Assembly (NCBI GenBank): GCA_022402465.1 | Contig: JAKRSH010000007.1 | Coordinates: 1-64,000 of the forward strand | DNA length: 64,000 nucleotides | Reading direction: 5' to 3' | Origin: Leptospiraceae bacterium | Lineage (GTDB): Bacteria; Spirochaetota; Leptospiria; Leptospirales; Leptospiraceae | Shown here: positions 1 to 64,000 of the stretch, piece after piece | How the letters are laid out: every line of letters begins with the position of its first letter | Position numbering within the stretch: position 1 is the first letter of the stretch | Translations under genes and position numbers: made by a program | The notes under the pieces: generated by a model | What the model was told of the DNA's origin: nothing | Seen by the model: the letters and a program-made list of their open reading frames with translations, nothing else | Database searches by the model: none

Positions 1-1
1 C

Positions 2-46
2 TTTCTTACTCCTTTTGAAGCTTTTGAAATTGCACTAGAACATTGA
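2..46 (+). CDS. C-terminal tail of a truncated gene, possibly a transposase
   Basis: An open frame enters from the left edge of the window and ends at a TGA at 44-46. Its last residues read FLTPFEAFEIALEH. The TPFEAF pattern resembles the extreme C-terminus of DDE-type integrase-core transposases, where a TP(Y/F)E motif is common. Only 14 codons are visible, so this is a weak guess. The 151 bases that follow, up to the next gene, are AT-rich and show no other feature. Confidence 0.2.
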   Translation, partial: FLTPFEAFEIALEH

Positions 47-197
47 ATCCAGGATGATTTAAAAATAATGAATAGAATAAATATTTATGTTTAATAGATA
101 AATTTTTAAAATATTCTTTTAACATTAAGATATTCAAGATGATCTTGCGTTACTAGCAATTTTAAAAAAATAGATTCAAAGTCAATAAAGGAAAAAA

Positions 198-590
198 ATG
201 AATAAAACAAATAAAGAAATCTCCCAAGAATTTTTTGAAAATATAAACAAAAAAGAATATAACTTCGCTTTCGATATGTTTGATGAAACGTTAGAATGGC
301 TCATTATGGGAACTGCCAATGTTTCTGGAATTTATGATAAGAGAAAAATTAGTTTAGGACTCAAAGGATTAGCAAGAACTTTTGAAGGATTTCAATTTAC
401 TCTAGGTGAATTGACCTCCGAGGATGATAGGGTTTCTATTATTGCTGAGTCACATGCTGTACACAAAAAGAATGGAAAAAAATACAACAACCATTACCAT
501 TTTCTTTTTACTTTTAAAAATGGAAAAATAATTTTGGTTAAAGAATTTTTTGACACAATCCATGCAAATTGGGTAGAATTACCCGACTAA
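198..590 (+). CDS. SnoaL/NTF2-like protein
   Basis: This is a 130-residue protein with the size and secondary-structure pattern of the SnoaL-like (NTF2 fold) family. The N-terminal helix (ISQEFFENINKKEYNFAFDMF) is followed by an aromatic strand (LEWLIMGTAN). The C-terminal strands (YHFLFTFKNGKIILVKEFFDT) are the typical last hairpin of the fold. The family includes small isomerases, hydrolases and non-enzymatic ligand-binding proteins, and the substrate cannot be inferred. No signal peptide is visible, so it should be cytoplasmic. The ATG follows an AAAGGA ribosome-binding site. It is separated by 60 bases from the next gene and is probably not functionally linked to it. Confidence 0.65.
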   Translation: MNKTNKEISQEFFENINKKEYNFAFDMFDETLEWLIMGTANVSGIYDKRKISLGLKGLARTFEGFQFTLGELTSEDDRVSIIAESHAVHKKNGKKYNNHYHFLFTFKNGKIILVKEFFDTIHANWVELPD

Positions 591-650
591 CATTTTTATT
601 TTTTAGGTTAAGTTCTTGCGAAACTTAGTACCTTATAAATTATTGAAGCA

Positions 651-1064
651 GTGAACGAAGAAAATACAGATAAAAGCCAACGAAGTCTTACATATGGTAC
701 AAGCCGATTGGCTCCTGCGATTCGACTTGTAGACAGAGCCAAAGAAATTGAGCTTGCTCACGAATCGATAAAATCGCACACGCATGGGAAGTTGGATTTA
801 ATTTTAAAACAAATTCGTCATCTACAGCAAGAAGCGAACAAGATATTAGAACAAGCTGCAGTCGATGCTGAGCTTCATTCAATAAAATGCAATTTTGAGA
901 AAAAAATTGACCAACCCTACCATCTTTATGAAAAAGATGATGGTACAAAATATTTTTCCTTTGTCTCGCCGATTGAATGGGGAGGAAATCCACCTCATAA
1001 ATTCATAGAAACCTATGTTATGAAATCAGATAGAAGTTTTAAAGTCTGGGAAGAAGAGATTTAA
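651..1064 (+). CDS. DUF2452 (C1orf50-like) protein
   Basis: This 137-residue protein resembles the DUF2452 family, whose eukaryotic member is C1orf50. Supporting stretches are YGTSRLAPAIRLVDRAKEIE near the N-terminus, a central helix (LDLILKQIRHLQQEANKILEQA), and the C-terminal YHLYEKDDGTKYFSFVSPIEW pattern. The molecular function of the family is unknown. The start is a GTG with only a weak ribosome-binding site, so the exact start is uncertain. The stop lies 15 bases before recC, so it is probably the first gene of a recCBD transcript. That position is the only hint of a link to DNA metabolism. Confidence 0.7.
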   Translation: MNEENTDKSQRSLTYGTSRLAPAIRLVDRAKEIELAHESIKSHTHGKLDLILKQIRHLQQEANKILEQAAVDAELHSIKCNFEKKIDQPYHLYEKDDGTKYFSFVSPIEWGGNPPHKFIETYVMKSDRSFKVWEEEI

Positions 1065-1079
1065 TTTTCTAAAAGAATT

Positions 1080-4000
1080 ATGCCTATAAAATATTATAAG
1101 GGTCTATCTTTAGAACAATTAGCGGAACAATTATCGATAAACATTAATTTAGACTTTCAAAAGTCAGCTAATCCACTCAATTCTTCTCTAATAGTAATTC
1201 CCAATACAAATATAAGAACATGGTTGCAACTAAAAATCGCTAAACTTCAAGGGGTTTCTTTAAATTTAACTTTTGAATTTTTCGAAAGTATGATTGTAAA
1301 TTACTTTTTGGAAAAAAATGAATTAGTGAATGACCAAGGAATGTTCGAGTCTAAACTTTCTAGTCAATATAAAATTTTGAACTATCTACTTAAAGAAAAA
1401 GAATCTAAACTTTTGTTGCCATTTTCTAAGTACTTAGATAACATTACTAGAGCATTTTCTTTAAGTAGTAAAATTAGAAGCTTGTTAGATGAATATGAGT
1501 TCAATCGACCGAACTGGATAATTGAATGGGCTAAAGAATTTCGCAATGTAGACTATGCCCCAATAGGTAAATCAAGCTATAAATTACCCCAAGGCTCAGA
1601 TACTTCTGAATTTCAAATACAAATGTACAAAGAGATTTTCCTCACTGAAGGGAATGAGAAAATTCGAACGAATCAATTTCTATTAAAAAAAGAAAATCGA
1701 TCTCTTAAACTCAAAACTTCCTCTACATTTCCAGCAATCCATATATTCTGCTTAAGTAATCTTTCCGAACTTTATGTACAGATCTTAGAAGAAATTTCTC
1801 AAAAAGAACCAGGTAATATATATTTTTATCAATTTTTTACCGACCTACCCAACCTAGAATTAGATAACTTAAATTCATCTCCACTTAGATGGGCAAAATC
1901 TCAAAAGTATTTAGCAGAAAGAATAGAAAGCATTTCTGTTAGAGCTGAATTTTCGAATGAATTAGTGTCAAATGAATTAAATAATAAAAAGAATTTAAGT
2001 CTATTACATGATTTTCTCCACGGGAAAAAATCAAAAGACCAAATACAAGCCGTTGTTAATGAATCGAAGACTAATGAGCATCTTCGTTTTTGGAGTGCTC
2101 CCTCCATTTATAGGGAAGTAGAAGCAGTAGCTCACGACATTTTAAATAAAATTCAAGAAAGCAAAGATTCCAATCATAAAATTAACTTTTTAGATATTTC
2201 GATTTTGGTTACAGATATTAATTTATATCGTCCTGCTATAGAATGGGTATTTGATGGTGGAATTCATTTGCAGGAGTCAGAAGATTCTATTCCTACACGT
2301 TATAAAATACCGTATTCACTAACAGATTTAAAGGGAATCGATAATTCGTTATTATGCAAGGGCTTATTGGATATATTTTCGATTTGTGAAAGCGAACAGA
2401 TCAAACAAGAAGACATCATAACAATTATTTCAAATCCTATTTTTGGATTTTTCAATCAAGATTCTAATTTAGATGCTAATGATATTAAAGATATTTTATT
2501 AAATCTAGGTGCTTATTATGAAGAAGACCAAAGAGATAATGACCTTTTTCAAATATCTAAATCTATAAAACGACTTAGAATGAATACGATTTTTAGTGGA
2601 GACTATCTCAAGCAAAATCTTGAAATGGAAGCGGTATCAGGATACACTGATATTGAAATTCAAAGCATATCTTTATTATGGTATAAAATACTAAATACAA
2701 AAAAGAATATTAAATATTCATTAGGTGAATCTAAACTTTCAAAAGAGTCTATTTTTCAAATTTTCCTATCTCTAGAATCAATCTTTCAATTTGAGGATGA
2801 ATTTGAACGGGAAGCAAGTAACTTACAGGAATGGTTTGATGGAATTTTAGAATGGGAAAACTTCGAATTTAAGAATTATAAAGAAGGTATTGAAGTTCTA
2901 AAATTATTAACAAGCAGTATTTTTGACAGATTGCCTTATCGCCATGGTTCATTTTTAATCGAAGGTGTAAGCATTTCTTTATTACAACCAATGCGACCAA
3001 TCCCTTTTGAGCATGTTTATATTTTGGGACTAGGTGAAGGAAAATTTCCTGGAAAAATCGATCATTCTAAATTAGATCTAAGAAAAAAAGACCCTAAACC
3101 TTGGGATTCTAATAAAATAGAAATTCAAGAATCGCTTCTATGGGAAGCCTTACACTCTGCTCTAACGTCTATTACTCTATCTTATGTTGGTGAAGATACC
3201 AAAGAACAAAAAGTGTTCAATCCGTGTTCCCATTATCTAGAATTAATGGACGCATTTAATATCAATGAACCATACAAAATACCATTGCACAGTTACAGCA
3301 ATAAATATCTAGAAAATACTATTTATAAAAGTTTTGATTTTAGCTTAAGATTACTGCATGATGTTAATTTAAATAAGAATCAAATTTTACCTAAATTTGA
3401 AGAAAAACTTTTAGAAAATACTAAACAAAATTCTTTTGAACAAATTAAAATCAATTTAAATGATTTATCTAAATATCTCGCAGACCCTTTGGATTCCTAT
3501 CTCAAGAAGCAATTAGGAATGTTTATGGATGAAAGTAAAATTGATACAGATGGCTATGAAATTTTCACATTACAAGCTTTAGATGATTCTAGCCTTTTCA
3601 AAAAAATATATCCATTGATGATTAAAGATATCGTTAAAGATGAAAGTTGGGCATGGGATGAAAATAAGATTAAAGAATGCCTCGATGTAATCATTAAAGA
3701 AGAACAGAGAAATTCTAAATTTCCTCAATCAATTTATTCTGAATTACAAAGACAATCTATGCTTGGCTACCTCATCACAGCATCCGAAATATTTGCTTCT
3801 TGGAAATCTGAATTACAAGGAGGGCAGTATTATCGAACACTAAGTATCGGTGATACAGGTTTACGAGAAAATTCAGATACCCTTTCCAATTGTAAAAAGC
3901 TAAAACTTCTGGTTGTACAAACTGAATATGATTCTTTGATTCAACTAGCAGGCGAATGGAATAACGTTATTCAAAAAGACAATAAATTATATTGGTTGAA

Positions 4001-4514
4001 TATTGGTACACTTGAATCCATTAAATCTACCAAAGAAGGAAATTTTATTAAACAAAATGCTTTTAGCTTTTTGTCAGCATTAGCAATTAATTATTTAGGA
4101 GAAAATTTATGCATTTTCTCAATGAAATCTAGACCAAAAGATTCCAAAAAAGATTGTATGAAGTTAGATTTCTCAACCTTATCAAACAAAGAAGAAGGTT
4201 CATTAAATCCAATACAATACTTGTCCAGCATTACAAATCAATATCTAAATAAGGATCCGATTCTTTTTTCCAGAAAAGCATTTGAAGAGTATTACGAAGG
4301 TAAAATAAAATCATTACCAGTTGAAGATTTTATCAATGATGATCTTGCATGGAAAAGACATCTCATCGAAAATTCAGAAGAAGTAGTGAAAGAGTTATCT
4401 AGTCTTAGTCGCTTATATCCGAATATAATGAATTTTATGCTCGAATCGAATCCATTGGATTTTGCGAAAAAATACTATCAACCAATATTTGAAAATTGGA
4501 AGCCTATCGAATGA
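1080..4514 (+). CDS. recC: RecBCD subunit RecC (exodeoxyribonuclease V gamma)
   Basis: RecC is the non-catalytic scaffold of the RecBCD helicase-nuclease. It threads the unwound strands and in E. coli recognises Chi. The protein is 1144 residues long (E. coli 1122). It has the N-terminal family pattern: LIVIPNTNIRTWLQLKIA followed by NLTFEFFE, the degenerate helicase core of RecC. The central segment around residues 620-680 (LLQPMRPIPFEHVYILGLGE) is the well-conserved RecC block containing the MRxIPF motif. The C-terminus carries the inactivated nuclease-like domain. The gene overlaps recB by four bases (ATGA at 4511-4514), which implies translational coupling. Identity is firm from sequence motifs and gene order; Chi specificity cannot be read from the sequence. 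Confidence 0.93.
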   Translation: MPIKYYKGLSLEQLAEQLSININLDFQKSANPLNSSLIVIPNTNIRTWLQLKIAKLQGVSLNLTFEFFESMIVNYFLEKNELVNDQGMFESKLSSQYKILNYLLKEKESKLLLPFSKYLDNITRAFSLSSKIRSLLDEYEFNRPNWIIEWAKEFRNVDYAPIGKSSYKLPQGSDTSEFQIQMYKEIFLTEGNEKIRTNQFLLKKENRSLKLKTSSTFPAIHIFCLSNLSELYVQILEEISQKEPGNIYFYQFFTDLPNLELDNLNSSPLRWAKSQKYLAERIESISVRAEFSNELVSNELNNKKNLSLLHDFLHGKKSKDQIQAVVNESKTNEHLRFWSAPSIYREVEAVAHDILNKIQESKDSNHKINFLDISILVTDINLYRPAIEWVFDGGIHLQESEDSIPTRYKIPYSLTDLKGIDNSLLCKGLLDIFSICESEQIKQEDIITIISNPIFGFFNQDSNLDANDIKDILLNLGAYYEEDQRDNDLFQISKSIKRLRMNTIFSGDYLKQNLEMEAVSGYTDIEIQSISLLWYKILNTKKNIKYSLGESKLSKESIFQIFLSLESIFQFEDEFEREASNLQEWFDGILEWENFEFKNYKEGIEVLKLLTSSIFDRLPYRHGSFLIEGVSISLLQPMRPIPFEHVYILGLGEGKFPGKIDHSKLDLRKKDPKPWDSNKIEIQESLLWEALHSALTSITLSYVGEDTKEQKVFNPCSHYLELMDAFNINEPYKIPLHSYSNKYLENTIYKSFDFSLRLLHDVNLNKNQILPKFEEKLLENTKQNSFEQIKINLNDLSKYLADPLDSYLKKQLGMFMDESKIDTDGYEIFTLQALDDSSLFKKIYPLMIKDIVKDESWAWDENKIKECLDVIIKEEQRNSKFPQSIYSELQRQSMLGYLITASEIFASWKSELQGGQYYRTLSIGDTGLRENSDTLSNCKKLKLLVVQTEYDSLIQLAGEWNNVIQKDNKLYWLNIGTLESIKSTKEGNFIKQNAFSFLSALAINYLGENLCIFSMKSRPKDSKKDCMKLDFSTLSNKEEGSLNPIQYLSSITNQYLNKDPILFSRKAFEEYYEGKIKSLPVEDFINDDLAWKRHLIENSEEVVKELSSLSRLYPNIMNFMLESNPLDFAKKYYQPIFENWKPIE

Positions 4515-7500
4515 ATCAAGAATTTAAATTGAAACATCAATTCATCAATGCTTCTGCTGGTACAGGAAAGACATATACTATCATGGAAATCATGATGAAT
4601 TTAATTGAAGAAGATTTTATTTTAAATCAAGCAACCAACCCAAATTTACTTAGCAAAATATTAATTCTTACTTTCACAGAAAAAGCAACTGGTGAATTAA
4701 AAAAAAGACTCCGCGAAAAGCTTCAAGAGAAAATCCAAGCTTCAAACGATATAAGACTGAAAACCTTAGAATCGAATCTAAGTTCGACAAAATTTATACC
4801 TAATTTGGACTATAAAATCTATCTTCAAAATTTAGATCTATGCAATATATCAACGATTCATGGATTTTGTAATATGATTATTCGAGAGTATGAATTAGAG
4901 ACTCTCACATGCGAAGGATCAAAGTTAGTTCCAATTCAGGACAAAATTAAACAAGCATTATATGAAATTCAACACAAAGAGTGGTTCGTAAATACAACCA
5001 TAAGCAAGAACAATCTCATTCATTTACTACAAACTTCAGAATATTTTAATGAAGGAAAAACATTTATATCTTTTGCTGTAGAAAAATATCTTGCTGGTAG
5101 GGAATACTTACCTCATTGGGAAGAATTTAAAGAATTTGAAAATGAATTAAGCAATTCTATTGAAATTTCAGAAATAGAATTTTCCAAACTACAAATTGCC
5201 ATAGATAAAGTCTTAATTAAAATTGCCGAACTGAAAGAAATCGCACTTTTAGATGGGAACAAATCAAAAGGTTTTCAAAAACTTTGGAATGATCTCCACT
5301 TAAAGATACAAAATTCTAAACACAATGATCTAAATTCATTATTAGAAATTTCTAATTCCTTGGAAGAATCAAACTTAAAAAGAACGGAAGATAAAATATT
5401 AATAAAAGGATTAGATGTATTTAAATTTTCTAGCTACCTTATTAAAGATAAAATGCTAGATAAATGGAAAAATACAATAGAGGATACATTAACAAATGAC
5501 ACGATTCAAGTAGTTAATAAATTAAAAGAATTATTTTATAATTCAATCTCTAAATTAAAAGATAAATTTATAGGTTATACAATCTATCTCACAATTAAAA
5601 TTCTTAAAGATGAACTGAAAGAATCTAAATGGATTTCGTATGATCAGATGATTCAAATTATCCATGAAGCTATGCATATGAATCCTTTGTTAATTTCTTC
5701 GCTTAGAGAAAGATTTGATACTTGTATAGTTGATGAGTTTCAAGACACAGATCAAAAACAATATGAAATCTTTAGAAAGATATTCTTTGAGGATTCGCAT
5801 CAAACCGGTAAGTCTTTGATAGTAATTGGAGATCCTAAGCAGTCCATCTATGGATTTCGTGGCGCCGATATGGAGACGTATTTTCAAGCACAAGAAGATC
5901 TAAAGGAATTTAAAAGAAAAATCCCTTTAGATACTAACTTTCGTTCTGTTCCAGAATTAGTGGAAGCATACAATCAAATTTTCAGTGATGAGATTTCGCA
6001 AGAAGAAAATAATTTCTTTCCAATTTACGAAATGAATCCTAATACAACTTCTAATCAAAATCATGAAAAATATACCATCCATTACGAAGCGGTGAAACCG
6101 TCCTCTGATCTTAAGATTCAATTGGATTCAAAATTCAATGATGGAGCTATCCATATTGTGAAGATAAATCCCATAAATATTTCGCATCTGGGAGAATTTA
6201 AAAATTTATGGGCTGACTTTATCTCAAATGAAATTATTAATTTAGTAGCTTCAAATAATCCATTCCAATACAAAAAGAATAATGAAATTAAGAAAATTAA
6301 ATTCAGCGATATTGCAATTCTTGTTGAAAATAAGAACCAAGGAATATTGATTCAAGAAAACCTTAAGCGAAATTCAATACCATACTCTTATTACAAAGAA
6401 AGAGGAATCTATCAATCACCCGAGGCATACCAAATCAAAAATATTTTTGAATGCTTGCTGAATCCGAATAAGCCATCTTCTTATCGCAAACTTTTAATTA
6501 GTGATTTATTTCAAATTCATCCTTCCCAATTATCTTTTTTTGATGAACATTCTATTGAGTCTTATGAAAAATCAATTATTGATAAATGGAAAAATCTATC
6601 CAAGGATGCAAAATTTTCAGAGCTTTTTCGAAGTATAGAGCAAGATACAAAAATTCTTTGGAATCAAAAAGAATATAATATAATCTGGGAAAGAAAAATA
6701 ACAAATTATAGACAGATTTTTCAAAAATTACTTCAATTCCAAATAAAAAATAGATCTGATTTGAGAGAGCTATCTATCGAATTAGATAAAATGATCCAAG
6801 AAGTCAAATCCGATGAGGAACAGCCCTTATACGATAAAGAAACAGAAAAGGATGCCGTTCAAATTTTAACTCTTCATGCATCCAAAGGCTTAGAGTGGCC
6901 TTTCGTTTTTTTATTTCCGATGAAAACAATTCTAACAAATAACAAATTTGCTGATGCTCCTACTTGGGATGAATCACTAGGAAGAAGAATATGGAAAATG
7001 TCAAAATTCCATTCGATTAATAATGAAGTTTATATTAAAAATTTGAATGAAAATAAAAGATTATACTATGTAGGTATCACAAGAGCTCAATTGAGATTAT
7101 ATTTACCAGATTTAAATTTATACAAATCTAAACCTATATATTATAATAGTATAATTCAAACGAAGCTTAATTCCATTCGCAACAGTTATGAACAAACGAG
7201 AACTAATAAATATTTTAAATTTATAGATTGGTTCAATCAGGAAAATAATTTAAATAATTTAGTTGATTTAAAAATAGAAAAATCTAAACAAAATCAAAAA
7301 TCAACTCTAAGTTTCAACTTTTTTGAAATAAAGAATTCACCTAAAGCTAATTACTTATTAAGCTATTCAAGTTTAGCTAAATATTCTTTAGAAATGAATG
7401 AATTACTTTCCGAGAAAAATTCAAATAAACTTAATGATGAAGAAGAAAATTCATTTAGTATAGAACCTCGGGAACAAAAAGATATTGTCTTACCAATTGG

Positions 7501-8242
7501 AAAAGAGACAGGTGAGTATTTACACAAATTATTTGAAATTATTTCATTTAATAATTTTCATGAAAAAAATAAGGATATCTTATTCTCTCATAAACAGAAC
7601 CAATGGGACTCAATTCTTCTTCAAAACTTTACAAGGTTTGGACTGTATAAGAATAATCAATCAACACGAGAAAGTATAAAATCAATAGATGATTTCATAG
7701 TCTCAAAGTATCGCAACGAAACATATCAAATCCTATGGAATACTACCAATGCTTTGATTCCTCTTGTTAATGGTGAATCAATTAGATTATCATCTTTAGA
7801 TAAGAAAGATTATATCTCTGAGATGCTTTTTCATTACAAATCTCATGAAGGTAACTTGATTAAAGGTTATGTAGACTTAATATTTGTTAAAAATGACAAA
7901 TTTTATATAGCAGACTACAAATCAAATCTATTAGAAGATTCTTCTAACGAAGGAATGCAATTAAAAATACAAGATGAAAATTCAAGTTATTACCTTCAAC
8001 GTGATCTTTATGCCTTCGTATTGTGGGAGTATTTAAATAAAATATATAACGAAGAAGAGTCTTTATCTAAATTTGGTGGAGTTCATTTTTTCTTCATAAG
8101 ACATATGGAAGAAGGTAAAGATAACGGGATCTATTCAGATATAAATACTTTAGATACTAATTCTTGGAATAAAGAAAGATTTCATAAAATTAAATTAGAT
8201 CTCCAAATGCGGATTTCATCTATCAACCAAATAAAAATATGA
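4511..8242 (+). CDS. recB: RecBCD subunit RecB (helicase-nuclease)
   Basis: RecB is the 3'-5' helicase and the nuclease of RecBCD and loads RecA at double-strand breaks. The protein is 1243 residues from the ATG at 4511. That start is preferred over an upstream TTG at 4496 because it forms an ATGA overlap with recC. Superfamily 1A motifs are present in order: Walker A ASAGTGKT near residue 14, motif II VDEFQDTDQ, motif III GDPKQSIYGFRGAD, motif IV LDTNFRS, motif V TLHASKGLEW and motif VI YVGITRAQLR. The C-terminal nuclease domain keeps its active-site signature (GYVDLIF then IADYKSN, followed by LQRDLYAF), so both activities should be intact. The 3' end overlaps recD by ATGA. Confidence 0.95.
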   Translation: MNQEFKLKHQFINASAGTGKTYTIMEIMMNLIEEDFILNQATNPNLLSKILILTFTEKATGELKKRLREKLQEKIQASNDIRLKTLESNLSSTKFIPNLDYKIYLQNLDLCNISTIHGFCNMIIREYELETLTCEGSKLVPIQDKIKQALYEIQHKEWFVNTTISKNNLIHLLQTSEYFNEGKTFISFAVEKYLAGREYLPHWEEFKEFENELSNSIEISEIEFSKLQIAIDKVLIKIAELKEIALLDGNKSKGFQKLWNDLHLKIQNSKHNDLNSLLEISNSLEESNLKRTEDKILIKGLDVFKFSSYLIKDKMLDKWKNTIEDTLTNDTIQVVNKLKELFYNSISKLKDKFIGYTIYLTIKILKDELKESKWISYDQMIQIIHEAMHMNPLLISSLRERFDTCIVDEFQDTDQKQYEIFRKIFFEDSHQTGKSLIVIGDPKQSIYGFRGADMETYFQAQEDLKEFKRKIPLDTNFRSVPELVEAYNQIFSDEISQEENNFFPIYEMNPNTTSNQNHEKYTIHYEAVKPSSDLKIQLDSKFNDGAIHIVKINPINISHLGEFKNLWADFISNEIINLVASNNPFQYKKNNEIKKIKFSDIAILVENKNQGILIQENLKRNSIPYSYYKERGIYQSPEAYQIKNIFECLLNPNKPSSYRKLLISDLFQIHPSQLSFFDEHSIESYEKSIIDKWKNLSKDAKFSELFRSIEQDTKILWNQKEYNIIWERKITNYRQIFQKLLQFQIKNRSDLRELSIELDKMIQEVKSDEEQPLYDKETEKDAVQILTLHASKGLEWPFVFLFPMKTILTNNKFADAPTWDESLGRRIWKMSKFHSINNEVYIKNLNENKRLYYVGITRAQLRLYLPDLNLYKSKPIYYNSIIQTKLNSIRNSYEQTRTNKYFKFIDWFNQENNLNNLVDLKIEKSKQNQKSTLSFNFFEIKNSPKANYLLSYSSLAKYSLEMNELLSEKNSNKLNDEEENSFSIEPREQKDIVLPIGKETGEYLHKLFEIISFNNFHEKNKDILFSHKQNQWDSILLQNFTRFGLYKNNQSTRESIKSIDDFIVSKYRNETYQILWNTTNALIPLVNGESIRLSSLDKKDYISEMLFHYKSHEGNLIKGYVDLIFVKNDKFYIADYKSNLLEDSSNEGMQLKIQDENSSYYLQRDLYAFVLWEYLNKIYNEEESLSKFGGVHFFFIRHMEEGKDNGIYSDINTLDTNSWNKERFHKIKLDLQMRISSINQIKI

Positions 8243-10191
8243 AACAAAATAATAACTTAGATATTTATACTAAATCTCTTATAGAGGATTTAAAAGAACA
8301 AAATATACTTAGAAAGCAAGAACTAAATTTTACCAAACTTTTAAACCAAATTTTAAAATCACAACAATCTGGCAATCTAGCAGTTGAATGGGATGATCTA
8401 TTGGAGTCTGAAATTTCTTGGAAAGATATTTCTAGTCTTAATGTTCCATTTCTTGTATTTAAAGAAAATTCAGGAATAAAATATGTTTATCTCCAAAAGA
8501 CTTATACTCTTAAAGAACAATTAGAAGAAAAGATTAAATCAATAATTAGCCTTAGATGGAAAAATCCAATTATTGATCTATCCAAAATTAATGAATCAAT
8601 TGTAAGATTAGAAAAATTAATGATAAAGAAATTTCCTAGCTTTATCTTAAATCATGAACAAAAAAAAGCGATACAATCTTGTGTTATCAATCCTTTCCAC
8701 ATTATTTCAGGTGGCCCAGGAACTGGAAAGACAACAATTGTTGCATTCATTATTAAAGTGTTAGAAGAAATTGGAGAGCTACCAGAAAGTGACCAAATAG
8801 CTTTAGCGGCACCAACAGGGCGAGCAGCACAAAGACTAACTGAGTCTATACAAAAATCAATTCAAATTCTCAACGACGAATCGCATTCAATTAATTTATT
8901 GAAGCATCAAACCCAACTCAATGAATTGCGAGGTAAAACTATTCATAATCTATTAGTCACCAAACCATATTTAAATGGATTTTATTATGGAAAAGAAAGA
9001 TATTTACCTCAGAGATTAATATTTATTGATGAAACATCTATGGTAGATTTAAACTTAATGCTGTCTATTTTAGATGCATTGCCCCCTGAAGATATAAATT
9101 ACCGCTTGGTATTAATTGGAGATCCAAATCAATTACCATCGGTTGAAAAAGGAGCTGTTATTAACGATCTTATTGATACCTTAAACAAGGATAGTAAGCT
9201 AGTAACACATTTAACGAAGAGTAATCGCCAAAAAATTCAAGAGAATGGTCAGAAATCCAAAATACAATCCGTAGCTGAAGATATTATCAATTTGAAATTT
9301 GCAAATACACAGAGTGAAGAACTTAAGGATAAAAGTCCAACTTTATTCAATCAATTCAATCCTATCCCAGATTCAATAAGATTAGAAAGCTTTCAAAAGA
9401 CTAAATCATTGGTTCAAAATAAAGAAAACCATGAACAAATTGTAAGACTCCAAATTGACACATCTAAAATCATAAATTTTCGAGATGGTATGCTCAAGAA
9501 ATTATGGAATGAAATATTCCTAAAACAAATTGAGGAAATAACTAAGTGGAATCTCAAGAATCTTAATGATTTAAATTCGTTAGAATTATTCAATAAATTT
9601 CAATCAATCATCACTCATTTTCGTTGTCTAACGATCTATAGAAAAGGATATTTCGGATTACACGGATTAAACCAAGGAATTGAAACTTTGGCAAAGAATG
9701 AACTATACCCTAGACAAGGCTCTAAAACAAATTTCTATTGGAGCATTCAAAGAAAAAGTCTTTCCAGTAAGTTATACTACACTGGTTTGCCAATTTTAAT
9801 TATAGAAAACGATACCAGTCGTAAACTTTTTAATGGAGATATAGGACTTATAATTCCCATAGGAGATAAAGAGAATTCCGAACTAAGAGCAATTTTTGCT
9901 ATAGACAATCAATTAAACTCTTTTGCTATAGACACTCTGCCTAAGCATGAAGATGCTTATTTTCTTTCGGTTCATAAAAGCCAAGGTTCCGAATATGATG
10001 AACTTCTAATATATCTTCCGCCGATTAGTAAATCTGTCCATTCAGATGAAGAGGCTTCCCTTATGAATAGACAAATTCTCTATACTGCAATTACACGAGC
10101 TCGAAATAAAGTCTATCTTGCTTGTGATGAAGAATCATGGAATTCATCTTTGCAAAATAATCTATCTCGAATTACAGGTTTTAAACTTTAA
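8239..10191 (+). CDS. recD: RecBCD subunit RecD (5'-3' helicase)
   Basis: RecD is the fast 5'-3' helicase subunit of RecBCD. The protein is 650 residues (E. coli 608). Motifs seen are Walker A SGGPGTGKTT, motif Ia APTGRAAQRL, motif II IDETSMVDL, motif III GDPNQLPSVEKG, the UvrD-like C-terminal VHKSQGSEYDE and motif VI LYTAITRARNKVY. The start overlaps the recB stop by four bases (ATGA, 8239-8242). The stop codon overlaps the stop of the convergent leuD gene: the two genes share TTAA at 10188-10191. There is therefore no room for a conventional terminator between the two transcription units, and read-through in either direction would give antisense RNA to the neighbour. Confidence 0.94.
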   Translation: MKQNNNLDIYTKSLIEDLKEQNILRKQELNFTKLLNQILKSQQSGNLAVEWDDLLESEISWKDISSLNVPFLVFKENSGIKYVYLQKTYTLKEQLEEKIKSIISLRWKNPIIDLSKINESIVRLEKLMIKKFPSFILNHEQKKAIQSCVINPFHIISGGPGTGKTTIVAFIIKVLEEIGELPESDQIALAAPTGRAAQRLTESIQKSIQILNDESHSINLLKHQTQLNELRGKTIHNLLVTKPYLNGFYYGKERYLPQRLIFIDETSMVDLNLMLSILDALPPEDINYRLVLIGDPNQLPSVEKGAVINDLIDTLNKDSKLVTHLTKSNRQKIQENGQKSKIQSVAEDIINLKFANTQSEELKDKSPTLFNQFNPIPDSIRLESFQKTKSLVQNKENHEQIVRLQIDTSKIINFRDGMLKKLWNEIFLKQIEEITKWNLKNLNDLNSLELFNKFQSIITHFRCLTIYRKGYFGLHGLNQGIETLAKNELYPRQGSKTNFYWSIQRKSLSSKLYYTGLPILIIENDTSRKLFNGDIGLIIPIGDKENSELRAIFAIDNQLNSFAIDTLPKHEDAYFLSVHKSQGSEYDELLIYLPPISKSVHSDEEASLMNRQILYTAITRARNKVYLACDEESWNSSLQNNLSRITGFKL

Positions 10192-10784
10192 ACATCTACG
10201 TAATTCCTTTCATACTCTTTAATTTTATCAAAATTTTTAAGCGTCATTTCTATATCATCAAGACCCATCGTGATCCTATCCAAATTGGAACTTGATAAAC
10301 TAAATCTATACTGCTCACTGTGAAAGTTTATCTTTAACTCTTTTAAATCGATTCTCATTTCTTGAGAATTGTCTCTATCAAGATTAGATGTAATGGAGTT
10401 TACATTGTCCTTTGATAATTGGATTAATGCTATTCCATTCTTAGCGGCATTTGAGTAGAAAATATCTGCAAAAGATTCTGCTATAATAACCTTAAACCCA
10501 TAATCAGCCAAGGCCCAAGGGGCATGCTCTCTACTTGAACCACATCCAAAATTTTCCCCTGCTAATAAAATACTAGCATCTGAGTAAGCTGAATCATTTA
10601 GGATAAAATTTGGATTCTTTACATTTCCTTCTTGATCCATATATCTCCAGTTGAAGAAGAGTAATTTACCAAATCCTTTTTTATCTATCTTCTTCATAAA
10701 CTGTTTAGGAAGAATCTGATCTGTATCTATATCTTTTTTTATCAATGGTAATACTTTTCCTTTATGAATAGTCCATCCGTTCAT
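10188..10784 (-). CDS. leuD: 3-isopropylmalate dehydratase small subunit
   Basis: LeuD forms the swivel domain of isopropylmalate isomerase and works with LeuC to convert 2-isopropylmalate to 3-isopropylmalate in leucine synthesis. The 198-residue protein has the expected KKDIDTDQILPKQFMK segment near residue 18 and the conserved core GENFGCGSSREHAPWAL. In Leptospira the same LeuCD enzyme is known to serve the citramalate route to isoleucine, so a dual role is likely. The start codon overlaps the leuC stop (ATGA at 10781-10784), so the two are co-translated. Its 3' end overlaps that of recD on the opposite strand. Confidence 0.95.
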   Translation of the reverse strand: MNGWTIHKGKVLPLIKKDIDTDQILPKQFMKKIDKKGFGKLLFFNWRYMDQEGNVKNPNFILNDSAYSDASILLAGENFGCGSSREHAPWALADYGFKVIIAESFADIFYSNAAKNGIALIQLSKDNVNSITSNLDRDNSQEMRIDLKELKINFHSEQYRFSLSSSNLDRITMGLDDIEMTLKNFDKIKEYERNYVDV

Positions 10785-12196
10785 TTTGTTTCTCCTTTCT
10801 CTAAATCATATTTATTTCCGAATCTTCCTAAAATGGCAGTCGCAGCTGCTACTTCAGGACTCACTAAATGCGTTCTTCCGCCTCGACCCTGTCGATTTTC
10901 AAAATTCCGATTGGAAGTGGAAGCGCATCTCTCACCTTCTTGCAAATGATCATCATTCATTCCAAGACACATAGAGCAACCAGGGTGCCTCCATTCAAAT
11001 CCTGCATTCAATAAAATTTTATCCAAACCTTCTTTCTCAGCCTGACGCCTAACTCTACCTGATCCTGGTACAACAATTGCTGTAATAGATGGATGAACTT
11101 TTCTCCCTTCTACTATACCAGCTACGCTTCGAATGTCTTCCAATCTTCCATTGGTACAGGAACCTATGAACACCTTGTCCACATTAATTTCTTTCATCAT
11201 AGTTCCTGGTTCCAAATTCATATATTTTAATGCTGATTTAGCGGAGGCTCTCAATTTAGGATCTTTTATCTCTTCTGGATTTGGGATATGTCCATCTATA
11301 GAAGTTACTTGAGATGGATTCGTTCCCCAACTAACCATATTTAAACACTTACTTATGTCTATCTCAACTATCTTGTCAAATTTAGCATTTTCATCGGTTT
11401 TAAAATTTTTCCATTTATTTAAGGAACTAAACCATACCTCAGATTTTGGTGCATAATCTCTTCCTTTTAGATATTCATAGGTGATTTCGTCCGATGCTAT
11501 CATTCCTGATCTCGCCCCAGCCTCTACACTTAAATTACATAATGTCATTCGAGCTTCCATGCCCATTTTTTTGATTACATCACCTTGGAATTCGATTACA
11601 TAACCTTGGCCACCTTCTGTTCCAATTTTTGAAATGATAAACAAAGCAATGTCCTTAGAAGAAACGCTTTCCTCTACTTGACCAATCAAATTTATTAACA
11701 TTGATTTGGATTTTTTCATACGAACAGTTTGTGTTGTTAATATGTGTTCAACATCAGATGATCCAACACCAAATGCTAATGCACCAAATGCCCCATGCGT
11801 TGATGTATGCGAGTCACCACATGCAATAATATTTCCAGGTAATGTTAAGCCTAACTCTGGTCCAACAACATGAACAATTCCTTGGTCTGGGTGATCAACA
11901 TTTAATAAATTTACTCCAAATTCGCTAGTATTTGCTACCATCATTTCCATTTGCTTCTTTGAAATTGGTTCCGCTAATTCAATACTTCGATATCTAGTTG
12001 AAATATTATGGTCAATCACAGCAAAAGTCTTATCCCGTCGATGTATCTTTCTATTTTTATCTCGCAAACCTTGGAATGGTTGTGGTGATGTGACCTCATG
12101 TACTAAATGTTGGTCAACATAAAGAATAGCTTCATCTCCTTCTTCAAATATTACATGCGATTCCCAAATTTTATCGTATAAAGTTTTAGGTTTCAT
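10781..12196 (-). CDS. leuC: 3-isopropylmalate dehydratase large subunit
   Basis: LeuC is the catalytic [4Fe-4S] subunit of isopropylmalate isomerase. The 471-residue length is typical of the bacterial LeuC type. The aconitase-family signatures are present: GDSHTSTHGAFGALAFGVG, the first cluster cysteine in FIGSCTNGR, and the other two in HPGCSMCLGMN. The ATG is preceded by a good AAGGAG site. LeuC and LeuD are adjacent and overlapping; leuA and leuB are not in the window. A LysR gene diverges from leuC across 144 bases and may control it. Confidence 0.96.
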   Translation of the reverse strand: MKPKTLYDKIWESHVIFEEGDEAILYVDQHLVHEVTSPQPFQGLRDKNRKIHRRDKTFAVIDHNISTRYRSIELAEPISKKQMEMMVANTSEFGVNLLNVDHPDQGIVHVVGPELGLTLPGNIIACGDSHTSTHGAFGALAFGVGSSDVEHILTTQTVRMKKSKSMLINLIGQVEESVSSKDIALFIISKIGTEGGQGYVIEFQGDVIKKMGMEARMTLCNLSVEAGARSGMIASDEITYEYLKGRDYAPKSEVWFSSLNKWKNFKTDENAKFDKIVEIDISKCLNMVSWGTNPSQVTSIDGHIPNPEEIKDPKLRASAKSALKYMNLEPGTMMKEINVDKVFIGSCTNGRLEDIRSVAGIVEGRKVHPSITAIVVPGSGRVRRQAEKEGLDKILLNAGFEWRHPGCSMCLGMNDDHLQEGERCASTSNRNFENRQGRGGRTHLVSPEVAAATAILGRFGNKYDLEKGETK

Positions 12197-12261
12197 TGGT
12201 TTATCTCCTTTTGATTCTATATTAACTAAGCATAGCAGATTCAGAAGTATAATGCAAATAA

Positions 12262-12281
12262 ATATGTTTTATAAAATATAT
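12262..12281. promoter_or_regulatory. Near-perfect dyad between leuC and the LysR gene
   Basis: The 20 bases ATATGTTTTATAAAATATAT form an inverted repeat with one mismatched pair. The site is 65 bases upstream of leuC and 59 bases upstream of the LysR gene. Position and symmetry suit a LysR operator controlling both genes. The sequence is so AT-rich that chance symmetry is possible. Confidence 0.4.
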
Positions 12282-12340
12282 AACATTTTTTTATAGCTAA
12301 TTTTTCTAATATACTAAAGATATCAAAAGGTACTTAAATT

Positions 12341-13222
12341 ATGGAATTCAAGCAAATTAGGACTTTTTTAGAGATAGCAGAAGCAGGTACCTTTCAGAAG
12401 GCAGCACAGTCTCTAGGTTTATCGCAACCTGCTCTCTCACGACAGATTTTCCTTCTTGAGAAAGAATTGAAAGTTAAACTGATGATGCGTGGCCCTAAGA
12501 GTATTCGTTTAACGAAAGAAGGTGAAAAACTTCTAATCTACTCCAAAAGACTGAAAGATCTTTGGGAGGAAATTCTTGAAGCTATGAATGAAAACGGTTC
12601 AAATATTTCTGGTTCTTACTCTATTTCTGCTGGTGGTACAGTATCAGCTTGGATTCTTCCGAAAATTTTGATTCAAATCAAGAATAAATTTCCGAATGTA
12701 AAGCTTTCTGTCCGTGAAGGTGATAATTTGGAAACAAGAGAATCATTAATACAAGGAGACGTTGATTTAGCTATACTTACATCCCCAGTATCAATTCCAG
12801 GGATAGTAGCAAGAGGCTTTTTAAGAGATAAAATACTTCCTGTTGTTCCTAGGAATCATTTTCTTTTGCAGAATCGTAAGAATGTATTCAAATACTTAGA
12901 GAAAGAAAGCTTTATTTTCTATCATCCTGCATCTTCAATGCAAATAATTATTAACAAGAAACTTAAATCACTCAGAAGAAATTTCAAACCCTCTGTTGGT
13001 ATGGAACTCCGAAGTGTTGAATCAGTTGTCAAAAGTATTGAGGCAGGACTAGGAATTGGTTTCCTCTCAAAATTCAGCATTCCAAATAGCCTTGCTGCTC
13101 TAGCTATACCTGAATTAGAAATGGAAAGAAGTTTCGAAATCTGCCATAGAAAAAACCCCAGAGTAGGAATCTCATTGCTTACGGACGAAATAATCCAAAT
13201 TACGAATTCTCTTTACAAATAG
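12341..13222 (+). CDS. LysR-family transcriptional regulator
   Basis: This 293-residue protein has the LysR architecture. An N-terminal winged helix-turn-helix spans residues 1-60 (MEFKQIRTFLEIAEAGTFQ, then AAQSLGLSQPALSRQI). It is followed by a linker helix and a periplasmic-binding-protein-like effector domain from about residue 88 (SISAGGTVSAWILPKILIQ). The gene diverges from leuCD, the usual arrangement of a LysR regulator and its target, so control of leucine or branched-chain synthesis is a fair inference. The effector is not predictable. The upstream site (AAAGGT) is a modest ribosome-binding site 9-10 bases from the ATG. Confidence 0.9.
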   Translation: MEFKQIRTFLEIAEAGTFQKAAQSLGLSQPALSRQIFLLEKELKVKLMMRGPKSIRLTKEGEKLLIYSKRLKDLWEEILEAMNENGSNISGSYSISAGGTVSAWILPKILIQIKNKFPNVKLSVREGDNLETRESLIQGDVDLAILTSPVSIPGIVARGFLRDKILPVVPRNHFLLQNRKNVFKYLEKESFIFYHPASSMQIIINKKLKSLRRNFKPSVGMELRSVESVVKSIEAGLGIGFLSKFSIPNSLAALAIPELEMERSFEICHRKNPRVGISLLTDEIIQITNSLYK

Positions 13223-13300
13223 CAATCATTAGACAATCGTCTTATATTTTAATATTTTGATTTTAGATAGATTACGAATAAGAATAAAAAAATTCTTGAT

Positions 13301-13326
13301 TACATATATAAATATTTATATATGTA
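13301..13326. promoter_or_regulatory. Perfect 26-bp palindrome upstream of the PadR gene
   Basis: Positions 13301-13326 read identically on both strands (left half TACATATATAAAT). The palindrome ends 27 bases before the PadR start codon. PadR-family operators typically contain ATGT and ACAT half-sites, and this palindrome is bounded by TACAT and ATGTA. A further TTTATGT half-site follows at about 13329-13335. It is a strong candidate autoregulatory operator. Confidence 0.6.
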
Positions 13327-13353
13327 TATTTATGTATAAATCTGGCAATTTTT

Positions 13354-13920
13354 ATGCTTAAATATGCCATACTTGGTTTTTTAAATTATAGATCCATGTT
13401 TGGATACGAACTGAAACAAAGTATGGATGGATCCATCCAACATTTCTGGCATTCTAAGCTAAGCCAGATTTATATGACACTGAAATCCTTAGAATCAGAT
13501 AAACTACTTGTGTCTGAAATCGAGAACCAAGATGACAAACCAGATCGCAAAAGATATTCAATAACAGAATTAGGAAAGCAGGATTTACGAGAGTGGCTGA
13601 ATAAACCATTGCTTACAATAAATCCGCACAAGGATGAACTCTTACTCAAACTTTTTTTCTCTGCAAGTGTAGACAAATCGGATCTTATCCAAGAACTATC
13701 TCTTCTAAAAAAGTTACACTTACAAAAACTGAAAACCTACCAATCTTCCACTAAAGAAATTATTTCTAATTCGACTAAGCATGAACCCAAGATAAAAGAG
13801 GATGCGATACTTTGGGAAGCAACTAGAAGAATGGGTGAAATGTATGAGTCTATGTACATTCAATGGATAGATGAAACTCTTATTATTCTACAGAAAAAAT
13901 TTAAAGGAAGAAAATCATAA
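13354..13920 (+). CDS. PadR-family transcriptional regulator
   Basis: This is a 188-residue PadR regulator of the longer subfamily with a C-terminal dimerisation domain. The winged helix-turn-helix occupies residues 1-85: LKYAILGFLNYRSMFGYELK, then KLSQIYMTLKSLESDKL, then RKRYSITELGKQDLREWL. The remaining ~100 residues form the Vir_act_alpha_C-type helical domain. PadR proteins usually repress a neighbouring gene and themselves. Here the downstream gene starts within the stop codon (TAATG at 13918-13922), so the two form an operon. No clear ribosome-binding site precedes the ATG (CAATTTTT), which may mean weak or leaderless translation. The palindrome at 13301-13326 is the likely operator. 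Confidence 0.9.
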   Translation: MLKYAILGFLNYRSMFGYELKQSMDGSIQHFWHSKLSQIYMTLKSLESDKLLVSEIENQDDKPDRKRYSITELGKQDLREWLNKPLLTINPHKDELLLKLFFSASVDKSDLIQELSLLKKLHLQKLKTYQSSTKEIISNSTKHEPKIKEDAILWEATRRMGEMYESMYIQWIDETLIILQKKFKGRKS

Positions 13921-15206
13921 TGTCATCTCATCAATATTTCACTAGAGTTTATTCTAGATTGAGAAAAATTCATATCATTGATTCAATCTACAACAAGAAT
14001 TCCTTCCTGTATAGAGAAATTAGTTTAATGCTATGTTTACTATTGCTAAATACTTGTTCTTCCTTGACTGAGCAAGAAAGAAAAGCCAAACTTATTCAGA
14101 TATTTCATTCAACCTTTGATTCTTCTAGATCAAGCAAATCGGCAGTCTTACTCATTCACTCTGATAGATTAGAAATACACACCAAGGCTTCTGCAGGTGC
14201 AGTGAAAAACAAGAATGACTATTTAGCTACGAATGTCGATCAGCCTTTTCACATCGCAAGTGTTGGTAAATTATTTACTGCCGCTTTAATTTTTAAAGAA
14301 ATTGAATCCAATAAAATCAAACTAGACGACAAAGTAGAAAGCATTTTAGGTAAAGAGAGATTAAGAGGCTTATTTGTATTCAAAAATGTCGATTACTCTC
14401 ATGAGGTAACCATTGCTCAGTTACTCAATCATACATCCGGAGTTGATGATTATTTTGAATCTACTTCTGATAGCAAGAAAGGTTTGATTCATGAAATTAT
14501 TTCTGAACCAAATCGATTCTGGACACCACAAGATTTAATCGAATATACAAGAAGTCAGCAATCAGCACTTTCGAGGCCAGGTACAGAATTCCATTACTCA
14601 GATACGGGCTATGTTTTATTAGGTTTAATTTTAGAAAAAATAAATCGCAAACCTTTTGAACAAATTTTGGAACAGAAGATTTTTCAGCCATTTAATCTCA
14701 AGCATACCTACATGCACTTAAGATCAAAGCCACAGATCAAGACTTCTCTTTCTCTTTCACCAATTTTTCTCATGAACCAAGATGTTACAAACTTCCAAAG
14801 TATAAGTGCAGATTGGGCAGGAGGTGGTTTGATTTCTACTACCGAAGATCTATTGAAATTTATGAAAGCTTTAACCTCGGGTAAAATCATATCAAAAGAA
14901 TCCTATAATTCCATGAAGGGAAATTATAAATTTTTAGATGGAATTCAATATGGATATGGCTTGATGAATGTGAAATTCGGAGAAATGTCTATCCTTATTC
15001 CTAATATAGCAAATCTAGAAGGACATTCTGGTATTCTAGGCACACATTTGTTTTACATTCCTGAATTTGATACAACCATAGTAGCAAATTTTGGAAGTTC
15101 AGAAGATATTGACAGCAGCTATGAAATGCTTTACTGGATACTATCTGAACTTGAAAGTATCAATACTATTCACCAAAAATCTAATAACCAAGAGCCAAAG
15201 CTATGA
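13920..15206 (+). CDS. Beta-lactamase-family serine hydrolase, probable lipoprotein
   Basis: This 428-residue protein belongs to the class C beta-lactamase / penicillin-binding-protein-like serine hydrolases. The catalytic SxxK motif is SVGK (near residue 114, within HIASVGKLFTAALIF). The second motif is YSDTGY near residue 225, with Asp in place of the usual Asn. The third is HSG near residue 368 (GHSGILGTHLFY). Members include esterases, D-amino-acid peptidases and lactamase-like proteins; the substrate is unknown. A hydrophobic stretch ending LLLLNTCSS looks like a lipobox, but it begins about 36 residues in. Translation may instead start at the ATG at 14028 to give a normal lipoprotein signal. 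The gene is coupled to the PadR gene by a TAATG overlap. Confidence 0.85.
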   Translation: MSSHQYFTRVYSRLRKIHIIDSIYNKNSFLYREISLMLCLLLLNTCSSLTEQERKAKLIQIFHSTFDSSRSSKSAVLLIHSDRLEIHTKASAGAVKNKNDYLATNVDQPFHIASVGKLFTAALIFKEIESNKIKLDDKVESILGKERLRGLFVFKNVDYSHEVTIAQLLNHTSGVDDYFESTSDSKKGLIHEIISEPNRFWTPQDLIEYTRSQQSALSRPGTEFHYSDTGYVLLGLILEKINRKPFEQILEQKIFQPFNLKHTYMHLRSKPQIKTSLSLSPIFLMNQDVTNFQSISADWAGGGLISTTEDLLKFMKALTSGKIISKESYNSMKGNYKFLDGIQYGYGLMNVKFGEMSILIPNIANLEGHSGILGTHLFYIPEFDTTIVANFGSSEDIDSSYEMLYWILSELESINTIHQKSNNQEPKL

Positions 15207-15230
15207 AACTTATCAAGTCACTTTCTACTG

Positions 15231-15266
15231 AAAAAACATCTCATTGCAAGTTTCTTATGAGGATGT
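15231..15266 (-). terminator. Probable terminator of the lipoprotein gene at 15347
   Basis: Read on the minus strand, ACATCCTCAT and ATGAGATGT form a stem with one bulge around a loop of about 12 bases, followed directly by TTTTTT. It lies 80 bases beyond the stop of the minus-strand lipoprotein gene. Confidence 0.5.
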
Positions 15267-15346
15267 CTAGCACTGAGATTATAAGGTAAATCGGTATTGC
15301 GTAATAATTATCTATTGTCGAGTAGTATTTGTGCAATACTTATAAA

Positions 15347-16168
15347 TTATCGATAGGTACTTAAATGAGTATACACAACTCGTGCATCTAAATCTTTGAA
15401 TTTTCCATCTATTGTACGCATAGGTGGAACTCTACCTGTGTATGTTAAAATAGTTTTCTTAGATGTATCAAAATCTAAAATAAAAGGTGAAAGAAACAAA
15501 CCTATCAATCTATTTGTAGGCTTCATTTCAAATCGAGTTACCAACTTAGTATTCTCTACCATTCGCACTTCAAACCGGTAAGATTGTTTCATTTCTGCAA
15601 CCACGAATTGCAAATAGAAACTAGAACCATTAGTAAGCTCATCCCATTGACTACTAATTAATCCAAAGAGTGTGGGCCCTACTGCAACAGGATCCCTTAC
15701 GCCTTCTTCAGTATGTACTATTTTTCCGCTTCTTTCTGTTACTAAGTATTTCAAAATTTTACCATCTTGCACGACTTTAGTTCTAATGCCAGTTTGACCA
15801 TTTGTTGATTCAAATTCAAGAAAAGCAAAATTCGAAGAATACCTGGCACTTTGAATGACAACTAAATTTCTACCTGCATCATGAGTGATATGAGTTGCAG
15901 TAGTAATACCATTGGACACTTTGACTCTCCGTTCATAGGCAAAGACTTGCTCAGATTCAGTTGGACCCAATGGATAAACTGAGCCTTCATAAATCAATGT
16001 TCCTGCTAATTCAGAAGAATTCTTATATTCTTTGAGTGTATTGATAATGGAAGGGGCAATTTTATTATTTTGAGTTGCACAACTCCATAATATACACAAG
16101 GGAAAAAGAGCTGTAATCGCAATTTTAACATTCATAGATATTAAAAATTTGTTAAAGAATTGTATCAT
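15347..16168 (-). CDS. Hypothetical lipoprotein
   Basis: This 273-residue protein has an N-terminal signal sequence (ITALFPLCILWSC) ending in a plausible spirochaete lipobox with Cys at about residue 29, so it is probably membrane-anchored in the periplasm or at the outer membrane. The rest is rich in beta-strand patterns (LVVIQSARYSSNFAFLEFES; SFYLQFVVAEMKQSYRFEVR). No enzymatic motif or known family is recognised. A good AAGGAAA site precedes the ATG. It stands alone between a convergent serine-hydrolase gene and an AraC gene in the same direction. Confidence 0.7.
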   Translation of the reverse strand: MIQFFNKFLISMNVKIAITALFPLCILWSCATQNNKIAPSIINTLKEYKNSSELAGTLIYEGSVYPLGPTESEQVFAYERRVKVSNGITTATHITHDAGRNLVVIQSARYSSNFAFLEFESTNGQTGIRTKVVQDGKILKYLVTERSGKIVHTEEGVRDPVAVGPTLFGLISSQWDELTNGSSFYLQFVVAEMKQSYRFEVRMVENTKLVTRFEMKPTNRLIGLFLSPFILDFDTSKKTILTYTGRVPPMRTIDGKFKDLDARVVYTHLSTYR

Positions 16169-16286
16169 TTATTTATTTCCTTTCTAATGAAATCTAAACA
16201 AAGTATACAAGAATAAATTAAATGGATCGACCTGAATTATAAATCAAATCGAAAAAAGTGGAATTATTGAGAATAATTTAAGTAAT

Positions 16287-17357
16287 TTAATTTTTATTTC
16301 TAAATTCAGAAGGCGAGCATCCGACTTCTTTTTGAAATGATGAGTTGAAAGCACTTTTTGAATTAAATCCTACTTGGTAAGCAATAGCTAACACAGTGGT
16401 CTCTCTTTCTTCAAGTAGAAGTTTTTTGGCTTCTCGAATTCTATATCTGTTGATAAAGCTTACGAAATTTATCTTTAAGAAATCATTGAAAAACTCAGAA
16501 AGTTGGTGTTGGGACAATCCAAGTTCTGTTGCGAAACTTTTAAGCGAAATATCTTCCTCACAATAAATTTTATCATTTTCCATCAATTGTTCTAATTCAG
16601 ATTGAATATTTTTTAAATCATGATCTTTTAATCGCGATTTAATGTATCTACCTCTGCGTACAATTTTTTCTAACTCTCCAAAAAATTCGGGTGTTCTGAT
16701 TCTTAGAAAATAAATTCCAATTAAAATCATAATAAGCAGAAAAATACTCACTTCTAGAAAAACTATACTTCGAAAAAGAAATCCAATCAAAGAAAATAAA
16801 GATACCATGAATGCCATTAAAAGTATAAACAGCATTATACGAGAATATTTTTCTTCAATGCCTTTGCGATACCCTATAGAACTTAGAATTTTTCTACCAG
16901 AAATAAATACATATATTAGAAAATGTAAATTTAAAAATCCTAAGTAAGGGAACTCTCTTGAAGATGTTGGTGATTTCATTGTTGCAAGTATATTCTCTTT
17001 TGCATATAAACTTCCATCAAGGTGAAATAAAATTAAACTCAAAATTGAAATTATAGCAGGAATTAAATGAGGAAATAGTTTTGTTGTAGATGGAATCTTT
17101 AGTCTTTGCTCCGCATAACGTGAAAAGAAAGGTCCTATAAATAAATTAAATGGAATATACCAACCAAGTAAGAATGGAAATTCAAGTATAATCCCAGTAA
17201 ACAATAAATACGCATGTAAAGACATTATAAATATTGAAACTAAAGCAATAGATAGCATCCAACTAAACTTATTTCGAGAGAAAGATACAATCTCTCCAAT
17301 ACTATAAAGTAAGGATAGTATCGAGACCATTAGAAGGCTGATTAGAAAGATTTGCAT
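16287..17357 (-). CDS. AraC-family regulator with membrane-sensor N-terminus
   Basis: This 356-residue protein joins about seven hydrophobic helices (residues 1-215, e.g. MQIFLISLLMVSILSLLYSI and IMLFILLMAFMVSLFSLIGF) to a C-terminal AraC-type double helix-turn-helix. Visible DNA-binding signatures are SLKSFATELGLSQHQLSEFF and TTVLAIAYQVGFNSKSAFNS, ending in GCSPSEFRN. The layout implies a membrane-bound transcription factor that senses an external or membrane signal directly. Two relatives are at 42576 and 53871. The phosphoesterase gene lies 54 bases upstream in the same direction and may be co-transcribed. Its targets are unknown. Confidence 0.88.
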   Translation of the reverse strand: MQIFLISLLMVSILSLLYSIGEIVSFSRNKFSWMLSIALVSIFIMSLHAYLLFTGIILEFPFLLGWYIPFNLFIGPFFSRYAEQRLKIPSTTKLFPHLIPAIISILSLILFHLDGSLYAKENILATMKSPTSSREFPYLGFLNLHFLIYVFISGRKILSSIGYRKGIEEKYSRIMLFILLMAFMVSLFSLIGFLFRSIVFLEVSIFLLIMILIGIYFLRIRTPEFFGELEKIVRRGRYIKSRLKDHDLKNIQSELEQLMENDKIYCEEDISLKSFATELGLSQHQLSEFFNDFLKINFVSFINRYRIREAKKLLLEERETTVLAIAYQVGFNSKSAFNSSFQKEVGCSPSEFRNKN

Positions 17358-17411
17358 AAATTTCTATATTTGCAGATGATTTACTAATGAAAGGAAATAA
17401 AATATTTGATA

Positions 17412-18179
17412 CTAAAGCTTCAAACTGGAAATTTCTTTTAGATTGTAATCCATTAAATAAAAATCACCATCCTTAGACTCTGCAATAAATGTACAACTAT
17501 CGACCCAGTCTCCATCATTCATATAAATACAAGAATCTATCATCTTCATTCCAGGAGTGTGGGTATGACCACAAATCACACCATCAACACTATGTTGCTT
17601 TGAATAATCAATGAGTATGGTTTCAAATTTAGTGATATTGGATAAGGCTGTTTTCACTTTTGATTTTAAAAATCCAGCAAGCGACCAATATTCCTTACCG
17701 AAAAATTTGCGAATTTTGTTTAGTAAGGAATTCAAATAAACCACAAAGTCGTACGTTTTGTCACCGAGGTGGTACAACCAACCAAGGTTTCTTAAAAATC
17801 CATCAAACTGATCTCCATGTATGAGAAGAAATTGTTTCTCTTTGACTGAATTGTAAATGAGAAAATCACAAATTTCAATTTCACCGAATTGAAAGTAATT
17901 TTTGTGTAAAAGGTCTCTAAAGACCATATCATGATTCCCTATTATGTATTTTACATTTCTCTTGCGACTGTACTTCAAAATCTTCTCAATCACCTTACTA
18001 TGATTCTTATCCCAATACCAGTGAGAATTCAAGGCCCAAAGATCGACAATGTCTCCAATCAAGAAAAGATTTTCGAATTTAATCTTTTTTAGAAGATCAA
18101 GCAACAATCCAGCTTTGCAATGAGATGTTCCCAAATGTAGATCGGAAATAAAAATTGATTTGAACTTTTTCTTTTTCAT
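17412..18179 (-). CDS. Metallophosphoesterase, UDP-2,3-diacylglucosamine diphosphatase-like
   Basis: This protein of about 255 residues is a calcineurin-like phosphoesterase of the LpxH type (COG2908). Metal ligands are visible in order: DLHLG (DxH), GDIVDLW (GDxxD), GNHD, HGDQFD and GHTHTPG. LpxH hydrolyses UDP-2,3-diacylglucosamine in lipid A synthesis at the inner membrane face. Canonical LpxH has GNRD where this protein has GNHD, so it may be an LpxH2-type paralogue with a different substrate. The ATG at 18179 is preferred because the in-frame TTG at 18191 has no ribosome-binding site. It diverges from purT. Confidence 0.8.
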   Translation of the reverse strand: MKKKKFKSIFISDLHLGTSHCKAGLLLDLLKKIKFENLFLIGDIVDLWALNSHWYWDKNHSKVIEKILKYSRKRNVKYIIGNHDMVFRDLLHKNYFQFGEIEICDFLIYNSVKEKQFLLIHGDQFDGFLRNLGWLYHLGDKTYDFVVYLNSLLNKIRKFFGKEYWSLAGFLKSKVKTALSNITKFETILIDYSKQHSVDGVICGHTHTPGMKMIDSCIYMNDGDWVDSCTFIAESKDGDFYLMDYNLKEISSLKL

Positions 18180-18377
18180 CTCTTCTGCCAATTTAATTCT
18201 ATTCTGAATTTTTAAAGCAATTAATTATTTTTCTAGCACATTTCATTTACAAATTACCAAAGAAGACTCATTTCTAAATTCATGAGGAAATCCTTCGAAT
18301 ATCATATTCTTAGTTTCCAATTGTAATAAATCTGAATCCTTGTTGAAATCTTTTTGTATTATTTCGAAGTAGTGAAT

Positions 18378-19550
18378 ATGATTGGGACTATTTACAAAGG
18401 TAATGCAACTAAATTAATGCTTCTTGGCTCTGGGGAATTAGGAAAAGAGGTTGCTATAGAAGCGAACCGATTAGGGATTCATGTTATAGCATGTGACCGT
18501 TATGCGAATGCTCCTGCAATGTTAGTTGCACAAGAATCTATCATACTGAATATGCTTGATCCTATAGAATTAGAAAAACTGATTCGAGAAACTAAGCCTG
18601 ACTATATCGTTCCAGAAATCGAAGCAATTCATACTGAAACTCTTGTGAAACTGGAGAAGGAAGGATTCAATATTATTCCCAGTGCTAAAGCGGTGAATCT
18701 CACAATGAATCGGGAAGGCATTCGAAATTTTGCAAGCAAGGAATTAGGCTTAAAGACATCCAAGTATGAGTTTGCAGATAATTTTGAGGCTTTTAAGTCT
18801 GCCGTTCAAAAGATTGGAATTCCCTGTGTAGTAAAACCCATCATGAGTTCCTCAGGCAAAGGACAGAGTCTGATTCGTTCTGAAACTGAAATTGCCAAGG
18901 CATGGGACTATGGTCAGACGGGTGGAAGATCTGGCAAAGGTAGAATGATCATAGAAGAGTTCATAACATTTGACTTCGAGATAACTCTTCTAACTATACG
19001 CCATACCGGTGGGACTACCTTCTTACCCCCGATTGGACACAGACAGGTTAACGGTGATTATGTGGAATCTTGGATGCCACAGCCAATGTCTGATCTGGCG
19101 ATCTCTAAAGCAAAGCAGATAGCTGAAAAGGTAACCAGTGGATTAGGAGGCTTTGGTCTTTTCGGTGTAGAGTTATTTGTTCAATCGGACGAAGTGTACT
19201 TCAGTGAGGTATCTCCTAGACCACATGATACCGGACTGGTCACCTTGATTTCACAGAATTACTCTGAATTTTCTCTGCATGCAAGAGCCTTGCTTAAGCT
19301 ACCAATTCCTGAAATAATTTTCCAAATTCCTGCTGCAAGTTCTGCCATCCTTTTGGAAGCAGATACAGACCAGCCTGCATATGAAGGACTTGCTGATGCT
19401 TTAGGTGTATCTGGAGTTGATATCAAAATCTTTGGTAAACCCGATCTTCATGGCAAACGTAGAATGGGTGTTGCACTTGCCTTAGGTAGCTCTATAGAAG
19501 ATGCAAGACAAAAGGCAAATTCTGCAAGAGATAAGATAATAATCTCCTGA
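18378..19550 (+). CDS. purT: Formate-dependent phosphoribosylglycinamide formyltransferase
   Basis: PurT is an ATP-grasp enzyme that formylates glycinamide ribonucleotide with formate and ATP, the folate-independent third step of purine synthesis. From the ATG at 18378 the protein is 390 residues (E. coli 392). Characteristic segments are [20 protein letters not shown], the ATP-grasp lid and loop [12 protein letters not shown], then [18 protein letters not shown] and the metal-binding [17 protein letters not shown] longer frame from a TTG at 18354 would add eight atypical residues. The gene converges on the cyclase gene at 19554 with only three bases between the stops. Its presence suggests that formate is available in the cell. 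Confidence 0.95.
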
Positions 19551-19553
19551 AAC

Positions 19554-20861
19554 TTAAATTTCTAAAGAGTAAATTCCTAGGGGCTTGAGTCTACCACGAA
19601 CGATAACCTCGCCTATAGATTTTCTTTGAATATTGACCTTGAGCTGAGATTCTAATTCTTCTGATATAATAACTTTTGCATTGTACTCTTTGGTAAGAGA
19701 TTCAAGTCGAGAAGCAACATTGACTGCATCACCTAAGACAGTGTATTCCATTTGACCAGATGATTCAACATTTCCAGAAAAAACAACTCCTGCGTGAAGT
19801 CCAATTCCAATCTCTATAGGAACTAAATTCTTAGAAATTCTATCTTGGTTGAAAATCTTCAACTTATTCTGCATATCAAGGGCACAAAGAACTGCTTTTT
19901 CGATTTCAATTTCATTTCCACGACTTTGTGGAACACCAAATACTGCCATAACAGCATCCCCTACAAATTTATCCAAGGTTCCACCATGAGCAAAAATACT
20001 ATTTAACATTAGGCTTCGGTATTCAGCAAGAAACCTTGCTAGTTCTTCTGTATCCATCTCCTCAGATAAGCTAGTGAATTTTCGAATATCCGAAAAAAGG
20101 ATTACTGCATACTTACGATTGTTAGAAATTACAGACTCTCCTGAATTATTTGTAAGTTCATCAACCACCGAAGGGGAAAAGTATCTGGCTAGAGTTGCTC
20201 GCTTAGATTCAATTTCAATAGACCGAGACAGTAGATTGCGAACTCTAAATACTGCATAAACCATAGATCCGCCAACGACCAAGAAAATGATTGGTTTCTG
20301 AGTAGAATCATTTAAAATAAATCCATCGCCTGTAATATAATCCTTCCAACTATTAGTTAATGGAATTCCTATATTCAAACCATAAATTAGTAAAACAAGA
20401 TAACTTACTATAGCAAGGCTTAAAGCGAAAACTAAGGGGCGAACCTTAAATTCCAGAGAAGCAAGAGAAACTGGTATCAGAAAATAAAAGAGCAAAGGAT
20501 TCTTTAATAAAAAGGCAAAATTCTCAGGATATTCAATCCTCCAATAGTAAACGGAGATTCCTATAATTAAAATAAAATCAAAAATGATTGTGAGATAATT
20601 CGAAATACCAATAAGGAATGATGCCTTGCATCTATAGATTACATAAGTATGAAGCAAAGTAACTGCTATAAAAAGAAATAAGGCAGTAAAATTTGGTAGG
20701 ATGTAATCCGCTCTTTCAAATGTATTGCTGATAATAGGAAAGCTGAGTGCAAGAATAAATAAATATCGAATTTGGTTGACTTTCTTTAATCCGAAATCTT
20801 GCTCTTCTTTAATTAAACTCTGTGTTGTATTCGAAATCTCATTCGCCATAAATGTATTCAT
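19554..20861 (-). CDS. Membrane class III adenylate cyclase
   Basis: This 435-residue protein has about six hydrophobic helices (residues 27-205) followed by a class III cyclase domain from about residue 245. Metal-binding aspartates are in FSDIRKF and GDAVMAVFG. The purine-specifying lysine is in LDKFVGD, and the second specificity position is Thr (YTVLGDAVN) rather than Asp. Lys plus Thr is the pattern of class IIIb adenylate cyclases, a subgroup that includes bicarbonate-responsive enzymes. The expected product is cAMP. It lies 35 bases downstream of perR in the same direction, so read-through from the perR promoter is possible. No good ribosome-binding site is seen at the ATG. Confidence 0.9.
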   Translation of the reverse strand: MNTFMANEISNTTQSLIKEEQDFGLKKVNQIRYLFILALSFPIISNTFERADYILPNFTALFLFIAVTLLHTYVIYRCKASFLIGISNYLTIIFDFILIIGISVYYWRIEYPENFAFLLKNPLLFYFLIPVSLASLEFKVRPLVFALSLAIVSYLVLLIYGLNIGIPLTNSWKDYITGDGFILNDSTQKPIIFLVVGGSMVYAVFRVRNLLSRSIEIESKRATLARYFSPSVVDELTNNSGESVISNNRKYAVILFSDIRKFTSLSEEMDTEELARFLAEYRSLMLNSIFAHGGTLDKFVGDAVMAVFGVPQSRGNEIEIEKAVLCALDMQNKLKIFNQDRISKNLVPIEIGIGLHAGVVFSGNVESSGQMEYTVLGDAVNVASRLESLTKEYNAKVIISEELESQLKVNIQRKSIGEVIVRGRLKPLGIYSLEI

Positions 20862-20896
20862 TCAGAGCAAATTAGATTAGCAAGAATTTTTGTTGA

Positions 20897-21328
20897 TTAA
20901 TACTTTCCTTTGAGTGTAACAATCAAAGAAGGTTGAGAAATTTCTTTCCCAGTTTTCTTGAGGAAATCTTCTCTTAGATTTTCTTGGACTCTCTGTTCTA
21001 GTTCTGGATCTAAATCGATATCTATGATCTGCCCTGTTGCCTCATCCAAGGCATGGTGGTGGTGGTCGAGATTGGAATCATAAAACATTTTGCCAGACTT
21101 GAGTTCTAAGGTGCCAATGACGCCCTTTTCAACAAATAATTTCAAATTATTGAAGATAGTCGCTCTGCTAGCATGTGGAAAATGAGAATTGATAAGTCCA
21201 AAAACTTCATCCGCTGTTAAATGTTGGGGTTTGGAAAGCAGAAGATGTGCCATCTCTAAACGCTGTGAAGTGGAACGAATTCCAGCAGCATCCAATCGTC
21301 TCCAAGTTTTTTCATATTTTGGATCCAA
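20897..21328 (-). CDS. perR: Peroxide-responsive Fur-family repressor PerR
   Basis: PerR represses peroxide-defence genes until metal-catalysed oxidation of its iron-site histidines. The 143-residue protein has a winged helix (residues 15-75, SRATIFNNLKLFVEKGVIG) and the Fur dimerisation domain. Likely regulatory metal ligands are H36 (KPQHLTAD), D84, the 89-92 histidine run (DHHHHALD) and D103. The protein has no cysteine at all, so it lacks the usual structural Cys4 zinc site; this agrees with what is reported for L. interrogans PerR. The start is a TTG preceded by AGGGAGG. It diverges from ank-katE with Per-box-like sites between. Confidence 0.93.
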   Translation of the reverse strand: MDPKYEKTWRRLDAAGIRSTSQRLEMAHLLLSKPQHLTADEVFGLINSHFPHASRATIFNNLKLFVEKGVIGTLELKSGKMFYDSNLDHHHHALDEATGQIIDIDLDPELEQRVQENLREDFLKKTGKEISQPSLIVTLKGKY

Positions 21329-21363
21329 AAGCCAAACCTCCCTACTTCATACAAACTCATATC

Positions 21364-21378
21364 TTAGACTGATTCCAA
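21364..21378. promoter_or_regulatory. Candidate Per box 1
   Basis: TTAGACT-G-ATTCCAA has the 7-1-7 inverted-repeat geometry of Fur/PerR boxes (Bacillus consensus TTATAATnATTATAA). It lies 36-50 bases upstream of the perR TTG and would suit autoregulation. Confidence 0.5.
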
Positions 21379-21411
21379 TTTGAAAGTCCATCTTTCTTGA
21401 AACAAGCTTTT

Positions 21412-21426
21412 TTAGACTCAATCTAA
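21412..21426. promoter_or_regulatory. Candidate Per box 2
   Basis: TTAGACT-C-AATCTAA is a 7-1-7 inverted repeat with one mismatch. It sits inside a longer dyad (TTTTTTAGA then TCTAAAAAA), just upstream of the TTGACT element of the ank-katE promoter. It is the best of the three sites. Confidence 0.62.
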
Positions 21427-21432
21427 AAAAAG

Positions 21433-21460
21433 TTGACTTTTCATCGTCCCATTTTAGACT
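21433..21460 (+). promoter_or_regulatory. Candidate promoter of ank-katE
   Basis: TTGACT (21433-21438) and TAGACT (21455-21460) are separated by 16 bases and resemble sigma70 -35 and -10 elements. The second element overlaps Per box 3, so bound PerR would block RNA polymerase. Confidence 0.45.
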
Positions 21461-21468
21461 AAGTATAA
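21454..21468. promoter_or_regulatory. Candidate Per box 3
   Basis: TTAGACT-A-AGTATAA shares the exact left half-site of boxes 1 and 2 and has one mismatch in its symmetry. A fourth, looser copy with a two-base spacer (TTAGGAT-TT-ATTCTAA, 21470-21485) follows immediately before the ankyrin gene's AAAGGAG site. Confidence 0.55.
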
Positions 21469-21499
21469 ATTAGGATTTATTCTAAAAAAGGAGATCGGG

Positions 21500-22075
21500 A
21501 TGGAAATACTGAGCAATTCCAATTCTAAACCAGACAAAGCCAAGAATAAGGAAGCAAGTAGCCTTGCTTGGGAAGTATATAAGAAATCATTTTCCTACCC
21601 GGAAGACGGATTTGAAGAAATGCTTGCTGCGATCAGGGCTGGAGATACCCACAAGGTTTTAACAATTTTGCAGAACTGCCACATCTACCAAAAAAATGAG
21701 AAAGGCTATTCTGCTTTGATGATAGCTTCGTACAACAACCAATTGGAAATTGCTAAGCTGCTTTTAGATGTCGGAGCTGATCCGAACTCTATTGACCAAG
21801 CTGGTAATTCCATACTTATGGGCGCAAGCTTCAAGGGTCACTCTGAAATGATTAAATTACTTATCAGTTATGGTGCAGATCCTAATTATATCAGCCCCAA
21901 AGGACAAAATGCACTGCAAATGGCAACCATGTTTGGACGCAAAGAAGTTCTCGAAATTTTGCAACCTGATCAGAACCCAAGAACTAAAGATAGAATTCTA
22001 TCTTGGTTTCAGTATTTATTTTCCTTCATTCGCAAGGAAGACTCATTCAAAGCAAATAAGGAGGCAATAAAATGA
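21500..22075 (+). CDS. Ankyrin-repeat protein of the catalase operon
   Basis: This is a 191-residue protein without a signal peptide. It contains about four ankyrin repeats between residues 35 and 155: [20 protein letters not shown], then [20 protein letters not shown], then [20 protein letters not shown]. In Leptospira, and in Pseudomonas and Campylobacter with other ankyrin proteins, such a gene accompanies a catalase and is thought to help haem loading or catalase activity. The start has a strong AAAGGAG site. The stop overlaps the katE start by four bases (ATGA at 22072-22075), so translation is coupled. Control by PerR is inferred from the upstream boxes. Confidence 0.9.
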
Positions 22076-23499
22076 GCAAAAAAATATTAACAACCGCAGG
22101 CGGACAACCTGTAGCAGAAAACCAACACAGCCTAACAGCTGGTAAAAATGGACCCATCTTAATCCAAGATACACATCTGATTGAGAAGCTTGCTCATTTT
22201 AATCGAGAGCGAATTCCAGAAAGAGTCGTTCATGCAAAAGGTGCTGGAGCTTATGGAACTTTAACAATCACTAAAGATTTGAAGGATTATACTATAGCTT
22301 CCGTGTTTTCTGAAGTGGGCAAAAAAACAGATCTATTCTTACGATTCTCAACAGTTGCTGGCGAAAAAGGATCAGCAGATACAGAAAGAGATCCAAGAGG
22401 CTTTGCTATCAAGTTCTACACCGAACAAGGAGTCTGGGATGTTGTAGGAAATAACACTCCAGTATTCTTTGAGAGAGATCCATCTAAGTTTCCTGATTTT
22501 ATCCACTCTCAGAAAAGGGATCCAGTTACAGGTTACAAAAATCCAGTAAGAATGTGGGACTACTGGTCTAAGTCTCCGGAGGCTATGCACCAAATTACTA
22601 TCCTTTTCAGTGATCGTGGAATTCCTGATGGTTACAGATTTATGAATGGGTACGGATCGCATACTTTTGGATTTTGGAATGCAAAACAAGAAAGATTCTG
22701 GGTAAAGTTCCATTTCAAAACAAAGCAAGGCATCAAAAATCTTTCACCTGAAAGAGCAGCAGAGCTTGCAGGAACAGATCCAGATTATGCAACTAGAGAT
22801 CTATTTGAAGCTATCCAAAGAAAAGAATTTCCTCAGTGGAAGGTCTGTGTGCAGATTATGCCTGAAAAGGATGCTGAAAAATACAAAGTGAACCCTTTTG
22901 ATTTAACAAAGGTATGGTCACATAAGGATTATCCATTGATCGAAGTGGGTATTATGGAACTACATACCAACCCAAGGAATTACTTTGCAGAAGTCGAGCA
23001 GGCTGCATTTTCACCATCCAACATGCCACCTGGTATCTCAGCATCTCCAGATAAAATGCTACAAGGCAGATTATTTGCTTATCCGGATGCCCAAAGATAT
23101 AGACTAGGTGGTAACTTTCAAATGATTCCTGTAAACCGTTCTAGAAGTCAGGTCAATACTTACCAAAGAGATTCCGTTCGCTTCGATGATAATTATGACT
23201 ATGATAACTATGAGCCAAATGGTTTTGACGGACCTGTCCAAGATACAAGTGTTGCAGAGCCTGCCTTGAAAATTTCTGGAGACGCTGATAGATACAATAG
23301 CCACAAGGATAACAACGATTATAGCCAAGCTGGTGATTTGTATAGAATGCTAAAACCAGAAGAACATGAAAGAATGACTTCAATCATTGCATCAACCATG
23401 AAGGGAATACCTCAGTCCTTAGTGGAAGCAAATGTTGAACATTTTAAGAAATGTGACCCTGAGTATGGAAAGAAAATTGCTGATAAAGTAAAAAAATAA
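22072..23499 (+). CDS. katE: Haem catalase
   Basis: This is a 475-residue monofunctional haem catalase of the small-subunit type (2 H2O2 to O2 and water). The distal histidine lies in [15 protein letters not shown], the catalytic asparagine in [15 protein letters not shown], and the proximal haem tyrosine in [15 protein letters not shown]. No signal peptide is visible at the N-terminus. The gene is translationally coupled to the ankyrin gene, and the pair diverges from perR. This is the arrangement known in pathogenic Leptospira, where peroxide induces the catalase through PerR. A strong intrinsic terminator follows. Confidence 0.97.
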
Positions 23500-23532
23500 T
23501 CTTTCGAATCAACGATCATCTTTCAAGCATTC

Positions 23533-23565
23533 AGCCTTTCTGCAATAAGCAGGAAGGCTTTTTTG
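23533..23565 (+). terminator. Rho-independent terminator of ank-katE
   Basis: AGCCTTTCTGC and GCAGGAAGGCT form an 11-bp stem (one G-T pair) around the loop AATAA, followed by a T run. It lies 34 bases after the katE stop. Confidence 0.85.
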
Positions 23566-23842
23566 TTAGGGATTAGAAAGGTTGGAAATTTAATTTAAAG
23601 GGATCCAACAAAGTAGTAATCTACAATATTTGAGGAAAGAATTGAATAAAAAAATTACATTCGTATTACTTATTTAGCGAAGATTTTAAATTTGAATTAC
23701 TGTAAGTCTAGCTGCATCTTTAAATATTCATGATTTTTTATTCTATATTTAATCAAAATTAATTGCATAGTTACAAACAAAAATTAGTCTAGGTCTCTTT
23801 GAGGGTTTCGCACCAAACCCAAATTAAACAGAGAGGTAACTT
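23566..23842. other. Intergenic region with a 5'-leader hairpin
   Basis: These 277 AT-rich bases contain no gene. Near the right end, GGGTTT (23803-23808) and AAACCC (23815-23820) form a hairpin. It is enclosed by TCTCT (23794-23798) pairing with AGAGA (23830-23834). The outer strand covers part of the GAGAGG ribosome-binding site of the next gene, so a folded leader could limit its translation. Confidence 0.35.
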
Positions 23843-24793
23843 ATGAGACATATTATTTTTAGCATTTTGCTAAGCCTTGTTTTGCACCCCATAACTGAGG
23901 CCTTAGCCACTCCACAGCCTATCGAAGCAACCAAACTCTACAATCCTTCCCGTTGGGAAGATGGAACCATTGATTTAACAAATGCAGGTTCCTCAAATAT
24001 CCCCACTAGCCTAACGGTACTTCAAAACAACTCCACCTTCGTAGGCGATGTGGGGAATTCAGGAAACCATGTTTCCGTTCTTTACTACAATGATCTTGAA
24101 ACTTCTACTACCACACCTAAGGTGGTTTGTATCTTCCGAGGAGGTGCCGATCAAAGTAGACCATATTCAACTGTATTTATGAAAAATTCCAATCCAACTT
24201 GTAATATCGCTGCAAATATAGCTCAACGAAACAAAGGTTTGGTTTATAAAAATCCGAAATGCTACACGGGAGATAAAGTCCCAGCAGCTGGGGTAAGTCT
24301 TCCTGCTTATTACAATGCAAACCCAGGAAATTATCCTATAACTACCCCTGTCCCTCTTGCCGCTGGTGCAAAAAATATTCGCATGAAACTAGACCATGGT
24401 GACAGCACATCTTGCAATACTCCTGCAAGCTGTTGCGGGGATGTAGCTTCTGTCTTAGCCAAGACTACTATTGCAGCGCAATTGGACATTCAATCCAACC
24501 CCCCACCTGGACCTGCACCCGTCGTAGTACAGGATCTAACTTACACAGCAAAAGCATCCGCTCCGAGTGGATTGAAGATACAGTATTTAATCGGAGGAAG
24601 ATCCGTGGTAGTTACCTACAATTCAGGCAACAATATACTAACAACTACGTTTCCTGTTGGAACTACATCGTCTTCAATAAATACGACGATTAACTCATCT
24701 CCTGCATCGAATACCTTGGTATCATCTACCATCTCTGGAAATCCGAACAATCCTCAGACGGCACCAGCTGGACCATTTACACTAAAGCCTTAG
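23843..24793 (+). CDS. Secreted protein of unknown function
   Basis: This 316-residue protein has a clear signal peptide (MRHIIFSILLSLVLHPITEA, cleavage probably after ALA at residue 26). The mature part is rich in Ser, Thr, Pro, Asn and Gly. A Cys-containing middle region (TSCNTPASCC near residue 195) suggests disulphide bonds. A proline-rich hinge (SNPPPGPAPVVVQDL) separates it from a beta-rich C-terminal domain. No known family is recognised. It should be periplasmic, surface-exposed or released. A good AGAGAGG site precedes the ATG. It is followed after 21 bases by a lipoprotein gene in the same direction and may be co-transcribed with it. Confidence 0.7.
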   Translation: MRHIIFSILLSLVLHPITEALATPQPIEATKLYNPSRWEDGTIDLTNAGSSNIPTSLTVLQNNSTFVGDVGNSGNHVSVLYYNDLETSTTTPKVVCIFRGGADQSRPYSTVFMKNSNPTCNIAANIAQRNKGLVYKNPKCYTGDKVPAAGVSLPAYYNANPGNYPITTPVPLAAGAKNIRMKLDHGDSTSCNTPASCCGDVASVLAKTTIAAQLDIQSNPPPGPAPVVVQDLTYTAKASAPSGLKIQYLIGGRSVVVTYNSGNNILTTTFPVGTTSSSINTTINSSPASNTLVSSTISGNPNNPQTAPAGPFTLKP

Positions 24794-24814
24794 GAGAGCA
24801 CTCGAAAGATAGGC

Positions 24815-26032
24815 ATGGTAAAATTTCGATTCCAAGCTAAATACTCAGACCTACCTATCTTTCTTAGTTTGGCTTTTATCTACCTACTATTGTTCTCCTG
24901 CAAGGCAGAAAAGCTCAACAATCCTTGTGATCCAAACTCGGATGCATTCTTAGAGTCATTGGCATTGAATTGGATACTAGGGAACTCTTCTCCTTTTTGT
25001 GGATACGGAAGAGTTCTTGAACCGAAGATGAAACCCACAACTGGGACTTTTTTGATTGCCTCAACAGGAGGGGATCTTTGGTTCAGTAGGTCTAATTCTT
25101 TAGGCAATTGGACCAAATTGGAGAACATCGATGGAACAGGAACAAAGGATTTATTCAGCCTAGCCCTGGGAATAAACCGAATTGTTGTTTCTAGTCAAAA
25201 CCAAGCTGTTTACCATGCTTCTAGAAATAATTTTGCCTCATCTTCCACTTGGATTGAATCTATTTTGCCCACTGTTGGAGGAATACCTCAAAGCTTAGAA
25301 AAAATCGCATCTGGCCAGAGCGTTTTTTTTACGGGAGGAGATGCTGTTAGTGATAATAGATATCTAAGCAATGATTCCGCATCTCTTTCCTGGAATATAA
25401 TCGCAGATCCTCCTTCAACAGAAGTTTATAGAAATTTTGATTCTCTTTTGTTTACACGAGGTGTTTTTGTAAGTTGTTTTATTAATTCAAATGAAAAGAT
25501 CTGGTATTCCCAACCCGCTAACGCAATCCCTACTGCCTTTGTGGATTTGGTTCTTCCTCAAGTGGGGGAATTTGTAAATTGCACAAGCAATTCAAAAAAC
25601 GATAAAATAATTGCCGTGAGTACAGGTCTTACGAATAGCCAGAGAGTTTACCTTTACTCAGGAGAATTAGGCTCTGGTTCCTGGTCTGCTCTTATCTCAA
25701 CTACCTCGGGATTTAACTCAGGTGGGATTGCTTTTTCCATCTCGGAAGCTGGAGAGGGAAAAGTAGTGATTGGATTTAGGGATTTTGATTCCTCTCCTGT
25801 GAACAATTTAATTTACTCCCTCGATGACGGGCTCAGTTGGAATTTAGGAACCAACATCCCTTCCTCAAACTACAATGGCATCGCCTACGGGGATGGATAT
25901 TTTGTACTTTCTGATACAGGAAATACGAAAGCCGTATTCAACTCTGTGAAAGGAGACCTAAGCAATTTTGTATCCTCCCCACCACTGAGTGGGACTCTCC
26001 GGGATGTAATTTTTATACCTGATGAAGAGTGA
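24815..26032 (+). CDS. Propeller-like lipoprotein with NPCD N-terminal motif
   Basis: This 405-residue protein has a signal sequence ending in the lipobox LLLFSC (Cys near residue 29). Directly after it comes NNPCDPNSDAF and, 27 residues later, SSPFCGYG. The same NPCD...P-CG module follows the lipobox of the lipoprotein at 43743-44849. The rest is built of beta-rich repeats with WSRS/WSxxL patterns (LWFSRSNSLGNWTKL; NLIYSLDDGLSWNLG) that resemble photosystem-assembly or sialidase-type propeller blades (DDGLSW). The function is unknown; it is probably exposed at a membrane surface. AGATAGG lies just upstream of the ATG. Confidence 0.75.
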   Translation: MVKFRFQAKYSDLPIFLSLAFIYLLLFSCKAEKLNNPCDPNSDAFLESLALNWILGNSSPFCGYGRVLEPKMKPTTGTFLIASTGGDLWFSRSNSLGNWTKLENIDGTGTKDLFSLALGINRIVVSSQNQAVYHASRNNFASSSTWIESILPTVGGIPQSLEKIASGQSVFFTGGDAVSDNRYLSNDSASLSWNIIADPPSTEVYRNFDSLLFTRGVFVSCFINSNEKIWYSQPANAIPTAFVDLVLPQVGEFVNCTSNSKNDKIIAVSTGLTNSQRVYLYSGELGSGSWSALISTTSGFNSGGIAFSISEAGEGKVVIGFRDFDSSPVNNLIYSLDDGLSWNLGTNIPSSNYNGIAYGDGYFVLSDTGNTKAVFNSVKGDLSNFVSSPPLSGTLRDVIFIPDEE

Positions 26033-26040
26033 CAGATCAG

Positions 26041-26070
26041 AAGGATTGAGGTTCCATCTGAATCCCTTTT
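26041..26070 (+). terminator. Possible terminator after the lipoprotein gene
   Basis: AAGGATT and AATCCCTT can pair with one bulged base around a loop of about 13 bases, followed by TT and a weak T tract. It sits 9 bases after the stop codon and before the chemosensory cluster promoter. Confidence 0.35.
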
Positions 26071-26170
26071 GCTGTTCATTTACTTAGGTTTCGATTTGAA
26101 TTTTTGTGGTTAGAATGGAATTCTTTTTCTTATTACTCTGAAAAATCTTTAATAAGGTATCACTTTGTTC

Positions 26171-26199
26171 TTGCTGCCCTTAAAGATGGATTTTATATA
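26171..26199 (+). promoter_or_regulatory. Candidate promoter of the chemosensory cluster
   Basis: TTGCTG (26171-26176) and TATATA (26194-26199) are separated by exactly 17 bases, as in sigma70 promoters, and lie 35 bases upstream of the cheR-like start codon. Confidence 0.45.
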
Positions 26200-26233
26200 A
26201 GAAAAAGTAAATGTGCCACCAAATGGAAATAAG

Positions 26234-27496
26234 ATGCAAATGAGTTCAAGGGATTATGCACTTCAATTTCAAAATTATTTAGAAGAAAAAACAGGCCTCA
26301 TTCTCTCGAATCAGGCTAAATGGGAAGAGTTGATAAAAAAATATTCAACTTTAGAATTAGAATCCTTTTTAGAAAGAATTCAGCAAACTTCATCAAATTT
26401 TTCTTTATCAAATAATTCAGATTCTTTTGAATTATTTTGGCAGAAAGCTTATCAGCTTCTAAATATTTCTGAAACATATTTCTATAGAGATCCAGAGCAA
26501 TTGGATACAATTATTTTTGATGTTTTAGCTGCCCAAATCCAATCTAGCCCCAAGACTAAACTAAGAGTTTGGAGTGCAGGTTGTTCCAAAGGAGAGGAAG
26601 TATATACTTTAGCAATTTTATTACAAATCCTTAAAGAAAGTCGCTTTCCTGAGTTAGACTTTAGTGTTAAAGGAACAGATATCCAGGTACCGTCCATTCA
26701 ATGGGCTAAACAAGGTAAATATGAGCCATATTCCGTCAGATCCGATTTACCATCGTATTTTAAAAGGTTTTTAGAATTCAAAAAAGGCAACTATTTCATT
26801 CATCCCATGATTCAGAAATTAGTTTCCTTTCATTCAAGTAATCTATTAGAACCAACACAGGATAAATACCATCTTATATTTTGTAGAAATGTGATGATTT
26901 ATCTTTCCGATAGACAAAAGGTTAAAATTTTAAATCATTTTTCTAATGCTTTATTGCCTAATGGAATTTTGGTAACGGGTCATTCTGAAGTGGGTAGCCA
27001 ACTTCCCAATTGTTTTTCCACAAGACATATTCCTAAAAAGACTACCTATTATCTCTTTGATGAGTCAAAAGATAGTAAAAATTCTAGGGAGGCTATAGAT
27101 ATTTTAACCCAAGAAGCATTATTCGTAAGTAAGCTAGGAAAAATTCCAGAAAGTCCTTTAACTATCATTAATAAAGATACTCAAACTTCCAAAAGAGATC
27201 TAAAATCGAATCAAATTTTTAAAATTTTAGAGCAAGATACCACAGTTTCCTATCCAGAATCTATAGAATCCAAAATGAGATTGCTCAAACAAGCTATATA
27301 TTTAGATCCCGAAGATATTCATTCTTATTACGAACTTTCATCTTTGTTGTGGGAAATTGGAGAGAGAGAACAGGCAAAAATATACCAAACAAGAATTAGA
27401 GTTCTTGTAAAGAACAATCCAATAGTCGTCGATAAATGGAAGGAGACAAAAGAATGGAATCTGGAATGGGAAGCATATTTGAACGAAGATCTATAG
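26234..27496 (+). CDS. CheR-type receptor methyltransferase with C-terminal TPR-like segment
   Basis: CheR enzymes methylate receptor glutamates using S-adenosylmethionine. The protein has an N-terminal helical CheR domain, the ETYFYRDPEQ segment, the SAM-binding WSAGCSKGEEVYTLAILL, and the family motif HLIFCRNVMIYLSDRQKV. After about 130 linker residues there is a TPR-like segment near the C-terminus (YLDPEDIHSYYELSSLLWEI). A C-terminal TPR is a feature of WspC-type CheR proteins. The ATG at 26234 has GGAAATAAG just before it; an in-frame GTG at 26213 is less likely. It is the first gene of a same-strand cluster and overlaps the next gene by 43 bases. Confidence 0.9.
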   Translation: MQMSSRDYALQFQNYLEEKTGLILSNQAKWEELIKKYSTLELESFLERIQQTSSNFSLSNNSDSFELFWQKAYQLLNISETYFYRDPEQLDTIIFDVLAAQIQSSPKTKLRVWSAGCSKGEEVYTLAILLQILKESRFPELDFSVKGTDIQVPSIQWAKQGKYEPYSVRSDLPSYFKRFLEFKKGNYFIHPMIQKLVSFHSSNLLEPTQDKYHLIFCRNVMIYLSDRQKVKILNHFSNALLPNGILVTGHSEVGSQLPNCFSTRHIPKKTTYYLFDESKDSKNSREAIDILTQEALFVSKLGKIPESPLTIINKDTQTSKRDLKSNQIFKILEQDTTVSYPESIESKMRLLKQAIYLDPEDIHSYYELSSLLWEIGEREQAKIYQTRIRVLVKNNPIVVDKWKETKEWNLEWEAYLNEDL

Positions 27497-28506
27497 ATGA
27501 ACAATGGATCGTATTTCGCATTTTAGATAGAAAATATGCTATTGAAGCTAGATCTGTCAAAGAAATTCTTTCAATCGTTCCGTTTAATCCTAGTTTTTTA
27601 GGTGGAGCAGGATTCTTTGCATCTTTTCCACTACGTGGAAGTTTAATTTATGCTTTTGACCTAAGATATTACTGGGGAGAACAACCAAAACCATATCATA
27701 TTGAAGACAACTTATTGTTACTCGATAATCATATTGCAATACCGGTTCAAGAAATAATAGAAATTAAAGACTTGAATCTTACGCATTCTATTACAGATGG
27801 ATCAGAGTCAGTTCACTTAATAAAAGCTGAACTTGTTGAAAATGATTTTGTAGTTTCCCTTTTGGATTCTCAAGCACTGTTAAACTTAAACATTGAGTCA
27901 ACAGAGTTAGCAGATTCAACAGATCCTCAAATAACCAAACAAAAAATGAATTGGTTTGAAATTTCGACCTCCAACTATTCTGAATTAGATAATGAGATTT
28001 TATCAAGAAGAAAGCAAGCTTATGAAAGTATTGAAAGCATAGTGGATTCTGGCTCAATGATAGCTCTTGCCGTTCTTGAGTCAGTGAATGAGATATTCTG
28101 TCTTCCTATAGATCAAATTTTAGAATTCTCTGAGCCTGGACAAATCACACCTATACCAAGTTCCTTGCCTGAGCTTCATGGATGTATGAACCTGCGAGGA
28201 GAAGTGATTCCCGTTCTCTCCTTGGCTGCTTTAATGGGTAAAAATAGAAAATATTCATTTACCGAAGGAAAAATAATTTTAGTAAAGGAAGATTCTTATC
28301 CAATAGGTATTCTTGTCGATGAATTGTTAGATGTTGTTTATAGAAAAAGCAATGAAAAAGTTTTAACTAACATTAATTCTAAATTTAGCTCAGAAACTTT
28401 TAATGGCTCTTTAATTGAAGCATCTTATCCAGATTTTAACGGGAATCACTTAAATCAAATTAGTTTAGAATTAATCTTTAGTAAAGCAAAGTCAGTACTA
28501 CAATGA
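27454..28506 (+). CDS. Double CheW-domain coupling protein
   Basis: CheW proteins link receptors to CheA. This 350-residue protein carries two CheW-like domains. The N-terminal one (residues 10-135: IVFRILDRKYAIEARSVKEI) appears divergent, and the C-terminal one (residues 195-350: SMIALAVLESVNEIFCLPID, HGCMNLRGEVIPVLSLAALM, YPIGILVDELLDVV) is canonical. A charged linker joins them. Wsp systems encode two separate CheW proteins (WspB, WspD), so this may be their fused equivalent. The ATG at 27454 is chosen because AAGGAG lies eight bases before it; an in-frame ATG at 27436 has none. The stop overlaps the next start (ATGA at 28503-28506). Confidence 0.88.
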   Translation: MESGMGSIFERRSIDEQWIVFRILDRKYAIEARSVKEILSIVPFNPSFLGGAGFFASFPLRGSLIYAFDLRYYWGEQPKPYHIEDNLLLLDNHIAIPVQEIIEIKDLNLTHSITDGSESVHLIKAELVENDFVVSLLDSQALLNLNIESTELADSTDPQITKQKMNWFEISTSNYSELDNEILSRRKQAYESIESIVDSGSMIALAVLESVNEIFCLPIDQILEFSEPGQITPIPSSLPELHGCMNLRGEVIPVLSLAALMGKNRKYSFTEGKIILVKEDSYPIGILVDELLDVVYRKSNEKVLTNINSKFSSETFNGSLIEASYPDFNGNHLNQISLELIFSKAKSVLQ

Positions 28507-30449
28507 TAAAAAGTATCCTAGAAAAATTTAGCTTAAAATTTCGTTTAATTATATTCGTAACAGGTATATCATTATTAATTATTTTTGTTCTCACAATTTT
28601 ATTTTTGATTTTTGCTTCCAATGCTATACAGGATGAAGTACAAGCTCAAGTTGAATCCATAGGTAAGACTAAGAAAGAACTCATACTGCGATTTTTTGAA
28701 GACAAAGACAAAGATGTTTTAATACTGGCTACGACTTCAGATGTTAAGATCGCATTTCAAGCATTTAAGAAAGGCTTTAATGAATCTTCCAATATCCCTT
28801 TAAAAATCAGACAATCCTACATTGAAAAGAATCCTTATAGTAGCGAAAGAAAAGATGAATACCTAAAAGCTGATGATAATACTAAATACTCTCAAGAACA
28901 TGAGAAGTATCATTCTTTCTTTCAAAAATACATCAATGTAAAATCCTTTTATGATTTATTCTTAATTGATTTAGAAGGCAATATAATATATTCCGTTTCC
29001 AAAGAGGATGATTTTGGAACAAATCTTTTAACTGGGAGTTATAGGGATTCCAATCTTTCAAAGGTATTTCAAGAATCTAAAAACCAAGGTTCAATAGGGA
29101 TAGTAAATTTCTCTGATTTTAGAACCTATCCACCATCTAACCACAGACCCGCTGCTTTTTTAGCAACTCCTATCTTTATTAATGGAAGTAAAATCGGTGT
29201 ATTGGCAGTTCAAATATCTACTGAAGAATTAAACTCATTGATGATGAATCACTACCTTACAGATTCCTCATCAATATATTTGGTAGGCTATGATCGATTT
29301 TTTCGATCTAATGATCATAGATACCCAAATGAAAAATTTATATTACATCAAAAGAATAATTCATTATCTGTTCAAAAAGCATTAGATGGTGCAATAGGAA
29401 TAATTTTAGAAAAAAACTATCGTGGAACAGAAGTTTATACAGCCTACTCGCCAATCACAATCCATGGAATGAGATTTGCTATTCTATCCGAATTTCATTC
29501 TGAGGCTGCTTTGTATCCATTAAGACAAATTACGAATAAAATATTGATTGCATTCTTAGTTATTTTTGTATTCGTAATATCGATAACTCTCGCATTAACT
29601 CAGTGGATCGCTAGTCCTATAACAAATGTTATAAATATGCTCTCCTCCTCTACTCGTGAAATCGCAACTACAATCGAGCAACAAGAGAAAACTGCTCAAA
29701 TGCAATCAGCCTCAGTAAATCAAACTAGTACAACTATGGAAGAATTAGGTGCTACATCTCGTCAAAACGCAGAACAAACGGCTACGGTTTCAGAAAAATC
29801 CCAAGAAGCCCAAGCTAAAGCTACAGAAGGTGCTGAATTAGTTCTGCAAATGGTACAATCAATGCAAGAGTTAAGAATCAATGTTGATAGCATAAGCAAA
29901 CAAATACTGGATTTATCTGAAAAAAATAATCAAATCAGTGAAATTATAAACTTGGTTTCTGATATTGCAATTCAAACCAATATGTTAGCCTTAAATGCAG
30001 CTGTGGAAGCTGCTAGAGCTGGAGAATACGGGAAAGGGTTTGCAGTAGTTGCTGTTGAAATCAGAAAACTAGCAGACGAATCAAATTTAAGTTCAGAAAA
30101 AATCCAAGAGATTCTTTTGGAAATAAAAAAATCAACTGATAACACAGTAATGGCAGCTGAAGAAGGAATTAAAAAGGTAGAAAGATCTGTTAATTTTGGA
30201 ATTAGCGTTGAAGGTTCATTTCACGGAATTCGCCAAGCGATTGATACAGTCTTTCAGTCTCTTGAACAAATTTCTTTAAATATTCGCCAACAATCTATAG
30301 CGATCAATGAAATCGTTCAAGCCATGGATTCTTTAAATAGAGGATCCGAAGAAACTGCTATAGGCATCAGTCAAATCAAAGAAGGAGTATCCCAAGTAAA
30401 TGATGCTGCTTCTGAAATGAAAGTTCTTATTGATGGAAAGAATGATTGA
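28503..30449 (+). CDS. Methyl-accepting chemosensory receptor with Cache-like sensor
   Basis: This 648-residue receptor has a first membrane helix at about residues 15-38, then a periplasmic region of about 300 residues that fits a double-Cache ligand-binding domain (FYDLFLIDLEGNIIYSVSKE; FLATPIFINGSKIGVLAVQI). A second membrane helix lies near residues 344-366, followed by the cytoplasmic signalling coiled coil. The hairpin tip [20 protein letters not shown] is near residue 495. Only a short ASPITNVINML segment follows the second helix before the coiled coil starts, so a complete HAMP domain is not apparent. It is co-translated with the CheW gene and lies 12 bases before the CheA gene. Confidence 0.92.
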   Translation: MIKSILEKFSLKFRLIIFVTGISLLIIFVLTILFLIFASNAIQDEVQAQVESIGKTKKELILRFFEDKDKDVLILATTSDVKIAFQAFKKGFNESSNIPLKIRQSYIEKNPYSSERKDEYLKADDNTKYSQEHEKYHSFFQKYINVKSFYDLFLIDLEGNIIYSVSKEDDFGTNLLTGSYRDSNLSKVFQESKNQGSIGIVNFSDFRTYPPSNHRPAAFLATPIFINGSKIGVLAVQISTEELNSLMMNHYLTDSSSIYLVGYDRFFRSNDHRYPNEKFILHQKNNSLSVQKALDGAIGIILEKNYRGTEVYTAYSPITIHGMRFAILSEFHSEAALYPLRQITNKILIAFLVIFVFVISITLALTQWIASPITNVINMLSSSTREIATTIEQQEKTAQMQSASVNQTSTTMEELGATSRQNAEQTATVSEKSQEAQAKATEGAELVLQMVQSMQELRINVDSISKQILDLSEKNNQISEIINLVSDIAIQTNMLALNAAVEAARAGEYGKGFAVVAVEIRKLADESNLSSEKIQEILLEIKKSTDNTVMAAEEGIKKVERSVNFGISVEGSFHGIRQAIDTVFQSLEQISLNIRQQSIAINEIVQAMDSLNRGSEETAIGISQIKEGVSQVNDAASEMKVLIDGKND

Positions 30450-30461
30450 ATGAGCAAATAG

Positions 30462-32777
30462 ATGAAAATAGAAGACCAAGAAATAAGGGAAATATTTGAA
30501 ATAGATAGTTTAGACCATATTCAAAAGATTGAATCTGGAATTCTTGATTTAGAACAAAATCCAAATTCCCAAGAAGGTTTCAAGACGATATTTCGCGAAG
30601 CTCACAGTTTAAAAGGGTCAGCAGGAATTCTAGGCCTGAAAGAAATAGAATCTATAACTCATGTCTTAGAAGATTATTTAGGGAAATTAAGTAAAGGTTA
30701 TGGTGATTATAAATCAGAAGATAATGATAGAATTTTTTATGTTTTAGATCAACTCAAACTACTAGTCAAACAAGCAATAACTGGTGAAAAGGCAAAAGTA
30801 GATGTAAAAAAAACAGTTGATGTCCTAACTAAAAAAGAGCCTCCACCCAATCAAAAAGATATTAATTCTAACAGAAGTTCAATTTTTATAAATAAATCAA
30901 ATCAAGCTCCAAGTTCAAGTGAGATTCCTTCGATCCCAATTTCTCCTAAAGTGAATGATGGTGTAGTTGAATCGACTACTAGCCAAACCGATGAACGTAA
31001 AAAAGCTAGCAATTCAGAAAAAAAACCCATCCCTGAAACAAGTTTCCAAAAATCTTCTTCAAAAAAAGGATTTCGGATTGAAACTATGCGAGTCGATCCA
31101 GAAAAACTCGATGCATTATTAGGAAATACTGGGGAACTAATTATAGCAAAGAACAGAATTCAAAAAAGGTCTTTAGAAATATCAGAATTACTAATGCAGT
31201 TAGAGGAATTTTCAAAAATTTGGAGAAGCATAAAAGGTATTGAACCTAAAGAAAGGGTTAATTGGGACAATATCTTAAAAAAAATTATTACATTAAAAGC
31301 AAAATGTCAACAAGATGCAACTAAACTTGATTTGGTTTCAAATAAACTTGATGAAGGTGTGCAGAAAGTTCGTTTATTACCTCTTTCAAGTGTTTTCGAA
31401 ATTTTTCCTCGAGTTGTTAGAGATTTAAGTAGAGAATTAGGAAAAGAAGTTTATCTAACTTTGGAAGGCGGAGAAGTTACTGCCGACAAACTAATCATTG
31501 AAGAATGCAAAGATTCATTAATGCATTTGGTTAGAAATGCTCTTGATCACGGTATTGAAACTAGAGAAGAAAGAGTAAATAATGGAAAAGCAAATCCTGC
31601 TCGAATAAGAATATCTGGAAGCCAAAAGGATAATTTCATTAATCTCATTGTAGAAGATGATGGAAGAGGTTTAGATATAGAGACAATAAAGGAAAAGGCT
31701 ATTTCAATCGGATTATATAATGCGCAAGAATTGAGTGATTTAACAGAGTCTCAAATTTTTGGTTTAATTTTTCAACAGGGTTTTTCTACTCGAACCGAAG
31801 TAACTAATCTTTCAGGGAGAGGTTACGGTATGGACATTGTTAGAAACTTTGCAGAAAGATTTAAAGGAACAATTGAAATCGAATCTTCTAAAGGTACTGG
31901 AACTAAATTTTTCATTAAAATTCCGACCAACTTTAGTACGAATCATTTACTTATTGTTGGGGTAAATGGTTGGAAGTATGGAATTCCAATCGAATTCGTT
32001 AAACAAAGTTTAGTTGTTAGAAAAGAAGAAATTAGATTTGTAGAGTCTAAACCAACTATTCACTTTGGAAATGAATTTGTAAGAATTATATCATTTTCAG
32101 ATTTTTTTCCAGTTACATACCAAAGAAAAGAATCAATAAAAAAAAATAAGAGATATGAGACATGCATTGTTTTAGAGTATAATTCTGAAAAATATGGAAT
32201 AATCATTGATTACATTTATGAAAAGCAAGAAATTTTGTTGAAACCTTTTTTAGGATTATTAGAAGGAATAAGAAACATAAGTGGAACAACAATATTAGAA
32301 TCAGGTGAAATCTGTTGCATTATAAATATTTCAGAACTATTTAAAGAGATTAAAGGTAAGGCATTATATAATAATTTAAAAGAAGATATTGTCCAAAGTA
32401 AAAAAAATAAATCTATTTTAATAATTGAAGATAGCTTAATAACTCGAGCACAATTGCAAAGAATTATTGAAGGAAATGGATATCCTGTTATTACGGCGAC
32501 TAATGGCCAAGAAGGTCTAAATAAATGTCAAATATCTCCGCCTGATCTTATACTTACAGATATAGAAATGCCAATAATGGATGGATTTGGATTTATCCGA
32601 GAAATAAAAAAACACGAAACATTGAGGAGAATTCCTATTATAGTCTTAACAAGCCTTGGCTCCAATGAACATATTGAAATGGGTAAAATGTTAGGCGCAG
32701 ATAGCTATTTAGTTAAATCTCAATTCGATCAATCTCTTCTTATGAAAACGGTTGAAAGATTAGTGGCTGGAAGTTAA
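30462..32777 (+). CDS. Hybrid CheA histidine kinase with C-terminal receiver
   Basis: This 771-residue kinase has all CheA modules plus a receiver. The HPt domain (1-105) has the phosphorylated histidine in AHSLKGSAG (H48). A low-complexity linker (about 110-200) replaces a clear P2 domain. Dimerisation (about 205-300) and ATPase domains follow, with the N box LMHLVRNALDHGIE, G1 VEDDGRGLD and G2 LSGRGYGMDIVR. A CheW-like domain spans about 490-640. The receiver (646-771) has acidic residues in IIEDS, a phospho-acceptor in LTDIEMP and a lysine in YLVKSQF. The CheA-REC arrangement is that of WspE, not of typical motility CheA. It probably phosphorylates the CheB and receiver-cyclase encoded downstream. 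Confidence 0.93.
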   Translation: MKIEDQEIREIFEIDSLDHIQKIESGILDLEQNPNSQEGFKTIFREAHSLKGSAGILGLKEIESITHVLEDYLGKLSKGYGDYKSEDNDRIFYVLDQLKLLVKQAITGEKAKVDVKKTVDVLTKKEPPPNQKDINSNRSSIFINKSNQAPSSSEIPSIPISPKVNDGVVESTTSQTDERKKASNSEKKPIPETSFQKSSSKKGFRIETMRVDPEKLDALLGNTGELIIAKNRIQKRSLEISELLMQLEEFSKIWRSIKGIEPKERVNWDNILKKIITLKAKCQQDATKLDLVSNKLDEGVQKVRLLPLSSVFEIFPRVVRDLSRELGKEVYLTLEGGEVTADKLIIEECKDSLMHLVRNALDHGIETREERVNNGKANPARIRISGSQKDNFINLIVEDDGRGLDIETIKEKAISIGLYNAQELSDLTESQIFGLIFQQGFSTRTEVTNLSGRGYGMDIVRNFAERFKGTIEIESSKGTGTKFFIKIPTNFSTNHLLIVGVNGWKYGIPIEFVKQSLVVRKEEIRFVESKPTIHFGNEFVRIISFSDFFPVTYQRKESIKKNKRYETCIVLEYNSEKYGIIIDYIYEKQEILLKPFLGLLEGIRNISGTTILESGEICCIINISELFKEIKGKALYNNLKEDIVQSKKNKSILIIEDSLITRAQLQRIIEGNGYPVITATNGQEGLNKCQISPPDLILTDIEMPIMDGFGFIREIKKHETLRRIPIIVLTSLGSNEHIEMGKMLGADSYLVKSQFDQSLLMKTVERLVAGS

Positions 32778-32780
32778 AGT

Positions 32781-33809
32781 ATGAAGACAAAAGTTCTAAT
32801 TCTTGAAGATAATCCAGTGGTACGAAAATTTTATGAAAAAGCCATCGCTAATTTAGCCTTTGTTGAATTAGTCGGTATGGCAAGTAATGGACAGGAAGGT
32901 CTAGCAATTCTTCATTCTAAAGATCCAGATGTGATTCTATGTGATTTAAATATGCCTGTAATGGATGGGTTTGAATTTACAAGAAGAGCAATGATAGAAA
33001 AACCTAAACCAATACTTATTGTTTCAGATCTTGTGCAAGAAGAAGATCATGAAAATAGATATAAGGTATTAGAATTGGGCGCTATTGATATTTTACCAAA
33101 ACCAAAGTCAGGTGGAAATATTGAATGGCTTACTGGTGATTTAGAGAGAAAAATTAATATTCTAAAACGAGTTGTTGTCTTCTCAAGAAAATCAGATAGA
33201 GAAAAATCATTTTCACCATCAGTAAATGATCATGGTAAAAAAGATGAATATCAAATAGTTGCTATTGGTGCATCTACAGGTGGCCCTCAAGCATATCAAA
33301 AGATTTTTTCTGAGATAAATCCAAAATTCAAGTTACCCATTGTTTGCGCTCAGCATATTAGCGAAGGTTTTACAAATAGCTTGGTCTCATGGTTAAGTTC
33401 AACTTCAAATTTAAAAATCCATTTGGCGTCTGATCAAGAAATTTTGAAACCTGGAACTATTTATTTTCCACCAGATGGATTTCATATCAAAGTAGATAAG
33501 CTAAAAATTCAATTGGACCCTAACAAAGGAAACTATAGACACAAACCCTCTATTGATTATTTATTTACAACAATATTTGAAAATTACGGATCTAAGTCAA
33601 TTGGTGTCTTATTAACTGGAATGGGATCTGATGGAGCTGAAGGTCTAGAAAAAATACGCAAAGCTGGAGGATATACTATTGCACAAGATGAGGCAACTTC
33701 CATTGTTTATGGAATGCCCCGTGTAGCAAAAGAAAATGGCAGCATTAAAGAAGAACTACCAATTGAAAAAATAGCTTCTCGCTTACTAATGATGGGAGGA
33801 GTATCTTGA
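32781..33809 (+). CDS. CheB-type receptor methylesterase/glutaminase
   Basis: CheB removes methyl groups from receptors when phosphorylated and so resets them. This 342-residue protein has an N-terminal receiver (ILEDN, phospho-acceptor in ILCDLNMPVMDG, lysine in LPKPKSG) and a C-terminal methylesterase domain from about residue 155. The catalytic serine is in GASTGGPQ, the histidine in CAQHISEG and the aspartate in GMGSDGAEG. The TGA stop is inside the TTG start of the next gene (33806-33809), implying tight coupling with the receiver-cyclase. Both proteins are candidate phosphate acceptors for the CheA hybrid. Confidence 0.93.
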   Translation: MKTKVLILEDNPVVRKFYEKAIANLAFVELVGMASNGQEGLAILHSKDPDVILCDLNMPVMDGFEFTRRAMIEKPKPILIVSDLVQEEDHENRYKVLELGAIDILPKPKSGGNIEWLTGDLERKINILKRVVVFSRKSDREKSFSPSVNDHGKKDEYQIVAIGASTGGPQAYQKIFSEINPKFKLPIVCAQHISEGFTNSLVSWLSSTSNLKIHLASDQEILKPGTIYFPPDGFHIKVDKLKIQLDPNKGNYRHKPSIDYLFTTIFENYGSKSIGVLLTGMGSDGAEGLEKIRKAGGYTIAQDEATSIVYGMPRVAKENGSIKEELPIEKIASRLLMMGGVS

Positions 33810-35080
33810 AAGATTCAAAAATTTTATTTGCTGAAGATAGTACTATTCAAGGAACAATTTTAAAGAAGCTATTAACTCAAAGAGGATTCGATGTTCGATG
33901 GGCAAAAAATGGTGAAGAAGGCTGGAACTTTCTTCAAGATTTTCAACCTTCTCTCATTATCTCAGATGTAGAAATGCCAATTTCAGACGGATACGAATTC
34001 TGCACCCGAGTAAAAAAAGATTTAAATTTTCGAAACATACCTGTTGTTTTGTGTTCGAGCCTCTCAGACCCTGAAGATATTATTCGTGGGATAGAGTGTG
34101 GCGCTAATGGATACATCACAAAACCATATGAAGAATCCTTTCTGATGTATCGAATCGAATCAATCTTGAATAACATGGAACAAGATGTCGAAGATAACAA
34201 TCCTATCGATGTTCAATATGCAGGTAAAACATATACCATCCACGCAAGTAAAATGCATATGATGCAGATTCTTTTATCAATATATGAAAATACTGTAAAG
34301 AAAAATAAAGAACTCTTAATTACGCAGATTGATTTGCAGCATAAAGCCCAAGAACTAGAGAAAAGCTTACAAGAGTCCGAAAGACTGCTTCGCAATATTC
34401 TCCCTGAAAAAATTGCTGATAGGTTAAAATCTCAAGGTTTCGATAAACCAGAGTATTTTGAGAGTGTTTCTGTACTTTTTACTGACTTTAAAGGATTTAC
34501 TGATGTAGCAGAATTTATGAGCCCAGACGAATTGGTAGAACAACTTGATCTTTGTTTTGCTCAATTTGATGCTATTGTAGAGATGTATGGAGTTGAAAAA
34601 TTAAAAACGATAGGCGATTCTTATATGGCTGCTGGTGGTATTCCTGTTTCAAATCAAACCCACCCTGTTGATCTTATTAGAGCAGCAATGGAAATTAAAC
34701 AATTTATGGACATGACTAAAAATCTAAGAAAGGACCAAGGACTTCCATATTGGGAATTGAGGATAGGTATCCACACAGGTCCTGTAGTTGCTGGAGTTAT
34801 AGGAAACAAAAAGTTCGCTTATGATATGTGGGGTGATACTGTAAATACCGCTAGTAGAATGGAATCATCTGGCGAAGTTGGTCGGGTTAATATTTCACGA
34901 GATACTTATGACAGAGTAAAAGATTTTTTTCTTTGTCATTACAGAGGGAAAATTCCCGCTAAAAATAAAGGTTCTATAGATATGTTTTTTGTTGAGAGGA
35001 TACACCCAGAGCTTTCTCGTGATGAAGAAGGTTTAGTTCCAAATGATAAATTTGTTTCTTTATATAAAAAGCTAACATGA
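33806..35080 (+). CDS. Receiver-class III adenylate cyclase fusion (response regulator)
   Basis: This 424-residue protein joins a phosphorylation receiver to a nucleotide cyclase. The receiver (1-125) has E10/D11, the phospho-acceptor D54 (ISDVEMP) and K106 (TKPYEE). A coiled-coil linker (about 150-205, ending ERLLRNILPEKIADRL) leads to the cyclase domain (about 213-395). Metal aspartates are in FTDFKGF and GDSYMA. The purine-selecting pair is Lys (EKLKTIGD) and Asp (YDMWGDTVN), the adenylate-cyclase combination, so cAMP is the expected product. The start is TTG, supported by a strong GGGAGGAG site inside cheB. Its place in the cluster corresponds to that of WspR, whose output domain is a diguanylate cyclase instead. 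Confidence 0.93.
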   Translation: MKDSKILFAEDSTIQGTILKKLLTQRGFDVRWAKNGEEGWNFLQDFQPSLIISDVEMPISDGYEFCTRVKKDLNFRNIPVVLCSSLSDPEDIIRGIECGANGYITKPYEESFLMYRIESILNNMEQDVEDNNPIDVQYAGKTYTIHASKMHMMQILLSIYENTVKKNKELLITQIDLQHKAQELEKSLQESERLLRNILPEKIADRLKSQGFDKPEYFESVSVLFTDFKGFTDVAEFMSPDELVEQLDLCFAQFDAIVEMYGVEKLKTIGDSYMAAGGIPVSNQTHPVDLIRAAMEIKQFMDMTKNLRKDQGLPYWELRIGIHTGPVVAGVIGNKKFAYDMWGDTVNTASRMESSGEVGRVNISRDTYDRVKDFFLCHYRGKIPAKNKGSIDMFFVERIHPELSRDEEGLVPNDKFVSLYKKLT

Positions 35081-35133
35081 AAGAAGAAAGTAAGTATGAA
35101 AAAATCGATATTAATAAAGGAAGTTAAAACCGT

Positions 35134-37020
35134 ATGATTTATTCCAATCAACAATTTAAAAGAGGAAAGAGTCTCAAATCTTCGTTTCTATTCTTTTTTT
35201 CAGTTTTACTTATACTTCTGATTTTTAGTGAACTTTTTATAACGGTAAAATCATTTATCAATTTTTTAGATCAAAAAAAATCGCTTCATACAATTCAATT
35301 AACAAGTGATTTAATGCTAGGGACTATTGAATTATCTTTAGAAAGAAGTGTTTCTCAAGCAGCTTTACACATTCAAGATCCTGTAAATTCAGAATTTAGA
35401 AAATTGTTAGACCGTCAAAGAGATTTAGCAAATCCTCGAATACAAAACGTAATTGATAATACTGAACAAACCTTAGTAAAAGAAAAATTAAAAGATATCA
35501 TGAATCGCTTAGAAAAAATTCGAAGTGATATAGACAGAAATTTAGCTTTGCCATTAAGTCAAAGAGATTTATCTATCGTAAATAATGTTCATGCTTTTTT
35601 TCCTCAAGTAATTGAAGACGCAAGATCAATAAGTAATTTACTAAAGGGAGTGCATATAAATTTAGATAAAGATATACAAGCTCTTGAGAGTCTACAAGCA
35701 TTTGCTTGGGAAGCTAGAGAATACGGAGGAAGAGAAAGAACTTATTTAGCAATTGCTGTGTATAACAGATCTGAATTTGACAGCGAGATTCTAGGTCGTA
35801 TGGAGACATTAGATAGTCACACCCTTTACGCCAAACGAATGATAGATTCTCTTTTTTCAATTAATACATATTCTGAAGATTTGATCGAAGATTATAAAAA
35901 AATGAATACTTTATATTTTTCAGATTATTACAAGAATAAAGAAGAACTAAAAAGTCAAATAAAGAAGCGCGAATTTAATGAAACTTTTTCACATTTTTTT
36001 CAATATTCATCGGATGCTCTTGATTCTATTGTTCAATTAGTTCAGTCATCTGCGGAAGAGTTAGTTCCTGTACAAGAACAAATCGTTCGAAATGCATTAA
36101 TTCAATTCTCTGTTAGTTTAATTATAACCATTGTTGCTATAGGAATAGGTTTTCTTTCTATTAGATATTCAACAAAAACTTTAATTGATAGAATAACAGA
36201 AGCTTCACAAGTTTTAAAAAAGTTAGCCTCAGGGGACAAATCCAATGATGTAAATATTTCAGGTGTTCTAGCCATTGAGATTGCTGATTTATTAGAAGCC
36301 GCTCAAACATTTAGAAAAAATATGCTGGAATTGGAAGATTTAATTTCTGACCAATCTGCTGCAGTTAACCAGACAACTACAACTATGATTTCGTTAGAAA
36401 AGTCTTCTAGACGAACAGCCGAAGATGCACAAGAAGGTGTCAAAAAGTCTCAGACTGCACTCAATATTGCAGAAGATGGTGCGATTATGGGGGACAAAAT
36501 GAACCAAGTACAAGCTCAAGTAGAGAAAGTTGTCGATGAAATGGCTCAAAAAATAGACCTCTTAGTTGAACAAACAGGTGATATTTCTACGATAGTTAGC
36601 TTGGTAGGTGAATTAGCAAACCAAACAAATATGCTTGCACTAAATGCGGCAGTAGAAGCTGCAAGAGCTGGTGAGTTCGGAAAAGGATTCTCAGTAGTTG
36701 CGTCAGAAATTCGAAAGCTTGCTGATGAATCCAAAAATTCAGCATCTAGAATACAAAGTATTTTGCTAGAATTTAAGTCATCATCCCAAGAAGCAATTCA
36801 ATTGAGTAGAAAAGGCAAACAATTTGTTGATGAAGGATCTACAATAGTAAATTATACAACTGCAAAATTCAAAGAAGTATCAATAACTTCTAGATTTGTT
36901 TCTGAAACTATAGAAACAATAGCCTTAAACTTAAAGGAACAATCACGCGCTTATGGAGAAATCACTTTAGCTATGAATTCTCTAAACGATAAAACGAATC
37001 GATTTATTAATAATCAATAG
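35134..37020 (+). CDS. Second methyl-accepting chemosensory receptor
   Basis: This 628-residue receptor has membrane helices at about residues 17-37 and 325-345. Between them is an all-helical periplasmic domain of about 285 residues ([39 protein letters not shown]), unlike the Cache-type sensor of the first receptor. A HAMP domain follows ([20 protein letters not shown]). The signalling hairpin tip [20 protein letters not shown] is near residue 497. The tip is almost identical to that of the first receptor, so both can probably join the same array. It lies 53 bases after the receiver-cyclase gene, with AAGGAAG 13 bases upstream of the ATG. Confidence 0.92.
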
Positions 37021-37128
37021 GTCAAAATCTTATAGTTTCTTAATATAATGGAACAATTTCAACTTTAAGTAGATAAGAAAAGAATTCCCATACCAGGAAT
37101 TCCCGAAATATTGGATGAATCCTCTGCC

Positions 37129-37860
37129 ATGTGCTTAATTTCTTTCTCATATAAATTTCCGGAAGGCAATCACTTTGTCCTTGCTGCTAATAGAGATGAA
37201 TTTTACGATAGGAAGACCTTAGCTGCCAATAGTTGGGAAGAAGATCCAAGAGTTTGGGGCGGACGAGATTTACAGAATGGTGGCGCTTGGCTGGGTGTTC
37301 GAGTAGATGGGAGATTTGCATTTTTAACCAATTACCGAGACTTTCGTTTGAAACCTCTAGCATCTCCAATTTCAAGAGGACACCTTGTCCGCGATTTTCT
37401 TCTTTCAGAAGATTCACCGAAAGCATTTATTGAATCCAGAATCACGAACTCTTCTTCCTATGAAGGATTCAATCTTATTGTTGGAAATCATACTTCTGCC
37501 CATTACTGGAACAATATTAAAAAACTTGAACATGAGCTTGCGCCAGGAATCTATTCTGTTTCGAATGGAATTCTAGATGAGCCTTGGCCTAAACTTCAGA
37601 AAGCAAAATCAAGATTTTCTAGCTTGATCGAATCGAGCGACAAAAATCAATTCGACCCTAATCAATTTTTCAATTACTTGCAAGATAAAACACAGGCAGA
37701 AGAAGACAAATTGCCAGATACAGGAATTCCCAGAGATAAAGAAAAAGCTCTATCTAGTATTTTTATTGAACTACCAGGCTATGGAACTCGATCGTCTACT
37801 TTTGTTAGCTTCCCTCAAAATGGAAGAGTAATCCGAGAAGAACGAGTTTGGATTCCATAA
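37129..37860 (+). CDS. NRDE-family (TANGO2-like) protein
   Basis: This protein of about 243 residues belongs to the NRDE/TANGO2 family, named after the NRDE motif seen here in LAANRDEFYDR. The start is placed at 37129 because the family begins Met-Cys; the protein then opens MCLISFSYKFPEGNHFVLAA. An in-frame TTG at 37111 would add six residues and bury the cysteine. Other family segments are WGGRDLQNGGAWLGV and RGHLVRDFL. TANGO2 proteins have been linked to haem or lipid handling, but the bacterial function is unsettled. No signal peptide is present. The short inverted repeat upstream (37082-37102) has no T run. Confidence 0.85.
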   Translation: MCLISFSYKFPEGNHFVLAANRDEFYDRKTLAANSWEEDPRVWGGRDLQNGGAWLGVRVDGRFAFLTNYRDFRLKPLASPISRGHLVRDFLLSEDSPKAFIESRITNSSSYEGFNLIVGNHTSAHYWNNIKKLEHELAPGIYSVSNGILDEPWPKLQKAKSRFSSLIESSDKNQFDPNQFFNYLQDKTQAEEDKLPDTGIPRDKEKALSSIFIELPGYGTRSSTFVSFPQNGRVIREERVWIP

Positions 37861-37979
37861 TTTAATATTTTTAGTTTTTATGAAAATTATTGTATGCTAA
37901 AGTTCTAATTTTATCTGAGCATTTGTTTTTATTTTCATTTGGAAAAGCCAATCAAATCATTTAATGAAGAAATAAATTA

Positions 37980-38285
37980 TTATTTATCTAAATCTTTTCT
38001 TGTTGGGAGATAATCTTTCTGACCTCGACACTGTGTCTTCTGAAGATAGTCGATAGTACAAAAGGTTAAACTATTTCTAACGTTTTCATTGCTAAGACTA
38101 GATTCCTGTCCAAAAAAATAATTAGGCCAAAGTAAAGAAGCAACAGTACAAGTCTGAAGCAATTGATTGACCCTGTACTCACAAGCAGACCTTTCATCAG
38201 TAATGTTGCTGCAATTACTCAAAGACATACTTGCTAAAAGGAAAGTAAGTGATAGAATACGAAATTTTAGATTAAGAATATTCAT
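37980..38285 (-). CDS. Small hypothetical lipoprotein
   Basis: This is a 101-residue protein with a signal sequence (FRILSLTFLLASMSLSNC) ending in a loose lipobox, Cys at about residue 25. The mature part contains four further cysteines (SACEYR, LQTCTV, LTFCTI, KTQCRG), spaced in a way that could form two disulphides. No family is recognised. It lies alone on the minus strand, convergent with the NRDE gene. The 119 bases between them are AT-rich and show nothing clear. No good ribosome-binding site is visible, so expression may be weak. Confidence 0.6.
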   Translation of the reverse strand: MNILNLKFRILSLTFLLASMSLSNCSNITDERSACEYRVNQLLQTCTVASLLWPNYFFGQESSLSNENVRNSLTFCTIDYLQKTQCRGQKDYLPTRKDLDK

Positions 38286-38436
38286 GGAAATGACTTATTT
38301 TTCTAAAATATAAACCATTTCCTATTTAACAATCTCAAAAAAATCTAGAACATGTCTCGATTGTGCAATTTCGATTTAAGCTAATGCGGGCTTGCAAGAT
38401 CAAGAATTTTGTTGGAGTAATTTTGAAAATGGATCG

Positions 38437-38865
38437 CTACTTTTGTAGTATTTTATGTATGAAAGTAAATCCGTTGATTGACTTGATAGGTTCATTTAAA
38501 ACTTTATTTAAAAAGTCCTTTAAATCAGTATCCGCATAAAATTGCACATCGGGAATGATTTTTTCAAGAGCAAAATAGGAATCCTCATAAGAATTCAAAT
38601 TTATTGAAGTATAGTGCTTACTTAATTCAGAAAGACCTTGAACGTAATCTTCCTTTTCCCATGAATTTGCAGTAAAATCACGAGAATCACAATTAAATCT
38701 AGCAATTCCAAAGCGATTTGAATAAAAGTCCAAATAATCGATTGTATCTACTATTAATGCTATCTTTAACTCACAATTCAGAAAATTAGGCTTTAGGTAA
38801 TTTCTAAAAAACAAAAAGGATTTATTATCCTCTAATGATCTAATTTCTTCGAATACTAAGTTCAT
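38437..38865 (-). CDS. Hypothetical protein
   Basis: This 142-residue protein has no signal peptide or membrane segment and is not recognised. It is acidic and aromatic (DTIDYLDFYSNRFGIARFNC; YEDSYFALEKIIPDVQFYAD), with a helix-rich C-terminus. The size and acidity could fit a small immunity-type protein, but no partner toxin is visible and this is only a guess. It follows the two lipoprotein genes on the minus strand after 56 bases and could share their transcript. No clear ribosome-binding site is seen. Confidence 0.5.
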   Translation of the reverse strand: MNLVFEEIRSLEDNKSFLFFRNYLKPNFLNCELKIALIVDTIDYLDFYSNRFGIARFNCDSRDFTANSWEKEDYVQGLSELSKHYTSINLNSYEDSYFALEKIIPDVQFYADTDLKDFLNKVLNEPIKSINGFTFIHKILQK

Positions 38866-38921
38866 ACTTTACAAGGAAAATTAATCCATCTCAAGGTTTT
38901 TAATCCGCTTCATTATATTTC

Positions 38922-39578
38922 TTATTTTGCATAATTGATATTATAATGTTCAAGAACGAATTGTTCTGCCCCTCTAAAATTTGGTTTATTCAAACCATAC
39001 AAATAAGTGTTTATATAACTATTAAAATTTTTTGGATTTTCTATATAATTAAATGCTTTGCCATCATCGGAATTATACCCAAGAATTCCAATAAATGTTT
39101 GTCCTTTCTTATGACAGAATTCAAGGAACTTACCTGATTCAGAGTATGAAAATTCTACATCGTATGATCTTTTTATATTATTATTCTGACTTATGTTACT
39201 AGAGGGTTTGGGGTATGCATTAAAACCTATTTTAGAAATAAAGTAGCAAGACCCTAGTTTTAAAGATCTCCAAGAAAAATAAAAACCTTGGTTATTTTTA
39301 TTCAATGGAAAGTCCACATATTTGTCAAAATCTGTGGATAGAATTTTAGGTTTTATACCTTTTTCTACAATAACAATTTCCTCACCCTCTTTTCTATACT
39401 CGGTTAATTCGATCCTTTTGAAATCTGCAGTTTCAATATTGTTATACAAGTTACTATCATCATAAATAACAATACCGAAAATTGTTGCATCGGGCAAATT
39501 ATAAATAAAAGCTCTTCTATATTCCTTAGCGCATGACAAAAAAATAAAAATAAAAAATAATAAATATATTTTCTTCAT
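38922..39578 (-). CDS. Hypothetical lipoprotein
   Basis: This 218-residue protein starts with a short lipoprotein signal (KKIYLLFFIFIFLSC, Cys at about residue 16). The mature part is beta-rich with many aromatic and asparagine residues and matches no family known to me. The ATG at 39578 is chosen because a strong GGAGGTGAG site lies just before it, inside the end of the upstream gene. The frame also has a TTG one codon earlier. Stop and start share a single base with the upstream lipoprotein gene (TGATG), so the two are co-translated and probably act together at a membrane. Confidence 0.65.
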   Translation of the reverse strand: MKKIYLLFFIFIFLSCAKEYRRAFIYNLPDATIFGIVIYDDSNLYNNIETADFKRIELTEYRKEGEEIVIVEKGIKPKILSTDFDKYVDFPLNKNNQGFYFSWRSLKLGSCYFISKIGFNAYPKPSSNISQNNNIKRSYDVEFSYSESGKFLEFCHKKGQTFIGILGYNSDDGKAFNYIENPKNFNSYINTYLYGLNKPNFRGAEQFVLEHYNINYAK

Positions 39579-40660
39579 CAAATCTCACCTCCTAAATATA
39601 GATCGTCGTACATTTGAACAAATAAATTTTTACCTTTTTCTGCTATTTCAAAATTAATATCTCTAGGTAAAAAATAATCTTTACTATAGATTGGAGTTTC
39701 AACATTTTTATCTAATATCTTGACACGTATTTGATCGATTTCCAAATCATTTTCTATTTTATCGAATAGCAATAATCTATCACTTTTATAATATTCGAAT
39801 AACTCTTGAGAAGTTAAATTCTCAATTTTATCAATATTTTTATCTAAATTGAAGATATCATTTCTATTCTCTTTACTTAGAGCAATATCTGTTTTAAATA
39901 AAGCAGTAAAGTATATTGTAAAAAATTTTCCAATTCTTCGAAGTCTTTCATCTTTAAATCTATAGGGAACCACAGCATAGGATTTATTTTTTATGGTAAA
40001 ATTCGTCTTTAAAATTTCATTCCTTCGAAATTCTGTACTTAAATCTTTCTCTAAATTAGAAATCATTCCTTGAATTATTTTTTTATTTTCAAGAGTTAAA
40101 CTATATTTAACATTTTCATCAAAAAGTTGGTAAATGGGCCCTACTATCATTGATAAGAAAGAAACATATACATGGTCTTGAGCAAAATAGTCCTTTTCTA
40201 GTATAATTTCGTTTTTATCTTTGTTATGAAATTTAACATTCAATCGATACGTTGATTCTTCTTTTCCTGGGATTATACCTAAGGTTAAAAAAAATCCCAA
40301 TAACGATAAACCATTGTTTTCTTTATCAATAATTTCTGAAGTAACTTCTAACTCAATATTTGCATCTGGTTTGGATTTGAAGGATCGAGATTTACGAATT
40401 TCATCCGCAGTCAAATAAGCTGAGATGTTATAATACTCATCATAATTTACAAATTGTATTTTCTTTTTAAATTCTTGGAATGGAATAGAGTTGATTTTGA
40501 TTTTTACTGGAACAGCAGGAGAATAATCTTGCTGATTCCTTTGATTGAAATTATTAACATTTGTATTTTGGCTATAATATGTTTTATGAATAATACAATT
40601 AACAAAGAAAAAAGAATTACAAAGAAGTATAAAATATATTTTGCATTTAAAAATTTTCAA
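39578..40660 (-). CDS. Hypothetical lipoprotein, first of a two-gene operon
   Basis: This 360-residue protein begins with a TTG start (GGAGAG about 11 bases upstream) and a signal sequence FILLCNSFFFVNC whose last Cys (residue 22) fits a loose lipobox. The mature region has VELEV-type strands and many charged residues (ANIELEVTSEIIDKENNGLS; TYRLNVKFHNKDKNEIILEK), followed by a long Lys/Glu-rich C-terminal half. No family is recognised. Base composition is even more AT-rich than the neighbours, with frequent AAA, AAT and TTT codons. Together with the next gene it forms a coupled lipoprotein pair. Confidence 0.6.
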   Translation of the reverse strand: MKIFKCKIYFILLCNSFFFVNCIIHKTYYSQNTNVNNFNQRNQQDYSPAVPVKIKINSIPFQEFKKKIQFVNYDEYYNISAYLTADEIRKSRSFKSKPDANIELEVTSEIIDKENNGLSLLGFFLTLGIIPGKEESTYRLNVKFHNKDKNEIILEKDYFAQDHVYVSFLSMIVGPIYQLFDENVKYSLTLENKKIIQGMISNLEKDLSTEFRRNEILKTNFTIKNKSYAVVPYRFKDERLRRIGKFFTIYFTALFKTDIALSKENRNDIFNLDKNIDKIENLTSQELFEYYKSDRLLLFDKIENDLEIDQIRVKILDKNVETPIYSKDYFLPRDINFEIAEKGKNLFVQMYDDLYLGGEI

Positions 40661-40767
40661 AATCGAAACTCTCCAAGTCAGAAAATAACTCAGACTAAAG
40701 TATTATTTTTCCTGAACAAAATTGTCAACTTAACTTAAAAAAATAATTTTAAATCTAAACAAACATT

Positions 40768-41409
40768 CTATAAACTCTTCTCTAAATGCCAGACTTTTTC
40801 TTGAACGGGAATTCCATTCCTCATCCCACCTTTCACAGATATACTCTTCAATTGATTTATTTTATAATACTTATTGTAATGTGATAGAACTTCTTCCTGC
40901 GCGATTGAAAAAGGAGGCCCTTCCATTTCAGATTGATCATACTCAAAACAAATCAGAAGTTGAGGCGCATTTTCTGCAATTTGAGTTAAATGATTTGTGT
41001 ATGAAATTCTCATATCCAGAGGCAGCGCAACTAGGGCTGCTCTATCATAGATAGCATCTATCTTCCCAATATGAGCTTTGCTTAAATCAAATAGATTACC
41101 GACAAAAATATCTATACCCTCTGCTGAAAAATGTTCCAATTTATCTAAGGTTCTTATTTCTGGTTCAATTCCGAGCTCTTGGAAAAGTTGGGTAATTGCC
41201 TTTTTGCTAAGTTCAACACCTACTACTTGAAAGCCTTGGTCTAGAAGCCAATGTATATCTAAAGTCTTTCCACAGAGAGGAAGAAATACTCTACTTGATT
41301 TCCTTAAAGAAAGTGTAGGAAAAAATTCTACAAGCAAAGGATTCGCTTGTTTAGTATGAAAACCGATTTGATCAGATTCCCATCGACTATGCCAAAAGTT
41401 TGGATCCAT
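40768..41409 (-). CDS. tpm: Thiopurine S-methyltransferase family protein
   Basis: This 213-residue protein belongs to the TPMT family of SAM-dependent methyltransferases. Bacterial members methylate thiopurines and also selenium or tellurium compounds. The family N-terminus is clear (MDPNFWHSRWESDQIGFH), as are the SAM-binding core (SRVFLPLCGKTLDIHWLLDQ, VVGVELSKKAI) and the IDAIYDRAALVALP segment. The start at 41409 is chosen because MDPNFW is the conserved beginning and TAGGAG precedes it. The in-frame ATG at 41439 would add ten atypical residues. It lies 46 bases downstream of the oxidoreductase gene in the same direction. The natural substrate is not predictable. Confidence 0.9.
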   Translation of the reverse strand: MDPNFWHSRWESDQIGFHTKQANPLLVEFFPTLSLRKSSRVFLPLCGKTLDIHWLLDQGFQVVGVELSKKAITQLFQELGIEPEIRTLDKLEHFSAEGIDIFVGNLFDLSKAHIGKIDAIYDRAALVALPLDMRISYTNHLTQIAENAPQLLICFEYDQSEMEGPPFSIAQEEVLSHYNKYYKINQLKSISVKGGMRNGIPVQEKVWHLEKSL

Positions 41410-41455
41410 TAAATCTCCTAGATCTATTTGATTAAACAATATTTATTCTTAATCA

Positions 41456-42394
41456 TCATTTAACTTTAATTACAACCTTACCCTTAGCATGACCCTGGGC
41501 TACATATTGCATAGCTTCCCAAGTTTGCTCCAGAGGATAGACTCTTTCTATTATGGGCTTTATTTTACCAGATTGAGCGAGTCTAGCAATAATCTTTAAA
41601 TCTTTTGGATTCACTTTAGCCATTAGCACATGCATTTTTTTAGAACCGAATGATAGTAATTTAACGAGAAATAAGGCTTTAATAATTTGCCAAAACTTTC
41701 CACCGATTAGTACAAAACGTCCATTCTCCTTCAAAGAACTTTTGTATTCTCCTAAAGAATGATTCCCATTCACAGCAAGGATGAGATCATATCTTGTTTC
41801 CGTATTTGTAAAATCTTCTTTGTTATAATCAATGACCGTATCCGCTCCCAGTTCTTTACTTTGTTCAATATTTCTTTCAGAGCATATGACTGTTATATGA
41901 GAGCCCAAAACTTTTGCTATTTGAATTGCAAAAGTTCCCACACCACCACCACCTCCATCGATTAAGATGGAATCCTTTCTTTGGACATTCCCCTTATCTC
42001 GAATTGCTTGTAAGGCTGTGACTCCTGCTAGTGGTAGAGCTGCTGCTTCTTCAAAGGAAAGATTTTCTGGTTTGTGAACTAAAAAAGATTCTTGTACGGC
42101 TACAAATTCAGCAAATCCACCAAATCCTGAATCAGCTAGATCGCCCAGTACCTTATCACCTGGTTTGAAGTTTTTGACTTTTGAGCCAACAGATTCAACA
42201 ACTCCAGCAATATCCGCTCCAAAGATTTTGCTTTTGGGAGGAAAGCCCATCCTCAACAAACGGTAATCTGCTGCATTGATAGAGGATGCATGAATTTGAA
42301 CCAAGATCTCATTCTCTTTCGGAACGGGTTTATCCGACTCAGTATATTCTAAAATTGAATTTGGTTTTGATTTTTTATATAAAATTGCTTTCAT
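41456..42394 (-). CDS. Zinc-independent medium-chain oxidoreductase (quinone-reductase-like)
   Basis: This 312-residue NAD(P)-dependent oxidoreductase is of the medium-chain dehydrogenase superfamily, quinone oxidoreductase-like branch. The GroES-like domain lacks the catalytic zinc cysteine/histidine set (ADYRLLRMGFPPKSKIFGAD). The nucleotide-binding domain has GGGGGVGTFAIQIAKVLG. The C-terminus is QYVAQGHAKGKVVIKV. Such enzymes reduce quinones or activated alkenes with NADPH; the exact substrate is unknown. AAGGAAAAAA precedes the ATG. It diverges from an AraC-family gene across 181 bases, so that regulator is a candidate controller. Confidence 0.88.
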   Translation of the reverse strand: MKAILYKKSKPNSILEYTESDKPVPKENEILVQIHASSINAADYRLLRMGFPPKSKIFGADIAGVVESVGSKVKNFKPGDKVLGDLADSGFGGFAEFVAVQESFLVHKPENLSFEEAAALPLAGVTALQAIRDKGNVQRKDSILIDGGGGGVGTFAIQIAKVLGSHITVICSERNIEQSKELGADTVIDYNKEDFTNTETRYDLILAVNGNHSLGEYKSSLKENGRFVLIGGKFWQIIKALFLVKLLSFGSKKMHVLMAKVNPKDLKIIARLAQSGKIKPIIERVYPLEQTWEAMQYVAQGHAKGKVVIKVK

Positions 42395-42486
42395 TTTTTT
42401 CCTTGCATTTGTCTGTAATTTTTATTGGTAGTTATAATTTTTAAAAATAGCTAGAGAATCTATTGACGATAAAAAAATCTTTATAA

Positions 42487-42504
42487 ATTGTAAGTTCAAA
42501 CAAT
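42487..42504. promoter_or_regulatory. Short inverted repeat between oxidoreductase and AraC genes
   Basis: ATTGT and ACAAT are separated by eight bases, and the right half continues into ACAATGT. A second ACATTGT occurs at 42542-42548. These repeated half-sites lie about midway between the two divergent genes and could bind the AraC regulator. Given the base composition they may be chance. Confidence 0.25.
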
Positions 42505-42575
42505 GTATAAGCAATTGAATCCTGAAAAGAAAAATTTTATTACACATTGTATTTTATTGAATAAATTTATTACCT

Positions 42576-43727
42576 ATGAATGAACAAGAGATTTTATTAC
42601 CAATTGTTGGCATTCATTTATTTTTGGGAATTGCTTTAATCTTTATCTCAATCCTTCTCTTTGTTTTTCTACGCAAGCCTCAAATTTTTTTGGTAATTGC
42701 TAGTCTCTTGTTGCTTACTTTTTCTCATTTTTATTATTATCTATATTACACAGGCAGCCTAGTCCATTTTCCAAACATCATCTTTATTTTTCCTATATTC
42801 ATTGTACTTGGACATATCGCACTATTCCACTCTTTCTTAGATCTGTTAAAAATCCGAAGTTTCTGGAATCTTAAAACGCTCTATCATTTGCCGATAATCT
42901 TCATTCAATTCTGGATCATATTTCCAAAATTAATGCTAGATGATAACTCCAAAATTCAACTCTATCTAAATCAGAAAGATATTCTAATCCCTGAAGCAAT
43001 AGCTGGAAAATCAGCTGAAATCTTTTTCTTTATAATCGCAATCATATATATTAGTTTAACAAATTATATTTTAATTTATAGATTCTTCCCTAATTTTTTG
43101 CCTTGGATTAAAACTATAAATAAGTTTCATTCTGAAGATGAAATTCATATAACAAAGATTAAATGGATCATATATTTCAATTATATTATCTTGATTTTAG
43201 CCTTTACTGCTTGGATGCTAATTCCTAGCAAAATTTTTCATGCTTCCATACCCTTAGCCTTCTCTATCTCGATTCCTATTTTCTTGATTGGACTAATCTT
43301 CTTTCCCTATATCTTACAATTAGGAACTCAAATCAAGGTTCATGAAAAATTTTCACTACCAAAGTATGGAAAATCAAACTTGCAGAATTTAGATTTAGTT
43401 GCATTAGAAGAAAAGATTGCATCTTTATTGGATCAAAAAATTTACCTTCAAGAAGGAATCAATCTTCCTAAATTTGCGAAAGAATGTGGAATCAGTGTTC
43501 ACCAAATGTCAGCGTATTTTAACATTATTAAAGGAATTAAGTATGCTGATTTCATTCGCAAATTTCGAATTGAAGAAGCCAAACATTTACTCGCCCAAAA
43601 ACTAACTTGGAATACAACTCGAATCGGCTTTGAATCTGGTTTTAACTCTTCATCTTCTTTTTTTGAGGCTTTTAAATTAGAAACTGGGATGAGCCCTAGT
43701 GAATTTAGGAAAAAACTCAAAGCTTAA
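42576..43727 (+). CDS. AraC-family regulator with membrane-sensor N-terminus
   Basis: This 383-residue protein has the same plan as the regulator at 16287: six to seven hydrophobic helices over residues 1-250 (LFLGIALIFISILLFVFLRK; PLAFSISIPIFLIGLIFFPY) and a C-terminal AraC DNA-binding domain. Helix-turn-helix signatures are NLPKFAKECGISVHQMSAYF and TRIGFESGFNSSSSFFEAF, ending in GMSPSEFRKK. It probably senses a membrane or external signal and may control the divergent oxidoreductase-tpm genes. No strong ribosome-binding site precedes the ATG. Confidence 0.86.
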   Translation: MNEQEILLPIVGIHLFLGIALIFISILLFVFLRKPQIFLVIASLLLLTFSHFYYYLYYTGSLVHFPNIIFIFPIFIVLGHIALFHSFLDLLKIRSFWNLKTLYHLPIIFIQFWIIFPKLMLDDNSKIQLYLNQKDILIPEAIAGKSAEIFFFIIAIIYISLTNYILIYRFFPNFLPWIKTINKFHSEDEIHITKIKWIIYFNYIILILAFTAWMLIPSKIFHASIPLAFSISIPIFLIGLIFFPYILQLGTQIKVHEKFSLPKYGKSNLQNLDLVALEEKIASLLDQKIYLQEGINLPKFAKECGISVHQMSAYFNIIKGIKYADFIRKFRIEEAKHLLAQKLTWNTTRIGFESGFNSSSSFFEAFKLETGMSPSEFRKKLKA

Positions 43728-43742
43728 GCTTCAATCATTTAA

Positions 43743-44849
43743 CTAGGGCGAGGTTGCTGCTACATTACTTCCAAAAGCTATTGCAACGAAAATATCATTC
43801 CCATAAACAATGGAACGCCAAGGTGCAGAACTTGGTAAAGTCCTTTGTGTCCAGGTTATGCCATCTGGTGAAGTTGCCGCTTTATCCGTGCTATCAGCAA
43901 CTGCAACAAAGACGCCATTGCCAAATGTTACAAAAAACCAAAAAGCATTTGGCAGAGTTCGAAGCGTCCAATTGACGCCATCAGAAGAAGTTGCAGCATT
44001 ACCACTTCCATAGGAAAGTGCGACAAATGTTCCGTTTCCAAATGTTACAGTCTGCCAACTTCCTGCAGGTAAAGTTCGAGCTGTCCAATTGATTCCATCA
44101 GGGGAAGTTGCTGCATTACCCCCTGAGAATGCGATCGCAACAAAAACTCCGTTACCAAAACTCACTGATGACCAATCAGAATTACTCGGTAAGGTTCTAG
44201 GAGTCCAAGTAATCCCATCAGAGGAAGTAGCTGCATTTGTACTTGCATTTGACAACGCTACGAATAATCCATTTCCATAGGTAACTGACATCCAATTTCC
44301 AGCTGGCATAGTACGTTGTGTCCAATTAATTCCATCAGGGGAAGTAACTGAGGTCGTACTGCTACTTTCTGCAACAGCAACAAAAAGTCCTCCCCCATAT
44401 GTCATTGCAAACCAATTTACGCTACCAATAGGTAGATTGTATTCCGTCCAGTTTACTCCATCAGTAGATCTTGCTACTATCGAGGTACCACTTTTAATAG
44501 CAATAAAAACCCCATTTCCAAATGCTACAGAGCGCCAGTTTCCAGAGCTTGGTAATGTTCTTCCTGTCCATGAGCTGCCATCAGATCCACCTTTTCCAAG
44601 GTTGTTTTCACCCAATCCATTTAGAATTCTAATACCACAATTAGGAGTTGTATCTCCAATTAAGCTTTTCGCAATCATAGTATTTTGGAAAGAAGATGAA
44701 TTTGCATCACAAGGATTTTCAAGTTCAGAAGGAATACAAGAGGTAACAAAGATAAATAAAATAATTCCAATGAATAAGATATGAACTCTTAGAGGGTAGA
44801 GATTAAGCTTTACTAAGAAATTAAAATTAAGATTAATCATTTGCTTCAT
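43743..44849 (-). CDS. Seven-repeat beta-propeller lipoprotein
   Basis: This 368-residue protein has a long signal sequence ending IFVTSC (lipobox). After the cysteine comes LENPCDANSSSF and, 26 residues on, TTPNCGIR, matching the module in the lipoprotein at 24815. The remainder consists of seven consecutive repeats of about 39 residues: W(T)xRTLP...W.SV.FGNGVFVA(I/V)...AATS.DG(I/V)N. Seven such units should close into a seven-bladed beta-propeller. The last repeat ends at AATSP, exactly at the stop codon. The internal repeat units are very similar, which favours expansion by recombination. Function is unknown; surface exposure and ligand binding are plausible. Confidence 0.82.
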   Translation of the reverse strand: MKQMINLNFNFLVKLNLYPLRVHILFIGIILFIFVTSCIPSELENPCDANSSSFQNTMIAKSLIGDTTPNCGIRILNGLGENNLGKGGSDGSSWTGRTLPSSGNWRSVAFGNGVFIAIKSGTSIVARSTDGVNWTEYNLPIGSVNWFAMTYGGGLFVAVAESSSTTSVTSPDGINWTQRTMPAGNWMSVTYGNGLFVALSNASTNAATSSDGITWTPRTLPSNSDWSSVSFGNGVFVAIAFSGGNAATSPDGINWTARTLPAGSWQTVTFGNGTFVALSYGSGNAATSSDGVNWTLRTLPNAFWFFVTFGNGVFVAVADSTDKAATSPDGITWTQRTLPSSAPWRSIVYGNDIFVAIAFGSNVAATSP

Positions 44850-45427
44850 GTTATGAATTACTCCGAGCTAAAAAAATTTACATTTCCTTCAAAAATTAGA
44901 ATGGAAAAGATTTTTCATTTAAGATTCTTTTAATAGCTTATTTTTACTTGATCTAATGATCCTATTAATCTTCTTTCTAATGCAATTAAAAGAATATTTA
45001 TACAAGAGAAATCTAGCTTTAACCCTGAAAATTAAGACTGAATCCTTGATTACTCAAAAACTTTTTGAAAATTAATTATTCTATTCTATAGCAAAAATGT
45101 ATTCCAGAATTATAATTTCGGATGATTCTTTTTTTATTACATTAAATGTGGATTACTTCAATTTTAAATCTGCCACGGTATTGGATGAGGCATGAAATTG
45201 AACCAAGAGGCAAATGACTTTGGGTATTTCGCTGTATGCTAAATTGTTATCCATTTGACTCTTTTGATAAAGATATATTTTTTCAAAAAAGTATTTAATA
45301 CAAAAATTAAAATTAATTGACTAATATAAATCTAAAGTAATATTTTAGTATATTCATTTTTTTTAATTATCGAATTAGACATTTGATTGATAAATAATAT
45401 ATATTCTTTAAAGGAAATTATATAAAG
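44850..45427. other. AT-rich intergenic region with one possible small ORF
   Basis: These 578 bases hold no convincing gene. On the minus strand 45153-45254 is an open frame of 33 codons starting at ATG (MDNNLAYSEIPKVICLLV, then QFHASSNTVADLKLK). The segment is less AT-rich than its surroundings, so it may be a remnant or a small gene. Otherwise only poly-A/T stretches are seen. Confidence 0.3.
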
Positions 45428-46002
45428 GTGAATTTCTTAACTTTAGTATTACTTCATTCTGTTTTACTCTACTGGAGGCAACTATGATCTTAGAATCGGA
45501 GTAGATGGGGTTTCCGATATTAAGACCTTTGCAGCTGGAACCACAGGAAGTTATTTAGTAAAACTCAACTCGGACGGAAGTTATACTTGGGGGAAAATGA
45601 TTCGAGGTTCAGTGAGTATTTTCTTAGATCAGTTGGCAATTCATCCCAAAAGAAAGTCTGTATTTATGACAGGTTATTTTACAGGAACAAATATTGATTT
45701 CTTCGCTGACTTTGGAGTTTCTCTTCCTCTTTCTTCAATTCCTGTGGCCTCGAATATGCCTATTTTAATAGAGGTAAACTCTGACAATGGAAGTTTAATC
45801 ACAGCACGCATGTTAGTTGAATCAACAGATGGGATATCCGCTTGATTCTATGAAAATGGATAGTTTCGGAAATCTTTATCTCACTGGTCAATTTGGAGCT
45901 AATACCAATTTCCAATATGGAACGGATGGTGGAGTTATTTCTAAAACATACAATTATGGTGCTGCTTTAAGACAGGCAATTTTCGTTAAGATACGGCCGT
46001 AA
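45428..46002 (+). pseudogene. Broken SBBP/propeller-type lipoprotein gene
   Basis: A GTG at 45428 after AAAGG opens a signal-like peptide (MNFLTLVLLHSVLLYW) that stops at once. The next frame then reads YSTGGNYDLRIGVDGVSD and continues through SYLVKLNSDGSYTWGK and VFMTGYFTGTNIDFF to a stop after TDGISA near 45844. A third frame resumes with DSMKMDSFGNLYLTGQFGAN and ends at 46002. STGGN, LVKLNSDGSY and DSFGNLYLTG are typical blade motifs of SBBP beta-propeller proteins. At least two frame changes and an abnormally short N-terminus show that the gene is inactivated and partly deleted. Sequencing errors cannot be excluded. Confidence 0.7.
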
Positions 46003-46074
46003 TTTTACATAATTTTATACAAAAAGAGCAAGATTCGGGTTTTGTTTTTTCCTTAAATGAGATAAGCTTACCTT

Positions 46075-46911
46075 ATGAATCAGTATGCTACCATTGAGAA
46101 GGCGATTAAATTTATACATTCTAAGTCAGAACAAAATCCGAGTCTTGAAGATATTGCAAAATTCGTGAATCTGAGTCCCTTCCACTTCCAAAGAGTTTTT
46201 ACGGAATGGGCAGGAATTAGCCCTAAGAAATTTCTACAGCATATTCACTTCAACAAAGCTAAATTGCTTTTACAAGATAAAACCATGACCCTTCTCGATG
46301 CTTCTGTTGATATTGGACTTTCTGGCACAGGTAGATTGCATGAGCTCTTTGTTAAAATGGAAGGAATGACCCCTGGCGAATATAAGAACGGTGGTCAAAA
46401 TCTTACAATCAATACGAGTTACAGAGATAGCTTATTTGGAAAAGTACTGATTGCATCAACTCACAAAGGTATCTGCTCCATTCAATTCACTGAAGATAAA
46501 ATAGCCGCTCTTAGCAATTTGCAAGATGACTTTCCGCATGCAAAATTTGTAAATTCTTCGGATATCTACCAAGATCTAGCCTTAAAGCAGCTCATTAATC
46601 CTAATTCTAATCTTTCTGAAATCAAACTGCATATAAAAGGAACTGGATTTCAAATGAAAGTTTGGGAAGCACTTTTAAAGATTCCTATGGGCAAAATGTA
46701 CACTTATGGATCTTTAGCTTCTTCGATTCAAATGTCAACTGCTTCAAGAGCAGTTGGATCCGCTATTGCTCGCAACCCTATCGCATTTCTTATCCCTTGC
46801 CATAGAGTCATACAATCTTCAGGAAATATAGGAGAGTATAGATGGAACTCTGATCGAAAGACTGCAATTTTGGCTTGGGAAGCAGTCCAATCTATAAACA
46901 ATTTAGATTAG
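46075..46911 (+). CDS. Ada-type regulator fused to O6-alkylguanine-DNA methyltransferase
   Basis: This 278-residue protein has an N-terminal AraC-type helix-turn-helix domain (1-100: PSLEDIAKFVNLSPFHFQRV, GMTPGEYKNGG) and a C-terminal suicide methyltransferase domain. The acceptor cysteine is in LIPCHRVIQSSG. Other family signatures are GTGFQMKVWEALLKIPMGK and AVGSAIARNP. It removes alkyl groups from O6-guanine in DNA. The N-terminal zinc-thiolate domain through which E. coli Ada senses methyl phosphotriesters is absent, so any transcriptional switching must work differently. The alkB gene begins three bases after its stop, so the two form an alkylation-repair operon. Confidence 0.92.
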   Translation: MNQYATIEKAIKFIHSKSEQNPSLEDIAKFVNLSPFHFQRVFTEWAGISPKKFLQHIHFNKAKLLLQDKTMTLLDASVDIGLSGTGRLHELFVKMEGMTPGEYKNGGQNLTINTSYRDSLFGKVLIASTHKGICSIQFTEDKIAALSNLQDDFPHAKFVNSSDIYQDLALKQLINPNSNLSEIKLHIKGTGFQMKVWEALLKIPMGKMYTYGSLASSIQMSTASRAVGSAIARNPIAFLIPCHRVIQSSGNIGEYRWNSDRKTAILAWEAVQSINNLD

Positions 46912-46914
46912 AAT

Positions 46915-47520
46915 ATGAATTTATTTAAAAATACCAATACCCGTTCATTGAATTTACTACCTTTCGATGGAGAAGTATACTACTATGGATCTATCTTCCA
47001 CTCGGAAGAAGCTGATAATTACTTTGTAAATCTCATGAATAAGATAGAGTGGAAAAATGATGAGGCAATCCTATTTGGTAAGCATATTATCACAAAACGA
47101 AAGGTAGCTTGGTATGGTGATTATCGATATTCATACACCTATTCCAAAACTACCAAAGACGCCCTTCCCTGGACAGAGGATTTGATTAAGATTAAGTCTT
47201 TGATTGAAAAAGTCCTAAACTATAAATTTAATTCATGTTTGTTGAATCTTTATCACACAGGCGAGGAAGGAATGGCTTGGCACAGTGATGATGAAAAATC
47301 TCTAGAAAGACAGGGAATCATAGCCTCGGTATCTTTTGGAGCAGAAAGAAAATTTGCCTTCCGTCACAAGAAGACGAAACAAGTCATACCCATCAATCTG
47401 GAAGCAGGGAGTCTACTAACCATGCAAGGAACAACTCAAGACTATTGGCTGCACCGACTTCCACCAACTAAAAAGGTTTCTAGGCCACGAATTAATTGTA
47501 CTTTCAGAAATATGAGATGA
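46915..47520 (+). CDS. alkB: AlkB-type DNA dealkylase
   Basis: This is a 201-residue Fe(II)/2-oxoglutarate dioxygenase of the AlkB family, which oxidatively removes methyl groups from 1-methyladenine and 3-methylcytosine. Iron ligands are visible in AWHSDDE (HxD) and WLHRLPP (distal His). The 2-oxoglutarate-binding arginines lie in RPRINCTFR. The NLYHTGEEGMAWHSD block and the ASVSFGAERKFAFRHK segment are typical. The closest type is probably the ALKBH2/3-like bacterial group rather than E. coli AlkB, judging from length and the YSYTYS segment. It lies three bases after the Ada-type gene. Confidence 0.93.
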   Translation: MNLFKNTNTRSLNLLPFDGEVYYYGSIFHSEEADNYFVNLMNKIEWKNDEAILFGKHIITKRKVAWYGDYRYSYTYSKTTKDALPWTEDLIKIKSLIEKVLNYKFNSCLLNLYHTGEEGMAWHSDDEKSLERQGIIASVSFGAERKFAFRHKKTKQVIPINLEAGSLLTMQGTTQDYWLHRLPPTKKVSRPRINCTFRNMR

Positions 47521-47570
47521 TTTTCTAAAACAGTTTATTCCTTTTAACTATCTCTCCAATTGTAGAATTT

Positions 47571-48410
47571 TTACTTACCATCTGAATTGAGTAAAATGGG
47601 CAAAGCATCTTTTCCATTGGGAACAAAAATCAATTTGTTATTTGGATTTTCCATAGCTTTCAGTTGAATGTATTTCTGCGTTAAGGATTCTGAAATCAAT
47701 TTCTGGGCTTTGGCCTGTGCTTCTGCTTCCAATAAAATCGACTTAGCTTTTCCCTCTGCAGTTATTGTTTGAATTTCAGCATCCTTTTTCGCGATATTGA
47801 TTTCAAATTTCATTTGTTCTTGCTCTTGTTGTTTTGTAAGTTTGGATTCTATCGCTTTTAATATGGAAGGGCTATATTCCACATCATCCACAATGACATC
47901 ATCAATTTCAACATGCTTATCTTTTAATTTTTCATCCAAATTCTTTTTGATTTGAGCAGCTACATTAGGAGTTTCTTTAGATATGGATACCATGTTGTAA
48001 GCAGAAAGTACGTTGCGTATGGAAGTGCGAAATTGTGGTTTTACAACTTTCACATAATAATCTCTTCCTATTTCCATCTGAAGTTCATACAATTCATTTG
48101 TCTTGGGACGTAGAATGATATCCGCAGTTACGGTTATTGTTAGGTCATCTCGAGTAAGAACTTCAACTTTCTCCTGGTAGGATTGCCACTGTATGGAATA
48201 GGTAAATACGCTGTTCCATGGCGCATAGAATTGAACTCTTGATTCCAATGGTTTTTGGCTTAGTCCAGTTCCATAAGGTCTCCACATTAAGCCAACTTCA
48301 CCTGGACCTATGATGGATATGCAAGAGGAAAAAAACAAAAGAAGAAAGAGAGGAACATACAAAACTTTTTTGGAAAAATGGTATTTTGTAAAAAGATTTG
48401 GACTTTTCAT
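47571..48410 (-). CDS. SPFH/prohibitin-domain lipoprotein
   Basis: This 279-residue protein has a signal sequence ending FLLLFFSSC, a probable lipobox, followed by a prohibitin-type SPFH domain (about 35-200: GPGEVGLMWRPYGTGLSQKP, VQFYAPWNSVFTYSIQWQSY) and a Lys/Glu/Ala-rich coiled coil (TKQQEQEQMKFEINIAKKDA; EAEAQAKAQKLISES). SPFH proteins oligomerise into rings on membranes and often hold proteases. A lipidated SPFH protein is recurrent in Leptospira-type genomes. The start codon is only 17 bases from that of the divergent ankyrin lipoprotein, and no ribosome-binding site is visible, so promoter and start need care. Confidence 0.88.
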   Translation of the reverse strand: MKSPNLFTKYHFSKKVLYVPLFLLLFFSSCISIIGPGEVGLMWRPYGTGLSQKPLESRVQFYAPWNSVFTYSIQWQSYQEKVEVLTRDDLTITVTADIILRPKTNELYELQMEIGRDYYVKVVKPQFRTSIRNVLSAYNMVSISKETPNVAAQIKKNLDEKLKDKHVEIDDVIVDDVEYSPSILKAIESKLTKQQEQEQMKFEINIAKKDAEIQTITAEGKAKSILLEAEAQAKAQKLISESLTQKYIQLKAMENPNNKLIFVPNGKDALPILLNSDGK

Positions 48411-48427
48411 AAGTTAAGATTAGACTA

Positions 48428-48937
48428 ATGAACATGAAACAATGGTTTCGTCTACCTAGTTCGTCGTTCTTAATTTTTGGGGTTTTTATTCTTATCCAAC
48501 TCTCCTTTCTTTCCTCTTGTATAGAAGACGAAAGTGTTATAAAAACGCAACCTAGTCCAGAGATTCTTTTCTTGGAAAAAGTTGCGAAGGGAGATCTTTT
48601 GGCTGCTAGAGACTGGCTGGACCAAGGAGTTTCAGTTCATGTGAAAGATTCTCTTGGCAATTCAGCGCTGATAAAAGCTTGTGATGCAGAAGATATAGAA
48701 ATGGTAGAAATGCTTTTGGGTAAAGGAGCCAATTCCAATCAGCGAAATTTGGCTGGAGAAACTGCATTGTACAGAGCGGTTTTCAGGGGTAACTTAGCCT
48801 TGGTTCAAATCCTAAGCAAGTCAGGTGCTGAAATTCATGTCAAAACTGTTTCTGGCGAAAGTCTTTATGAATTAGCGGAAGAAAGAGGTGAAGATGCTAT
48901 TTTAGAATATTTGAATGCTCTTAAGAAAATTAAATAA
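48428..48937 (+). CDS. Ankyrin-repeat lipoprotein
   Basis: This 169-residue protein has a signal sequence (SFLIFGVFILIQLSFLSSC, Cys near residue 31) and about three ankyrin repeats in the mature part: LLAARDWLDQGVSVHVKD, GNSALIKACDAEDIEMVEML, GETALYRAVFRGNLALVQIL. It is probably anchored at a membrane and binds another exported protein. The ATG at 48428 has an in-frame ATG two codons on, and neither has a good ribosome-binding site. The divergent SPFH gene starts 17 bases away, so the two may form a functional pair, which is inferred from position alone. Confidence 0.85.
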   Translation: MNMKQWFRLPSSSFLIFGVFILIQLSFLSSCIEDESVIKTQPSPEILFLEKVAKGDLLAARDWLDQGVSVHVKDSLGNSALIKACDAEDIEMVEMLLGKGANSNQRNLAGETALYRAVFRGNLALVQILSKSGAEIHVKTVSGESLYELAEERGEDAILEYLNALKKIK

Positions 48938-49052
48938 CAAAGCTGAGATCCCATTCAAAAAGACTGAGATTAGGAATCCTGCACTTTAAATTATCAAGAA
49001 AACTTAGAGCATTCAAATTTTGTTTTGGATTTTTATCGTAAGAAAAATTGAA

Positions 49053-49922
49053 CTAAAGTCCTATAAAACTTACTGGTTCTAATTTACAGGCATTACCCTC
49101 AAGCACACTGTATCCCGCTGAATTTAAACTAGGAGCTGCTGAACTAAATGGTAAGTTGCATGGCACTGCTACTGAAAGCTTTTGAATAGAATTAGAAACA
49201 TCAGCAATCTGTAGTAATCCGATCGATGCTATATCTTGTTTGCATTTATCAAAAGAATCCCTCGTATAGTATGTATCATCTTTAATTCCAGTTGTAGAAG
49301 TAAAGATTTCAGGACTTGCTAAATTGAGTAAAAATGATGTTGAATCGAAAGAAATAAGTGAACTATTTCCTTGTCGAATCCGAACTAATGCAGGAGTAGT
49401 GCATCTTACTGCTAAGCAATTATTTGTAAACACGAAGGTTGCTGATGTAGAATAAGAGATTCCTGATAAATCTGAGGTTCCACAATTAGCTGCAGATACA
49501 GAGTAAGAACAAGTTCCAGCAGTCGTTATTGTAGGGGTCCTAATAGATGCTACTTGAATAAACAATCCGTTAGGTGAGGATGTTAAAGGTTGTGACCTAA
49601 AGTATACTGTCCCACCAGGTGCACTTAAATCAACGAAAGTATTCGAATCATTTGGAATGGAAAAGTTACTAGCTGAAGTTGAAGAAGCAAGTGGAGAAAT
49701 AGAAGGAATACCATCCGTTGAACAAACCACAGAACTTGACGTTGTAGGAGAAAACGAAGAAGAAGGAGTAGATAATAAGAGTGCGATTGATGAAAAAGAA
49801 AGAGTGCCTCTTAATTCTTCAATCTCTTTCAATGCATCCTTTCCTTTTATTCCTGTGGGAGAATAAATATTAGCACAACTTATTGATGTTAATAAGATGA
49901 GTGTAAGAAAAAAAGATTTCAT
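49053..49922 (-). CDS. Hypothetical lipoprotein
   Basis: From the ATG at 49922, which is preceded by GAGGT, this is a 289-residue protein with a signal sequence ending LTSISC (lipobox). The mature part is rich in Ser, Thr and Ala with scattered cysteines (SVVCSTDG, AGTCSYSVSAANC, NNCLAVRCTT), suggesting disulphides in a beta-rich exported domain. A segment of about 30 residues (SSIALLLSTPSSSFSPTTSS) is low complexity. No family is recognised. An in-frame ATG ten codons upstream has a poorer context. Confidence 0.65.
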   Translation of the reverse strand: MKSFFLTLILLTSISCANIYSPTGIKGKDALKEIEELRGTLSFSSIALLLSTPSSSFSPTTSSSVVCSTDGIPSISPLASSTSASNFSIPNDSNTFVDLSAPGGTVYFRSQPLTSSPNGLFIQVASIRTPTITTAGTCSYSVSAANCGTSDLSGISYSTSATFVFTNNCLAVRCTTPALVRIRQGNSSLISFDSTSFLLNLASPEIFTSTTGIKDDTYYTRDSFDKCKQDIASIGLLQIADVSNSIQKLSVAVPCNLPFSSAAPSLNSAGYSVLEGNACKLEPVSFIGL

Positions 49923-50029
49923 AAGTACCTCGAAATTTTTGTTTTTGTTCATTATTCATTTCATGCTGTTAATGTAAAGAAATTTATATAAAACAAAGAT
50001 TATATTTTAAAAAATTGTAATTAAAAACT

Positions 50030-50479
50030 ATGCTTTTATCAGCAATTTTCTATGCATTAACAAACTCTGTTCTCTATTTTGGAATTTGGCGAGTCCAATT
50101 TAATTTTACTCAGTTTTCACCTAAGGAAAAATTTTCGATTGGCGGACTTTTGCCAACAGTAGATGTGTTGTTTTTTTCTTACATCCTTCCCAATATCTAT
50201 TTCCAATATTATGATATAAAATCCTTTATCCTATTGGAAGAATCTAAGAAGAATTCAAAAGGCAATGAATACAAAGAACTCATATTTAAGATCCAACTTA
50301 ATAATAATAGATTATTAGAAATTTACGCTACAAGAAAGCCTAATTTAAAATTAGCAAAGCAGACAATCAACATCCTACAGCAATTAAAATCTCAAAAAAT
50401 AAGAGTCAAACAACCCAAACTTCTTTATTATAAAAAATGGTTTCAATATATAGATTCTTCTAAAGTTCTAATAAAATAA
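50030..50479 (+). CDS. Hypothetical membrane protein
   Basis: This 149-residue protein begins with a hydrophobic stretch (LLSAIFYALTNSVLYFGIWR) and has a second one at about residues 40-58 (LLPTVDVLFFSYILPNIYFQ). A Lys-rich C-terminal half (LNNNRLLEIYATRKPNLKLA) is probably cytoplasmic. No family is recognised. It lies between two divergent-facing exported-protein genes, and no strong ribosome-binding site precedes the ATG. It is a probable real gene because the frame is long for this AT-rich region, but evidence is limited. Confidence 0.5.
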   Translation: MLLSAIFYALTNSVLYFGIWRVQFNFTQFSPKEKFSIGGLLPTVDVLFFSYILPNIYFQYYDIKSFILLEESKKNSKGNEYKELIFKIQLNNNRLLEIYATRKPNLKLAKQTINILQQLKSQKIRVKQPKLLYYKKWFQYIDSSKVLIK

Positions 50480-50546
50480 ATTTTCTTATTGCAATCAATA
50501 CTAAGATAATAGATCATTTACATCATTCTCGATTTAAGGACTATCT

Positions 50547-51728
50547 ATGAAAAATTTTCCCTATCTCATACTTATAGTTTTAATTATTATAAGTGGATCA
50601 TATAATAATTTATTTTCTCAGAAATTAGTTCGGGAGATCCTTGGACCCAAGAATTTGCCTGGAACATCTGAAGAAATTTCCTATGAAAGTTCCGCAGATC
50701 CTATGGAAGACAATTCTATTTTATACCTTGGAAGGGGAAATGATCCATTCAAAGTCAATTTATTCTTTGTAGAGATCCAATCTGGTGATTTCTTTCAGTA
50801 CACACCATCTGTATTAGAATATTTTGATACTAACAAAGAACTTCTGAAGCCTGGTTCAGAACTAAATAAAAATAGAAAGAACTCTGTTTACTTTGAGAAA
50901 TTATTATATTTTGATCGAAAATTAAACCAAGCTATGTTCTTGGTTAAGAATTCGGCATCAAAGTATTTTGTTGGTTCCAAAACTTTTCTAGTTGTTTGGG
51001 ACATCCAAGAAGACAAACTAATTGATATACAAATTATCGATGAGACCAACACGAAATCTTCGCCTATGCTTTTCTTTAAACCATTAGGACTAGATTCTGA
51101 TAGTACTTTTTATTATTACACCTTCCAAACAATATCAAAAGAGAAAGATGCGGATATTATAACAGAAATCTTTCAATATAATTCCAAAAAAATTGAATCC
51201 TTGCACAAATTCCAAACTAAAGTTTATCCGAGTCATTTTCTTTATGATAACAAAAATCAGAAAATCCTCATATTAGAGTATTCTGAATCCTATAAGAAAG
51301 AAAATCCACATGCAGTTTCCTATGACATCAAAACCAAATCTGCAATTCGTTTTCCAATTCCTTCCGTTCCATATGGCGATATCTATTCTCAAGATGGAAA
51401 GAGGATCTTTATAGCATCGGCAGAAACAGGTGAATTTAAAATTTATGATTCTGAAACTGGAAAGGTGCTATCTTCCAAAAAAGTTGGAACCTATGGTCAT
51501 GCAATGGGCTATTGGAAAGATAATGAGATTGCCTGGATTCGCAACAGCGGGATCCATATCTATGATGATAAAACTTTCAAACAAAAGAAAGTTATACCTA
51601 CCAGAAAATATTTTCCAAAAGGTCCTGTGAATGTCCAAGGTTCAATGGCAGATCCAAGCTTTGGGATTCTGCTTAGAAATTCTTTCTCAGATAAGGGAGA
51701 AGACTATAGAATTCTGCAAGCAGAGTAG
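50547..51728 (+). CDS. Exported propeller-like protein of unknown function
   Basis: This 393-residue protein has an N-terminal signal sequence (PYLILIVLIIISGSYNNLFS), cleaved probably near SFS/Q. The mature part contains weak repeated beta patterns such as YSQDGKRIFIASAETGEFKI and YDSETGKVLSSKKV, typical of WD40/YVTN-like propellers. No catalytic motif is seen. It should be periplasmic or secreted. It is a single gene with a start after CTATCT and no strong ribosome-binding site. Confidence 0.6.
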   Translation: MKNFPYLILIVLIIISGSYNNLFSQKLVREILGPKNLPGTSEEISYESSADPMEDNSILYLGRGNDPFKVNLFFVEIQSGDFFQYTPSVLEYFDTNKELLKPGSELNKNRKNSVYFEKLLYFDRKLNQAMFLVKNSASKYFVGSKTFLVVWDIQEDKLIDIQIIDETNTKSSPMLFFKPLGLDSDSTFYYYTFQTISKEKDADIITEIFQYNSKKIESLHKFQTKVYPSHFLYDNKNQKILILEYSESYKKENPHAVSYDIKTKSAIRFPIPSVPYGDIYSQDGKRIFIASAETGEFKIYDSETGKVLSSKKVGTYGHAMGYWKDNEIAWIRNSGIHIYDDKTFKQKKVIPTRKYFPKGPVNVQGSMADPSFGILLRNSFSDKGEDYRILQAE

Positions 51729-51772
51729 TAAGTCGTTCATCTTGGAATTCTATTAGAATAAAGAAAAGGTAT

Positions 51773-53395
51773 CTAGTTTTTTAACTTTTTCAATTCAGCT
51801 GGAATCTTCATGGATCTATGATTCACCATGGGAAAGCTTCTCTTGAAATAGAATTCTCTTGAGTTACTAGCGTCCTCTAAAAGTTTCACGATTTTCTCAT
51901 GGCCCTTTGACTCTGCAAATTTTTGAGCGGTCCAAGCATCCATAGTTCTTAAAACATCTGCCTTATTCTGAATAAGCAATTCAACGATTTCCTTGTGTCC
52001 GAAGTAACTCGCATACATTAGAGCTGTCCATTTTTTATTATCTGCATTGATATCTGCACCATCACGAATTGCTTGCTCGGCTGTCTTTGTATCGCCTGTG
52101 AACGCTGCATTCAATAAGTTCCAATTTGCTTCAAGCATACTATTACTTGGCGTATCCTCTACATCAGCTTGTCCTTGTGGACGAATAGAACGATAGAGTG
52201 CAATTTGTTCAGCATCACTCAATAAACGATTGTAAATAATTAAATCATCTACATACCCATGAAGAACATCCCCTCTTGAGAAATCCGAAAATTCTATTCC
52301 TAAACTATCACCATAAAAATTAGCACCTGGTTTGTATTTGCCTAACTCATCTGCCAATCTATCACTAATCATAATATCATCTAATCTCTTACCGTTCAAT
52401 CGAAGCATAACTCTTCTCTTTTTAGAATCTAATGATATAAGTATATTCTGCCATTTATTAGCAGGTATCGTAGTTTCTTCCAAAATAAAAGACCATGCCC
52501 CTATAGCGCCTTCTGTTCCTCTTTGGTAGCTTGGATCAACAATAACATTTAGCTTTCCATTTTCAACTATCACTTTTAGAAGTTTATAACCTACATGAAA
52601 TAAAATAGCTGATTCAGTGCTAAGTGTTTTAAAATTTAAACTCAATGAAAATTCTTTCGCATAAGGTTCATCACTCTTATTTTTATATAAGAAATAAGCT
52701 GTTGTCTTATTTGAATCATACTTGCCATCAGCGTATAAGGTTCCTGTTTTTAATGCTGCCTTCCCACGAAGAATCAAATCCTTATTCTTGCCTAATTTAT
52801 CTTTAAGATTTTCAAAATCGTAATATGCTAATTTTCCCAAATCAAGATCCACTGGCCCAGATAGATCTATTGGTTTCACTCGATCAGACTGTATCGATGC
52901 ATAATTCATACGAAATGGTATCTTATTTTTATTTAAAGCGAATTCCAACCATCTACGTTTTGCTTCAAGACCACCTGCATATTGTGTATTTGGTCGATTA
53001 GGATAATCCATCTGCGTTGTGTGAAGCACCTCACCTTTGTGAATCAAAATAATAGTTCCTAGAGTAATCCCTTTGTCACCTAACTTCGTATTTGTTTTTT
53101 GGTATAGAGAATATACAGCAGAATATAAAGTTCGAGATTGATTGATATTGATAGCACCCAAGTGCAGACCATCGACATCACTGAATTCTCTGGCGAACAT
53201 TCCTTCTGCATAGCCTCCCATGTCACAGGACAGAGAGAACATAGCGAGTATAGGTTTATTCTGCGAAAGGGATTGATAATTGGAATCTGTTACTGCAATA
53301 AAGTTTGCAAAAAGGGATTGAGGGAAAATCGATAAAAAGATTAAAGCAAAAATAAGTTTTTTCATAGAGAGATTCTGAGTCCTTAAGGATTCCAT
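51773..53395 (-). CDS. Exported thioredoxin-like / LamG-like / ankyrin fusion protein
   Basis: This 540-residue protein has a signal peptide (MKKLIFALIFLSIFPQSLFA starting at residue 11). Three domains follow. Residues 32-150 look like a degenerate thioredoxin fold (FIAVTDSNYQSLSQNKPILA, then a single cysteine in SLSCDMGG instead of CxxC, then ITLGTIILIHKGEVL). Residues 190-420 form a concanavalin/LamG-like domain (LAYYDFENL; GYVDDLIIYNRLLSDAEQIA). Residues 430-510 contain about three ankyrin repeats (NKKWTALMYASYFGHKEIVE). The ATG at 53395 has GAGG eight bases upstream and is kept. The combination is unusual; a binding role at the periplasm or surface is likely. Confidence 0.75.
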   Translation of the reverse strand: MESLRTQNLSMKKLIFALIFLSIFPQSLFANFIAVTDSNYQSLSQNKPILAMFSLSCDMGGYAEGMFAREFSDVDGLHLGAININQSRTLYSAVYSLYQKTNTKLGDKGITLGTIILIHKGEVLHTTQMDYPNRPNTQYAGGLEAKRRWLEFALNKNKIPFRMNYASIQSDRVKPIDLSGPVDLDLGKLAYYDFENLKDKLGKNKDLILRGKAALKTGTLYADGKYDSNKTTAYFLYKNKSDEPYAKEFSLSLNFKTLSTESAILFHVGYKLLKVIVENGKLNVIVDPSYQRGTEGAIGAWSFILEETTIPANKWQNILISLDSKKRRVMLRLNGKRLDDIMISDRLADELGKYKPGANFYGDSLGIEFSDFSRGDVLHGYVDDLIIYNRLLSDAEQIALYRSIRPQGQADVEDTPSNSMLEANWNLLNAAFTGDTKTAEQAIRDGADINADNKKWTALMYASYFGHKEIVELLIQNKADVLRTMDAWTAQKFAESKGHEKIVKLLEDASNSREFYFKRSFPMVNHRSMKIPAELKKLKN

Positions 53396-53538
53396 GTTCG
53401 CAGCCTCATCAAACTTTGATCAAGATTTTTTTTGGAAATTTCTCTTATAAAAAATAGTCTATCCAAGATTTCAAAAATTTCTGCTGTCTTTCTAAGTCTA
53501 ATTTTTGTTCAAGAAAATTTTGCAATAGGGTAATTCTC

Positions 53539-53844
53539 ATGGCTAAATCATCTCAAAATAAAGAAAAATGGCAAAATTTCACAACAGAAGATTTAAATCG
53601 AATGGTAAGAATGGGTTGGGAGGATAGAACAACTTTTGATTCCATTCAAATCCAATTTGGGTTAACACCTAACGAGTTCATTCAATTCATGAGATCTCAA
53701 TTAGACAAGAAAGCTTTCATTCGCTGGAGAAAACGTACACATGAAAGAGGACACCTCAAACATAGCAAAATCCGTGGAAATGATATAAATCGATTTAAGT
53801 GCTCTAGACAAAGTATAGATGGAATTACCAAAGGCTGGAAATAA
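53539..53844 (+). CDS. DUF2805 (TIGR03643-type) protein
   Basis: This 101-residue basic protein matches the DUF2805/TIGR03643 family: LNRMVRMGWEDRTTFDSIQI, then FGLTPNEFIQFMRSQLDKK, then FIRWRKRTHERGHLKH. The helical segment resembles a helix-turn-helix and the C-terminus is strongly basic, so nucleic-acid binding is possible, but the family has no proven function. It lies 26 bases upstream of an AraC-family gene in the same direction. No signal peptide is present. Confidence 0.82.
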   Translation: MAKSSQNKEKWQNFTTEDLNRMVRMGWEDRTTFDSIQIQFGLTPNEFIQFMRSQLDKKAFIRWRKRTHERGHLKHSKIRGNDINRFKCSRQSIDGITKGWK

Positions 53845-53870
53845 ATTAGTTTGACTCCAAACAAATTACC

Positions 53871-55049
53871 ATGCAAGAATTTTCCTTTTTTGATTTTTCT
53901 ATATTGGGCTTCGGTGGATTATTTTGTATAGTCTGGGCAGCGGGTTTAAGCTTACAATTACCCAATCAAATCAAATGGGTTGCAGTTTCTTTTATAGGAA
54001 TCTCAGGTATTCGTTTGATCTGGGAGGCATACACGCTTTCAAATGCAGTTTTTTATTTTCCTGAAATTTATCCCCTGCCTATACCATTCTTATATTTTGT
54101 TGGTCCTTCTATTTTATTATATTATGAAACCCTCAGTGGGAATATTCAATGGAATTTAAAATATAAACATTTAGTTCCAATAGCAATAAGTTTTTTACCC
54201 TTACTCTATTGGTTCTACATTAGTTCAGATCAAAGATTTCATCTCATACTATCTATTCTCTATGGACATTGGGAATCCCCGAATAGCATCTTTACCTTTT
54301 GGGTCCTAGGACCCAAGATTTCTATTTTGGTTTATGCTCTATTTATAGGAACAAGGAAATCTGGGGAAGGAGCTTTAGCCATTTCATTGCTACCTGAAAA
54401 AGTCAGGGTTTTTTCTATAACTCTTTTGATTTATATTTTGCTTATGATTCTTACGGATATCATTGGTTATGTGACAGGAATAAGATACTTATACCGAATC
54501 AGTGCTTGGTCTCATACTTTTGCAGTAATTTTTGTTTATCTTTATTCGAAGTTAAATCCATATAGCATGCTAGAAATTTCAGGAGCAATCAAATCAGCTA
54601 GGTATACTCGATCTAAATTGAATCGTATCAACCACCAAATTGCACTTAATAAACTAAAGCACCTCATGTCAAATGAAGCCTATTATGCAGATGAGGATCT
54701 AAGATTACCTTCCCTAGCCGAGGCGATGAAAATGAGTCCTCACCAATTGTCTGAGTTAATCAATGCACATTTCCAAATGAGTTTTATCCATTTTGTGAAT
54801 AGCTATAGAATAATAATGGCTTGCAAAATGTTGGAAGAAGAAGAAAGAAGCATACTTTCCATTGCATTTGCTGTCGGATTTAATTCTAAATCGGCTTTCA
54901 ATAGAGTCTTTCGAGAATTCATGGCGAATTCTCCCAGCGAATACAGAAAGAATCCAAGTCTCTTTGAAGAAGTAAAAAAACATCTTAGCAATAAGATTCA
55001 AATAGATAGCGTAGATACCAATACAAGCGAGTCTCAAGTTATAGATTAG
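53871..55049 (+). CDS. AraC-family regulator with membrane-sensor N-terminus
   Basis: This 392-residue protein is the third of this type in the window. Residues 1-225 contain about seven hydrophobic helices (FDFSILGFGGLFCIVWAAGL; VRVFSITLLIYILLMILTDI). The C-terminal AraC domain has LPSLAEAMKMSPHQLSELIN and ILSIAFAVGFNSKSAFNRV, ending NSPSEYRKN. It closely resembles the regulator at 16287 in the DNA-binding region (VGFNSKSAFN in both). It is followed by the acyl-CoA synthetase gene after 54 bases and could regulate or share a transcript with it. Confidence 0.87.
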   Translation: MQEFSFFDFSILGFGGLFCIVWAAGLSLQLPNQIKWVAVSFIGISGIRLIWEAYTLSNAVFYFPEIYPLPIPFLYFVGPSILLYYETLSGNIQWNLKYKHLVPIAISFLPLLYWFYISSDQRFHLILSILYGHWESPNSIFTFWVLGPKISILVYALFIGTRKSGEGALAISLLPEKVRVFSITLLIYILLMILTDIIGYVTGIRYLYRISAWSHTFAVIFVYLYSKLNPYSMLEISGAIKSARYTRSKLNRINHQIALNKLKHLMSNEAYYADEDLRLPSLAEAMKMSPHQLSELINAHFQMSFIHFVNSYRIIMACKMLEEEERSILSIAFAVGFNSKSAFNRVFREFMANSPSEYRKNPSLFEEVKKHLSNKIQIDSVDTNTSESQVID

Positions 55050-55103
55050 GACGACATTTTAAAAGATCTTGGCTATAATTCTTCTAAAAGTAATTAGGAG
55101 AAA

Positions 55104-56978
55104 ATGATGATTGAAAATTTAGCTGAAATGTTTTTGGAAACAAAAAAAAAATATGGAAACAAAAGTGCATTTGCGACTCGCAACAAGGATAAAAAATTTG
55201 ATAAGATCTCTTATCATGAATTGTTCGAGCAAGCTGAGAATCTTTCAACTGCCCTTATTGATCTTGGAGTAAATGCTTCAGACCATGTTGGCATCATAGC
55301 AGACAATCGATTAGAATGGATTTTAGCTGATATAGCGGTACTTTTTGCAGGAGCTGCAGATGTTCCCAGAGGAACAGATGTGACGGATGGAGATATTTGC
55401 TATATACTTCCACATGCTGATGTCAAATTTGTTTTTGTTGAAAATAGCCAAGTTGCCCAGAAAATACTTAAAAATAAAGATAAACTTCCTAAGCTAACGC
55501 TCATCCTCATGGATAAAGATTCTATACCAACGGATGGGATTTTGCATCTCTATGAACTCATCGAAAAAGGCAAAGCTCTAAGAAAGTTAGGTGATCAAAG
55601 AGTTAAATCAAGAATTCAAAATATTAAAAAGGATGATTTGTTTACTTTAATTTATACATCAGGTACTACGGGAGCTCCCAAGGGAGTCATGCTAACACAT
55701 TATAATGTTATGTCACTCATCAACCATAATCCAGTTGAATTTAACCCAGAAGATAGATTTTTATCGATTCTTCCAGTTTGGCATATATTTGAACGAACTT
55801 TTGAGATGTTAGGAATTGCGAAGGGAAGTTGTACTTATTATTCGAACATTCGAAATTTAAAAGAAGACTTACAAATCGTACGTCCTACTTTTCTTGCCTC
55901 GGCACCTAGATTATGGGAAAGCCTTTACCAAGGAATTATGGCTAACCTAGAGAAAGCTCCTAAAATCAATCAGAGACTTTTTTTCCTTGCCTATTCTATT
56001 TCAAATCACTTCCAATCAGCAATTCGCTTTTTAAAGTTTCAAGAAATTGACTTAGATGGTAGAAGCACTCTTCGTTCTGCATTGATTGGTATCTATCAAA
56101 TTGCAGTAGTCTTAGTATTATTTTTACCAAACTTTATTTTGGATAAAATTGTTTTAAGAAAAATACGAGAAGCCACAGGAGCTTGCCTGCGAGGAACTCT
56201 ATCTGGTGGTGGTGCATTGCCTAAACACATTGATGAATTTTTCAATTTTATAGGTATTCCTGTTTTTGAAGGCTATGGACTAACCGAAACCGCTCCTTCG
56301 ATAGCTGTGAGAACTTTTGAAAAAATGATAATTGGTACAGTTGGTCCACCCTATGCCAATACTGAAATCAAACTCCTTGATCTAAATACAGGAAAGCAAA
56401 TTTATCCAGCGGAAAATGGTTTTGGTCTTAAAGGAGAAATCCATATTAGAGGACCGCAAGTCATGAAAGGATACTACAAAGACCAAGTAGCAACCGAAAA
56501 AGTATTGAAAGATGGATGGTTCAACACGGGTGATCTCGGAATCATGACATACAATAACTGCCTTAAAATTGTAGGTCGTTCCAAAGAAACAATAGTACTT
56601 CTTAGCGGAGAAAATGTAGAACCCAATCCTATAGAAAATAAGCTACTCCAATCGGAATTAATTGATCAGTGTATCGTTGTAGGACAAGATAAAAAATATT
56701 TAACCGTACTGATTGTACCTAACTTAAATAAATTTAAAAACTATGGAACTAGTTTAGAAATACTAAGCCATAACAAAGATGTGAATAAACAAATTCGTGA
56801 TGAAATTAAAAAGTTAATCAGCACTGAAAATGGATTTAAATCCTTTGAGAAAATTCAAGATTTCCGCTTACTTCCTAAAGCTTTTGAAATGGGTGACGAA
56901 CTCACCGCAAAACTTAGTGTTAAGAGGCATATCGTAACAGAAAAGTATGCGAAACTCTTCGATAGTATGTATATGTAA
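55104..56978 (+). CDS. Long-chain acyl-CoA synthetase (AMP-forming)
   Basis: This 624-residue enzyme is of the ANL superfamily and activates fatty acids to acyl-CoA through an acyl-AMP. Core motifs are LIYTSGTTGAPKGVMLTHYN (P-loop, near residue 188), GYGLTETAPS (A5 motif), WFNTGDLG (A7) and IVGRSKETIVLLSGENVEP (A8 hinge). The length and the inserted segment around residues 300-350 suit the FadD15/long-chain type that associates with membranes. AGGAG lies four bases before the first of two adjacent ATG codons. Leptospira use long-chain fatty acids as main carbon source, so such synthetases are central; several paralogues are usual, and the chain-length preference is unknown. Confidence 0.92.
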   Translation: MMIENLAEMFLETKKKYGNKSAFATRNKDKKFDKISYHELFEQAENLSTALIDLGVNASDHVGIIADNRLEWILADIAVLFAGAADVPRGTDVTDGDICYILPHADVKFVFVENSQVAQKILKNKDKLPKLTLILMDKDSIPTDGILHLYELIEKGKALRKLGDQRVKSRIQNIKKDDLFTLIYTSGTTGAPKGVMLTHYNVMSLINHNPVEFNPEDRFLSILPVWHIFERTFEMLGIAKGSCTYYSNIRNLKEDLQIVRPTFLASAPRLWESLYQGIMANLEKAPKINQRLFFLAYSISNHFQSAIRFLKFQEIDLDGRSTLRSALIGIYQIAVVLVLFLPNFILDKIVLRKIREATGACLRGTLSGGGALPKHIDEFFNFIGIPVFEGYGLTETAPSIAVRTFEKMIIGTVGPPYANTEIKLLDLNTGKQIYPAENGFGLKGEIHIRGPQVMKGYYKDQVATEKVLKDGWFNTGDLGIMTYNNCLKIVGRSKETIVLLSGENVEPNPIENKLLQSELIDQCIVVGQDKKYLTVLIVPNLNKFKNYGTSLEILSHNKDVNKQIRDEIKKLISTENGFKSFEKIQDFRLLPKAFEMGDELTAKLSVKRHIVTEKYAKLFDSMYM

Positions 56979-56999
56979 AAAATTATTTCCACATAGATG

Positions 57000-57020
57000 A
57001 ATTCCCAAGGAAGGAATTTT
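57000..57020 (+). terminator. Weak terminator between acyl-CoA synthetase and tmRNA genes
   Basis: AATTCC (57000-57005) and GGAATT (57013-57018) form a six-base stem that continues into TTTTCTC. It lies 21 bases after the synthetase stop and just beyond the 3' end of the convergent tmRNA gene. Confidence 0.4.
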
Positions 57021-57031
57021 CTCAAGAAAAA

Positions 57032-57379
57032 TGGAGACGCTGGGATTCGAACCCAGGTCCTATTATTCTCAAAAACAGCCTCTACATGCTTATGTCATTC
57101 TGAATTGTCGGGAAGGTGGAACCAATGACCGGGTATTCCTTCCTTACTCGGATTGATGTTTTCCAATGGACCAACCTGATGAACTTCCATTAGAATCCTT
57201 TGAGAGTTGCGAGACTTAGTCCACCAAAGGAAACAGAGTTAAGTCTCGTAGCAGGTTCTTAAGCTGCTAGGGCTAATTCGTTGTTAGCGGTTATTAAAGT
57301 TGAAGGTTATTAAGTAGGACCCTCACCTCTGCATGCCACTGAATCCAAGTCAACAACAGTCGAAACCAATGTCGTCCCC
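57032..57379 (-). ncRNA. ssrA: tmRNA (transfer-messenger RNA)
   Basis: The RNA is 348 nt without the CCA end, which is not encoded (the next base after the discriminator A is T). The 5' end GGGGACG pairs with CGTCTCC at the 3' end in a seven-base acceptor stem containing one G-U pair. The 3' part GGACCTGGGTTCGAATCCCA is the T-arm. The tag frame lies at 57259-57288 and reads ANNELALAA followed by TAA; charged alanine is added first. tmRNA with SmpB rescues stalled ribosomes and tags their products for proteolysis. The hydrophobic LALAA end is the usual degradation signal. smpB is not in the window. Confidence 0.96.
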
Positions 57380-57473
57380 GATTTACTAATAATTAGACCA
57401 TATTTCTATTTTGGAAGTTCAAATAAAGAAAAAAAGATTGTTAAGCAAGAAATTTACTAGAAAATGACTCTAC

Positions 57474-59459
57474 ATGGAGACTAATTTCACTCCCTCCAAA
57501 ATCACGATTCGGGCAAAACTGCTTGGGATCATCCTAGCAATTATAGTCTCTGGACTTGCACTTATGATTTTTCTTGCTACCTATTTCTTCAGAGACGATT
57601 CTGAGAAAAGGGTTCAAGACAATAACCTCGCTCTGGTAGATATCATAGGTCAGAAGGTAGAATCTGATCTTAAAGGAATATCTTTTGCCCTGCAAAGCTT
57701 TTCCAATCTTCAAATGCAGAATTCCAGTGCTCAAGTTAAATCCGAGCAAGAAAAAGAACTTTTTGCTAACAATCCCAACTTTATATATATGGCGATTCTA
57801 AGTTCATCTGGAGAAAACATAACTACAGTTAAGTATTTTATTAATAAAAAGTACATTGAAGAAAATGAGATTAAACCATCATCCTTTCAGTCAGTTAACA
57901 AATCCTATGAAGAGAAACTTTTCAAGTCACTTAGAGGGGGAACTGTCTTATTCAATGCTAGCCCGGGGTTTGTAACACCTATCTTAGGAATGGCTATACC
58001 ATGGAGAAATGCTGGTAAGAATTATTCCTTACTTGTATACATTGATTCTATTGAATTTATTAAAACTTTTCAAGGACAAGGAATTAATACCACTTATTTG
58101 GTAAATGAAGAAGGTGAAATACTCGCCCACTTAGATACCAAACTTGTCATTGAAGGTTCAAATTTGTCTAATGTGCCTATCGTTAAATCAATGCTAGAGT
58201 CTAAAATTGACAATAGGCAAATTAAATACAATGACGACAAGAATAAAGAAATATTAGGTTCCTTCAAGAAGCTTTGGAACTATGGACTTGGAATTATCTC
58301 TGTAGTGGAGGCTGATTTAGTTTTCGAAGCTGTTTATAACATCCAAAGAAGGAACTTGATAATGCTTTTCATCATTATCAATATTTCTGTAGTAATTGTT
58401 TTTATATTTTCAAGAACCATCTCTAATCCAATTAAATTATTAGTAGAGGCCACTAAGGAAGTTGAACAAGGGAATTTTAACGTAACCATTAAACCAGTAT
58501 CAGGTGATGAAGTTGGGGTTTTGACTCATTCATTCCGTTCGATGGCGGAAGGATTAGAAGAAAGGGAAAAAGTAAAAAGCATCTTAGGTTCCATGATTGA
58601 TCCTACGGTGGTGCAAGAAGCCATGAAGGATATGGCTGCCTTGAAACGTGGTAAGGAAGATGAAATTACTGCATTCTTTTCAGATGTTGCTGGTTTCTCT
58701 ACAATTTCAGAACAGCTAACTTCTGTTGACTTAGCGAGCTTATTGAATGAATATCTTTCTTCAATGACTATCATACTAAAACAACATGAAGGTGTATTGG
58801 ATAAATATATAGGGGATGCAATAGTTGCTATCTTCAATGCCCCCGTTCATATTGAAAATCACTCACTTAAGGCAGCAAGAGCTTCCTTAGAGATGGTAGG
58901 AAAATTAGATGAACTTCGTAAATATTGGACCAAGAACAATTTGTATTCCAAGGAAGCCCAAGAAATGGATGCAAGAATTGGTCTTAACACTGGTCCCGCA
59001 AAAGTAGGATTCATGGGAACTGATGATCTCGCTTCCTATACAATGATGGGAGATACAGTTAACTTGGCTGCAAGACTTGAGGCTGCGGGTAAGGATTATG
59101 GTGTAAGTATACTGGTGAGTGAAACAGTTAATGAAAGAATCATTTCTGAAATGTTTACTCGTGAATTGGATCTAGTACGAGTTAAAGGGAAAAATGAACC
59201 TGTTAAATTGTATGAGTTGATTGATACAAAATCCGGTATTGCTAGTAATTTGAAAGAGTGTGCAGCTCTTTATGAGCAAGGTCTCAAGAAGTATCTTTCA
59301 CGAGATTTTAAAAATGCTATCGTCTTTTTCCAAGATGCTATAAAAGCTAAGGGAACAAAAGACAAATCTTCTAAAATGTTAATTGAAAGATGTGAATATT
59401 TTATAACTGAACAACCACCGAAAGATTGGGATGGAGTTTTCACTAGGACGCATAAATGA
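57474..59459 (+). CDS. Membrane adenylate cyclase with Cache-like sensor and HAMP
   Basis: This 661-residue protein has a first membrane helix (about 14-36), a periplasmic sensor of about 255 residues that fits a Cache fold (FIYMAILSSSGENITTVKYF; TTYLVNEEGEILAHLDTK), a second helix (about 294-315), a HAMP domain (SNPIKLLVEATKEVEQGNFN) and a class III cyclase domain (about 390-575). Metal aspartates are in FFSDVAGF and GDAIVAIF. Specificity residues are Lys (LDKYIGD) and Thr (YTMMGDTVN), the class IIIb adenylate-cyclase pair. A C-terminal TPR-like helix pair follows (LYEQGLKKYLSRDFKNAIVF). The stop overlaps the FecR-type gene (ATGA). Confidence 0.92.
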   Translation: METNFTPSKITIRAKLLGIILAIIVSGLALMIFLATYFFRDDSEKRVQDNNLALVDIIGQKVESDLKGISFALQSFSNLQMQNSSAQVKSEQEKELFANNPNFIYMAILSSSGENITTVKYFINKKYIEENEIKPSSFQSVNKSYEEKLFKSLRGGTVLFNASPGFVTPILGMAIPWRNAGKNYSLLVYIDSIEFIKTFQGQGINTTYLVNEEGEILAHLDTKLVIEGSNLSNVPIVKSMLESKIDNRQIKYNDDKNKEILGSFKKLWNYGLGIISVVEADLVFEAVYNIQRRNLIMLFIIINISVVIVFIFSRTISNPIKLLVEATKEVEQGNFNVTIKPVSGDEVGVLTHSFRSMAEGLEEREKVKSILGSMIDPTVVQEAMKDMAALKRGKEDEITAFFSDVAGFSTISEQLTSVDLASLLNEYLSSMTIILKQHEGVLDKYIGDAIVAIFNAPVHIENHSLKAARASLEMVGKLDELRKYWTKNNLYSKEAQEMDARIGLNTGPAKVGFMGTDDLASYTMMGDTVNLAARLEAAGKDYGVSILVSETVNERIISEMFTRELDLVRVKGKNEPVKLYELIDTKSGIASNLKECAALYEQGLKKYLSRDFKNAIVFFQDAIKAKGTKDKSSKMLIERCEYFITEQPPKDWDGVFTRTHK

Positions 59460-61579
59460 CAGGCTTTCAATCTAAAATTGATGCTGTTGTTTCCTGGAAA
59501 TTATGGGAGAAACTATTTTTAGCATTTGAGCTCTTTTTGATTCCTATCTTGTTCCTAATTTTATTTTTTGATTTCCAAAGAAGGTTAGATGCAGGTGGAA
59601 GAGAGCAAATTGGTATCATCTCTTTCAAACAAAAAACTGTCCAAAGAAAATATGGTGATAGGGTTGTATGGGAAGGAATGGAAGCAAGTTTTCCATTATA
59701 CAATCGCGACTCCATTCGAACTGGAGATTTGTCGGATGCAGAAATAACTTTAACTGATGGCACCAAACTTGAAATAGATGAAAATTCCCTCATAGTTCTA
59801 AATATAACGAAAGAAGAAAAAGAAATTGATTTTGCTTATGGAACTTTATCAGCAAATAGCTCCTCGAACGATTCCGGTGAGGCGATCAAAATTAAATCAG
59901 GTGAAACAGTTGTTGCTCTTGACAAATCAGATGTTAGCCTAAAGCAAAACGAAGACAAATCATTGATTCTTGATGTTAAATCAGGAGTTGCAAGCCTATT
60001 TCAAAATGGTAAAGAAAATGTAATCAACGATGGCGAAAAAGCTGTTCTTAGCGACCAAGAAACAAAAATAACAAAGAATCCACTTAAGGTAATTTCCCCT
60101 TCTTCCAATCTTAAATTAGCCTCTGTGAATGCTAATACTGATGTAGAATTTGCTTTTGAAGGTTTAGATTCTGCGGATAAGAATTTTCTGGAAATTTACA
60201 AAGATAGAAAATTTAGCCAATTGTTTAAGAAAAGATCCATCACTTCCAATAAATTAACAGAATCATTTCCTGAGGGTATCTACTATTGGAGAATTACCTC
60301 GAATGGGAGTGCAGGCTCCTCTGGTAAAATTTCAAACCTACAGATTAAATCTGCACAACTCGTAAGTCCGAACAATAATAAAAAATACTTTGCTACCAAA
60401 GAACAAACATTAGTTGCCTTTTCTTGGGTTTCTCAAAATGAATTTAACCAATCCATAGTCGAAGTCTCTTCAGATCCAGAATTTTCTAAATTAGTTTCAG
60501 AAAGAGGTACTTTAGGTAAATCAATCTCTATGGAATTGCCCCAAGGCAATTATTATTGGAGAGTCAAATCAATTATTAATTCAAATTCGAATCCAATTTA
60601 TTCAGCAGCTCAAAGATTCGAAATAACTAATGATGAACCAGATAGAGCGCCTAACTTGCTTTATCCTAAGTCTAATGACTCTATCCCAGAGACAGTAGCT
60701 AATATCAATGGACTCAAATTTATATGGACCGAAATAAAAGGCTATAAACATTATAATTTGGAAATAGCAAATAATGCAAATTTCAAAGATCCAAAGATAA
60801 TTAATTCTATAGTTTCAACATCTTATCAGTTTAAAGACAAAATATCCTCAGGAAATTATTTCTGGCGTATCACAGGAATTACACCTTCTGGGAAATCAGG
60901 AGATCCTTCCAAGCCGAATTCATTTTCCATAAAAGCACTCGAAGGAAATATCTTTTCTCTACAATCAGTAAGTTCAATTTCTAAAGTTAAAATGCAAAAG
61001 GAAGGATTGCAGCTTAAATGGAAAAAACTACCTATCCAAGGTAGTTATAAGGTTGAAATAGGAAAGGACTCCGAATTTAAAGATGTAGTAAAAACTTTAA
61101 CAACTAGCATCAGTCAGGTCTCCTTCAATGACCTACAATTAGGAACTTTCTTTTGGAGGGTTTCACTAACTGATGAATCTGGAAATTCTTCCTATATATC
61201 TGAATCAAGATCCATATCTATATTCGATTCATCTGGACCTATCTATCCTCAAAAGGATCAAGTTATCAATATGTCGAACAAAGAGAATATAGTCTTCTCA
61301 TGGAGTGCTCAATCGAATATAAAAAATTACACTATTCAGATTTATCAATTAAAAGGAACTCAAAAAATATTATTGCTTCAAAAGTCAACTAATACAAACT
61401 CATTTATTATGGACGAATTATCATTGTTAGATGAAGGAAACTTCAATTGGCAGATTGTTGTTGAAAATCCTTCATCTGGTGAAAAAACAGTAGAATTTTC
61501 TTCTAATTTTTCTATAAGTTTAGACAAACTACCTGAGAAAATTGAATTGTTAACACCCAAGGTTCAGTATGCGGACTAA
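59456..61579 (+). CDS. FecR-domain protein with fibronectin-like repeats
   Basis: This 707-residue protein has one N-terminal membrane helix (about 19-42: LAFELFLIPILFLILFFDFQ) and is otherwise periplasmic. A FecR domain spans about residues 60-205 (YNRDSIRTGDLSDAEITLTD, KLEIDENSLIVLN). Four to five fibronectin-type repeats follow, each with the pattern F.W......Y...I..D..F and ending in G.YYWR(I/V) (YYWRITSNGS; YYWRVKSIIN; YFWRITGITP). FecR proteins transmit signals across membranes, but here the TM-FecR unit is coupled to an adenylate cyclase gene by ATGA (59456-59459). The next gene starts 11 bases before its stop. Confidence 0.85.
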   Translation: MTGFQSKIDAVVSWKLWEKLFLAFELFLIPILFLILFFDFQRRLDAGGREQIGIISFKQKTVQRKYGDRVVWEGMEASFPLYNRDSIRTGDLSDAEITLTDGTKLEIDENSLIVLNITKEEKEIDFAYGTLSANSSSNDSGEAIKIKSGETVVALDKSDVSLKQNEDKSLILDVKSGVASLFQNGKENVINDGEKAVLSDQETKITKNPLKVISPSSNLKLASVNANTDVEFAFEGLDSADKNFLEIYKDRKFSQLFKKRSITSNKLTESFPEGIYYWRITSNGSAGSSGKISNLQIKSAQLVSPNNNKKYFATKEQTLVAFSWVSQNEFNQSIVEVSSDPEFSKLVSERGTLGKSISMELPQGNYYWRVKSIINSNSNPIYSAAQRFEITNDEPDRAPNLLYPKSNDSIPETVANINGLKFIWTEIKGYKHYNLEIANNANFKDPKIINSIVSTSYQFKDKISSGNYFWRITGITPSGKSGDPSKPNSFSIKALEGNIFSLQSVSSISKVKMQKEGLQLKWKKLPIQGSYKVEIGKDSEFKDVVKTLTTSISQVSFNDLQLGTFFWRVSLTDESGNSSYISESRSISIFDSSGPIYPQKDQVINMSNKENIVFSWSAQSNIKNYTIQIYQLKGTQKILLLQKSTNTNSFIMDELSLLDEGNFNWQIVVENPSSGEKTVEFSSNFSISLDKLPEKIELLTPKVQYAD

Positions 61580-62729
61580 ATATTTGAAGCTAAGGTATAT
61601 TACATTCCTGATTTTGTTGATCTGCTTGTTCGTTGATTCTATTTATGCAGAGTCAGAAAATCAAGGACAAATAATAAAGTGGAAAGCTTTGAATGGTGTA
61701 ACATTTTATAGATTTGAATTAGAAGATTCATCCGGAAAGAGTTTGGTTTCTGAAAATGTAGATAAAAATTATTATGAAGTTAAATTAGAAGTTGGTAAAT
61801 ATAGATTTAGAATTTCTGCATTAAATAAATTTAATAAAATTGGACGTGTCTATAATTGGCAAACACTTGAAGTGAAACCAGTGCAACCTCCTGTGATTAA
61901 GGAAAGCCCAGCTATTTTTAATCCTAAAGAATCTGGGAACTCTTTAGAAATTAAAGGTGAATACTTACATAGAGGAACAATAGTTACTTTGAAATCTCCA
62001 TCCGGCAAAACCATCCAAGCCAAAAAAGAGGTTCTACCAGATGGTTCCGGAATTAAAATTATCATGCCTGAGAATCTTGAAGAAGGAAATTATTCAGTTA
62101 GCATTCAGAATTCTATAGGTAAACCTATTGAACAAAAGGTTCAATTAAATTCTAATGTGCCAACTCAAATTTCTAAGGTTGAGGTTAAAAGTGATTCAGA
62201 AGATTCAAATTTAACAAACAATAATAGTGATAACCCTTTCATTAATACAAGTGGGAATAAAAAGACTAAATATGTTATTCCAATGCTATGGAGATCTGCT
62301 TTAGTTCCTGGCTGGGGCCATGAATATGCTGGCAAACGTAACATAGCTTCAATATATTTCTATTCCTCAATTGTAACTGGATTGTATGCATTAAATCGTT
62401 ACGGAGTGTATAATAAAAATCGCGATTCTTATGAAGAAGCATCGCGGAATTACTTGATATCAACTTTATCAGGCAACTCTTCTTTGGGAAATGCTTTATT
62501 CTTTGAACAAGATATTACAACTAAATACAATGCTACACTAAACTCAAGATCGCAATTTAATTATTCTGCACAAGCTTTTAGCATTATTTATCTTGCATCT
62601 CTTATTCATGCAATTATCAATGGGACACAATTGGAAGGAAGTCAAACCTTTCAATTTAATAGTACTCCCGAATATTTTAATAATGAAATAGGTACAAAAT
62701 ATACTGTAATTTATAATTTTATCTACTAG
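61569..62729 (+). CDS. Exported protein with fibronectin-like and IPT-like domains
   Basis: This 386-residue protein has a signal peptide (FLILLICLFVDSIYA), a fibronectin-like domain (28-100: IIKWKALNGVTFYRFELEDS), an IPT/TIG-like domain (110-195: NSLEIKGEYLHRGTIVTLKS, LEEGNYSVSIQNSIGK) and a Ser/Asn linker. The C-terminal hydrophobic region has LWRSALVPGWGHEYAGKRNI. The PGWG segment followed by hydrophobic helices resembles the DUF5683-type membrane region of spirochaetes and Bacteroidetes. The gene overlaps the FecR gene by 11 bases and is followed by the DUF4139 gene after six bases, so all belong to one transcript. The exact function is unknown. Confidence 0.75.
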   Translation: MRTKYLKLRYITFLILLICLFVDSIYAESENQGQIIKWKALNGVTFYRFELEDSSGKSLVSENVDKNYYEVKLEVGKYRFRISALNKFNKIGRVYNWQTLEVKPVQPPVIKESPAIFNPKESGNSLEIKGEYLHRGTIVTLKSPSGKTIQAKKEVLPDGSGIKIIMPENLEEGNYSVSIQNSIGKPIEQKVQLNSNVPTQISKVEVKSDSEDSNLTNNNSDNPFINTSGNKKTKYVIPMLWRSALVPGWGHEYAGKRNIASIYFYSSIVTGLYALNRYGVYNKNRDSYEEASRNYLISTLSGNSSLGNALFFEQDITTKYNATLNSRSQFNYSAQAFSIIYLASLIHAIINGTQLEGSQTFQFNSTPEYFNNEIGTKYTVIYNFIY

Positions 62730-62735
62730 GAGCAA

Positions 62736-64000
62736 ATGATGAAAAATCATTTTTGTATTAATCATTTTCTATTATTTCTCTTTTCTCCTTTCTTTATATG
62801 CCAGGTAAATTCGCAAGAAATTTCAAACTTTGAGTTCCCAATAGCAAAGGTTCATTTTTATAGTTCGCAGGCAGATATTGAAAGATCAGGGGTGGTTCAA
62901 ATCTCAAAAGGACGGAATTCCATAGAGATAAAAAATTTAACATCCAAGTTGGAAGATAGCTCAATTCGTATTCTAGTGAAGAACAAATCTCAAGAAGATA
63001 AAATTAAAATTCTTTCTCTAGAGGTCGAATCCAATCAATCAGAAGAAAATTATGAAGTTGAAATTCAAGAATCCGATGAACTAGTAAAATCATCTCAATT
63101 TAAATTAAAAAAATTAACAGATGAATATTTAAGTCTTCAAGAAGAAGAAAAAACAATAAAATCTATTCAATTTGCCAAAATCCCAGAAGGTAAAAACAAA
63201 AATTCTTCCATCTCCAATATCAATCTCAATCAATGGGGATCGAATCTAGATTTTGTACAGAATGCACTTAAAGAAAACCATTCCAAATCTATTAAACTAT
63301 TAGATGAAATTGATACAGCAAGATCAGAATTAAACCTAGCATTATTTATATCTAATAAATATAATTCTAGAAGAACGAAGTTTTCAAAATCACTTAAAAT
63401 TGAAATAGATTCAAAAGAAAGCCTACAGCTACCATTAACAATTATCTATAGAACATCAGGAGCAAGTTGGTATCCTGTTTACACAGCTAAACTTTTAGAT
63501 GATAAAGTTTCTCCAACTTTGAAATTAGTATCTTATGCATTGGTTAAAAATGAAACTGGAGAACCTTGGTTCAATATTAAATCTTCCTTTTCAGCTACAG
63601 ATCCTAATGAATCCGCTATTTTACCAACATTGAAACAATGGAAGATAGAAACTAGATTGATTTCTAAAAATGAAAAATCTTCTTTAAAGAAAAGAGCAGA
63701 ATCACCTTCTCCTTCCCAAGCTATACAAAATTATAATGACACACCCGAACTAGAAGCAGATGAATACCAAAAAGTTGCTAAACCTCGATCCAAAATTTTA
63801 AATAATAAGTCTTTACCATCGCAGGAATTTTATTCAAATAATTTAGCACAGGTTAAAGACAAAAGAGCAAATAGGAAATCTGAACAAACCCAAGAAGCAC
63901 TAGACAATTTTCAGTCGAATATTATGAATAGAGATCAAAATCTTTCGCAAGGAAGATATGAGGAAGCAATCAAGTATAGTAATGATGTTTTGCAAAATAT
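62736..64000 (+). CDS. DUF4139-type exported protein (cut by window end)
   Basis: The frame is open from two adjacent ATGs (62736, 62739), with AGGAG just upstream, to the window edge, giving at least 421 residues. It has a signal peptide (FLLFLFSPFFICQVNSQ), an N-terminal domain of the DUF4140 type (FPIAKVHFYSSQADIERSG), a coiled-coil region (LKKLTDEYLSLQEEEK) and the start of the DUF4139 domain (IIYRTSGASWYPVYTAKLLD). The combination matches mucoidy-inhibitor-like (MuiA) proteins, whose function is unclear. A low-complexity Lys/Ser/Asn segment (residues 310-410) interrupts the domain. It closes the cyclase-FecR operon in this window. Confidence 0.8.
   Translation, partial: MMKNHFCINHFLLFLFSPFFICQVNSQEISNFEFPIAKVHFYSSQADIERSGVVQISKGRNSIEIKNLTSKLEDSSIRILVKNKSQEDKIKILSLEVESNQSEENYEVEIQESDELVKSSQFKLKKLTDEYLSLQEEEKTIKSIQFAKIPEGKNKNSSISNINLNQWGSNLDFVQNALKENHSKSIKLLDEIDTARSELNLALFISNKYNSRRTKFSKSLKIEIDSKESLQLPLTIIYRTSGASWYPVYTAKLLDDKVSPTLKLVSYALVKNETGEPWFNIKSSFSATDPNESAILPTLKQWKIETRLISKNEKSSLKKRAESPSPSQAIQNYNDTPELEADEYQKVAKPRSKILNNKSLPSQEFYSNNLAQVKDKRANRKSEQTQEALDNFQSNIMNRDQNLSQGRYEEAIKYSNDVLQN

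Follow-up and report, generated by a model that had tools for sequence, protein, structure and literature searches.

A spirochaetal chemosensory operon with a putative receiver-adenylate cyclase as its output protein

Does the chemosensory cluster at positions 26213-37020 of this stretch of Leptospiraceae DNA (64,000 nucleotides in all, hereafter the window) read receptor signalling out as cAMP, through a response regulator of its own? The ORF listing and Pfam define a single cluster of seven intact ORFs, all on the + strand, in the order cheR-cheW.cheW-mcp-cheA.REC-cheB-RR-mcp, in agreement with the first-pass annotation, which had described seven same-strand genes with these domains and tight junctions between them. 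From the first gene to the sixth the junctions are -61, -4, +12, +3 and -4 nt, the -61 nt overlap of cheR and cheW assuming the longest ORF where a later ATG is possible; the second receptor gene, which follows after a gap of +53 nt, is the most loosely joined member. No stand-alone CheY, CheX or CheD was found between the seven genes, as had been claimed, and neither a cAMP receptor nor a phosphodiesterase is encoded in the operon. Promoter and terminator scans gave no more matches than expected by chance. The receiver-cyclase encoded by the sixth gene is the sole dedicated output protein of a complete array operon.

The first gene (26213..27496, with an alternative ATG start at 26234) encodes a CheR methyltransferase (Pfam CheR, 148 bits) with a short, degenerate TPR-like C-terminal tail. 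The TPR-like tail ascribed to it earlier stands for the orthologs, those of clusters L039 and L041 scoring above the TPR cut-off, but not at threshold for the window protein, in which two weak repeats reach 16.7 bits (TPR_8) against a cut-off of 25.7. Helix pairs are predicted at residues 344-403 with moderate confidence, and the best Foldseek match of the product is CheR1/CheR. The double CheW of the first-pass annotation is borne out by two Pfam CheW stretches in one ORF (27436..28506, the longest ORF, whose true start may be further in), and the same fusion is present in orthologous clusters L039, L041 and L042. The chemoreceptor MCP1 (28503..30449; MCPsignal, 127.6 bits) carries an extracytoplasmic dCache_1 domain (53.4 bits) and has orthologs that are 37-41% identical. 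For MCP2 (35134..37020; MCPsignal, 130.6 bits), the sensor region gave no Pfam match, and only L042 has an orthologous gene in the equivalent place, coding for a 36% identical receptor. The hybrid CheA (30462..32777) reads Hpt (H48)-dimerisation-HATPase-CheW-receiver according to Pfam and to conserved motifs in the alignment; Pfam detects a single Hpt and no P2 domain. CheB (32781..33809) comprises a receiver (Response_reg, 68.8 bits) and a methylesterase domain (CheB_methylest, 207 bits) with GASTGG and GMGSDG motifs.

The sixth gene (33806..35080, TTG start), which overlaps cheB by 4 nt, encodes a receiver (Response_reg, 83.5 bits) fused to a class III cyclase domain (Guanylate_cyc, 167 bits), as first described. 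The phosphorylation site named at that time, D54, is present together with E10, D11, S84 and K106; E10, D11, D54 and K106 are invariant in five orthologs, and position 84 is S or T. With its acidic pair, phospho-Asp, switch Ser/Thr and Lys, the receiver has the residues that would be expected of a phosphorylation-controlled response regulator. All six cyclase residues sought are likewise present, namely the metal pair D227 and D271, the transition-state pair N347/R351 and the pair K267/D340, which is the adenylate-type Lys/Asp pair of the initial description, and in an alignment with mammalian adenylyl cyclases they fall on the residues that bind metal (C1) and adenine (C2). Judged by these residues, the catalytic domain is a predicted class IIIa adenylate cyclase. 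In the AlphaFold model, the receiver is followed by a small beta hairpin, a long helix (149-198) that is predicted to be continuous, and the cyclase. Between the KP motif of REC and the cyclase, the linker spans 119-121 residues in all orthologs as well as in the Balneola and Chlamydiota homologs. A fixed linker length combined with a continuous helix is what is expected for mechanical coupling, as in DgcR, a REC-GGDEF enzyme of Leptospira biflexa for which such coupling has been shown (PMC8041772).

The host genome contains 32 class III cyclase domains, so that a cyclase gene lying beside signalling genes must be a common event; only conservation makes the present pairing of cyclase and che genes special. 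Other genomes of the class, from two families, keep the first six genes in identical order (complete in L039, L041 and L042, cut by the contig end in L040), which rules out a chance neighbourhood. The orthologous clusters also lack CheY, and their best-conserved protein is the receiver-cyclase, at 50-52% identity versus about 40% for CheA and CheB. In trees, the REC-plus-linker sequences of the orthologous clusters group together, and so do their CheAs; the five orthologous cyclase domains form no clade and are scattered among local cyclases. That local paralogs have repeatedly replaced the cyclase domain is nevertheless not demonstrated, since constraining the five domains to a single clade was not rejected (p-AU 0.171).

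A receiver joined to a class III cyclase whose residues are of the adenylate type makes an array-to-cAMP pathway the natural reading. MCP1, with its dCache ligand pocket, and probably MCP2 would make up an array together with CheA and the fused CheW pair, the receptors being adapted by methylation through CheR and CheB. CheA, autophosphorylated at the putative site H48, would donate phosphate to three acceptors: CheB, the receiver of CheA itself (a sink or a competitor) and the receiver-cyclase, at D54. Phosphorylation at D54 would act through the fixed-length helical linker on the cyclase dimer and change the rate of cAMP synthesis. The cAMP would be read by cAMP-binding proteins encoded elsewhere, and the genome yields 29 cNMP-binding domain matches. 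I infer the phosphotransfer, the use of ATP as substrate and the stimulus; activation is the more likely sign of control. Two further che clusters of the genome each include a stand-alone CheY, so the operon need not drive flagella. Taken together, the conserved gene order, the receiver-cyclase being the best-conserved protein, its intact residues and the existence of separate CheY clusters make coupling of the array to cAMP very likely. The locus is probably an operon of the alternative-cellular-function (ACF) type, in a leptospiral-lineage spirochaete, with a cAMP output set by CheA phosphotransfer to the receiver-cyclase.

The same two CheY-bearing clusters underlie the alternative that survives best, in which the array steers flagellar behaviour through their CheYs, with the receiver-cyclase as a side branch, either a phosphate sink or a slow modulator. 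The operon's CheA could phosphorylate those CheYs, and PMC6391922 documents that chemosensory pathways engage in cross-talk. However, CheY is missing from the operon and its orthologs alike, CheA has a receiver and no detected P2 CheY-binding domain, an architecture found mainly in the F3, F5, ACF and Tfp classes (PMC10782961), and the supposed side branch is better conserved than any other member of the set, all of which make this alternative unlikely. Marginally less likely still is that the receiver-cyclase, although part of the operon, is phosphorylated by another kinase, or that it is constitutive and its receiver serves as an array tether. Some receivers are indeed non-responsive, and the equivalent REC-linker-cyclase that occurs without a che cluster in Balneola indicates that such a protein is able to function with different partners; against this stand the invariance of the phosphorylation-site residues in the five orthologs, the preserved operon order and the overlap of the gene with cheB. 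An inactive cyclase, or one that produces cGMP, with the array having some other output, is highly improbable: its specificity is assigned from residues alone, but K267 and D340 are of the adenine type, the metal and transition-state residues are complete and the closest solved relatives (PDB matches) are mammalian and mycobacterial adenylyl cyclases.

Coupling of the array to cAMP through the receiver-cyclase would, if true, provide a single-operon path from chemoreceptors to cAMP with methylation-based adaptation, as opposed to the indirect link between Pil-Chp and CyaB, and hence a compact device for reading adaptive receptor signalling out as cAMP. One of the 32 class III cyclases in this spirochaete genome would thereby gain an assigned input, and array output would emerge as modular, such clusters having GGDEF domains, histidine kinases or either of two types of cyclase as their output. 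The novelty implied by the first-pass annotation is smaller than it seemed, given that a 2012 survey lists 'mononucleotidyl cyclase' response regulators in cheR-TPR clusters (PMC3447774) and that che clusters with receiver-cyclase outputs are also found in Myxococcota, Nitrospirota, Chlamydiota and other spirochaetes. Array-cAMP wiring itself is not new to genome surveys; the operon is a real, conserved variant of it. Searches of the open-access literature turned up no experiments on a receiver-cyclase that belongs to a chemosensory cluster. Part of the other receiver-cyclases are class IIIb-type, which implies separate recruitment, and in a Chlamydiales relative a cNMP-binding-domain gene lies directly upstream of the cheA and receiver-cyclase genes. 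A broader hypothesis, and on balance a fairly likely one, is that a dedicated array directly sets cAMP through phosphorylation of its own receiver-cyclase and that such wiring has evolved two or more times through output-domain exchange in ACF clusters whose receiver and linker were conserved, the cyclases being of class IIIa in Leptospirae and Chlamydiota and of the class IIIb type in Myxococcota and other lineages.

How does the operon compare with known systems? Wsp is defined by wspA-B-C-D-E-F synteny (MCP, CheW, CheR-TPR, CheW, CheA-REC, CheB), has been reported solely from beta- and gammaproteobacteria and has WspR (REC-GGDEF) or WspH (REC-HK) as output (PMC8552884). The earlier label 'Wsp-like' holds for gene content alone and fails for synteny and GGDEF output; as a sign of kinship it is not supported. 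Like the Wsp systems of Pseudomonas and Burkholderia, the operon has the same protein inventory except for the output, CheA-REC included, and a multidomain regulator, WspR being a second-messenger enzyme and WspH otherwise multidomain; here, however, the order is cheR-cheWW-mcp-cheA-cheB-RR, the output is REC-Guanylate_cyc, an adenylate cyclase by prediction, and the MCP1 sensor is a dCache domain. Order and output lead me to reject Wsp membership; the plasmid matches listed include no wsp-annotated cluster as a reference. The order matches instead that of ACF clusters, cheR-cheW-mcp-cheA.REC-cheB-RR, in which REC-GGDEF or REC-HK fills the RR slot. According to PMC3447774, ACF clusters are recognised by a multidomain response regulator in place of single-domain CheY, which is the situation found here, and CheA follows the class trend of a C-terminal receiver and no P2 (Pfam; PMC10782961). 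In the CheA tree, whose references on the Wsp/ACF side are ACF-like proxies, it forms a clade with the CheAs of other AC-type clusters (support 100/97). By gene order and domain content, the operon is of the ACF type rather than Wsp. With the ACF cheR-TPR clusters of PMC3447774 it shares CheW, MCP, CheA-REC, CheB and a multidomain regulator, as well as a CheR whose TPR-like tail is weak here; it differs from them in its fused CheW pair and its class IIIa cyclase, and the accessible text names no spirochaetes for CheR-TPR or ACF. DgcR, in the accessible text of PMC8041772, has a receiver, a long helical linker and a dimeric cyclase in common with the receiver-cyclase, and the activation logic is likely alike, but its product is c-di-GMP, its catalytic fold is unrelated and no che cluster is described for it there. 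The Myxococcota clusters (L088, L093, L112, L113, L129 and others) also combine CheA-REC, CheB, CheR, MCP and a receiver-cyclase; in these, however, the cyclase gene lies between cheA and cheB, there are two or three receivers, the cyclase is a class IIIb-type K/T enzyme and CheA belongs to a separate clade. Pil-Chp of Pseudomonas aeruginosa, finally, is a chemosensory system that alters the cAMP level, with a multi-Hpt ChpA, the CheYs PilG and PilH, and type IV pili. The present operon does not belong to that Tfp class, its CheA having a single Hpt and its cluster no pilus gene. Both systems link chemosensing with cAMP, but Pil-Chp acts via a separate membrane cyclase, CyaB, whereas here the receiver-cyclase is encoded within the operon itself.

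Seven intact open reading frames, all on the + strand, occupy positions 26213-37020, and Pfam bears out the domains read in them by the first-pass annotation: CheR; two CheW domains; dCache_1 and MCPsignal in a first receptor, MCP1; Hpt, H-kinase_dim, HATPase, CheW and receiver domains in CheA; receiver-CheB; receiver-Guanylate_cyc, hereafter the receiver-cyclase; and MCPsignal in a second receptor, MCP2. As also annotated, no CheY, CheX or CheD is encoded between the seven genes. The intergenic distances from gene 1 to gene 7 are -61 (longest ORF), -4, +12, +3, -4 and +53 nt. Because of this spacing genes 1-6 look like a single transcript, to which the second receptor is attached more loosely. 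The TPR-like tail ascribed to CheR scores 16.7 bits against TPR_8, under the 25.7 cut-off, but helix pairs appear at 344-403 in the predicted structure with moderate confidence, and the CheR proteins of two orthologous clusters (L039 and L041) match TPR models above cut-off. The dCache domain of MCP1 suggests a small extracytoplasmic ligand more than surface contact. Elsewhere in the window, class III cyclase domains lie at 19584-20108 (-) and 58653-59213 (+), and at 21500-23499 a catalase-like gene overlaps by 4 nt the gene for an ankyrin-repeat-like protein.

A full-length receiver-cyclase is found in 5 of 48 examined genomes of the class, the window's own included, and in all four relatives its gene sits in the same operon. 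The complete order cheR-cheW.cheW-mcp-cheA.REC-cheB-REC.AC is present in L039, L041 and L042, the last of which also keeps the second receptor, while L040 has the same order from cheW on, where its contig ends. Within this compared set the cyclase regulator is the most conserved component, at 50-52% identity to the window protein, against 37-40% for CheA, 38-40% for CheB and 27% for CheR.

The receiver retains E10, D11, D54, S84 and K106. In the cyclase, D227 and D271 bind metal, K267 and D340, the adenylate-type Lys/Asp pair already noted in the annotation, select adenine, and N347 and R351 are present. These residues align with those of mammalian adenylyl cyclases, those for metal binding with the C1 half, those for adenine binding and the transition state with the C2 half; a homodimer would therefore hold complete active sites, and the protein is predicted to be catalytically competent. 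Among solved structures the nearest are adenylyl cyclases of mammals and mycobacterial enzymes such as Rv1625c. In the AlphaFold model (mean pLDDT 80) the receiver is followed by a beta hairpin, a continuous helix (149-198) at whose end confidence is low (45-49), a short transducer helix and finally the cyclase fold. The interval between the receiver KP motif and the beginning of the cyclase metal site measures 119-121 residues in all examined homologs, from three phyla, and such a constant helical spacer would fit the needs of mechanical coupling between receiver and cyclase. A register switch of this kind is described for DgcR, a REC-GGDEF enzyme of Leptospira biflexa (PMC8041772), and by analogy may operate here.

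The analysis establishes the anatomy, the conservation, residue-level catalytic competence and the presence of separate CheY systems. Of the possible pathways I consider the following one the most likely, and probable. The receptor array would drive CheA phosphorylation, CheA-P would hand its phosphate to the receiver-cyclase, and the phosphorylated receiver-cyclase would change the cAMP level; CheR and CheB would provide adaptation, and CheA's own receiver would compete for phosphate. The 3.99 Mb genome of this leptospiral-lineage spirochaete contains 32 class III cyclase domains, 29 cNMP-binding matches and 17 MCP signalling matches, and two further che clusters with stand-alone receivers, CheY-CheB-CheA-CheW (L157) and CheY-CheA-MCP-CheW-CheB (L158). 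The L157 CheA (C38) is unusually long (1115 aa); a CheC/CheX fusion has been described for Leptospirae F1 CheAs (PMC10782961).

A single scan of GTDB species genomes, baited with receiver patterns, found receiver-cyclases in che clusters of other lineages: Myxococcota, in the order cheA-RR-cheB (L088, L093, L112, L113, L129 and others), Nitrospirota (L100), Chlamydiota (L081, where a cNMP-binding-domain gene lies immediately upstream) and other spirochaetes, directly after cheA (L159, L160, L161). In Balneola (L077-L079) receiver-class IIIa cyclases are free-standing, with no che genes nearby, and their linker has the same length. The window-type cyclases of Leptospirae and Chlamydiota carry the K/D pair. 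A K/T pair (class IIIb-type) is found in the Myxococcota and Nitrospirota cyclases and in L159 and L160. In a CheA tree the window-type clusters and the Chlamydiales CheA form one clade (support 100/97; 93 in a second, quicker tree), the Chlamydiales branch being long, and the Myxococcota clade is separate. Given the scan results, the cyclase residue pairs and the CheA clades, receiver-cyclase output most likely joined chemosensory clusters more than once. In the Nitrospirae cyclase (L100, 7447-8595) Gly and Ala replace the two metal Asp residues, and it may therefore be a catalytically dead output. In Chlamydiales bacterium 38-26 (L081, 7301-11715), a cNMP-binding-domain protein, which also has a weak Rce1-like match, a CheA-REC in which no CheW domain was detected and a receiver-class IIIa cyclase with Lys for Arg at one transition-state residue stand in a row, possibly as a minimal phosphorelay-cAMP module.

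No experimental study of a receiver-cyclase in a chemosensory operon was found in the open-access literature. The type of arrangement is already on a published list, since a 2012 survey of CheR-TPR clusters gives 'mononucleotidyl cyclase' among the receiver-fused domains; the survey also makes the case for CheR-TPR as a marker of the ACF class (PMC3447774). CheA proteins that carry a receiver but no P2 are typical of F3, F5, ACF and Tfp (PMC10782961). What appears to be new is the class IIIa lineage in spirochaetes, its cross-family conservation and the evidence for separate recruitments. The Wsp system, whose defining trait is wspA-F synteny, has been reported from beta- and gammaproteobacteria only and alternates in output between WspR and WspH (PMC8552884); by synteny, 'Wsp-like with cAMP output' fails as a statement of kinship but stands as an analogy. 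In the GTDB scan the receiver and linker known from the window, in the same slot after cheA.REC and cheB, are joined to GGDEF in Nitrospira (L083) and Tepidibacter (L089). In Chthoniobacter (L082), a deltaproteobacterium (L096) and a planctomycete (L099) the attached output is a histidine kinase. The gene order cheR-cheW-mcp-cheA-cheB-RR is mostly common to these GGDEF- and kinase-output clusters and the window, and a REC-HK version occurs in a genome of the same taxonomic order (L162).
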